A program made the translations under genes and the position numbers. DNA of 32,550 nt from Bacillota bacterium. Lineage in GTDB: Bacteria; Bacillota; Limnochordia; Darwinibacteriales; Darwinibacteriaceae. Shown here in pieces: positions 1 to 32,550 of this stretch. The notes beneath the pieces were generated by a model, which saw only the letters and a list, made by a program, of their open reading frames with translations, ran no database searches and was not told where the DNA came from. Location: contig JAAYOM010000103.1 in assembly GCA_012520315.1 (NCBI GenBank), positions 1 through 32,550 on the forward strand, in the 5' to 3' direction. Positions within the stretch are counted from its first letter, which is position 1; the number at the start of each line of letters is the position of its first letter.

Positions 1-615
1 GCCCTGGATGAACAAGGGGAGAAAGACGGGCGGCACTACCTGCTCACGATTGCGGCCGGTGCAGACCAGTACTTTGTCGACGGGACTGAAATGGATCAGG
101 CGGAAAAGTACTTAGACTGGGTTCAGCTTATGACCTATGACATGAGGGGCGGCTTTAACGCACTCACCGGTCACCATACAAATCTTTATACACCCACAGG
201 CGACCTCTTTAGAATCAGCGTAGATGCATCTGTCAATATCTTTGTCAAAGCCGGCGTGCCCAAGGAAAAAATCATCATTGGGGCTGCCTTTTATTCCCGC
301 ATGTGGAAGAACGTGCCCAACATCAACAATGGATACCTGCAGATGACTCCAAGCTCTGGAGGGTACGGACCTGTCTATACTGAACTGGCCGCTGACTACA
401 TCAACAAAAACGGTTTCGTGCGCTACTTCGACGAAGAAGCCAAAGCACCTTATCTCTTTGATGGGCAGACCTTTATCACCTACGACGATGAAATGTCGCT
501 GGAAGCCAAATGCGCTTATCTCAAGAAACAGGGTCTGAAGGGTATTATGTTCTGGGAATACAGCTGCGACAAGACGGGCGCGCTCTTAGATACCCTCTAC
601 CGTTCTTTGCTCTAG
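1..615 (+). CDS. GH18 chitinase-like glycoside hydrolase, C-terminal part (truncated by window edge)
   Basis: The reading frame is open from base 1, so the N-terminus lies outside the window. The visible 204 residues match the second half of a GH18 TIM barrel: a strand ending LTIAAGADQYFVDGTEM, the conserved beta-6 motif QLMTYDM, the GHHTNLY loop, a GVPKEKIIIGAAFYSR strand, and the closing strand GIMFWEYSCD with the Trp that floors the -1 subsite. The catalytic DxxDxDxE motif would lie upstream and cannot be checked. Known members cleave beta-1,4 GlcNAc linkages in chitin or related polymers. The frame ends in TAG at 613-615, 40 bases before the next gene on the same strand. No terminator is visible between them. 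A peptidoglycan or spore-cortex target is an alternative, but the GHHTNLY segment looks more like true chitinases. Confidence 0.85.
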   Translation, partial: ALDEQGEKDGRHYLLTIAAGADQYFVDGTEMDQAEKYLDWVQLMTYDMRGGFNALTGHHTNLYTPTGDLFRISVDASVNIFVKAGVPKEKIIIGAAFYSRMWKNVPNINNGYLQMTPSSGGYGPVYTELAADYINKNGFVRYFDEEAKAPYLFDGQTFITYDDEMSLEAKCAYLKKQGLKGIMFWEYSCDKTGALLDTLYRSLL

Positions 616-655
616 ACGTATGTGCACAGCAAGGGATGTATAAGGGAGGATATCC

Positions 656-2248
656 ATGTCAAATCGGCATTCCGTCCACAGTGTAAACATCTTGTTTTTG
701 ATCGTGCTCCTGCTCCAGCTGATGAATTTCTTTGCAGCCGACATGCCCCAATATCCCCGGCTGATTGCCAACGAAGCTCTCTTTGTGCTTTTGCCCTCCC
801 TGCTTTACCTGCGCTGGGAGGGACTGCCTTTTCGCAAGGCGGTGCGTTTACGCTCACCTGGATGGAAGACGGGCTTAGCCAGCTTATTGATTGGCGCAGG
901 GCTTTATCCTGTCTCTATCGCTTTAGCAAGCGTGTTTCAAATGCTCCTTGGCTACACAATGACTGGTTCTGAAACACTGCTGCCTAAGACTCCTTTCGAA
1001 GGGGTGCTGGCCATTATTGCCTATGCTGTAATGGCACCTGTGTGCGAAGAGATCTTTGCCCGGGGAATTATTCAGAGAACCTACCACGACAGATTCGGCT
1101 CCGGCAAAGCTATTCTGCTTTCGGGCGGGCTGTTTATCATGTTTCACCTTTCCCTGCTGCAGGGACTGAGTATCATACCCCTTTCCCTAGCCCTAGGCTA
1201 CGTCTATTGGCGCACAGAATCGCTGGCAGCCAGCATTTTAACACACTTCGGGGCCAATGCCATGGCCGCGCTGGTGGTGACCAGCAATGTCTTTTGGCAA
1301 ACTGCCCCTTCGGTCTTGGTCTCTCCAATGAGCATGCTAATTGGCATCTTGCTGGCAGCCGCTGGGTACACGTACCTCAAGAAAAACACGAATCCAAAGC
1401 AGAAGCCTAAGCAAGTTCGCCCATCACTGGCAAGGCACGCCTGGCCGCTGATTGTTGCCGGTTTAATCTACTTAGGCCTAATCGGCCTTGAAGTTAGCGT
1501 GGGCCGCTCTCCGGAAACGTTTCTGGATCCGGTGACGGTGGATGCCTCCCGCTTAATAGCTGCAGGCGAATGGGACTATGCCCTTTACAACAGGGCCGAC
1601 GATGCGGTTGCCGAAATTACCTGCCGATTAGAACCTCAGGAAGATACCATCTTATTGCGCTGGGGATCGGTGCATCAAGCCTATGATGTAGAAGTCGACA
1701 GGGGACGGTTTGTAGGCAGCGATGCCAAGATCACAGAAGAGGTGACCTATAGGCGCACTGATGGGCAGCTCCTGCAAGGAGTGCACCTAGGCGAATTCGA
1801 GTGGGGAAAAAGCAAGACTGAGTGGGCTATTGACAGCGAGCGCCTTTTGGTCAAGTACGCACACGCCGGCGAGACTGAACAAACCGTCCAAAATTTTGAG
1901 CTGGTTCTGGAAGAGGCAGAAGGCAAGCTTATCTTAGAAGGCACAAGCTGGCCCTGGATCCTTGCTGCACTGCCTTTCAGCCCCAACTACGCCGGATCCG
2001 CTTACTACGTTAGACCCTACGCTTGGCGCCAAGAGACAAATGATCATGGTCCTATGTTAGAACAGGTCCAGGTTAGGGTGTCAGGTCCAGAAACGCTGGA
2101 GACGTCCGCCGGGCCCCTCCAAGCCTGGAAGGTGACGGTAGGCCAAGAGACAGCCTGGTATTCAGTGGACGCCCCCAACGTTCTGCTCCAGCATGATAAC
2201 GGCTTTGAAACTAAGTTACTGGTTACCCTTCTAAACCCCGTTAACTAA
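656..2248 (+). CDS. CPBP-family intramembrane metalloprotease with extra C-terminal domain
   Basis: A 530-residue protein that starts at ATG 656 behind AGGGAGGA (643-650). Residues 10-260 are mostly hydrophobic helices. They carry the CPBP (Abi/CAAX protease 2) motifs: EE at 131-132 with Arg136, His164, and His197 followed by Asn201. These are the expected metal and catalytic residues of this family. A further hydrophobic helix near residues 260-280 leads to a roughly 250-residue soluble tail that is not part of the standard domain. The tail is beta-rich and ends with a stretch around AGPLQAWKVTVGQETAWYS that resembles DUF3108/LolA-like envelope domains. That resemblance is weak. Typical CPBP proteins have 200-300 residues, so this one is about twice the usual length. 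The substrate is unknown. The stop codon overlaps that of the convergent ABC remnant. Confidence 0.85.
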   Translation: MSNRHSVHSVNILFLIVLLLQLMNFFAADMPQYPRLIANEALFVLLPSLLYLRWEGLPFRKAVRLRSPGWKTGLASLLIGAGLYPVSIALASVFQMLLGYTMTGSETLLPKTPFEGVLAIIAYAVMAPVCEEIFARGIIQRTYHDRFGSGKAILLSGGLFIMFHLSLLQGLSIIPLSLALGYVYWRTESLAASILTHFGANAMAALVVTSNVFWQTAPSVLVSPMSMLIGILLAAAGYTYLKKNTNPKQKPKQVRPSLARHAWPLIVAGLIYLGLIGLEVSVGRSPETFLDPVTVDASRLIAAGEWDYALYNRADDAVAEITCRLEPQEDTILLRWGSVHQAYDVEVDRGRFVGSDAKITEEVTYRRTDGQLLQGVHLGEFEWGKSKTEWAIDSERLLVKYAHAGETEQTVQNFELVLEEAEGKLILEGTSWPWILAALPFSPNYAGSAYYVRPYAWRQETNDHGPMLEQVQVRVSGPETLETSAGPLQAWKVTVGQETAWYSVDAPNVLLQHDNGFETKLLVTLLNPVN

Positions 2249-2376
2249 CCTGCAAGTACACCTGCTTGGGCCTCGCGCAATGGCATCTTGTACAAACGTG
2301 CATACAGTCCCGCCTGGCCCAAGAGGTCCCTATAGGTTCCTTCCTCCACGATTCTCCCTTGATCCATAACGGGCAA
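2245..2376 (-). pseudogene. C-terminal remnant of an ABC exporter ATPase
   Basis: The last 40 or so codons read VMDQGRIVEEGTYRDLLGQ and then AGLYARLYKM, the hallmark end of ABC-B type exporter ATPases, where a D-x-G-x-I-V-E-x-G strand is followed by a 'GLYARLY' helix. Upstream of about 2376 the similarity stops. The H-loop, Walker B, signature and Walker A motifs are absent, and the frame continues only as unrelated sequence to 2451. This is therefore the tail of a gene whose 5' part was deleted. Its TAG stop overlaps the stop of the convergent CPBP gene. No other piece of an ABC exporter was found nearby. Confidence 0.65.
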
Positions 2377-2544
2377 GACTGCAGCTGGTCTCCGTGATCT
2401 TTTGTCACTCCAAGCATTTTCGCAGCAAATTTTCCCTGCGCACCTGATCACCCCTTGCTGTCATTATGATAATTGTAACAAGGGTGAGGGGCCTTAACCA
2501 CGAACTAAAGACAGATTCCGCCCCAGCCTCAAGGCGGAAATGGA
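2377..2544. other. gene-free spacer
   Basis: Between the ABC remnant and the pot operon terminator I see no convincing coding frame. Short open frames here overlap each other on both strands without a ribosome binding site or recognisable motif. With the remnant and the terminator included, the region without an intact gene is about 350 bases and looks like a decayed locus. Confidence 0.5.
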
Positions 2545-2545
2545 C

Positions 2546-2586
2546 GTGAAAAAAGCGACCCCCTCGGTGAAAGGCGAGTCGCTTGC
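2546..2586 (-). terminator. rho-independent terminator of the pot operon
   Basis: On the minus strand a 7-bp arm AAGCGAC (2584-2578) pairs with GTCGCTT (2559-2553), extended inward by C/G pairs, and runs into a T6 tract (plus-strand A-run 2549-2554). It begins 18 bases after the last potD stop. Confidence 0.8.
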
Positions 2587-2601
2587 TTAGACTAACTGGC
2601 G

Positions 2602-3642
2602 TTAATGTGCTTTTACTTCTGTCCAAATTCGGTCATAAAGACTGAGGGTCTGGCCAAGATTGACAAAAATCTCCGCACCTGCCAGATCCTCTTCCTCTGG
2701 ATAGATCGTGCGATCTTCCCTGATCTCTTCAGGCAACATCTCCCTGGCAGCCTCGTTCGGAATTGCATAGCCGGTGTACTCGGCATTGCGCAGGGCAATC
2801 TCAGGGTCATTCATAAAGTTTATAAACCGCATAGCCCCATCCTTGTTCTTGGCATCCTTGGGAACTGCCATAACATCAAACCAGAGATTGGTGCCTTCTT
2901 TGGGAATAGCAAAGGCCAAATCAGGGTTCTCCATCCTGGCATTGGTGGCCTCTCCGGACCAGACCACTGCCAAGGCTGCCTCTCCGGCAATCATCTTGTC
3001 CTGGCCCTCATCCACAACATAGGCTAATACTAAGGGCTTTTGCTCCTTTAAAAGCTCACCCGCCTCGGCCAGCTCATCAGGATCCAGGGTGTTGATACTG
3101 TAGCCAAGCTTTAAAAGGGCAACTGCAATCGAATCGCGCTGGCTGTCCAGCATTAAGATCTCCTTGCTGTACTTGGGATCCCAAAGAATATCCCAACTGT
3201 CCACCATATCGTCCACAAGGGCGGTATTGTATAGAATGCCTACTGTACCCCATTTATAAGGAAGGGAGTATTTGTTCTCCGGATCGTACTCTAGCCCCAT
3301 GAAGCGATCGGCCACATGTTTCGCGTTTGGGATCTTCACCAGATCAAGCTCGGCCAGCATGTCTTCTTCAATCATCCGGGTGAGCATGTAATCTGAGGGG
3401 AAAATCACATCATAACTGCTGCCGCCGCTCTTAAGTTTTACGTACATGTCTTCGTTAGTGGCATAGGTATCGTAGACAACACGCATGTTTGTTTCCTTCT
3501 CAAAGTCGGCGATAATGCTTTCATCTATATAATCTCCCCAGTTGTAAACATAGACAGTGGGCCGCTCCCGGCAGCCGCTTAAACCCAGACTCACCAGTAC
3601 CAAGAGAACCAGAATCAACATCGTTTTGCTACGCTTAAGCAA
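2602..3642 (-). CDS. potD: Spermidine/putrescine-binding lipoprotein PotD, copy 1 (operon-distal)
   Basis: Extracytoplasmic solute-binding protein of a polyamine ABC importer. The chosen start is TTG at 3642, preceded by AAGGAG with an 8-base gap. This gives a 346-residue product with a classic lipoprotein signal: MLKRSKT, a hydrophobic core, then lipobox LSGC. An upstream ATG at 3687 adds 15 residues but has a poorly spaced site. Conserved PotD features are YVYNWGDYIDE at the start of the mature domain, PSDYM, and the W-x-D of NLWFDVMAVP, which binds amines in characterised PotD proteins. It is the last gene of the operon, 63 bases after the second potD, and close to it in sequence: 52 of the first 62 mature positions match, and both proteins end DRIWTEVKAH. 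The pair may differ in amine preference. Confidence 0.92.
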   Translation of the reverse strand: MLKRSKTMLILVLLVLVSLGLSGCRERPTVYVYNWGDYIDESIIADFEKETNMRVVYDTYATNEDMYVKLKSGGSSYDVIFPSDYMLTRMIEEDMLAELDLVKIPNAKHVADRFMGLEYDPENKYSLPYKWGTVGILYNTALVDDMVDSWDILWDPKYSKEILMLDSQRDSIAVALLKLGYSINTLDPDELAEAGELLKEQKPLVLAYVVDEGQDKMIAGEAALAVVWSGEATNARMENPDLAFAIPKEGTNLWFDVMAVPKDAKNKDGAMRFINFMNDPEIALRNAEYTGYAIPNEAAREMLPEEIREDRTIYPEEEDLAGAEIFVNLGQTLSLYDRIWTEVKAH

Positions 3643-3705
3643 GTCGATCACTCCTTCCCTGAACTCTCCTTCTCGAAGTGTCAGCATACTCCTTCCAAAG
3701 TGCCC

Positions 3706-4749
3706 CTAATGGGCCTTAACTTCTGTCCAAATCCGGTCGTAGTCTTTGAGGGTGTCCCCTAGGTGTACGAAGAACTCTGCATTTTCAAGCACTGCCTGAC
3801 CTGGATAGGCCTGGGGATCATTGCGAATCTCATCAGGCAGCATCTCACGGGCAGCAAGATTGGGTGTGGCATAGCCAATATACTCGGCGTTGCGCAGGGC
3901 AATTTCCGGACGGTTCAAAAAGTCCATAAACTGTAGGGCCCCTTCCAGATTTTGAGCCCCCTTAGGCACAGCCATCACATCAAACCACACATTCGTGCCT
4001 TCTTTTGGGATGGCGTAGGCCAAGTCTTCATTCTCTGAAATGGCGTACATCGCTTCACCAGACCAGGTCAGGGCCAGCGCAGCCTCGCCAGAGACCATCT
4101 TGTCTTTCCCTTCATCCACAACATAGGCCAGTACCAAAGGCTTCTGCTCCTTAAGCAGTTGACCGGCTTCGGCCAGCTCCTGCTTATCCAAGGTGTTGAT
4201 GGAGTAACCCAGCCTAATTAGGGCAACTGCCAGAGAATCCCGCTGGCTGTCCAGCATGAGAATTTCCTTGGCATACCTGGAATCCCAGAGTGCATCCCAG
4301 CTGTCGATAGGTTGATTTACCAATGTGGTGTTGTAGAGAATACCGATGGTTCCCCACATATAGGGCAGGGAATACTCATTTTTGGGATCATACACCGTTC
4401 CCATCAAACTTGCATCGATATGCCTGTGATTGGGAATTTTACCCAGGTCAATCTTTTCCAACATATTCTCGTTCAGCATCCTGGTTAACATATAATCCGA
4501 GGGAAAAATCACATCATAGGTGCTGCCTCCGCTTTTCAGCTTGACATATAGGTCTTCATTAGTAGAGAAGGTGTCATAGACCACCCGCATGTTGAATTCC
4601 TTCTCGAACTCTTCCAAAATGTCCTCATCAATATAGTCGCCCCAGTTGTAGACATACAGTGTGGGTTTATCCTGCTTGCACCCGGTCAAAAGTACACTAA
4701 ACACCACCAAAGCCAGTACGCAAAGCATCCATCTGCCTTTTTTGGCCAT
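3706..4749 (-). CDS. potD: Spermidine/putrescine-binding lipoprotein PotD, copy 2
   Basis: A 347-residue solute-binding lipoprotein. The preferred start is ATG 4749 (MAKKGRWML), with GGAAGGA nine bases upstream. It gives a signal peptide ending in lipobox LLTGC. An ATG at 4758 is possible, and the frame is open to 4800. The mature protein begins with the PotD pattern LYVYNWGDYIDE and keeps PSDYM, MLDSQRDS and the W-x-D in NVWFDVMAVP. The start lies inside the 3' end of potC, so the two genes overlap by 53 bases and are probably translationally coupled. The next gene is a second potD; the arrangement suggests tandem duplication followed by divergence, because substitutions are spread along the whole length. 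Confidence 0.92.
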   Translation of the reverse strand: MAKKGRWMLCVLALVVFSVLLTGCKQDKPTLYVYNWGDYIDEDILEEFEKEFNMRVVYDTFSTNEDLYVKLKSGGSTYDVIFPSDYMLTRMLNENMLEKIDLGKIPNHRHIDASLMGTVYDPKNEYSLPYMWGTIGILYNTTLVNQPIDSWDALWDSRYAKEILMLDSQRDSLAVALIRLGYSINTLDKQELAEAGQLLKEQKPLVLAYVVDEGKDKMVSGEAALALTWSGEAMYAISENEDLAYAIPKEGTNVWFDVMAVPKGAQNLEGALQFMDFLNRPEIALRNAEYIGYATPNLAAREMLPDEIRNDPQAYPGQAVLENAEFFVHLGDTLKDYDRIWTEVKAH

Positions 4750-5536
4750 TTTTCCCATTCCTTCCTTTTCTTTGTTCCCGGGCTTGCCGGATATTGACAA
4801 TAATCAGCAACAGAAGAACAAAGGTAAACATAATCGTCGACAGGGCATTGATCTTCGGATTGATTCCCCTTCTGGCCATCGAATAAATCGTGATGGAAAG
4901 TGTGCTTACTCCAGAACCAGTTGTGAAGAAGCTGATCACAAAATCGTCAATGGACAGGGTAAAGGCAAGGAGTAAGCCTGTAATAATCCCCGGCATAATC
5001 TCTGGAATAATCACCTTCCACAGTGCCCCCGCCGGAGTGCAGCCCAGATCAAGGGCAGCTTCGTAAAGATGCTTATTGAGCTGGCGCAGCTTAGGCAGGA
5101 CCGACAAAATCACATAAGGAATGTTAAAAGTAATGTGGGACAGCAATAAAGTCAGATAACCCAGCCTGACTTTGGTAAAGACAAAGAGAATCATCAGCGA
5201 AATGGCAGTTACGATCTCAGGGTTTAAAACCGGAAGATAGGTCACATTCATAATCAGCTTTTTCTGAATGCCCCGGGAGTTGTGAATCCCAATCGCTGCC
5301 AAAGTGCCAATAATGGTCGCAATTACAGCCGAAGTCACGCCGATAAACAGGGTGGAGTACAAGGAACTCATAATGGTTCGATCCTGAAACAGCTCCACAT
5401 ACCAGCGGAGGGTAAAGCCTCCCCACATCCCCCGGGAACGGGAGTCATTGAAGGAGTACACCATCAAAACCGCAATCGGCATATACAGGAAGGCAAAGAC
5501 AAGGTAGATATAGCTGCGTTTCAGAAACCTTACCAT
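4697..5536 (-). CDS. potC: Polyamine ABC transporter permease PotC
   Basis: A 279-residue inner-membrane permease with six predicted helices. The cytoplasmic EAA loop reads EAALDLGCTPAGALW, followed by KVIIPEIMPG, and docks onto PotA. The N-terminus ([20 protein letters not shown]) and the SFNDSR motif are typical of PotC. ATG 5536 overlaps the potB stop by 7 bases. The C-terminus carries a basic tail of about 25 residues beyond the last helix (REQRKGRNGKNGQKRQ and onward) that reads into the following potD. This makes it somewhat longer than usual for PotC. With PotB it forms the membrane channel of the importer. Confidence 0.93.
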   Translation of the reverse strand: MVRFLKRSYIYLVFAFLYMPIAVLMVYSFNDSRSRGMWGGFTLRWYVELFQDRTIMSSLYSTLFIGVTSAVIATIIGTLAAIGIHNSRGIQKKLIMNVTYLPVLNPEIVTAISLMILFVFTKVRLGYLTLLLSHITFNIPYVILSVLPKLRQLNKHLYEAALDLGCTPAGALWKVIIPEIMPGIITGLLLAFTLSIDDFVISFFTTGSGVSTLSITIYSMARRGINPKINALSTIMFTFVLLLLIIVNIRQAREQRKGRNGKNGQKRQMDALRTGFGGV

Positions 5537-6351
5537 AGTGCCACATCCTTTTCTTCTCCTTCAAAGAAGGACATAATGGCCATGCTGAGCAAAATCAGGA
5601 CAATCATCACCACAGAAATGGATGAGCCAAAACCCCAGTCCCCTACCACAAGAAACTGTTGTTCAATCAGGTTGCCGATCAGGGTAAACTGGCCCCCTCC
5701 CAGCAGCCTGGAGATAACAAAGGTTGTCAAAGCCGGCATAAAGACCATGGTGACGCCGGAAACCACACCGGGCAGGCTCAAGGGGAAGATTACCTTGGCG
5801 AAAACCTGAAGGGAGTTGGCCCCCAGATCGCCTGCGGCCTCCACCACTCCCCGGTCAATCTTGCTGAGCACAGAGTAGATTGGCAGTACCATAAAGGGCA
5901 GGAAGTTGTAAACCATGCCTAAGACAACTGCCCCTTCTGTGTAAAGAATATTAAGGCTCGGCAGGTTCAGGTTGGCCAAAAGCACATTGATTACCCCATT
6001 GCGCTCTAAGATGGTCAACCAGGCGTAGGTTCTCAAGAGAAAGTTCATCCACATGGGCACCACAAACAAGAGAAGAACCACACTCTTGCGCTCAAAGGCA
6101 TTGCCGGCCATCACCATCGCAGCCGGATAGCCAATAATCAGGCAAATGACGGTACTGAACAAGGCTAGACGCAAAGAGCGCCAGAGAACTTTAAGATAAA
6201 TGGGCTCAAAAAACCGGGCGAAATTCTCTAAAGACCATGTGGCACCAGATTCTGTGGGTACAGTAAAGGCATAGTAGAGCACCAAAAACATCGGGACTAC
6301 TATAAACAAAACCATCCAGATCAGATAGGGAAAAAGGGTCGAGCGTTTCAT
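5530..6351 (-). CDS. potB: Polyamine ABC transporter permease PotB
   Basis: A 273-residue inner-membrane permease. It starts [20 protein letters not shown], shows six hydrophobic segments, and carries the EAA loop [23 protein letters not shown] 6351 overlaps the potA stop in the four bases ATGA, and an AAGGTGAG site sits just upstream inside potA. This order and coupling (potA-potB-potC-potD) is the standard one for spermidine/putrescine importers. PotB and PotC form the heterodimeric permease. Confidence 0.93.
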
Positions 6352-7394
6352 GGTCTCACCTTCTTCATGATGTGAATATCCATGGGTTCCAGACCCAATC
6401 CGACCCGAGTGCCCACAGGCTCCATCAGGGTCGAGTGGACCAGCCAGCTCGTTCCATCGTCGGCGTCAACAATCATCTCATAGTGCACTCCCAAAAAGTT
6501 CACCGAGCTTACCACTCCCGAAAGCCTGGCGTTATCTGCTGGGATCAGCACCAGATCCTCGGGTCGGATCACAACCTCAACCTCCTCGTCCTTGGCAAAG
6601 CCAAAGTCGACGCAGTCAAAGCTAGAACCGGCAAAATCCACCAGGTAATCCTGCCGCATGATTCCGTCAACAATATTGCTTTCTCCAATAAAGTCTGCCA
6701 CAAATGCATTCTTCGGCTCGTTGTAAATATCAACGGGAGTACCGATCTGTTGGATTCTTCCATCCTTCATCACCACTACAGTGTCTGACATGGACAGGGC
6801 TTCTTCCTGGTCGTGGGTGACAAAGACAAAGGTGATTCCCAGCTGTTTTTGCATACTCTTCAGCTCATGCTGCATTTCCTTCCGCAGTTTCAGATCAAGG
6901 GCGGCCAAAGGTTCATCAAGGAGCAAAACTTCCGGTTCGTTGACCAGCGCCCTGGCAATGGCCACCCTCTGCTGCTGGCCGCCGCTGAGAGAGTTAACAT
7001 CGCGGCTTTCAAAACCTGCCAGATTCACCTGCTCCAACATTCTGCCGACCTTTTCTTTAATAACCTTTTCGCTGAATTTCTTAATCCGTAAACCAAAGGC
7101 AATATTCTCAAACACATCAAGGTGGGAGAACAAGGCATAGCGTTGAAACACTGTGTTTACTCTTCGTTTATAAGGCGGAACGCCGGTTACATCCCGGCCT
7201 TCAAAAAGAATTGTCCCGCCCGAGGGCTGTTCAAAGCCGCCGATCAGGCGCAAAGTAGTGGTTTTACCGCAGCCGCTTGGCCCTAAAAGTGTGAGAAATT
7301 CGTTCTTTCTGATATACAAATCAATACCGTCCAGTGCCACGGTTTCATCATAAACCTTGGACAGAGATTTCAACTCCACAATGATTTCATGCAT
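6348..7394 (-). CDS. potA: Polyamine ABC transporter ATPase PotA
   Basis: A 348-residue ATP-binding subunit that powers polyamine import. The chosen start is ATG 7394 ([17 protein letters not shown]) behind AAGGGGGAA; the frame is open further upstream but that stretch has no ABC similarity. Motifs in order: Walker A GPSGCGKT (38-45), Q-loop Gln84, signature LSGGQ (136-140), Walker B with Asp160-Glu161, and H-loop His194 in VTHDQEEA. The last 100 or so residues form the TOBE-type regulatory domain usual for PotA, with [10 protein letters not shown]. It follows the XRE-cupin regulator by 22 bases and overlaps potB by four bases, so the genes are one transcription unit. Confidence 0.95.
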
Positions 7395-7416
7395 CTTCAG
7401 TTCCCCCTTCCGCGAG

Positions 7417-7956
7417 TTAAAAGCTTGGTGGGGCAGAAACCCACAATACGCTGGCAGGCCGCTTAGTAGTATTAGACAAATAATGACCTTCACGGGCAGA
7501 AAAATAAAAAGATTCGCCCGAGCGGACCCTCAGCTTCTTTGCACCGATATGCAGATAGACCTGGCCCTTAAGCACATACCCGAACTCTTCCCCTTCGTGG
7601 GGATCGTCCAAGGGCGTCTGCCCGAAAGGCTCGATCTGAACAAGAATTGGTTCCATGGCGTTCTTTTGCGCATTAGGCACCAGCCAGCTGATTTCGTTTT
7701 TGAGCTCTGGATCGCTTTTGACTGAAACATCTTCCTTGGTAAAGACCACTTTTTCCGGCACTTCCTGGGCAAAAAAGTCCTGCAGGTTTGTGCCCAGCGA
7801 TTCCAAAATATCCACTAGGGTCGCGATGGAAGGTGAAGTCAGTTCCCGCTCAACCTGGGAAATGAACCCCTTGGTCAACTCAGCACGATCTGCCAATTCT
7901 TCCTGGGTTAAGTTGTTTTGCATCCGCAGGAGCTTAATTTTTTCGCCAATTTTCAC
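7417..7956 (-). CDS. XRE-family regulator with C-terminal cupin domain (polyamine-operon regulator)
   Basis: A 179-residue DNA-binding protein. GTG 7956 is preferred because AAAGGGGGG lies seven to eight bases upstream and it begins at the helix-turn-helix domain; an upstream start at 7989 is unlikely. Residues 2-60 are an XRE HTH ([20 protein letters not shown]), and residues 100-175 a cupin beta-barrel ([19 protein letters not shown]). Such HTH-cupin proteins, for example PuuR, commonly sense small amines or related metabolites. It is the first gene of the pot operon, 22 bases before potA, so a role as polyamine-responsive regulator is likely. Its own upstream region holds regularly spaced half-sites that look like its operator. 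Confidence 0.9.
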
Positions 7957-7986
7957 CGCTCGCCCCCCCTTTCTGAGGTTTGGTAT

Positions 7987-8016
7987 CACTAAACCAAATG
8001 TTTAGAAACACTAAAC
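7987..8016. promoter_or_regulatory. Candidate operator array of the XRE-cupin regulator
   Basis: Three alternating half-sites lie exactly 11 bp apart: CTAAAC at 7989-7994, GTTTAG at 8000-8005 and CTAAAC at 8011-8016, each pair separated by 5 bases. The outer two belong to a longer direct repeat, CACTAAAC (7987 and 8009). The array is 33-60 bases upstream of the regulator's GTG start. The spacing of about one helical turn suits cooperative binding of XRE dimers and autoregulation of the pot operon. Confidence 0.6.
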
Positions 8017-8191
8017 AAGTGTATTTTAACGGGTAGGGCCATGCATGTCAATAGTTTCAGGCAATAAATTTCGGGGCTATTTTGCAGGAACAGCAGGAGT
8101 CAGCAGTTTCCCCGCCAAACAGCCCTATCTTATATTTCCCGTCCTCCAGCAATAAGCTGTTACCAGGGGACCAAACAAGGGGGAGTGCAGC

Positions 8192-8917
8192 ATGTGGGAG
8201 TTGGGCAGAATTGTCTATCTAGGATTAATGGCGGGAGTATTAGGAACAGGTTTGGGAGGACTCGTGCTTACCTTTTGGCAGCGCCCCAAAGATCACTTCC
8301 TCGGCTTTTTGCTTGCCTTCTCCGGCGGCATTATGCTGGCGGTGGTATTTCAGGATCTGATCCTGGAAGCCCTTTCCCTAGGAGGGCTGTTAATAACATT
8401 GGCAGGAACCCTCTGTGGTGTATTTGTACTCTTTCTGCTGTCCTCCCCCGCTTTTTTTCAGCTTCCGCCAGGCCAAGATTTGGTCAAGACAGGGGTTTTC
8501 CTTGGTATTGGCATCTCCCTGCACAACTTGCCCGAAGGCCTGGCCATCGGGGCAGGCTATCTAGCCTCACAAGAACTGGGTTTTTCCTTAGCCCTGGCCA
8601 TTTGCTTGCACAACATTCCCGAAGGCATGGCCATGGCAGCCCCCCTCTTGGCCGGGGGGCTTGGCAGGAGCGATGCTGTGCTATTGACTGTTCTCGCGGG
8701 AATCCCCATGGGCATCGGCGCTTTAATAGGAGGTCTTTTGCAAATTCTTTCCCCAGCGGCTTTAGCAGGCACACTTGGGTTTGCAGCCGGCGCCATGCTT
8801 TTCTTGGTTTTCTATGAACTATTGCCTGAAGCCCAAAAGCAGGCTTCCCGTGCAGTCTCCACTTGCGGCTCTATCCTCGGCATAATCGTAGGACTCATCT
8901 TCCTGGTCAGCCTCTAA
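8192..8917 (+). CDS. ZIP-family divalent metal transporter
   Basis: A 241-residue membrane protein starting at ATG 8192, six bases after AAGGGGGAG. It shows about eight hydrophobic helices and the two ZIP metal-site motifs, HNLPEG (111-116, TM4) and HNIPEG (140-145, TM5). SGGIML (44-49) matches the second helix of ZupT/GufA-like members. Family members import or exchange Zn2+, Fe2+ or Mn2+; the sequence does not show which. The segment between TM3 and TM4 is short and lacks a His-rich loop. The TAA stop (8915-8917) falls in the -35 element of the flagellin promoter. Confidence 0.92.
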   Translation: MWELGRIVYLGLMAGVLGTGLGGLVLTFWQRPKDHFLGFLLAFSGGIMLAVVFQDLILEALSLGGLLITLAGTLCGVFVLFLLSSPAFFQLPPGQDLVKTGVFLGIGISLHNLPEGLAIGAGYLASQELGFSLALAICLHNIPEGMAMAAPLLAGGLGRSDAVLLTVLAGIPMGIGALIGGLLQILSPAALAGTLGFAAGAMLFLVFYELLPEAQKQASRAVSTCGSILGIIVGLIFLVSL

Positions 8918-8941
8918 AGATAATGACAATCTTTCCGATAT
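8915..8941 (+). promoter_or_regulatory. Sigma-D (sigma-28) type flagellar promoter
   Basis: TAAAGATA (8915-8922), an 11-base spacer, then TCCGATAT (8934-8941). The known flagellar consensus is TAAA-N15-CCGATAT, and both boxes match closely. It lies 26 bases before the flagellin start and its -35 box contains the stop codon of the ZIP gene. Confidence 0.8.
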
Positions 8942-8966
8942 AATACATACGGGGAGGTGGTCGAAT

Positions 8967-9806
8967 GTGAACATGTTCTATCTGGCCGGCCTGCGGGCAG
9001 TGAGTGCCTTTCAAGCCGCGCAGCGGGACTATGTTAAACACATGGAACGTATTTCCTCAGGTCTGCGTATTAACCGTGCCGCTGACGATCCTGCCGGTTT
9101 AGCCATCTCCGAGAAAATGCGGGCCCAGATCCGCGGTCTGAGGCAAGCTTCCCGCAACGCCCAAGATGCAATATCCATGCTTAATGTTGCAGACGGCGCC
9201 CTGGGTGAAACCCATGCCATTTTGCATAGGCTGCGGGAAATCGCTGTTTATTCCGCCACCGGCACCCTCACCGAGACTGAACGCCAAGCGCTCCAGCTTG
9301 AGTTTGATGAGCTGGTGAAAGCCATCGATGATATTGGGGGCAATACCCAATTCAACACTATCCCCCTGTTAAACGGCGAGCAGAGCGAAGATGCCTTGCT
9401 GATTCAGATTGGAGCCAACTCAGGGCAAAACCTGGAAATTCATTTCTCTGATATGCGAGGAGCTGCCCTGAGGCTCAGGGATCAAGACGGCACTATTATC
9501 TCGGTAGAGACCGCTGAAGCTGCCAACGCAGCCATTGATATCCTTGATGAGGCCATCGGTAAAGTATCCACCCAAAGGGCCTACATCGGCGCCAAGACCA
9601 GACGTCTAGAGCATACCATCAACAATCTGGAGAATACCGCCATCAACCTTGCAGAGGCCGAATCTAGAATTAGGGATGCGGACATTGCCGAAGAGATCAT
9701 GCACATGGTCAAAGCCCAAATCCGTATGCAGGCCTCCCTAGCCATGATCGCCCAGGCTAATGTAGCCCAGCAGATGGTGTTAAAACTCCTCTGGCCGGTA
9801 CAATAA
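8967..9806 (+). CDS. fliC: Flagellin, compact (D0/D1 only)
   Basis: Filament protein of the flagellum, secreted through the flagellar export apparatus. GTG 8967 lies nine bases after GGAGG; ATG 8973 is a possible later start. The N-terminal core SSGLRINRAADDPAGLAISEK and the C-terminal core around SRIRDADIAEEIMHMVKAQI are clear flagellin signatures. At 279 residues it has only a short central part, so the surface-exposed variable domains are missing, as in several Bacillota flagellins. The first 20 residues (MNMFYLAGLRAVSAFQAAQ) differ from the usual INHN-x-x-AL start, and the end (MVLKLLWPVQ) from the common LL(R/G). No other flagellar gene is adjacent. A sigma-D promoter precedes it and a strong terminator follows, so it is monocistronic. 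Confidence 0.93.
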   Translation: MNMFYLAGLRAVSAFQAAQRDYVKHMERISSGLRINRAADDPAGLAISEKMRAQIRGLRQASRNAQDAISMLNVADGALGETHAILHRLREIAVYSATGTLTETERQALQLEFDELVKAIDDIGGNTQFNTIPLLNGEQSEDALLIQIGANSGQNLEIHFSDMRGAALRLRDQDGTIISVETAEAANAAIDILDEAIGKVSTQRAYIGAKTRRLEHTINNLENTAINLAEAESRIRDADIAEEIMHMVKAQIRMQASLAMIAQANVAQQMVLKLLWPVQ

Positions 9807-9814
9807 GCCACACG

Positions 9815-9844
9815 AGCTGTCTCCCCTTAGGGAACAGCTTTTTT
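9815..9844 (+). terminator. rho-independent terminator of flagellin gene
   Basis: AGCTGT (9815-9820) pairs with ACAGCT (9834-9839), with inner pairing of CTCC with GGGA around a short loop, then six T residues (9839-9844). It starts nine bases after the flagellin stop. Confidence 0.88.
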
Positions 9845-9911
9845 GCCTCCAGAAAGGAAAGCAGGCACCCAAAGAGAATACCTAAAACAAGATTGGAAAG
9901 GTGTGAATGCC

Positions 9912-11351
9912 GTGATTAAATTTGGAACAGGCGGATGGCGGGCAATTATCGCTGAAGAGTTTACCTTTAGTAATGTGCGCAGAGTTGCTCAGGCCGCAGC
10001 CTTGTATTTAGAAGAAATAGGACAGGCCCACAAGCCTGTGGTGGTAGGACATGATCTGCGCTTTTTGTCGGGTCGGTTTTCCCGGGCGATTGCAGAGATA
10101 TTAGTCCATAACGGCATTGAGGTGTGGTTCATTGAACAGGTGGTTCCCACGCCGATGCTGATGTATGCCGTTGACCAGGAAGGCTTAGCCTTGGGGATGA
10201 TGGTTACTGCCTCCCATAACCCTTCGGAGTATAACGGGATCAAAATCATTGTGGAAGGCGGCAAGGATGCTCCGGTGGAGGTCACCAATCGCCTCGAGGA
10301 GATCAGTGCCACGATTCCTCCCCTGCAAGCTCCTCCCCTCTCCTATTTTGACGCCCTGGAGCAGGGTAAAATCATCGAATATTCCAATAAAAATGCCTAC
10401 ATCGACTCGCTCCTGAACCAAATTGATGTCCAGGCTGTTCAGGAGTTTAACTTCCGGGTGTTGTTCAACCCTATGTTTGGCGTAGCCAAAGATATTATGG
10501 CCATGTGCCTGGCCTCACTGCGCTGTTCAGTAGATTTGATCAATGCTGATCGCGACACCATGTTCGGCCAAAGAACACCCAGCCCCTCCAGGGAATCGCT
10601 CCAGGACATGGAATACCTGATGAAACAGGGGAAATACCATATCGGCATTGCCACTGACGGTGACTCAGACCGGATTGGCCTTTATGATGAAAAGGGGAAT
10701 TATATAGATGCCAATGCGATTTTAAAGCTGCTCTATTATTATCTCGTTGCCTATCGGCAAGAAAAAGGCGGGCTGGTGCGCAATATAACCACCAGTCACG
10801 TTCTCGATCGCATTGCCCATTCCTTTGGCGAGCCCGCTTACGAAGTGCCTGTAGGATTTAAGCACATTTCCCAAAAGATGGATGAAGAAAATCTCCTGCT
10901 CGGGGGAGAAAGCAGCGGCGGATTGAAAATTAGGGGACATGTCAATGGCAAGGACGGGATTTTGGCAGCCCTTTTGGCAGTGGAAATGCTGGCCAAGACG
11001 GGCAAGAGCTTAAGCCAGCTCCTGGCGGAAATCAATGAAAAGTACGGAACCCTCTACTTCGAAGAGGTCAATCTCAGCTATCATCCGCAAGATCGAAGCC
11101 GTCTTGATCAGATTCTGATCAAGGACAAGTATATTCCGCAGCTGCCCTGGAAGGTAGAAAAGACGAGTTATATCGATGGGGTGAAGTTTTATTTTGCAGG
11201 AGACAGCTGGTTCTCGATTCGCTTTTCAGGGACCGAACCCATTTTGCGGCTGGCCTGCGAAACCAGTACTCCAGAGGATGCAGCCCAGCTGAAGCAGGCT
11301 ATCTTCAGCGACACCTATTTGAACTTACCATCGCCAGAAGGGGAGATCTAA
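9912..11351 (+). CDS. Phosphoglucomutase/phosphomannomutase (alpha-D-phosphohexomutase)
   Basis: A 479-residue enzyme interconverting hexose 6- and 1-phosphates. GTG 9912 is chosen because it gives the family-typical start (V/M)IKFGTGGWRAII and lies ten bases after AAAGG; the frame is open upstream to 9843. Four active-site loops are visible: TASHNPSEYNG with the phosphoserine Ser101, the metal loop DGDSDR (249-254), the sugar-binding GGESSGG, and the phosphate-binding RFSGTEP near the end. Glucose versus mannose preference cannot be read from sequence. The next gene, a sugar nucleotidyltransferase, starts directly after the TAA stop, so the pair probably makes an activated sugar for cell-surface glycans. 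Confidence 0.93.
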   Translation: MIKFGTGGWRAIIAEEFTFSNVRRVAQAAALYLEEIGQAHKPVVVGHDLRFLSGRFSRAIAEILVHNGIEVWFIEQVVPTPMLMYAVDQEGLALGMMVTASHNPSEYNGIKIIVEGGKDAPVEVTNRLEEISATIPPLQAPPLSYFDALEQGKIIEYSNKNAYIDSLLNQIDVQAVQEFNFRVLFNPMFGVAKDIMAMCLASLRCSVDLINADRDTMFGQRTPSPSRESLQDMEYLMKQGKYHIGIATDGDSDRIGLYDEKGNYIDANAILKLLYYYLVAYRQEKGGLVRNITTSHVLDRIAHSFGEPAYEVPVGFKHISQKMDEENLLLGGESSGGLKIRGHVNGKDGILAALLAVEMLAKTGKSLSQLLAEINEKYGTLYFEEVNLSYHPQDRSRLDQILIKDKYIPQLPWKVEKTSYIDGVKFYFAGDSWFSIRFSGTEPILRLACETSTPEDAAQLKQAIFSDTYLNLPSPEGEI

Positions 11352-12083
11352 TTGATTGGACTGATTCTCGCAGCAGGATTGGGCACCCGCCTGCAGGCCC
11401 TGGGACAGGATGTTCCTAAGACCTTGCTGCCCATAGGCAAGAAAACCTGTTTAGAGCATATAATTTTAGGAATGAAGGATGCGGGCATTAAGCGCTTTGG
11501 GGTAGTAATCGGGCACTTAGGGGAAAAGATCGAAGAAAGGTATGGCTCCGGCCAATCCCTCGGGGTGGAGATCACCTATCTAAAGCAGGACTTGAGTATG
11601 TATGGAACCGGCCGGGCGGTTCTGCTTGGCAGGGAGTTGGCCGGTGATGAACCACTAATGGTCTCCTACGGGGATATCATCATTGATCCTGCCAACTACA
11701 AAGCCATGGTCGAATTGGCTCAGCAGGAACAGACCACCGTCAGCTCAGTGAACTGGATGGACGATCCCACAGCTGGCGCAGCAGTTTACTTTAACGACGA
11801 GGGTTATATGGAGAAGATCATAGAAAAGCCCCCCGCAGGAACTTCTGCGAGCAACTGGAACAATGCCGGAGTCTATATCTACCAGCCTGTGATCTTTGAT
11901 TATCTGGCCAACTTAAACAAATCTCCCCGGGGCGAGTATGAGCTGACAACAGCTTTACTGCAAATGGTCAACGACGGGAGACCGGTTAAAGTCCACAAAA
12001 TAACAGGCTTCTGGCAGGATATCGGCACACCGGAGGATTTAGCCGCAGCTCAGCGCCTGCTTGAAGATGCCGGAAAGGGGTAA
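11352..12083 (+). CDS. Sugar-1-phosphate nucleotidyltransferase
   Basis: A 243-residue NTP transferase that joins a nucleotide to a sugar-1-phosphate or similar alcohol phosphate. The start is TTG 11352, immediately after the mutase stop, with AAGGGGAG six to seven bases before it. The nucleotide-binding signature LAAGLGTRL lies at residues 6-14, followed by PKTLLPIGKK. SYGDIII carries the metal-binding Asp, and WNNAGVYIY and FWQDIGTPED are typical of the Rossmann-like fold. It lacks the left-handed helix acyltransferase domain of GlmU and is shorter than RmlA. Specificity is open; phosphocholine or phosphoglycerol cytidylyltransferases share this architecture. Confidence 0.88.
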   Translation: MIGLILAAGLGTRLQALGQDVPKTLLPIGKKTCLEHIILGMKDAGIKRFGVVIGHLGEKIEERYGSGQSLGVEITYLKQDLSMYGTGRAVLLGRELAGDEPLMVSYGDIIIDPANYKAMVELAQQEQTTVSSVNWMDDPTAGAAVYFNDEGYMEKIIEKPPAGTSASNWNNAGVYIYQPVIFDYLANLNKSPRGEYELTTALLQMVNDGRPVKVHKITGFWQDIGTPEDLAAAQRLLEDAGKG

Positions 12084-12090
12084 GAACTAC

Positions 12091-12966
12091 ATGAACCGGC
12101 AGAAGATAGCTTCGCTTGTCTCCTGGATAACTTTGGCGGGCAATGTGGTGCTGTCTGCAGTAAAAGTGATTATCGGACTGGCCACAGGGAGCCTGGTCGT
12201 GCTGTCAGACGCTGCCCATTCGGCGTCCGATGCGTTCTCGACTATCTTAGTCTTGCTTGGTTTGCATGTTGCGAACCAGCCCCCAGATGAAAAGCACCCC
12301 TACGGGCACGGCCGGGCAGAGACCATTGTAGCCAAGATCATTGCCCTAATGCTGATGGCCATTGGCTTAAACTTTGGGTTTTCAGCTCTCAAGGCGATCT
12401 GGCAAAAAAGCTACCATGTCCCCGGCGTCAGTGCCCTCTGGATATCGCTGGTGAGTATTGCGGTCAAGGAAACAATGTACCAGTACACCTATATTGTGGG
12501 GAAAAAAATAGACAGTCCAGCCCTTTTAGCCGATGCATGGCATCACCGATCCGACGCAATTTCTTCTGTGGCAGCCTTACTCGGTGTGTTCTTTGCCAGA
12601 CTTGGCTATCCAATTTTTGATCCGCTGATGACTATTGTAGTCGCGCTGATTCTAGTTAAAGTGGGCTGGGATATGGTCTTTAAGATCATCGATGAACTGA
12701 TGGACGCCCAGGTTGATCCAGAGACCCTTGGGGCCATAAGAGAAGTTATTTTAGATATACCTGGAGTGCAGTCTCTCCGCAACCTCAAGGCACATAAATA
12801 TGGTGCAGAACACCATGTGGACTGCACCATAACTGTTCCTTCCCACTTCGATGTGGGGGAAGGCCACGATCTTTCTCATGAGGTTGCAGAGCGAATCGAG
12901 CGGGAATTTCAGTCAGTAACCCATATAGACATTCATATTGAACCGCACTTAGAGGAGTATGACTAA
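12091..12966 (+). CDS. Cation diffusion facilitator (CDF) metal efflux transporter
   Basis: A 291-residue divalent-cation/proton antiporter, probably exporting Zn2+, Fe2+ or Mn2+. ATG 12091 (MNRQKIASLVSW) follows an AAAGGGG site and lies seven bases after the upstream stop. Six hydrophobic helices occupy residues 8-200. The transport site is formed by HxxxD in helix 2 (His43, Asp47 in LSDAAHSASD) and HxxxD in helix 5 (His151, Asp155 in WHHRSD), and HPYGHGRAE marks the loop after helix 2. The C-terminal 90 residues are the cytoplasmic metallochaperone-like domain with HHVDCTI and HIDIHIEPH. His rather than Asp in the helix 2 site favours zinc-type members, but this is inference. It ends one base before the convergent Nudix gene. 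Confidence 0.92.
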   Translation: MNRQKIASLVSWITLAGNVVLSAVKVIIGLATGSLVVLSDAAHSASDAFSTILVLLGLHVANQPPDEKHPYGHGRAETIVAKIIALMLMAIGLNFGFSALKAIWQKSYHVPGVSALWISLVSIAVKETMYQYTYIVGKKIDSPALLADAWHHRSDAISSVAALLGVFFARLGYPIFDPLMTIVVALILVKVGWDMVFKIIDELMDAQVDPETLGAIREVILDIPGVQSLRNLKAHKYGAEHHVDCTITVPSHFDVGEGHDLSHEVAERIEREFQSVTHIDIHIEPHLEEYD

Positions 12967-12967
12967 T

Positions 12968-13465
12968 TTACTCTTTACACTTTACCCGGTACTTGCTGAG
13001 GTACCTGAAGATGGACACAATTGTTTTGGCATCATTGATGCCGCCATTGTCAATCATCTCCCGCACATCCGCCAGGGGTACCCAGCGCACCTTGATATCC
13101 TCGCCGTCATCAAGCCTCTGTTCGCCCTTGGTAATATCACTGGCTAAATAGAGATAGAGTCTCTCATTAGTGTAGCCCGGGGTGGGATACAAATGTCCCA
13201 GGGCTTCCCAATGCTGGGCTGAATAGCCTGTTTCTTCCTGCAGCTCCCTTTGGGCGCATTCTATGGGTGGCTCGCCCCGATCGATCGTTCCAGCGGGAAG
13301 CTCCAGCATCAGACGGCCAGCGGCAGGCCTGTACTGCTCAACGAGGAGAACTTGCCCGTCTTCCACCACTAAAGTAGCGGCGGCCCCTGGATGATCCACC
13401 ATCTGAAACTGCCTCACCTTGTTGCCTACCCACACATCCTTCGTGATAAATTTGAACACAGCCAT
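12968..13465 (-). CDS. Nudix hydrolase, ADP-ribose pyrophosphatase-like
   Basis: A 165-residue hydrolase of nucleoside diphosphate derivatives. The Nudix box spans about residues 59-81, with G59, E64, R73-E74 and E77-E78-T-G80 in the canonical pattern. LVEQYRPAAGR and LELPAGTID upstream are typical of NudF/YqkG ADP-sugar pyrophosphatases, and GYTNER lies in the usual substrate region. The start is uncertain: ATG 13465 and GTG 13468 sit very close to AGAGG, while GTG 13459 has better spacing of eight bases. It follows typA on the same strand after 42 bases and may be cotranscribed. The stop is one base from the convergent CDF gene. Confidence 0.92.
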   Translation of the reverse strand: MAVFKFITKDVWVGNKVRQFQMVDHPGAAATLVVEDGQVLLVEQYRPAAGRLMLELPAGTIDRGEPPIECAQRELQEETGYSAQHWEALGHLYPTPGYTNERLYLYLASDITKGEQRLDDGEDIKVRWVPLADVREMIDNGGINDAKTIVSIFRYLSKYRVKCKE

Positions 13466-13507
13466 CACCTCTTATCTGTAATTCTGACAAAAAGGGCAGA
13501 GTCCTGT

Positions 13508-15325
13508 TCAGCGCTGCTTCTTTTGTCTCTCTCTGGCATGCCGATCCAAAAGCAGTTTACGCAAACGCAAAGCACCTGGCGTAACTTCCAGGCAATCGTC
13601 CTGGGCCAGGTAGGCCAGGAGCTGTTCGAGACTCAGCTGCCGCGGCGGCTGCAGCTTAATCATATCATCGGAGCCTGCGGCCCTGACATTGGTAACATGT
13701 TTCTTGCGGGCCACGTTTATCTCCAAATCCCCAGCCCGGCTGTGTTCACCAATAATCATGCCGGCATAGACCTCTGTTCCCGGACCTATGAAAAGGGTTC
13801 CCCGTTCTTCGGCAGTCTGCAGCGCATACGCCGTAGCTGTACCGCTTTCCCAAGCAATCAAACTCCCGGTCTGCCTTTGGGTTATGGGACCGGCCCAGGG
13901 TGCAAAGTGGGCAAAAGCATGATGCATGATGCCATGTCCCCTGGTTTCAGTGAGAAATTGAGATGAAAAGCCAATCAGTCCCCGGGCAGGCACCAAGAAA
14001 TCAGCCCGCATCCTGTCGCCCCCTTGATTTAGGGACTGCAGCTCCCCTTTTCTCTGACCGATCAGTTCCATCACCGAGCCCAGATAGTCCTGGGGTACGT
14101 CAATATGCACATATTCGTAGGGTTCTAACACCCCTGCATCTGTCTGCTGCAAAACTGGTTCGGGCTTGGTCACGCAAAAACTGTAGCCCTCCCGCCGCAT
14201 CGTTTCGATCAGGACACTAAGATGGAGTTCACCCCGTCCCGCAACCCGAAACTGATCCGGAGATTCTGTCTCACTTACTTCAAGGGCCACGTTGATTCTG
14301 GCTTCGCGAAACAGCCGATCCCTAAGCTGGCGGGATGTTAGGTACTGGGCGTCCTGGCCTGCCAAAGGACCATCATTGACCCTAAACACCATGGTCAAAG
14401 TTGGCTGGTCAACTACAATGGCGGGCAAGGGTTTAGCTTGATCTAACTGGTTCACTGTTTCCCCGATCTCAATTTCCTCTACGCCGCTAAAGGCCGCAAT
14501 ATCGCCGGCTGCCATACTTTTTACCGGTACCATTTCCAGGCCTTGATAAGTATAGACCTGGCTGACTTTGCCTCGCCTCGTGCTCTCCTTAGCGCTATGG
14601 GTCAGGAGAATCTCCTGACCGCTGTAAAGTACACCGCCTGCAATGCGGCCCAGGGCAATCCTCCCTACATAATCATTGTACTCCAGATTGCTGATCATCA
14701 TCTGGAGCGGGCCAGCGGTTTCAGCCTGCGGTGCCGGAACATAGTCTACTATGCCCTGCAGGAGGGGAACAATGCTCGCTGCCTTCCCTTCCTTAAGCTC
14801 ATCCCAATCTGTGGCGGCCATTCCCTCTAAAGCTGAAGCATAAAACACAGGGAAATCCAGCTGCTCTTCTGTAGCGTCCAGGGCCACGAAGAGATCGAAG
14901 ACCTCATCCACAACCCGGTTGGGATCCGCTGCAGGCCGATCGCACTTATTCACCACAACTATGGGGGCTAAACCGCGCTGGAGGGCTTTATAGAGCACAA
15001 AGCGTGTTTGGGGCATTGGCCCTTCTACCGCATCTACAACCAACAAGGCACCGTCCACCATGCTCAAAATGCGTTCCACTTCCCCGCCGAAATCTGCATG
15101 GCCTGGTGTATCCACAATATTAATCTTCACGTCTCCAAACTGCACCGAGACATTTTTGGAGAGGATGGTGATTCCCCGTTCCTTTTCCAGTGCGTTTGAA
15201 TCAAGAATCCTGTCCTCAACCCTTTGGTTTGCCCTGAAGATGCCGCTCTGTCGCAAAAAAGCATCCACTAAAGTTGTTTTGCCATGATCTACATGGGCAA
15301 TGATAGCTACATTTCTTATCTTCAT
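13508..15325 (-). CDS. typA: Translational GTPase TypA/BipA
   Basis: A 605-residue ribosome-associated GTPase involved in ribosome assembly and stress or cold adaptation. ATG 15325 follows AAGGA by nine bases. The GTPase motifs are complete: G1 AHVDHGKT (10-17), G2 RGITI (50-54), G3 DTPGH (72-76), G4 NKCD (126-129) and G5 SALEG. EF-G-like domain III (GRGELHLSVLIETMRREGY), domain V (GSVMELIGQRKGELQ) and the TypA-specific C-terminal domain (LTETRGHGIMHHAF, then KKHVTNVRAAGSDD) follow in order. Length is normal for the family. An extended -10 promoter is visible just upstream. Confidence 0.96.
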   Translation of the reverse strand: MKIRNVAIIAHVDHGKTTLVDAFLRQSGIFRANQRVEDRILDSNALEKERGITILSKNVSVQFGDVKINIVDTPGHADFGGEVERILSMVDGALLVVDAVEGPMPQTRFVLYKALQRGLAPIVVVNKCDRPAADPNRVVDEVFDLFVALDATEEQLDFPVFYASALEGMAATDWDELKEGKAASIVPLLQGIVDYVPAPQAETAGPLQMMISNLEYNDYVGRIALGRIAGGVLYSGQEILLTHSAKESTRRGKVSQVYTYQGLEMVPVKSMAAGDIAAFSGVEEIEIGETVNQLDQAKPLPAIVVDQPTLTMVFRVNDGPLAGQDAQYLTSRQLRDRLFREARINVALEVSETESPDQFRVAGRGELHLSVLIETMRREGYSFCVTKPEPVLQQTDAGVLEPYEYVHIDVPQDYLGSVMELIGQRKGELQSLNQGGDRMRADFLVPARGLIGFSSQFLTETRGHGIMHHAFAHFAPWAGPITQRQTGSLIAWESGTATAYALQTAEERGTLFIGPGTEVYAGMIIGEHSRAGDLEINVARKKHVTNVRAAGSDDMIKLQPPRQLSLEQLLAYLAQDDCLEVTPGALRLRKLLLDRHARERQKKQR

Positions 15326-15356
15326 ACGAATTTATCCTTCCTATCTAACAACCATA

Positions 15357-15365
15357 AGTATAACA
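15357..15365 (-). promoter_or_regulatory. Extended -10 promoter element upstream of typA
   Basis: On the minus strand TGTTATACT (15365-15357) matches TGnTATAAT with one change and lies about 32 bases before the typA ATG. No good -35 hexamer is seen at 17 bases, which is common for extended -10 promoters. Confidence 0.5.
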
Positions 15366-15526
15366 TAACCGGGCGCCTGGAAAAAGAAATTGGTAGGTTC
15401 AGCTTAGCCTCCGGAGAAGTAGTCAGCTGCCTTTCATCCACTTAAGTCAGGCGAAATGAAAATGCAACATCAAAGTGTCCTCTGGTTATACTAAACCGTA
15501 ACCGTAATTTGGAAAGGGTGGACACT

Positions 15527-15988
15527 TTGTTCGTTCAACTGCTGGTGTATCCAGTCTTAATCTTAGTTATAGCTGTCTTTCTCTTGGCAACAGTGCCACG
15601 GGCCAAGCTGCGCAGCCTGCTTCCCTACGGACTGGTGCTCGGCGGATTGGTCGATGTTCTCTGGAATATGCTCTTTGACGATTTGCTCAATGTGTTTCGC
15701 TACACCAATCTAGGCATTTTCAATGCCAGCGGACAGCTTTTCTTAGCGCCCCTGGCCTGGTCCCTCATCATCGTCTTCTACCTCTATTTCTGGCCCCAAG
15801 ACGGCAGCAAGCTGCCTTACTTTTATGTCCTTTCCTGGGCCCTTCTGGCCACCGGCTTTAGCCAGGTAGTCTCTTTAGCTGGCCTTTTTGAATACAAGAC
15901 CTGGTACTATCCCCTGCCCATGCTGATCCTCTTTATAATCCGCTTTGCCCTGATCGCCTGGATTGCCAAACCGTGGACAAATTCTTGA
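15527..15988 (+). CDS. Small integral membrane protein of unknown function
   Basis: I do not recognise this family. The preferred start is TTG 15527, eight bases after GGAAAGGG; in-frame GTG 15518 and TTG 15509 are alternatives but overlap the ribosome binding site. The 153-residue product is almost all membrane: helices near residues 3-24, 31-50, 70-90, 97-118 and 125-147, with short loops. A conserved-looking loop reads VDVLWNMLFDDLLNVFRYTNLG between helices 2 and 3. It has no signal-peptide cleavage site, His/Cys clusters or transporter motif. It resembles in size and layout small Bacillota membrane proteins such as the CBO0543 family, but I could not confirm that. It is followed by a membrane serine hydrolase 75 bases downstream. 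Confidence 0.75.
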   Translation: MFVQLLVYPVLILVIAVFLLATVPRAKLRSLLPYGLVLGGLVDVLWNMLFDDLLNVFRYTNLGIFNASGQLFLAPLAWSLIIVFYLYFWPQDGSKLPYFYVLSWALLATGFSQVVSLAGLFEYKTWYYPLPMLILFIIRFALIAWIAKPWTNS

Positions 15989-16063
15989 GCCGAACAGAAG
16001 GAACCGCCTCGCACTTGGAGAAGTCTGTGATAGCAAGACCTAACTTGGTGATGAGGTGAGTTC

Positions 16064-18052
16064 ATGGGCGGAGTTTCAAAAAGAAAGCTATTCCTAATCG
16101 GGTTGTTATTGATGTTTTTTGTAATGATGCCACAGGTTCAAGCTGCCAGTTTAGAGAGCCCAGACGAACTTGAGGCTTTTTTTGACGGAGCAATAACCCT
16201 GCAGCTGCAGCAGTACAATGTGCCTGGGGCCGCAGTGGCGCTGGTCAAAGATGGACAGATCATCTTCTCCAAAGGATACGGTTTTGCTGATCTGGAAAGC
16301 AAAACTCCTATGGATCCAGAAACCACCCTGCATCGTCCAGGCTCTAACTCTAAGATCCTGGTCTGGACGGCAGTGATGCAGCTGGTGGAACAGGGGGTTT
16401 TAGACCTCTATACGGACATCAATACCTACTTGGACTTTTCCATACCCTCTAAGATCGGCGGCAGGGAAGCGCCGCCCATTACGCTGCACCACCTGATGAC
16501 CCACAGTGCCGGCTTTGAAGAGGAAATAATCGAGCTGTTCGTCTCTGGGCCCGAGCTCATCCAGCCGCTAGGTGACTACGTAAAAAATCATCTTCCTGCC
16601 CGTGTCTTTCAGCCTGGATCAGTTATGGCCTACTCCAACTACGGCACCACCTTGGCTGCCTACATTGTAGAGCTGCAAAGCGGGCAAGACTTTAGCCAGT
16701 ACGTTGCGGAACACATTCTCGCACCGCTCGGAATGCATTCTTCAACCTTTGTCCAGCCCCTGCCGGCGTCTTTTGGCGCGCACATGAGCCCGGGGTATCG
16801 TTATGAGGCCGGAAGGTTTATTCCAGGCGGATTTGAGTATGTCCAGTCCTACCCCGCCGGTGCCCTCACCAGTACAACCCATGATATGGCCCTGTTGATC
16901 ATGGGCCACCTCAATCAAGGCTTGCCAAGTGGGCTAGAGGAGGCTGAAGCTCCCGAAGCTGAAGGAGAAGCCGCCTCTGAAGCAGGCGAGGTCGGCGAGG
17001 AGACAGATGGAGCGACAGAAGTTCGTATTTTACAAGAAAAAACTGCCGAACTAATGCAGACCCAGCAGCTTGCCGCCCATCCTGAAATTCCAGGCATGAC
17101 CTACGGCTTCATTGAAGCTGATTACCAAGGACACAGGGTACTGTCCCACGGCGGTGACACTATGCTGTTCTCAACCGGACTGTACTTTTTACCGGAAGAA
17201 AATGTTGGTCTCTATGTGGTCTATAATTCTTCCGTCACTGACCTGGCCCGCCGTTCGCTCTTTCAGGCATTTATGGATCGCTATTTTGCAGCAGGCGAGC
17301 CGGAAGATGCCCTGACCCCGGTGACGCCGCGGCCAATTGCAGACGGCACAGAAAAGAATTATACCGGCACCTTCCACTCCTCCCGCAGCAATTTCACAGG
17401 CGTTGAATCGGTGCTGCGTTTGTTTCAGCCAATGTATCTTAGTGTAGACGAAGATGGTTATTTAAACGTATCTGCCTACGGTGAAACAAGCCGCTACGGC
17501 GAGATCGCGCCCAACCTCTTTCAGGAGCTGACGAGTGTGGATAAAATGGCCGTCAACTTTGACGCCGGCCAAGTGACCCGCGTTCATTTTCCAGGACCAA
17601 GCACCTATTTGCGCAGCCAGTGGTATGAGACACCGGATTTTATCATCACTTTGCTGGCAGTTTCAGTTCTATTTATGGCAGTCACAATACTAGGGTGGAT
17701 TAGGGCCATTTTCCAACCCCAACCTAGACGCCGTCCTTTTGTCGCGCCGAAAGTCTTGGGAGTCCTCTTCTTCTTGCTGTTTATTACTGTGGTGATCCTC
17801 TTCGCAGACGTCCTGAACACAATGCACCCCGACTTTGGGATTCCCACCGTAGTGCTGGAACCTTCATCTACCCTTAACGCCACCTTAATTCTTACGAAGA
17901 TTCTGATGGGATTGGCAGGTCTCATGCTGCTGACAGCTGTATATATGATCGTTACCGCCAGGGGCAGTCGCTGGCAAAGACTGCATTTTGCCCTGCTAAC
18001 GCTCAGCAGCCTCAGCGTTGCATTTGTATTGTACCAGCTGAATCTGTTCTAG
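16064..18052 (+). CDS. Membrane-anchored serine hydrolase of the class C beta-lactamase/penicillin-binding fold
   Basis: A 662-residue exported protein. ATG 16064 follows GAGGTGAG. Residues 6-28 are a signal peptide ending QVQA. The beta-lactamase-like domain (about 30-390) has SxxK (Ser94-Lys97 in GSNSK), YxN (Tyr190-Asn192) and HGG (362-364) in place of KTG. This set is typical of AmpC-like esterases, D-aminopeptidases and D,D-peptidases more than of true beta-lactamases. An acidic low-complexity segment of about 28 residues (291-319, rich in E, A and G) interrupts the domain before the third motif. The last 140 residues contain four hydrophobic helices, so the catalytic domain is tethered outside the membrane. 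The substrate is unknown; a peptidoglycan or D-amino-acid peptide role is plausible. Confidence 0.88.
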   Translation: MGGVSKRKLFLIGLLLMFFVMMPQVQAASLESPDELEAFFDGAITLQLQQYNVPGAAVALVKDGQIIFSKGYGFADLESKTPMDPETTLHRPGSNSKILVWTAVMQLVEQGVLDLYTDINTYLDFSIPSKIGGREAPPITLHHLMTHSAGFEEEIIELFVSGPELIQPLGDYVKNHLPARVFQPGSVMAYSNYGTTLAAYIVELQSGQDFSQYVAEHILAPLGMHSSTFVQPLPASFGAHMSPGYRYEAGRFIPGGFEYVQSYPAGALTSTTHDMALLIMGHLNQGLPSGLEEAEAPEAEGEAASEAGEVGEETDGATEVRILQEKTAELMQTQQLAAHPEIPGMTYGFIEADYQGHRVLSHGGDTMLFSTGLYFLPEENVGLYVVYNSSVTDLARRSLFQAFMDRYFAAGEPEDALTPVTPRPIADGTEKNYTGTFHSSRSNFTGVESVLRLFQPMYLSVDEDGYLNVSAYGETSRYGEIAPNLFQELTSVDKMAVNFDAGQVTRVHFPGPSTYLRSQWYETPDFIITLLAVSVLFMAVTILGWIRAIFQPQPRRRPFVAPKVLGVLFFLLFITVVILFADVLNTMHPDFGIPTVVLEPSSTLNATLILTKILMGLAGLMLLTAVYMIVTARGSRWQRLHFALLTLSSLSVAFVLYQLNLF

Positions 18053-18090
18053 ATGGTTTGGTGAAGACTACTCAAAGATAGGAGAGCGCC

Positions 18091-19362
18091 ATGGCTTTGA
18101 TCAGCGAGTTCATCGACGATTACAGGCGTAAGATTGATCACTATGAACACCTAGCCCAAACCTGCGCTTACCAATGTGAGAGTGAATTAAAACGACAAGG
18201 AATACGAGCATTAGTCACTTATCGGGCCAAGAAAATCGACAGTCTTGCTGCCAAAGTGGAAGCTCGTGACCAAGATAAGGCCTACCAGAGTATAGATGAA
18301 ATCTATGAAGACATTGTAGATTTGGCCGGAGTACGCATCGCCCTCTATTTTCCAGGTGATCGGGATGAAGTAGATTACTTCATCCGTTCCCACTTCGACG
18401 TCGATCAAATTAAGGATTTTCCCGAGGCCCTGCAGCACCCGGGGGCCTATCAGAAGCAGTTTCTGGGCTATGTGGGCCGCCACTATCGGCTGCGCTTGAA
18501 ACCTGATACACTAGCCTCAGAGAACCAGCATTTGGCCGACTATGTCATCGAGCTTCAGGTAGGCTCCGTACTGATGCATGCCTGGGCCGAAGTGGAACAC
18601 GACCTAGTCTACAAATCCACCGAGGGCTTCCTCTCACAGGAAGAATACGCAATTCTTGATGAACTTAACGGCTTAATGCATGCAGGGGAAATTGCACTCG
18701 AACGCCTGCAGACAGCGGCCAAACGCAGGATTAACAGTGAACGCCAGCCTTTTTCCAATCATTATGAGCTATCATCGTATTTATATGATTATATCCGCAA
18801 GACTGCCCAGCGCGGCGACTTTGAACCCTTCCTAGGCAGGACCGATGTGTTATTCCAGTTTCTGAAAGACCTAGGGTGGAACACTGTTCCCGCCCTCAAA
18901 CCTGTGCTGCAAAAATGCAAACCTGGCTCTAATGCACAGCCTTTAGCCCAACAGATTATAGATCACATCCTCCGGGCCAATCCCGACTTGTATGATGCCT
19001 ATGATCAGGCCCGAGTTGCTGTAGGGCGCTGCGATCCCTACGGCACACCGGATGATTACATTTCGTACTGCTCGAGTCAGGATTATCTCGGCTCTTTTAT
19101 GCGGCAATGGATTGCTTCCGAAAAACTGATGGCAGATACGCTCCACAAGTACCTCAACGGTGATGCGCCCCAGAACCCTGCCCTTGATGAACAATCGATT
19201 GAGAAGCTGAGAGAGGTTAGAAAGGTTCGCAATGACATCCTGTTCGGAACAAACCTGCCGAGCGAAAGCGAAACTCTCCGGGCCGCAGAGTCTTTGCAGG
19301 AGATTCTAGAGTATATGGGGTTAAGAGCGGATGGAGCGGAGATCCACGATAAGGAAACGTAA
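18091..19362 (+). CDS. RelA/SpoT synthetase-domain protein with C-terminal domain of unknown function
   Basis: A 423-residue protein starting at ATG 18091 behind TAGGAGAG. Residues 10-220 form a RelA_SpoT nucleotidyltransferase domain: basic residues R45, K47-K48 and K55 (RAKKIDSLAAK), the metal-binding Asp77 in VDLAGVRI, GYVGRHYRL around His131, and IELQVGSVLMHAWAEVEHDL with Glu154, His163, Glu167 and His170. The usual EIQIRT strand reads ELQVGS, so the Arg-Thr pair is missing. There is no HD hydrolase domain and no TGS/ACT regulatory domain. The C-terminal 200 residues are helical and end with REVRKVRNDILFG, somewhat like HEPN domains but without the His of RxxxxH. It may make (p)ppGpp or modify another nucleotide or RNA. 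It lies 38 bases after the serine hydrolase, and no antitoxin-like gene is adjacent. Confidence 0.82.
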   Translation: MALISEFIDDYRRKIDHYEHLAQTCAYQCESELKRQGIRALVTYRAKKIDSLAAKVEARDQDKAYQSIDEIYEDIVDLAGVRIALYFPGDRDEVDYFIRSHFDVDQIKDFPEALQHPGAYQKQFLGYVGRHYRLRLKPDTLASENQHLADYVIELQVGSVLMHAWAEVEHDLVYKSTEGFLSQEEYAILDELNGLMHAGEIALERLQTAAKRRINSERQPFSNHYELSSYLYDYIRKTAQRGDFEPFLGRTDVLFQFLKDLGWNTVPALKPVLQKCKPGSNAQPLAQQIIDHILRANPDLYDAYDQARVAVGRCDPYGTPDDYISYCSSQDYLGSFMRQWIASEKLMADTLHKYLNGDAPQNPALDEQSIEKLREVRKVRNDILFGTNLPSESETLRAAESLQEILEYMGLRADGAEIHDKET

Positions 19363-19465
19363 ATTTTTCACAAAGGTTGTAGGAATGAAGCAACAAGTGT
19401 GGAAGATAATGATCAAGGCAATTTTATCCACCCACAACATGTAATAGCCGACAAGGAGGAATTTT

Positions 19466-20632
19466 ATGAACATCTATGAAAAGGCACTGGTTGAACATGC
19501 AAATTGGCGCGGCAAGCTGGAGATCAGCAGCAAAGCAAAGGTATCAAACGCTGAGGAACTCTCCCTAGCTTACTCGCCAGGGGTAGCAGAACCATGCAGA
19601 AAAATTGCAGAAGATAAAGAGAAGGTATGGGACTACACTTGGAAAGGCAACACCATTGCAGTTGTATCAGATGGATCCGCAGTTTTAGGGCTAGGCAATA
19701 TTGGACCTGATGCCGCTATGCCGGTTATGGAAGGCAAGGCAGTACTCTTTAAGGAGTTTGGCGGAGTTAATGCTATGCCGCTCTGCCTGGATACTCAGGA
19801 TGTGGACGAGATTGTGCGTATTGTCAAAGCCCTGCAGCCAACGATCGCAGGGGTCAACCTGGAAGATATCTCTTCTCCTCGCTGCTTTGAGATTGAAAAG
19901 CGTCTGCGGGAAGAAACAGATATGTTTATCTTCCACGATGACCAGCATGGAACGGCCGTAGTTACGCTGGCCGGTCTGATCAATGCCCTCAGAGTAGTTG
20001 GCAAAGATAAGAGCGCTTCGATCGTGGTGAGCGGCATTGGTGCTGCGGGAGGAGCTATCGTGCGCATGCTTCTGGAAGACGGTTACACCAATGTAATTGG
20101 CTGTGGACGCCAAGGCCCCTTAATTCCAGGCGACCCAACCAATAATGATATCAAAGAGGAAGTTGCCAGACGCACCAATCCTGAAGGCAAGAAAATGACT
20201 CTCCAAGAGACCCTTGCGGGAGCAGATGTGTTTATTGGTGTTTCAGCAGCCAATACTGTCACTCAAGACATGGTCAGAGGTATGGCTGAAAATCCCATTA
20301 TCATGGCTTTAGCTAATCCTGAACCTGAAATCGCTGTAGATTTAGCCCTTGAAGCAGGTGCAGCCGTGGTAGCCACTGGGCGCTCCGATTATCCTAACCA
20401 AATCAATAACGTACTGGGCTTCCCAGGCATTTTCCGCGGAGCTTTAGACGTCAGAGCCAGAGACATTAATGATGAAATGAAAATCGCTGCCGCTTATGCC
20501 ATTGCTGATCTGGTAGAAAATCCAACAGCAGATTATATCATCCCTTCTCCCTTTGACAAACGAGTTGCCCCAGCGGTAGCTAAAGCGGTTGCTGAAACTG
20601 CCAAGAAAACAGGCGTAGCAAGGTTGGTGTAA
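19466..20632 (+). CDS. Malic enzyme (malate dehydrogenase, oxaloacetate-decarboxylating)
   Basis: A 388-residue cytoplasmic enzyme that oxidatively decarboxylates malate to pyruvate with NAD(P)H formation. ATG 19466 follows AAGGAGGA. Catalytic Tyr36 lies in SLAYSPGVAEPC and Lys91 in MEGKAVLFKEFGG. The metal ligands fit Glu133-Asp134 in NLEDISSPRC and Asp158/Asp159 in FHDDQHGTA. The Rossmann fold begins SIVVSGIGAAGGAIVRML. ALANPEPEI, ATGRSDYPNQINN and GFPGIFRGALD complete the C-terminal signature. The length is the short bacterial form, without the phosphotransacetylase-like domain of MaeB. NAD versus NADP use cannot be decided. The next gene begins four bases after the stop and is likely coupled. 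Confidence 0.95.
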   Translation: MNIYEKALVEHANWRGKLEISSKAKVSNAEELSLAYSPGVAEPCRKIAEDKEKVWDYTWKGNTIAVVSDGSAVLGLGNIGPDAAMPVMEGKAVLFKEFGGVNAMPLCLDTQDVDEIVRIVKALQPTIAGVNLEDISSPRCFEIEKRLREETDMFIFHDDQHGTAVVTLAGLINALRVVGKDKSASIVVSGIGAAGGAIVRMLLEDGYTNVIGCGRQGPLIPGDPTNNDIKEEVARRTNPEGKKMTLQETLAGADVFIGVSAANTVTQDMVRGMAENPIIMALANPEPEIAVDLALEAGAAVVATGRSDYPNQINNVLGFPGIFRGALDVRARDINDEMKIAAAYAIADLVENPTADYIIPSPFDKRVAPAVAKAVAETAKKTGVARLV

Positions 20633-20636
20633 GACT

Positions 20637-21818
20637 ATGGGCTGGCAGTCGTCATTCGACCAGATTATTGACCGCTGTAACACCCATTGTGTGAAGTGGG
20701 ACGGTGCGGCAGAGGTATTCGGTCAGGAAGATGTACTTCCTATGTGGGTTGCCGACATGGACTTCAATGCACCCGAAGCGGTACTGGAGGCAATCAAGGA
20801 GCGGGCGTCCCACGGCATCTATGGGTATGGGCATACTCCTGCCAGCCTCAGTGAAGCCGTCGTCACCTGGCTTAAGACCCGCCACAACTGGGCTATTGAT
20901 CCTGCCTGGCTCAGCCACAGCCCAGGAGTTGTGGCAGGCCTTTCCACAGCAATACTGGCCTTGACCAAACCTGGCGATCAGATCGTAATTCAGCCGCCTG
21001 TCTATCCCCCGTTCCGATCCGTTGGGGAAAGCAATGGGCGTGTTGTGGTTGAAAATCCCCTCCTAGAGGAAAATGGCCGTTACACTATGAATCTTGCCGA
21101 GCTGGAGGAAATCTTCCGCTCAGGGGCCAAGGTTTTGGTTTTCTGCAGCCCCCATAATCCTGTGGGACGGGTGTGGAGCAAGCCTGAACTTCTTGCTCTA
21201 GGGGAACTCGCCATGAAGTACGGGGTTACCGTTCTTTCCGATGAGATTTGGGCAGACTTAGTCTTCCAGACCCACAAGCACATTTCCCTGGCCAGCCTCT
21301 CGCCTGAAATCGGCGAGCGGGTCATCACCTTTATGGCGCCAAGCAAGACCTTTAACTTAGCCGGGCTGTATCTTTCTAATGTGATCATTCAAAATGAGGA
21401 GCTCAGAGACAAGTTTGCCGCTCAGGTAGGCGCCCTCGCCCAGGGACATCTCAATGTTTTTGCCCCCGTTGCTGCCGAGGCAGCCTACCGAAAAGGGCAA
21501 GCATGGCTGGATGAACTAATCGCTTACTTAGAAGGCAATGTCGCCTATGTCAAGGCTGAACTGGCCAAGATCACACCGAAGATCAAGGTCGTAGAGCCGG
21601 AAGGTACCTTCGTAACTTGGCTGGATTGCAGGGAACTTGGCATCCCTCCCGAGGAGCTGAACCAGTTTTTCGTGCAGGAAGCCAAAATCGGCTTTAACGA
21701 TGGAATTATGTTTGGTTCTGAAGGTGCTGGCTTTCAGCGTATGAACATTGGCTGCCCAAGGTCCCTGATTGGAAAGGCCATGGAGCGAATGGCGAAGGCC
21801 TTGGAAAATCGCAAATAA
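20637..21818 (+). CDS. patB: PatB/MalY-type PLP-dependent C-S lyase or aminotransferase
   Basis: A 393-residue fold-type I PLP enzyme. Family members are cystathionine beta-lyases (C-S beta-lyases) that often also transaminate. ATG 20637 is four bases after the malic enzyme stop, with only a weak AAGG upstream, so translation probably depends on coupling. Diagnostic features are MWVADMDFNAPEAVLEAIKE near the start, GIYGYGHTP, SPGVVAGLSTAI, FCSPHNPVGRVW, SDEIWADLVF, and the PLP lysine Lys237 in APSKTFNLAGLYLSN. RMNIGCPR carries the Arg that binds the substrate carboxylate. The pairing with malic enzyme gives no clear shared pathway beyond pyruvate, which is a product of both reactions. A strong terminator follows. 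Confidence 0.93.
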   Translation: MGWQSSFDQIIDRCNTHCVKWDGAAEVFGQEDVLPMWVADMDFNAPEAVLEAIKERASHGIYGYGHTPASLSEAVVTWLKTRHNWAIDPAWLSHSPGVVAGLSTAILALTKPGDQIVIQPPVYPPFRSVGESNGRVVVENPLLEENGRYTMNLAELEEIFRSGAKVLVFCSPHNPVGRVWSKPELLALGELAMKYGVTVLSDEIWADLVFQTHKHISLASLSPEIGERVITFMAPSKTFNLAGLYLSNVIIQNEELRDKFAAQVGALAQGHLNVFAPVAAEAAYRKGQAWLDELIAYLEGNVAYVKAELAKITPKIKVVEPEGTFVTWLDCRELGIPPEELNQFFVQEAKIGFNDGIMFGSEGAGFQRMNIGCPRSLIGKAMERMAKALENRK

Positions 21819-21825
21819 AGCTGCA

Positions 21826-21852
21826 AAGCGCCTGAAATCCAGGCGCTTTTTT
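21826..21852 (+). terminator. rho-independent terminator after patB
   Basis: A perfect 9-bp stem, AAGCGCCTG (21826-21834) with CAGGCGCTT (21840-21848), loop of five bases, and six T residues (21847-21852). The stem also faces the S66 scar on the other strand, but the T-tract is weak there. Confidence 0.92.
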
Positions 21853-22027
21853 CTATTCTATAACACCGCTTTCTAAGATGCCGAAGGATGGCTTCTCACA
21901 GTCAATTTCCGCCAGTGCCCCATAAAATCTCTGGATACCCTGCTCCTCCCCAGGACAGACTCACCGTTGCGATGCGGTCTCCCCTTTGCAGTTTGCGCGG
22001 TTTTTGCAGAACGTGAAGCCCAATCAT
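21853..22027 (-). pseudogene. S66-family LD-carboxypeptidase remnant with large internal deletion
   Basis: ATG 22027 overlaps the M20 stop in ATGA and opens a 41-codon frame, MIGLHVLQKPRKLQRGDRI then ATVSLSWGGAGYPEILW, which is the N-terminus of S66 (MccF/LdcA) peptidases (LKxGDxIAxVSxSWG). In the next frame the same short stretch reads FYGALAEIDCEKPSFGILES, the very end of S66 proteins, stopping at TAG 21855-21853. The catalytic Ser, Glu and His regions, roughly 250 codons or more, are gone. At the junction, around 21915-21935, the bases encode N-terminal PEILW in one frame and C-terminal QRFYG in the other. That suggests a deletion between short matching sequences. The intact enzyme would have trimmed muropeptides, working with the upstream M20 enzyme. 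Confidence 0.75.
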
Positions 22028-23169
22028 GCCAGATATCCCCTTAAAATGCTGACTAGAGCTTTATATCCCGTTGCCAAAGTCTTGGGCGGCACCAGAAAAC
22101 CTGGGTGGTGCAGTTCGTTAGTTCCTCCCTCCCGGCCTGACCCCACGAGCAGCAGTGCGCCTTTTACCTCTGCTAAATAATAAGCGAAATCTTCCCCAAT
22201 AAGGCTGGCTAATCCCAGGGTTGCCACGGGGACTTCCGATATCTCGGCGGCAAAGAAGCGGCTCAGTTCCTCCACGCAGGCTTGGTCATTGACCACAGCC
22301 GGAACCCCCTTGCTGTACTCCAAGCTGTAATTTCCCCCATAGAGTTTGGCGCTCGTCTCGAAGGCCCGATGCAGGTTTTCAATCATCCTTGCTTGGTCTG
22401 TCAATCTGGTGGTGCGGACTGTCCCTTCCGCCACAACCTCAGAAGGAATTACGTTGAATCTTGTTCCCCCTTGAATCAGCCCAAAGGATAAGGTTTGGGG
22501 AAAAGTGGAGTCAGTGCACCTCTGGGCAAGCGCAAAGGCATTTTGTACTCCTGCTGCCGCCATGGCAATGGGGTCAGCAGTCTTGTGGGGAACCGCTCCA
22601 TGGCCCCCTACACCTTGAAAGGTGACCTTAAAGCGATCCGCAAAAGCAGTAATCGGACCGGCCTGCAGGCCGATGCTCCCAGCGGGCAGACTGGGCCAGT
22701 TGTGGATCCCCACGATCCGATCTGGTTTAAGCTCAGCAAAAAGCCCCCCTTCCAGCATGGCTCTGGCTCCAACTACAACCTCTTCGGCAGGCTGGAAGAC
22801 TGCCATTACAGTACCGGTAAGTTCATGCCGATGCTGGGCTGCATAGCGGCAAACGCCCAGAACTGTTGCCATATGGCTGTCATGTCCGCAGGCATGCATT
22901 ACCCCTGGGTTCTTCGACGCATAATCAACACCTGTCTCTTCCTGAACGGGCAGACCATCCATATCGGCCCGCAGGGCGACGGTTCGGCCTGGGGCGTCAC
23001 AAGCTAAAATACCCACTACGCCTGTACCACCTACATTCTTGCGCACAGTAAACCCTAGTTCCGCCAATTCTTTCGCTAGCAGATCGGCGGTTCGAAATTC
23101 TTGTTCAGACAGTTCCGGATACTGATGGAGCGTCTGGTAAATTGATCGCAGATACTCTAAGTTCGGCAT
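22024..23169 (-). CDS. M20 family metallopeptidase/amidohydrolase (N-acyl amino acid or hippurate hydrolase type)
   Basis: A 381-residue cytoplasmic zinc or manganese amidohydrolase. ATG 23169 (MPNLEYLRSIYQTLHQYPEL) is preferred because GAGGGGG lies just upstream; the frame extends to 23250 without family similarity. M20D hallmarks are LHQYPELSEQEF, ALRADMDGLPV, HACGHDSH with metal ligands Cys94 and His96, QPAEE with Glu129-Glu130, GIHNWPSLPAG with His156, and the C-terminal HHPGF. Known members release amino acids from N-acyl amino acids, hippurate or auxin conjugates. N-acetyl-diaminopimelate deacetylase is a related alternative. The stop overlaps the start of a deleted LD-carboxypeptidase gene, so this was once the first gene of a peptide-processing pair. 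Confidence 0.92.
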   Translation of the reverse strand: MPNLEYLRSIYQTLHQYPELSEQEFRTADLLAKELAELGFTVRKNVGGTGVVGILACDAPGRTVALRADMDGLPVQEETGVDYASKNPGVMHACGHDSHMATVLGVCRYAAQHRHELTGTVMAVFQPAEEVVVGARAMLEGGLFAELKPDRIVGIHNWPSLPAGSIGLQAGPITAFADRFKVTFQGVGGHGAVPHKTADPIAMAAAGVQNAFALAQRCTDSTFPQTLSFGLIQGGTRFNVIPSEVVAEGTVRTTRLTDQARMIENLHRAFETSAKLYGGNYSLEYSKGVPAVVNDQACVEELSRFFAAEISEVPVATLGLASLIGEDFAYYLAEVKGALLLVGSGREGGTNELHHPGFLVPPKTLATGYKALVSILRGYLA

Positions 23170-23238
23170 GCTCCCCCTCTTTTCCATTTCATTCAATTTC
23201 TTATTCTTTCTGCCCCAAGTGCAGTTTCCCTTGTGGGC

Positions 23239-23269
23239 AAAAAAAGACACCCTAGCCTTTACTAGGGTG
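23239..23269 (-). terminator. rho-independent terminator of tlp
   Basis: On the minus strand CACCCTAG (23269-23262) pairs with CTAGGGTG (23255-23248), followed by seven T residues (plus-strand A-run 23239-23245). It lies 20 bases after the tlp stop. A further copy of CACCCTAGC is present upstream (RC of 23275-23283), so an alternative longer hairpin is possible. Confidence 0.82.
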
Positions 23270-23288
23270 AAAAAGCTAGGGTGGGATA

Positions 23289-23522
23289 CTAGTCATCCTG
23301 CTTTTGTTGAAATGCATACTCGTCGCGGATTTCATCCCGCTTCGCCTTAATGGAATGCTGCCGACGTCTATTCTTGGCCCGGATCGCCTCCTTCTGTTCT
23401 TCTGGAAGATCCATGTGGAGTGTGTCGTGGGAAGCTTCTAGGTTCTCGATAGTATTCACCACTTGCTCCCTGAGCTTATCCACATTATCGCTGCGGTCAT
23501 CCGGTTTTGGTCCCCTGGGCAT
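23289..23522 (-). CDS. tlp: Small acid-soluble spore protein Tlp
   Basis: A 77-residue hydrophilic protein starting at ATG 23522, seven bases after AAAGGAG. The pattern PDDRSDNVDKLREQVVNTIE, then LEASHDTL, then EEQKEAIRAKNRRRQHSIKA, matches the Tlp family of small acid-soluble spore proteins (B. subtilis Tlp: PDDRSDNVEKL, QNTIENIEEA, KNERRKQSIEAMR). These accumulate in the forespore core late in sporulation. The protein has no Cys and no membrane segment. It is monocistronic, bounded by its own terminator. On the minus strand GTATA (23590-23586) and TATCCTA (23568-23562), 17 bases apart, loosely resemble a forespore sigma-G/F promoter. This is the clearest sign of endospore formation in the window. 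Confidence 0.88.
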   Translation of the reverse strand: MPRGPKPDDRSDNVDKLREQVVNTIENLEASHDTLHMDLPEEQKEAIRAKNRRRQHSIKAKRDEIRDEYAFQQKQDD

Positions 23523-23726
23523 AGCTCAACTCCTTTCCTGCATCAAGACTTTTCGCCTTTTTAGGATATCCTCAGCTACGCCTTTTATACTGTTCCTCCG
23601 AACAGCTGCGCTATTTGACTTTCCACTTAAAGTAAAATAAACTGATCGCACACGGGAACGCCTAGAAAAAATGAGTGGCGGCGAAGAGTGTAATACATGA
23701 ACCTGCATGGGATGGGGGGGAATTTT

Positions 23727-25382
23727 ATGAATAGAAAAGCAAAATCTTTTTACTGCTGGATTTTTGTGATAACGCTGCTTCTGGGGGGATTTGTGACGTC
23801 AGCGCAGGTGCTCGCTTCAGAGCGGCCCACCGTGGCCTTGGTTTTGGGTGGAGGGTCTGCCAGAGGTTTTAGCCACATCGGATTAATTAAGGCCCTGGAA
23901 GAACATGGCATACCGGTGGATATGATTGTCGGAACCAGTATGGGCAGTATCGTGGCCGGGCTTTACGCCGGCGGCTACTCCGTAGATAATATGACCGACC
24001 TGATTACAGAACTTGAGTTTGGCGCCCTCGTTGATATTGCCGTGCCCCTGAGCGGCGGCATTGTTGACACCACAGGCATTGAGCATTACCTGGACATACT
24101 GTTTGAGGGCAAGACTTTTGCCGAGATGCCCATCCCCTTCCGGGCTGTAGTGGTCAATCTTGGAACCGGAAAAGAACTGGCTCTTTCCGAAGGCAAGGTG
24201 AGCAAGGGCATCCAGGCCAGCATCTCCATACCGGGCATGTTTGCGCCGGTTCAAATTGACGATCAGTTCTATGTGGACGGAGGACTGAAAAACCAGGTGC
24301 CTGCTAATGTAGCGGCAGATTTGGGCGCTGATGTAATTATTGCCGTATCGCTGGAAAAGGACTATGATGATCCGGATTATCGCAGGATCACCGATAACCT
24401 GCGCATGTCAATTACGGCTATGATTGAAGGCTATACTGAGATTAACACCGCCATGGCAGATGTTTTAATCGTCCCCGATGTAGGCTTAGATTCGGCCTTC
24501 GACTACCAGAGGGGTGCCTACTTTATCGAACAGGGTTATAAGGCGGGACTGAAGTACATGGATCAGATCAAGCATGTGATTCTTGACAAAGATCCAAGCT
24601 TCCAATTTACACCTTATAAACAGGCGGGCTACTCCAGCGAGGAGCTGCGGGCGATTGCCCAAACGGCTGAGCGTTCGGTGGCCAACTTACCCAAGAAGTT
24701 TACCCTAAAACCAGAGGTTCAGTTCGACAGTGATTATAACTTCCCCAAGATTGGGGCGAAATTCACCCACGGCCCACTGAACTGGTTTGGCATTGGCTAT
24801 CGCTACGGCTTTGATTCTGATGACGGAGGGCATGAACTTTTTGTCGACTGGGGCAGGGAGAAACTCGGCTCGGTAGAAATCTATCTGAGAAAAAGCGCCA
24901 ACCGCAAGCTGCCTACCTTTGGCGGTTCCATCCAGGGCAAGATCAACCGGCTGCTGCTGGAAGCTACATATGTGTCCCAGGGCGTTAAGGCCTGGCAGGT
25001 GTCTGCTTCCAATACCAGTCTCTTAGAGACACCCCATGGCGTAGGAGGCCTGTCACTTAGGGTAACGGGCCTGCGGCCTGAAGTTTCGGACACACCCATT
25101 GAAGACACCTTGCTTGTAGCAATTGCCCCTCAGCTGCAGGTGTTTCCCTGGGGCGAAAAGCAGTTTCCTGTAGGCATTTCCAATAACAGGCCTTATTTTC
25201 TCGGGGGGCTGACTATAGAATCGCCAGTAACTGAATTGGATATTAGGCCAAAGTTTAGGGTTGGCGTGGGAACTGAAATGAACCTCTTCGGCCTTTATCC
25301 CAGCGATGTTTCCCTCGGAGTAGAAATCGATTCGGCAGCCACTGCCACCTTGAAATTTGGTATCAAGGGCCTCAGGTTCTAA
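23727..25382 (+). CDS. Exported patatin-like phospholipase with C-terminal beta-rich (putative outer-membrane barrel) domain
   Basis: A 551-residue protein. ATG 23727 (MNRKAKSF) lies after a GGGGGG-rich site; the frame is open to 23697. The signal peptide ends near residue 30 (QVLA-SE). The patatin domain (33-310) has the oxyanion loop GGGSARG (41-47), nucleophile Ser71 in GTSMGS and the catalytic Asp184 in DGG, so the Ser-Asp dyad is intact. A helical linker (PYKQAGYSSEELRAIAQTAE) follows. The last 210 or so residues alternate polar and hydrophobic positions in about 12-14 strands and end LKFGIKGLRF, with the C-terminal Phe typical of outer-membrane barrels. The layout resembles PlpD-type (type Vd) patatin autotransporters but with a shorter barrel and no clear POTRA domain. 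It shares a terminator with the convergent barrel/RND operon. Confidence 0.85.
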   Translation: MNRKAKSFYCWIFVITLLLGGFVTSAQVLASERPTVALVLGGGSARGFSHIGLIKALEEHGIPVDMIVGTSMGSIVAGLYAGGYSVDNMTDLITELEFGALVDIAVPLSGGIVDTTGIEHYLDILFEGKTFAEMPIPFRAVVVNLGTGKELALSEGKVSKGIQASISIPGMFAPVQIDDQFYVDGGLKNQVPANVAADLGADVIIAVSLEKDYDDPDYRRITDNLRMSITAMIEGYTEINTAMADVLIVPDVGLDSAFDYQRGAYFIEQGYKAGLKYMDQIKHVILDKDPSFQFTPYKQAGYSSEELRAIAQTAERSVANLPKKFTLKPEVQFDSDYNFPKIGAKFTHGPLNWFGIGYRYGFDSDDGGHELFVDWGREKLGSVEIYLRKSANRKLPTFGGSIQGKINRLLLEATYVSQGVKAWQVSASNTSLLETPHGVGGLSLRVTGLRPEVSDTPIEDTLLVAIAPQLQVFPWGEKQFPVGISNNRPYFLGGLTIESPVTELDIRPKFRVGVGTEMNLFGLYPSDVSLGVEIDSAATATLKFGIKGLRF

Positions 25383-25394
25383 GACTAATTAGTA

Positions 25395-25430
25395 AAGCTC
25401 CCCCCCAGTTTTGGGCGGGAGCTTTTGTGT
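25395..25430. terminator. Terminator shared by convergent patatin and RND/barrel operons
   Basis: AAGCTCCC (25395-25402) pairs with GGGAGCTT (25417-25424) with further C/G pairs inside. On the plus strand it is followed by TTTTGTGTGT; on the minus strand by TTTACTAATTAG. It lies between two convergent gene ends and probably works in both directions. Confidence 0.78.
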
Positions 25431-25457
25431 GTCTAGCCCACTTTTTGCAGCTTGCGT

Positions 25458-26750
25458 CTAGAACTGATAGGTTACAGCCAGCTGGACCCGTGCCCCGTAG
25501 GCTGAGATGCCTTCATCTCCATAGGGTCTAAGCAAGCTAAGCTGCACCTGAACTGAGTTGGGAAAGCGATATGTGTAGGCCGGCCTAATAATGCCGCCTT
25601 CCTCCTTAAATCCGTGCAGAATCAAGACTTCTGCGGAACTGCTCGGGCTAAAATCATAACCCAGACGCCCATAGAGATAGTGGGCGCCCTCGAACTCGCC
25701 GGGCTCTAGAGTTACTAAATCGGGCATAACATAGGGCTGCAAGAGTGACCCCTGGCCGCGGTAGATATACTGGATCTGTGCAAGCAGCCCCTGACCGAGG
25801 GGGAATGTATAATCTCCGCCTATGACCGCCTGCAAATAAGGCCTGTTGATGGCTAGAGGGACTCTGGCCATTTCTAAGGGATTAGGCTCCTTAGGCTCTG
25901 GAAACTTGGCAGGACCGCCATAGGTCACTTCGCCCCACACACCGACAGGTCCAAGGGTGCCGGCAGCTGCCAGCCCCGCAAAGGTTTGCCTGCGGTAGAT
26001 GCCCTCGAAACTCGGTACAGGTCCAAGACCCGGCTGGACAGTTAATACCATTTCCATGCCGGGCAGCGGTTCAAAACCAGAATAAATACTGGCTTGCACA
26101 TCGAAACCTGCAACCTGAGTCTCGGCCCGCACAGCCCACTCAGAGTTGGTGCCCAGACCCCGGGGTTTTTTCGTGTCCTCTATAGCCTTGAGAAGCAGGG
26201 CAGCCTGGGGATTGGCCTCAGTCATCATCTGCTTCATCTGATCATCAATTGCCTGGGGATTGAAGAAGGGAACTACCACACCGGTCACAGACCAGGCAGA
26301 CCCAAAATATGTTGCTTGGGCGGCCCAAACAGGACTTCCACTAATCGCGCCGTTCAATAAAGAATCGGTACCCATTCGGGCAAAGTAATTGGTGGGGTTA
26401 AAGCCGTCGGCAGTGCCCCAACTGATCGCCTGGCGGCCGACCTGGTAATCGAAATCGCCTTTGTAGCCGCTGAGCCAGAGCTGATCTAGACCCAGATCAC
26501 CTTTTCTCGCCTTCCAATCCCACCAGCCCTGGGTGGAAAAATGAAGTTTGGCGCCAAAGTCCAGACTGTCTTCCAACACAAAGCGAAAACCGGTCCGCGT
26601 TGAATCATGCACCAACTTTTTCTCTTCCCGATCCCACTGCGCGCCAATGCCGGCATTCAGTTCACCTGTGGGAACAAAAGCCCAGACAGGCGCAGACATC
26701 AGCAGTATGCTCAAGACAACTGCCAAAACCTGAATCCTTCGTTTCATCAT
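25458..26750 (-). CDS. Outer-membrane beta-barrel protein, DUF1302-like
   Basis: A 430-residue exported protein. ATG 26750 lies six bases after AGGAAGG; a second ATG follows directly. Residues 1-24 form a Sec signal peptide (MMKRRIQVLAVVLSILL, cleaved after PVWA). The rest is beta-rich with alternating hydrophobic residues and ends VQLAVTYQF, with the terminal Phe recognised by BAM-type machinery. The segment YQVGRQAISWGTADGFNPTN matches the signature of DUF1302/alginate-export-like porins (GRQ-x-x-SWG-x-x-DGxNP). In Proteobacteria DUF1302 genes occur with RND/MMPL exporters and LolA-like proteins in envelope lipid-transport clusters. Here it follows just such a fused gene by 28 bases in the same operon, so it is the likely outer-membrane end of that pathway. 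Confidence 0.85.
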   Translation of the reverse strand: MMKRRIQVLAVVLSILLMSAPVWAFVPTGELNAGIGAQWDREEKKLVHDSTRTGFRFVLEDSLDFGAKLHFSTQGWWDWKARKGDLGLDQLWLSGYKGDFDYQVGRQAISWGTADGFNPTNYFARMGTDSLLNGAISGSPVWAAQATYFGSAWSVTGVVVPFFNPQAIDDQMKQMMTEANPQAALLLKAIEDTKKPRGLGTNSEWAVRAETQVAGFDVQASIYSGFEPLPGMEMVLTVQPGLGPVPSFEGIYRRQTFAGLAAAGTLGPVGVWGEVTYGGPAKFPEPKEPNPLEMARVPLAINRPYLQAVIGGDYTFPLGQGLLAQIQYIYRGQGSLLQPYVMPDLVTLEPGEFEGAHYLYGRLGYDFSPSSSAEVLILHGFKEEGGIIRPAYTYRFPNSVQVQLSLLRPYGDEGISAYGARVQLAVTYQF

Positions 26751-26778
26751 GCCTCACCTTCCTGTAATATTGTCCCTG

Positions 26779-27552
26779 TTAACGGCGCAAATTGCGAACT
26801 GTGAAAACGTCATCGCTGACTTCTGCTTGGCTAAGCTCTGTTATTTCCAAAATAGTCCTGGTCCCCTGCACTTCGTCGGCCATCACGAGATGATGGGGAA
26901 TCAGCTCCCCAGATACCAGCTGAAACTGATCCATAGCAAGGGTTTTAGCTAGAACCTCCCCGCCGCTATAGAACTGCAGCTTAACCGGGACCATTTTCTC
27001 GATCCATACCCACATGACAATCTTTTCATAGAGTGCATCTGGTTCTGCGGCAGTCAGTTCCAAAACATAGCAGTCCAAACCCTGAACTTGCTCATCGGCG
27101 AGGCGCTTGGCAGCATAGTCCTTGTCATAATTGAAGCCTCCGCCGATTTCCTCATAGGTGAAATCTGTACCCATAAAAGAATCTCCGGTCATATGGGAGG
27201 CAATGCGCCGCTCACGGCCAAGGGCCGGCATGTAGAGCCACATTTGGCTTTCTTGCCCCTCTTCATTAATTGACAAAAACTTGGTGCCCCGCACATCAGC
27301 AGGGGCTAAGTACTCTAAGAACTGTTTATCCCCGGCATCATCAGTTTTGAGATAAACCCGCACAGAATAGGTGCGCTGTGCTCCCCTGGCGTTTTCCGTA
27401 ATCAGGGTGAGCTCTGCCGTACCGGAGCCGGTTAGGATGCTGTCGAAACCCAAATCGTCAATAATCTGTTGACCTGTGAGTTCTTGAGCACTTACCGCAG
27501 CAGATGCCGCTGTCAAAAGTAGTGCAAGCATGATCACCAATGTACGTTTCAT
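26779..27552 (-). CDS. LolA-like outer-membrane lipoprotein-sorting protein (internal start within the fused frame)
   Basis: ATG 27552 is preceded by AGGAGG (27565-27560) with a seven-base gap, the best ribosome binding site in the operon. It starts a 257-residue product with a full Sec signal peptide (MKRTLVIMLALLL, cleavage after VSAQ or nearby). The mature part has the markers of the LolA-like family annotated 'outer membrane lipoprotein-sorting protein': FLEYLAPADVRGTKFL, QMWLYMPALGRERRIAS and DSFMGTDFTYEEI. Known LolA-type folds carry lipids or lipoproteins across the periplasm in a hydrophobic half-barrel. A signal peptide in the middle of a fusion is odd unless the domain is made separately, which argues for internal initiation as the main or additional route. 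Confidence 0.75.
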   Translation of the reverse strand: MKRTLVIMLALLLTAASAAVSAQELTGQQIIDDLGFDSILTGSGTAELTLITENARGAQRTYSVRVYLKTDDAGDKQFLEYLAPADVRGTKFLSINEEGQESQMWLYMPALGRERRIASHMTGDSFMGTDFTYEEIGGGFNYDKDYAAKRLADEQVQGLDCYVLELTAAEPDALYEKIVMWVWIEKMVPVKLQFYSGGEVLAKTLAMDQFQLVSGELIPHHLVMADEVQGTRTILEITELSQAEVSDDVFTVRNLRR

Positions 27553-29832
27553 TTCTTTACCTCCTTTTAGTTTTCGCTTCGCGAGAAAGTTGATCACCAT
27601 GGGAATTACAAGCAAGGCCGCCAGCGAGCTGACGATCATGGTGGTAGAAATTAAAAAACCAAAGACGGCAATGGCCCTGAAGTGTGAAAAGGCCAGAACC
27701 AAAAAGCCGGCGATAAGCGCCAGAGCGTTGAAGAAAATGCCTCGGCCCGCTGTAGAGCCCGCCCTGCGCAAAGCGGTTTCCCGGTCATACCCGTCCGACA
27801 GCTCCAGACGATAGCGGCTAATGTAGTGAACCGCATAATCAACCCCGATACCAACAGCAATACTGGCAATGACACTGGTTACAGCATCTAAGGGTAAGCT
27901 CGCAAAGCCCATGAGACCAAAATTAATCAGCACAGTAAAGAGCAAGGGCACTAGGCTCAGCAAGCCAAAGGGCAGAGATTTCATCATGAACGCTACAATC
28001 AGTCCTACCGTCAGCGAGGAACTGACTAAACTGGAAATCTGGGTCTGCACGTAGCGGTTCATGAGGCGCATCATCACTTTCGGAGTCCCGGTCAAATGAA
28101 CGCTGATGTCCTCTCTGCCGCCGTAACGCTCTGCCAAATAGTTTTCCACTTCACCGATGACAAAACCCATGGCGCTCGCGTCTAACGTCTTCATCCGCGC
28201 TGTAACCAAGGCCTGACTGTAATCATAGGTTACAAGGGTTTCCAGGCCGGTTCCCCCTTGCATGGAAAAGAGCAGGAGCTGCTGGGCGATTCCTTCCCGG
28301 GTTTCAGGAACTGCATAGTAGGCGGGATCTCCGTCCCAAAGTGCCTGATTGAGCTCACGCACCACATCTGCCATAGAAGTTGCATTGCTGATGGTCTCCC
28401 AGGAACTGAGGTAGTCTTGGATATGAATCAGCTCATTCACTAGCTCTGGATCTTTCATGCCGTCGGGTGCTCCGGTATCCACTACCACAGAAATTTGCAT
28501 GCTTCCTCCGAAAACATCCTCAATTACCTGTGTTCCTCGCTTAACTGGACTGGAATCACTAAAGTAGTTGACGATGTTGCTTTCCAGAATCACCAAAGTT
28601 GCGCCGTAGGCAAAGAGAGTTGTCAGTAAGATCACAGCGATCAAAAGCCTGCGGGGCTGATCAATTGCCCAATTGCTTAAAGTATGCAAAAAGCGTGTCA
28701 AAAGCCCTTCTTTCTCCGTCTTGCCGGTGCCCCGCTTTACTTTAGGCTCCCTAACTAAAATCAGAAAAGCAGGAACCAGGCTGATTGAGAGAACCATAGC
28801 CAAGAACACACCGATCGCGGTCAGCACCCCAAAATCCCGCATGGGCTGCACAAAGGCTGTAACCAAAGAGGCAAAGCCGGCCGATGTGGTCAGGGCTGCC
28901 ATAGCCACCGGCGATGTAATTACCCGAAAGGTTTCAATTAAGGCCTCTCGCTTCGGCAGTCCGCTTGCCAAGGCCTCCTGGTACTTGTTCAGAATATGGA
29001 TGCTGGAAGCGATACCCACTGTCACCAGGATAACCGGCATGACCATCGTAATCAGAGAGATGGGTATCCCCTGGGAAATCATGATGGCCACAGTCCAGAT
29101 CACGCTCGCCCCCACAGTAACTAAAGGAATAAGTACGCCGAGGGCGGAACGGAAAATGAGATATAAGACAACGCCAATCAGGATTATTACAAAGGGAACT
29201 AAGATCAGAACATCTTGTTTCATGGCCTGCTCAGTGTAGTACATAACGTAGGAGTCGCCTACCACATGAATTTCTTCCGGTCCCACGAAGCCAGCAACAA
29301 TGTCTTCGATTTGGGCCAGCACTGGATTTACATTAGGCAGATCTTCCAGCTCAAGAAGTAAGGCTGCTCCCCTGCCGTCAGCTGTGATCAGCACCCCTGC
29401 ATAGGGACTTTGCAAAATGTCTGTCTTAAACTGTGTAATCTCTTCATTGGTTTGGGGGAGTTTCTCCGCCATAACGCCGATTTCGATGCCAAAGAAACTG
29501 CTCTCCACTCTTTGAGCATTAAGTGGACTCTGCACATCAAGCACTCCAGGCAAGGCCAAAAGTTCCTGTTCCAAGTCGGCTATCTTGCGCAAAGTGGCAG
29601 GTGTAAAAATGTCATCACTTTCTATCGCGATAAAAAAGAGTTCCTGCGAACCAAACTCCTCCGCCACAGCCTGCAATTCCATAAGCACCTGATCGTCTTC
29701 TGGGATCATGGCGTTGAGACTGGCGTCAAATTCTATGCGGGGGAAAAAAGATAGGGCTCCCAGGGTGATTGCAAGCGCCACTCCAATGACGACCCAGGGC
29801 CTGTTCAAAACCATTTCAATCCATCGTCTCAA
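26779..29832 (-). CDS. MMPL/RND-family exporter fused in frame to a LolA-like outer-membrane lipoprotein-sorting protein
   Basis: One uninterrupted frame of 1017 codons. TTG 29832 overlaps the tetR stop (TTGA) with AGAGGTG upstream. Residues 1-760 are an inner-membrane RND exporter of the MMPL/HpnN type. It has a helix at 12-30, a periplasmic loop to about 205, five helices to 365 with GIASSIHILNKYQE, a second helix near 390, a second periplasmic loop, and five more helices with GIGVDYAVHYISRYR. The frame then runs through LAKRKLKGGKE into MKRTLVIMLALLLTAASAAV, a second signal peptide, and a 235-residue LolA-like domain. An ideal ribosome binding site sits inside the joint, so two separate products may also be made. 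The system probably lifts a lipid or lipophilic compound out of the inner membrane and hands it to the carrier. Confidence 0.85.
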   Translation of the reverse strand: MRRWIEMVLNRPWVVIGVALAITLGALSFFPRIEFDASLNAMIPEDDQVLMELQAVAEEFGSQELFFIAIESDDIFTPATLRKIADLEQELLALPGVLDVQSPLNAQRVESSFFGIEIGVMAEKLPQTNEEITQFKTDILQSPYAGVLITADGRGAALLLELEDLPNVNPVLAQIEDIVAGFVGPEEIHVVGDSYVMYYTEQAMKQDVLILVPFVIILIGVVLYLIFRSALGVLIPLVTVGASVIWTVAIMISQGIPISLITMVMPVILVTVGIASSIHILNKYQEALASGLPKREALIETFRVITSPVAMAALTTSAGFASLVTAFVQPMRDFGVLTAIGVFLAMVLSISLVPAFLILVREPKVKRGTGKTEKEGLLTRFLHTLSNWAIDQPRRLLIAVILLTTLFAYGATLVILESNIVNYFSDSSPVKRGTQVIEDVFGGSMQISVVVDTGAPDGMKDPELVNELIHIQDYLSSWETISNATSMADVVRELNQALWDGDPAYYAVPETREGIAQQLLLFSMQGGTGLETLVTYDYSQALVTARMKTLDASAMGFVIGEVENYLAERYGGREDISVHLTGTPKVMMRLMNRYVQTQISSLVSSSLTVGLIVAFMMKSLPFGLLSLVPLLFTVLINFGLMGFASLPLDAVTSVIASIAVGIGVDYAVHYISRYRLELSDGYDRETALRRAGSTAGRGIFFNALALIAGFLVLAFSHFRAIAVFGFLISTTMIVSSLAALLVIPMVINFLAKRKLKGGKEMKRTLVIMLALLLTAASAAVSAQELTGQQIIDDLGFDSILTGSGTAELTLITENARGAQRTYSVRVYLKTDDAGDKQFLEYLAPADVRGTKFLSINEEGQESQMWLYMPALGRERRIASHMTGDSFMGTDFTYEEIGGGFNYDKDYAAKRLADEQVQGLDCYVLELTAAEPDALYEKIVMWVWIEKMVPVKLQFYSGGEVLAKTLAMDQFQLVSGELIPHHLVMADEVQGTRTILEITELSQAEVSDDVFTVRNLRR

Positions 29833-30419
29833 GTCAATTTCACCTCTCCTACCTTGAGAATCACATTTAGTGCATCTAATGATTCAGTGATAATCTTGTT
29901 GCCCGGATTCAAGAGTGACTGCACCGCAATGCCGAAGATGCCGCTAAAAAACAAGCTGGCCAGAGTCTCTGGGCTGTAGGTGGTGCCCAATTCGCCCATG
30001 ATCTCTTTGGTAAACACCTCGGCAGTGATTTGATCCAACACTCCGGCAAAAATCTCCCTAACCTGTCCCCGGAGGGGATCTGACCAAAGTGCCAAACCCA
30101 CCAAATCATAGAGAACACGGAATAAATCTGGATCGTTTTCCAAAACTTCCTGGTAGAGTCGGATAAAACACTCCCCCTTTTGGCGCGGGGACATCTCTGG
30201 TTTGAGGTAGGATTGCATATACGCGAAATACTTGTTCGCCACCCGACGGGCAACTGCCAAAAGCAGCCCTTGTTTGTTCTTGAAGTGATAGCTGATCTGG
30301 CTCACCGCCACCCCAGCCTCTTGGGCGATCTGCCGCAGGGAAGTTCTAGTATAGCCCTCCCTAGCAATCACCGCGTAGGCCGCATCAAGGATTTTCTCCT
30401 GCTGACTTACTTCCAGCAC
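29829..30419 (-). CDS. TetR-family transcriptional regulator
   Basis: A 196-residue repressor. GTG 30419 (VLEVSQQEKILDAAYAVIA) is preferred, with AAAGGGGGG five to six bases upstream; the frame runs to 30533 through the promoter region, which is not coding. The HTH is at about residues 19-48 (TRTSLRQIAQEAGVAVSQIS, then YHFKNKQGLL), and the C-terminal ligand domain follows with FRVLYDLVGLALW. It overlaps the RND gene by four bases, is first in the operon, and has a palindromic operator directly upstream. Autoregulation and control of the exporter by a lipophilic ligand, as in AcrR or FadR, are likely. Confidence 0.92.
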   Translation of the reverse strand: MLEVSQQEKILDAAYAVIAREGYTRTSLRQIAQEAGVAVSQISYHFKNKQGLLLAVARRVANKYFAYMQSYLKPEMSPRQKGECFIRLYQEVLENDPDLFRVLYDLVGLALWSDPLRGQVREIFAGVLDQITAEVFTKEIMGELGTTYSPETLASLFFSGIFGIAVQSLLNPGNKIITESLDALNVILKVGEVKLT

Positions 30420-30444
30420 CCTTTCCCCCCCTTTCTTCGATTCT

Positions 30445-30466
30445 TTCGATCGGACGACCGTTCGAA
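30445..30466. promoter_or_regulatory. Palindromic operator for the TetR regulator
   Basis: TTCGATCGG (30445-30453), a four-base spacer ACGA, then CCGTTCGAA (30458-30466): a 9-bp inverted repeat with one mismatch. Size and spacing fit TetR dimers. It lies between the -10 box and the tetR start, at about +5 to +25, where a bound repressor would block transcription. Confidence 0.72.
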
Positions 30467-30476
30467 TGCTACCTCT

Positions 30477-30505
30477 ATTATACCATTCCCTGCAATATAT
30501 GCCAC
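30477..30505 (-). promoter_or_regulatory. Sigma-A promoter of the tetR-RND-barrel operon
   Basis: On the minus strand TGGTATAAT (30485-30477) is a perfect extended -10 box. GTGGCA (30505-30500), 17 bases upstream, matches TTGACA at four positions. The start site would fall near 30470, directly before the palindromic operator. Confidence 0.7.
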
Positions 30506-30646
30506 ACTTCCTCGAAAAAGGAATAATGGACATCTAAAACGAAGTGTACAGCCATTCCGGCCCTGCCTTTCGGTCAACTCGCTCAACTTAGCCGAAATTC
30601 GTAAAATTGATCGAGGGACAGGCCCGCGCAAAAGGAGGAACTTAGC

Positions 30647-31150
30647 ATGAAGATTTTCCTTGGCATCCGCCTGCCCCAGGAGCTAGAAGAGATCTGTGAA
30701 AGATATCGTCGTGCCTTTAAGGCTCCCAGGACTGTAGCACACATCACAGTTATCCCACCCTTCACCTGGGAAGATGAGATTCAGGATCTCCTTGCGTTCC
30801 TCCAGGCTGCTCTCAAGGCAGCACCGTCCTTTATGGTGGCTGGCGCAGGAATCGGTTCCTTTGGCACTAGGGTGCTCTTTATCAACGTAAATCTTTCCCT
30901 AGAACTTAAAAACATGCAAGCATCTCTGGCGCACCAACTTAGGAAAAAGGGCGTTTCTGTCGACAAACGTCTCTACCATCCCCATATCACCCTGGCCACC
31001 CGGCTTAGGCCTGGACAGTTCCAGCGATACCAGGCTGAACTGGCAAACTTTAGCCCAGACTATTCTTTTCTCTGTTCAGAATTGAGCGTCTTTCAGTTGA
31101 GCGAGGAAGGGCGTTGGCTTGAATGTGGGAAAATAACTTTGGGTAATTAA
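30647..31150 (+). CDS. thpR: RNA 2',3'-cyclic phosphodiesterase / 2'-5' RNA ligase (2H family)
   Basis: A 167-residue 2H phosphoesterase starting at ATG 30647, seven to eight bases after AAAGGAGG. The two catalytic HxT motifs are present: His32-Thr34 in AHITVIPPF and His113-Thr115 in YHPHITLATRL. The first motif is separated from MKIFLGIRLP by one helix, as in ThpR. Known family members hydrolyse 2',3'-cyclic phosphate RNA ends or ligate tRNA halves with 2'-5' bonds in vitro. It is transcribed away from the tetR operon and has no cotranscribed neighbour. Confidence 0.9.
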   Translation: MKIFLGIRLPQELEEICERYRRAFKAPRTVAHITVIPPFTWEDEIQDLLAFLQAALKAAPSFMVAGAGIGSFGTRVLFINVNLSLELKNMQASLAHQLRKKGVSVDKRLYHPHITLATRLRPGQFQRYQAELANFSPDYSFLCSELSVFQLSEEGRWLECGKITLGN

Positions 31151-31349
31151 TTGTTGCAGCCGCTGTCTGAGTTTTGGGGATTACGGCGGGCAGATGACGC
31201 ACTTATTATTGGAACAGAAGAACCCTAAACGCTGGCCATCCGCCCCAATTTTTACTTGTTTTGGCAATTTTCCCGGTGCTCTGCAACGAAAACTGCCCTT
31301 TCGCCCGGCAGCAAATGACGATTAATGAATTCACAAACTCTATCTGCCC

Positions 31350-31378
31350 TTGTAATCAAATGCTTTATTTGGTATTAT
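31350..31378 (+). promoter_or_regulatory. Sigma-A promoter of the flavoprotein gene
   Basis: TTGTAA (31350-31355), a 17-base spacer, then TATTAT (31373-31378), 29 bases before the ATG. The rest of the 257-base gap (31151-31349) shows no gene or clear RNA structure. Confidence 0.65.
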
Positions 31379-31407
31379 CTTACTAAGATATCGAAGGGAG
31401 TGTTTTC

Positions 31408-32550
31408 ATGCAGGCCTCGAAACGATTGACCGAAAAAGTCACCTGGGTTGGCAAGGTCGACTGGGAGCTTGAGAAGTTCCACGGAGATGAACTCTCCACC
31501 TTCAGGGGTTCTTCCTACAACTCCTACTTGATTAGGGATGAGAAAGTCGTGCTCATTGACACAGTGTGGCTTCCCTATGACACAGAGTTTGTGCGCAATC
31601 TCAAGGATGAAATCGATCTCAAGGAAATTGACTATATCATCATTCAACACGCGGAAATCGACCACAGCGGAGCTTTGCGGGAGCTGCTGAGGGAAATTCC
31701 GGGAACCCCCATCTACTGCACCAATAACGGCAAGAAAATCATCCAGGGACATTTTCACGAAGACTGGAACTTTGTAACGGTAAAGACCGGCGATACACTG
31801 GAAATTGGTGAGTCTACCCTGACCTTTGTGGAGGCACCGATGCTGCACTGGCCAGACACCATGTTTACATACATGAGTGGCGAAAATATCCTCTTTAGCA
31901 ACGACGCCTTTGGCCAACACTATGCCACCGAAACGCTCTACAATGATCGGGCCGATAATTGTGAGTTGTATGAAGAGGCTATGAAGTACTACGCCAATAT
32001 CCTCACACCCTTCAGTGCCCTGGTCACGAAGAAGATTAACGAGGTCTTGGCTATGGAATTGCCTTTAAACATGATTTGCACCAGTCACGGTGTAATCTGG
32101 AGAGATAATCCCGCACAGATCGTTGAAACATACCTCAAGTGGGCTGATAATTACCAGGAGAACCAAATCACAATTGTCTATGACACCATGTGGCAGTCCA
32201 CCCGGCTCATGGCTGAAGCGATTGCCGCAGGCATCCAGGCAGAAGATCCAGATGTGGTTGTCAAGGTCTACAATGTAGCCAAGAAAGACAAGAATGACAT
32301 CGTTACCGAGATCTTCAAGTCTAAAGCTATCTTGGCCGGTTCGGCCACAGTCAACAACAGATACCTTTCGGGCATGGCTGGGCTTTTAGAAATGGTTAAG
32401 GGCATGAAGTTTAAGAATAAGAAGGCTGCGCCCTTTGGCAGCTATGGCTGGAGCGGCGAAGGCAACAAGCTCCTCGCCGAAGATTTGGCAGGCGCTGGCT
32501 TCGCCCTTGTCAACGAAGGATTCAAGACCCAATGGGTACCTGATGAAGAA
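31408..32550 (+). CDS. fprA: FprA-type diiron flavoprotein (A-type flavoprotein, O2/NO reductase), 3' end outside window
   Basis: ATG 31408 follows AGGGAG by eight bases and the frame stays open to the last base (381 codons visible; the family has about 395-410). The N-terminal metallo-beta-lactamase-like domain carries the diiron ligands His81, Glu83, Asp85 and His86 (HAEIDH), His147 (MLHWPD), Asp166 (NDAFGQH) and His227 (TSHGVIW). The flavodoxin domain starts near residue 255 (ITIVYDTMWQST) and has the later FMN-loop pattern PFGSYGWSGE. All catalytic residues are present. In anaerobes these enzymes reduce O2 to water or NO to N2O with electrons from rubredoxin or F420H2. The antisense open frame over its first half is a shadow. 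Confidence 0.95.
   Translation, partial: MQASKRLTEKVTWVGKVDWELEKFHGDELSTFRGSSYNSYLIRDEKVVLIDTVWLPYDTEFVRNLKDEIDLKEIDYIIIQHAEIDHSGALRELLREIPGTPIYCTNNGKKIIQGHFHEDWNFVTVKTGDTLEIGESTLTFVEAPMLHWPDTMFTYMSGENILFSNDAFGQHYATETLYNDRADNCELYEEAMKYYANILTPFSALVTKKINEVLAMELPLNMICTSHGVIWRDNPAQIVETYLKWADNYQENQITIVYDTMWQSTRLMAEAIAAGIQAEDPDVVVKVYNVAKKDKNDIVTEIFKSKAILAGSATVNNRYLSGMAGLLEMVKGMKFKNKKAAPFGSYGWSGEGNKLLAEDLAGAGFALVNEGFKTQWVPDEE

Follow-up and report, generated by a model that had tools for sequence, protein, structure and literature searches.

The window, by which we mean the whole stretch of 32,550 nucleotides analysed here, carries on its minus strand one transcription unit that extends from position 30505 to about 25394 and comprises a promoter, an operator, tetR, an MMPL/RND pump, a LolA-like carrier, an outer-membrane barrel and a closing hairpin (Table 1). 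This operon is real. A preliminary description of the same sequence had named the promoter, a TetR operator, tetR and the MMPL exporter; tetR and the exporter were confirmed, and a promoter-like site and a conserved palindrome correspond to the other two. The TATAAT element is retained at the promoter position in the relatives compared from the family of the window genome, a family of Limnochordia hereafter called f1. A longer tetR reading frame (ATG at 30533) was rejected, as its start would precede the promoter. The tetR stop codon overlaps the pump start by 4 nt (TTGA), and 28 bases separate the carrier stop from the start of the barrel gene, which is preceded by a Shine-Dalgarno sequence (SD). 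The terminator that had also been claimed is borne out insofar as a strong hairpin lies downstream, but this hairpin has no clear T-run and received no score in the terminator scan.

Beyond the hairpin, the convergent patatin-like phospholipase gene is a probable partner of the operon outside its transcript; upstream of the operon is a LigT gene in divergent orientation. The window proteins scanned include, besides patatin and LigT, a GH18 enzyme, a CPBP protease, PotD-like proteins, a ZIP transporter, a flagellin, a RelA/SpoT-like protein, an aminotransferase and an M20 peptidase; contrary to the earlier placement of the operon next to spore genes, no spore gene was recognised beside it among them. 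GH18 enzymes are sometimes spore-associated, and no feature of the one in the window marks it as such. Elsewhere in the window we observed a tandem pair of mutually similar PotD-like solute-binding proteins beside ABC permease and ATPase genes (2602-4800) and a probable membrane protein of 159 aa (15509-15988) that matches nothing in Pfam and nothing convincingly in NCBIfam.

Table 1. Features of the operon and of its convergent neighbour, in window coordinates
Feature	Position	Strand	Evidence
Promoter	30477..30505	-	-35 GTGGCA, 17 nt, extended -10 TATAAT; promoter-like, consensus scan
Predicted TetR operator TTCGAACGGTCGTCCGATCGAA, between -10 and tetR ribosome site	30445..30466	-	near-perfect 22-bp palindrome
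tetR, TetR-family repressor, GTG start	29829..30419	-	PF00440, E 1.8e-15
Single ORF, 1017 aa (MMPL pump, linker, signal peptide, LolA-like carrier)	26779..29832	-	no in-frame stop
MMPL/RND inner-membrane transporter part, 760 aa	27553..29832	-	PF03176, E 2e-42, 145.7 bits, above cut-off 20.5
Internal Shine-Dalgarno AAGGAGGT, within the pump-carrier ORF; LolA ATG 6 nt downstream	27559..27566	-	sequence
LolA-like carrier, 257 aa with signal peptide	26779..27552	-	PF17131, E 2.7e-52, 177.5 bits, above cut-off 30
DUF1302-type outer-membrane barrel, 430 aa, signal peptide, C-terminal Phe	25458..26750	-	AlphaFold pLDDT 86, pTM 0.80
Hairpin, probable terminator, between convergent genes	25394..25425	-	-31.4 kcal/mol, z -4.5
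Patatin-like phospholipase, convergent, C-terminal extension (probable barrel)	23697..25382	+	PF01734, E 8e-32

The operator core is conserved, directly after the -10 element, in all f1 operons examined. A genome-wide site search returned a single site per f1 genome, located at this operon, and no wider TetR regulon was found in these genomes; the operator of the g6 genomes is a variant that comes from a comparison of operon upstream regions rather than from that search. Given one site per genome, the repressor is probably dedicated to this operon.

Pump, carrier and barrel

The best NCBIfam match of the pump is HAE3 (TIGR00921), at 294.7 bits below the cut-off of 351.9, whereas the match to HpnN (TIGR03480), at 122.8 bits, falls far under its cut-off of 751.85. 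By fold, the pump model is closest to MmpL4, MmpL5 and MmpL3 and also resembles NPC1 proteins and HpnN, and the solved structure nearest by sequence is that of HpnN (5khn). The second half of the pump contains an invariant DY pair (D665, Y666), and by inspection the corresponding position in the first half appears to be SS. The claim of a LolA-like carrier with a signal peptide holds: the protein belongs to PF17131, its relatives in the PDB are solved PF17131 proteins (9tp6, 3bk5, 4z48 and 3buu), and inspection predicts cleavage after residue 22, between VSA and QELTG.

For the third protein, structure modelling yields a barrel, as the earlier assignment required. The AlphaFold model has many long strands, and Foldseek places it near OmpM1, porins and AlgE, with sequence identity of about 10%. 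A signal peptide, a modelled barrel fold and a C-terminal aromatic residue (F430, invariant across 24 sequences) together mark it as an outer-membrane beta-barrel. The label "DUF1302-like" applies by way of its homologues: the window barrel itself has no match in Pfam, including DUF1302 (PF06980), and none by sequence in a profile search of the PDB, but barrels at the same cassette position do match PF06980 (L019, 2e-12; L024, 6.5e-16; L064, 1e-9; L065, 7e-9).

The joined pump-carrier frame

Exporter and carrier had been described as two genes. Both parts are present, but they form one ORF of 1017 codons with no stop between them. At the junction, AAAACTAAAAGGAGGTAAAGAAATG, the SD and the in-frame ATG of the carrier both lie within the open frame of the pump, and a purine-rich SD is retained in most relatives, fused and separate alike. 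The stopless junction also occurs in 12 other f1 genomes (13 with the window genome), a count that includes G014, where the frame was followed only to the contig end. Sequencing error as the source of the joined frame was rejected, given its presence in 13 genomes with differing linkers. Where relatives do have a stop (9 sequences), it is usually a TAA or TAG that arises when the bases right behind the SD are read in another frame.

On the pump tree, the joined state is found in the deepest f1 branch, with about five changes between joined and separate; because the two states alternate, the fusion is, judging from the tree, not essential. The 18-codon linker of genus g1 nevertheless shows what may be a modest sign of selection on its openness, as 62 inferred changes have introduced no stops and no indels, against about four stops expected if the new bases were random (probability of none about 0.02, ignoring the compositional constraint of the SD). 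In genus g4, the joined frame was seen in G010 alone (L033, compared with L040-L042), in which four bases are missing just before the SD relative to its sisters; this absence would bring the pump frame into the carrier frame. MMPL-LolA fusions suggested by open-frame lengths in f9, f12, f15 and f16 were rejected, as the DNA of examples contains stops and separate ORFs.

In all 13 fused sequences, a K/R-K/R start leads into a hydrophobic core that is followed by a -1 Ala cleavage motif, the cleavage sites being judged by inspection. The AlphaFold model of the joined protein consists of the pump fold, a helix at 760-779 and the LolA fold; hinges modelled with low confidence flank the helix (756-761 and 779-783), and the second hinge falls at the predicted cleavage site. 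The continuous frame passes through the internal signal peptide, as in a polyprotein processed by signal peptidase, for which the bacterial cytochrome b/c1 polyprotein is a precedent. The C-terminus of the pump part would be expected on the cytoplasmic side, and the hydrophobic segment that follows would then serve as an internal signal peptide, carrying the LolA domain across the membrane for release by signal peptidase I after an A/V-x-A motif. The strong internal ribosome site may supply extra free carrier. Pump and carrier are thus probably made as one chain that is cleaved into two during export, and a fusion precursor split by signal peptidase, complemented by internal initiation, appears to be the likeliest reading.

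A stable, uncleaved fusion, in which the LolA domain stays tethered by a thirteenth membrane helix, would also be consistent with the continuous frame in 13 genomes and with the helix at 760-779, and an MMPL-LolA protein is reported for Thalassolituus (PMC6304351). We consider such a fusion unlikely, since the fused forms show the canonical signal-peptide layout with its -1 Ala motif, the SD and start codon are kept, and close relatives make the carrier separately.

Distribution of the cassette and envelope of the host

The gene order recurs in about 20 f1 genomes. A strong barrel match was obtained in 21 of the 23 genomes of this family, the drafts G016 and G021 being without one, and in many other Limnochordia families, f3 excepted. 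The same order, TetR-MMPL-LolA-barrel, was found in a deltaproteobacterium (L019) and in Psychrilyobacter (L024). The suggested check of gene-order conservation therefore favours the proposed unit, whose members do co-occur within f1 and in other phyla. For the same reason the cassette is, from these sequences, not special to the lineage, and the view that the lineage has a system of its own is not upheld.

In many f1 genomes a convergent patatin gene occupies the same place as in the window. In f9 (L065 7464-9079), the patatin gene sits within the operon, flanked by tetR and the pump, and on a Bacteroidetes contig (L025 5960-6925) it lies between carrier and barrel. These three arrangements tie a lipid-acting enzyme to the cassette.

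Some f1 genomes contain a second, diverged MMPL-LolA-barrel cassette (L064 1429-5636, G006:C163, G008:C14 and G009:C92), with a pump identity of about 31-33% and with separate ORFs in L064, the one read; it was not seen in the genome of the window. An f1-like operon on a short contig binned in f3 (G029:C123, L044 / L006, 3705 bases) is probably misbinned and possibly transferred. The record DUPA01000070.1 (L009), titled Natronincola sp., corresponds to the Limnochordia genome G015, and its label seems wrong.

The window genome (G000) encodes Omp85 (G000:C100), the flagellar L- and P-ring proteins FlgH and FlgI, and SpoIVA (G000:C60), along with a cluster of LptF/G, LptC, LptA-like and LptD-like genes (L083 11667-16109, G000:C100:18500-38000). 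Omp85, FlgH and the Lpt-type genes mark the lineage as diderm, as had been deduced, and SpoIVA indicates sporulation; neither of the two outcomes named beforehand as refuting the proposal came about. Such a lineage is not new, as Limnochordia are already described as diderm spore-formers in PMC11456536 (citing Taib 2020 and Watanabe 2016). Lpt-type genes were found beside Omp85, so the idea that the organism is devoid of every known lipid bridge was rejected. LpxC was detected in none of the 23 f1 genomes, G000 included; it was not found in f1-f6, and among 41 genomes it occurred only in f7-f9. The f1 family thus appears, from these searches, to be without lipid A. We note that Lpt-type genes coexist with undetected LpxC in G000.

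TamB (PF04357) was found in 0/23 f1 genomes, although divergent AsmA-like proteins can escape this model. In G025 the gene order is NAGPA, S55 peptidase, TamB, Omp85 (L085 5916-12902); at the same place in G000 (L083 6065-9675) TamB is missing and 89 bases are left between its neighbours. MlaD was detected in a single f1 genome (1/23), in agreement with its reported presence in "a few Limnochordia" (PMC10665443). Across the class, barrel and MlaD tend toward mutual exclusion (Fisher p 0.007, uncorrected for kinship), and ten genomes have none of barrel, MlaD and TamB. A second PF17131 protein lies behind an FtsX-like ABC permease in the window genome (G000:C106, L062, 636-2740) and also in G010:C69, G018:C4 and G040:C1:84280; in relatives a weak barrel match follows the PF17131 protein, like an ABC-driven version of the cassette.

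Proposed function of the relay

By analogy, the cassette would work like the AmeABCD, PP_0765/PP_0766 and TOL_3187 systems, with a pump, a LolA-fold carrier and a barrel. AmeABCD of Castellaniella defragrans, which serves terpene efflux (PMC6394551), likewise brings together a DUF1302 barrel, a LolA-superfamily carrier and an HAE3-affiliated RND pump, and the window operon has this same combination of barrel, LolA-type carrier and RND pump. AmeABCD differs in its DUF1329 carrier, its adjoining monoterpene genes, the lack of a reported fusion and its second periplasmic protein, AmeC, for which the operon has no comparable gene. In Pseudomonas putida, PP_0765/PP_0766 with PP_2018/PP_2019 are needed on Tween 20 (PMC10866462); a DUF1302 barrel, a LolA-type carrier and an RND pump are again proposed as one relay, but they come from two loci, with a DUF1329 carrier and the Tween 20 phenotype. 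Thalassolituus oleivorans TOL_3187, implicated together with an adjacent porin on n-C28 (PMC6304351), has by its description a similar layout: an MMPL domain and a LolA-like domain share one polypeptide, and the gene immediately downstream is predicted to encode a porin. This system is gammaproteobacterial and n-C28-induced, and the available account of it describes no TetR, internal start or processing. The hopanoid transporter HpnN, also of HAE3, shares the fold group of the window pump, but does not require cassette partners (PMC6394551). The BstABC sterol transporters combine an MMPL-family pump with periplasmic-side carriers for lipid, but these carriers belong to other families and no barrel is described (PMC10942540). 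This kind of relay occurs in several phyla, and the joined pump-carrier frame is the unusual twist.

Taken together, the locus is probably an operon under its own repressor, encoding a relay through three compartments for a substrate that is hydrophobic and probably a lipid. TetR would occupy its own operator until a ligand displaces it; the simplest candidate for this ligand is the transported compound or a precursor of it. The MMPL pump, judged by its family and fold, would draw on the proton gradient to extract the substrate from the inner membrane or take it up from the periplasm, the LolA-fold protein would shield it during the crossing of the periplasm, and the predicted barrel would take it at the outer membrane. 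The route from inner membrane through periplasm to outer membrane that had been proposed thus remains the best reading of the parts, in view of the modelled barrel, the conserved gene order and the diderm lineage. A lipid is a plausible substrate but not an established one, since terpenes, Tween or alkanes are also handled by related systems.

The strongest competing explanation is inducible efflux or exchange of foreign hydrophobic compounds, such as terpenes, alkanes or detergent-like lipids, rather than envelope building. A dedicated TetR with a single operator is typical of such systems, and monoterpenes (PMC6394551), Tween 20 (PMC10866462) and n-C28 alkane (PMC6304351) are the compounds on which the most similar characterised cassettes act. 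However, the cassette is near-universal and syntenic in f1, a patatin phospholipase adjoins the operon or sits inside it, and no catabolic genes for such compounds were recognised beside the operon in the window. A dedicated repressor is more in keeping with an inducible system than with housekeeping, while near-universal presence and the link to patatin favour an envelope lipid. We therefore hold foreign-compound efflux to be a serious possibility, though not the one we would choose.

Alternatively, f1 may have lost its TamB and MCE bridges, with the relay serving as the chief anterograde supply of lipids to the outer membrane. Because f1 is without detectable LpxC or TamB and has almost no MlaD, the operon is a candidate lipid route, and the strong barrel in most f1 genomes, the missing TamB between S55 peptidase and Omp85 in G000 and the tendency of barrel and MlaD to exclude each other are consistent with a principal role. 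Yet Lpt-type genes are present in G000, divergent AsmA-like proteins may have gone undetected, kinship may account for much of the exclusion, ten genomes manage without barrel, MlaD and TamB, and the operon's own TetR points to regulated use and not to housekeeping. We regard this housekeeping supply role as improbable, and as slightly less probable still the fuller proposal that the f1 relay is the principal lipid route and also employs a pump-carrier polyprotein split by signal peptidase. A genuine Lol pathway for lipoprotein sorting, suggested by the LolA fold of the carrier, is very unlikely, since the carrier falls in PF17131 and not in the true LolA family, an RND pump takes the place of LolCDE as the motor, and the PF17131 protein behind the FtsX-like permease (G000:C106) is a better candidate.

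Bacterial examples in which a membrane transporter and the soluble protein it works with derive from a single precursor are uncommon, and the joined frame, if processed as proposed, would be one. How lipids are delivered to the outer membrane is a long-standing question, and the f1 diderm Bacillota, with TamB, MCE and lipid A undetected and a compact RND-LolA-barrel operon nearly universal, provide a less complicated system for addressing it.
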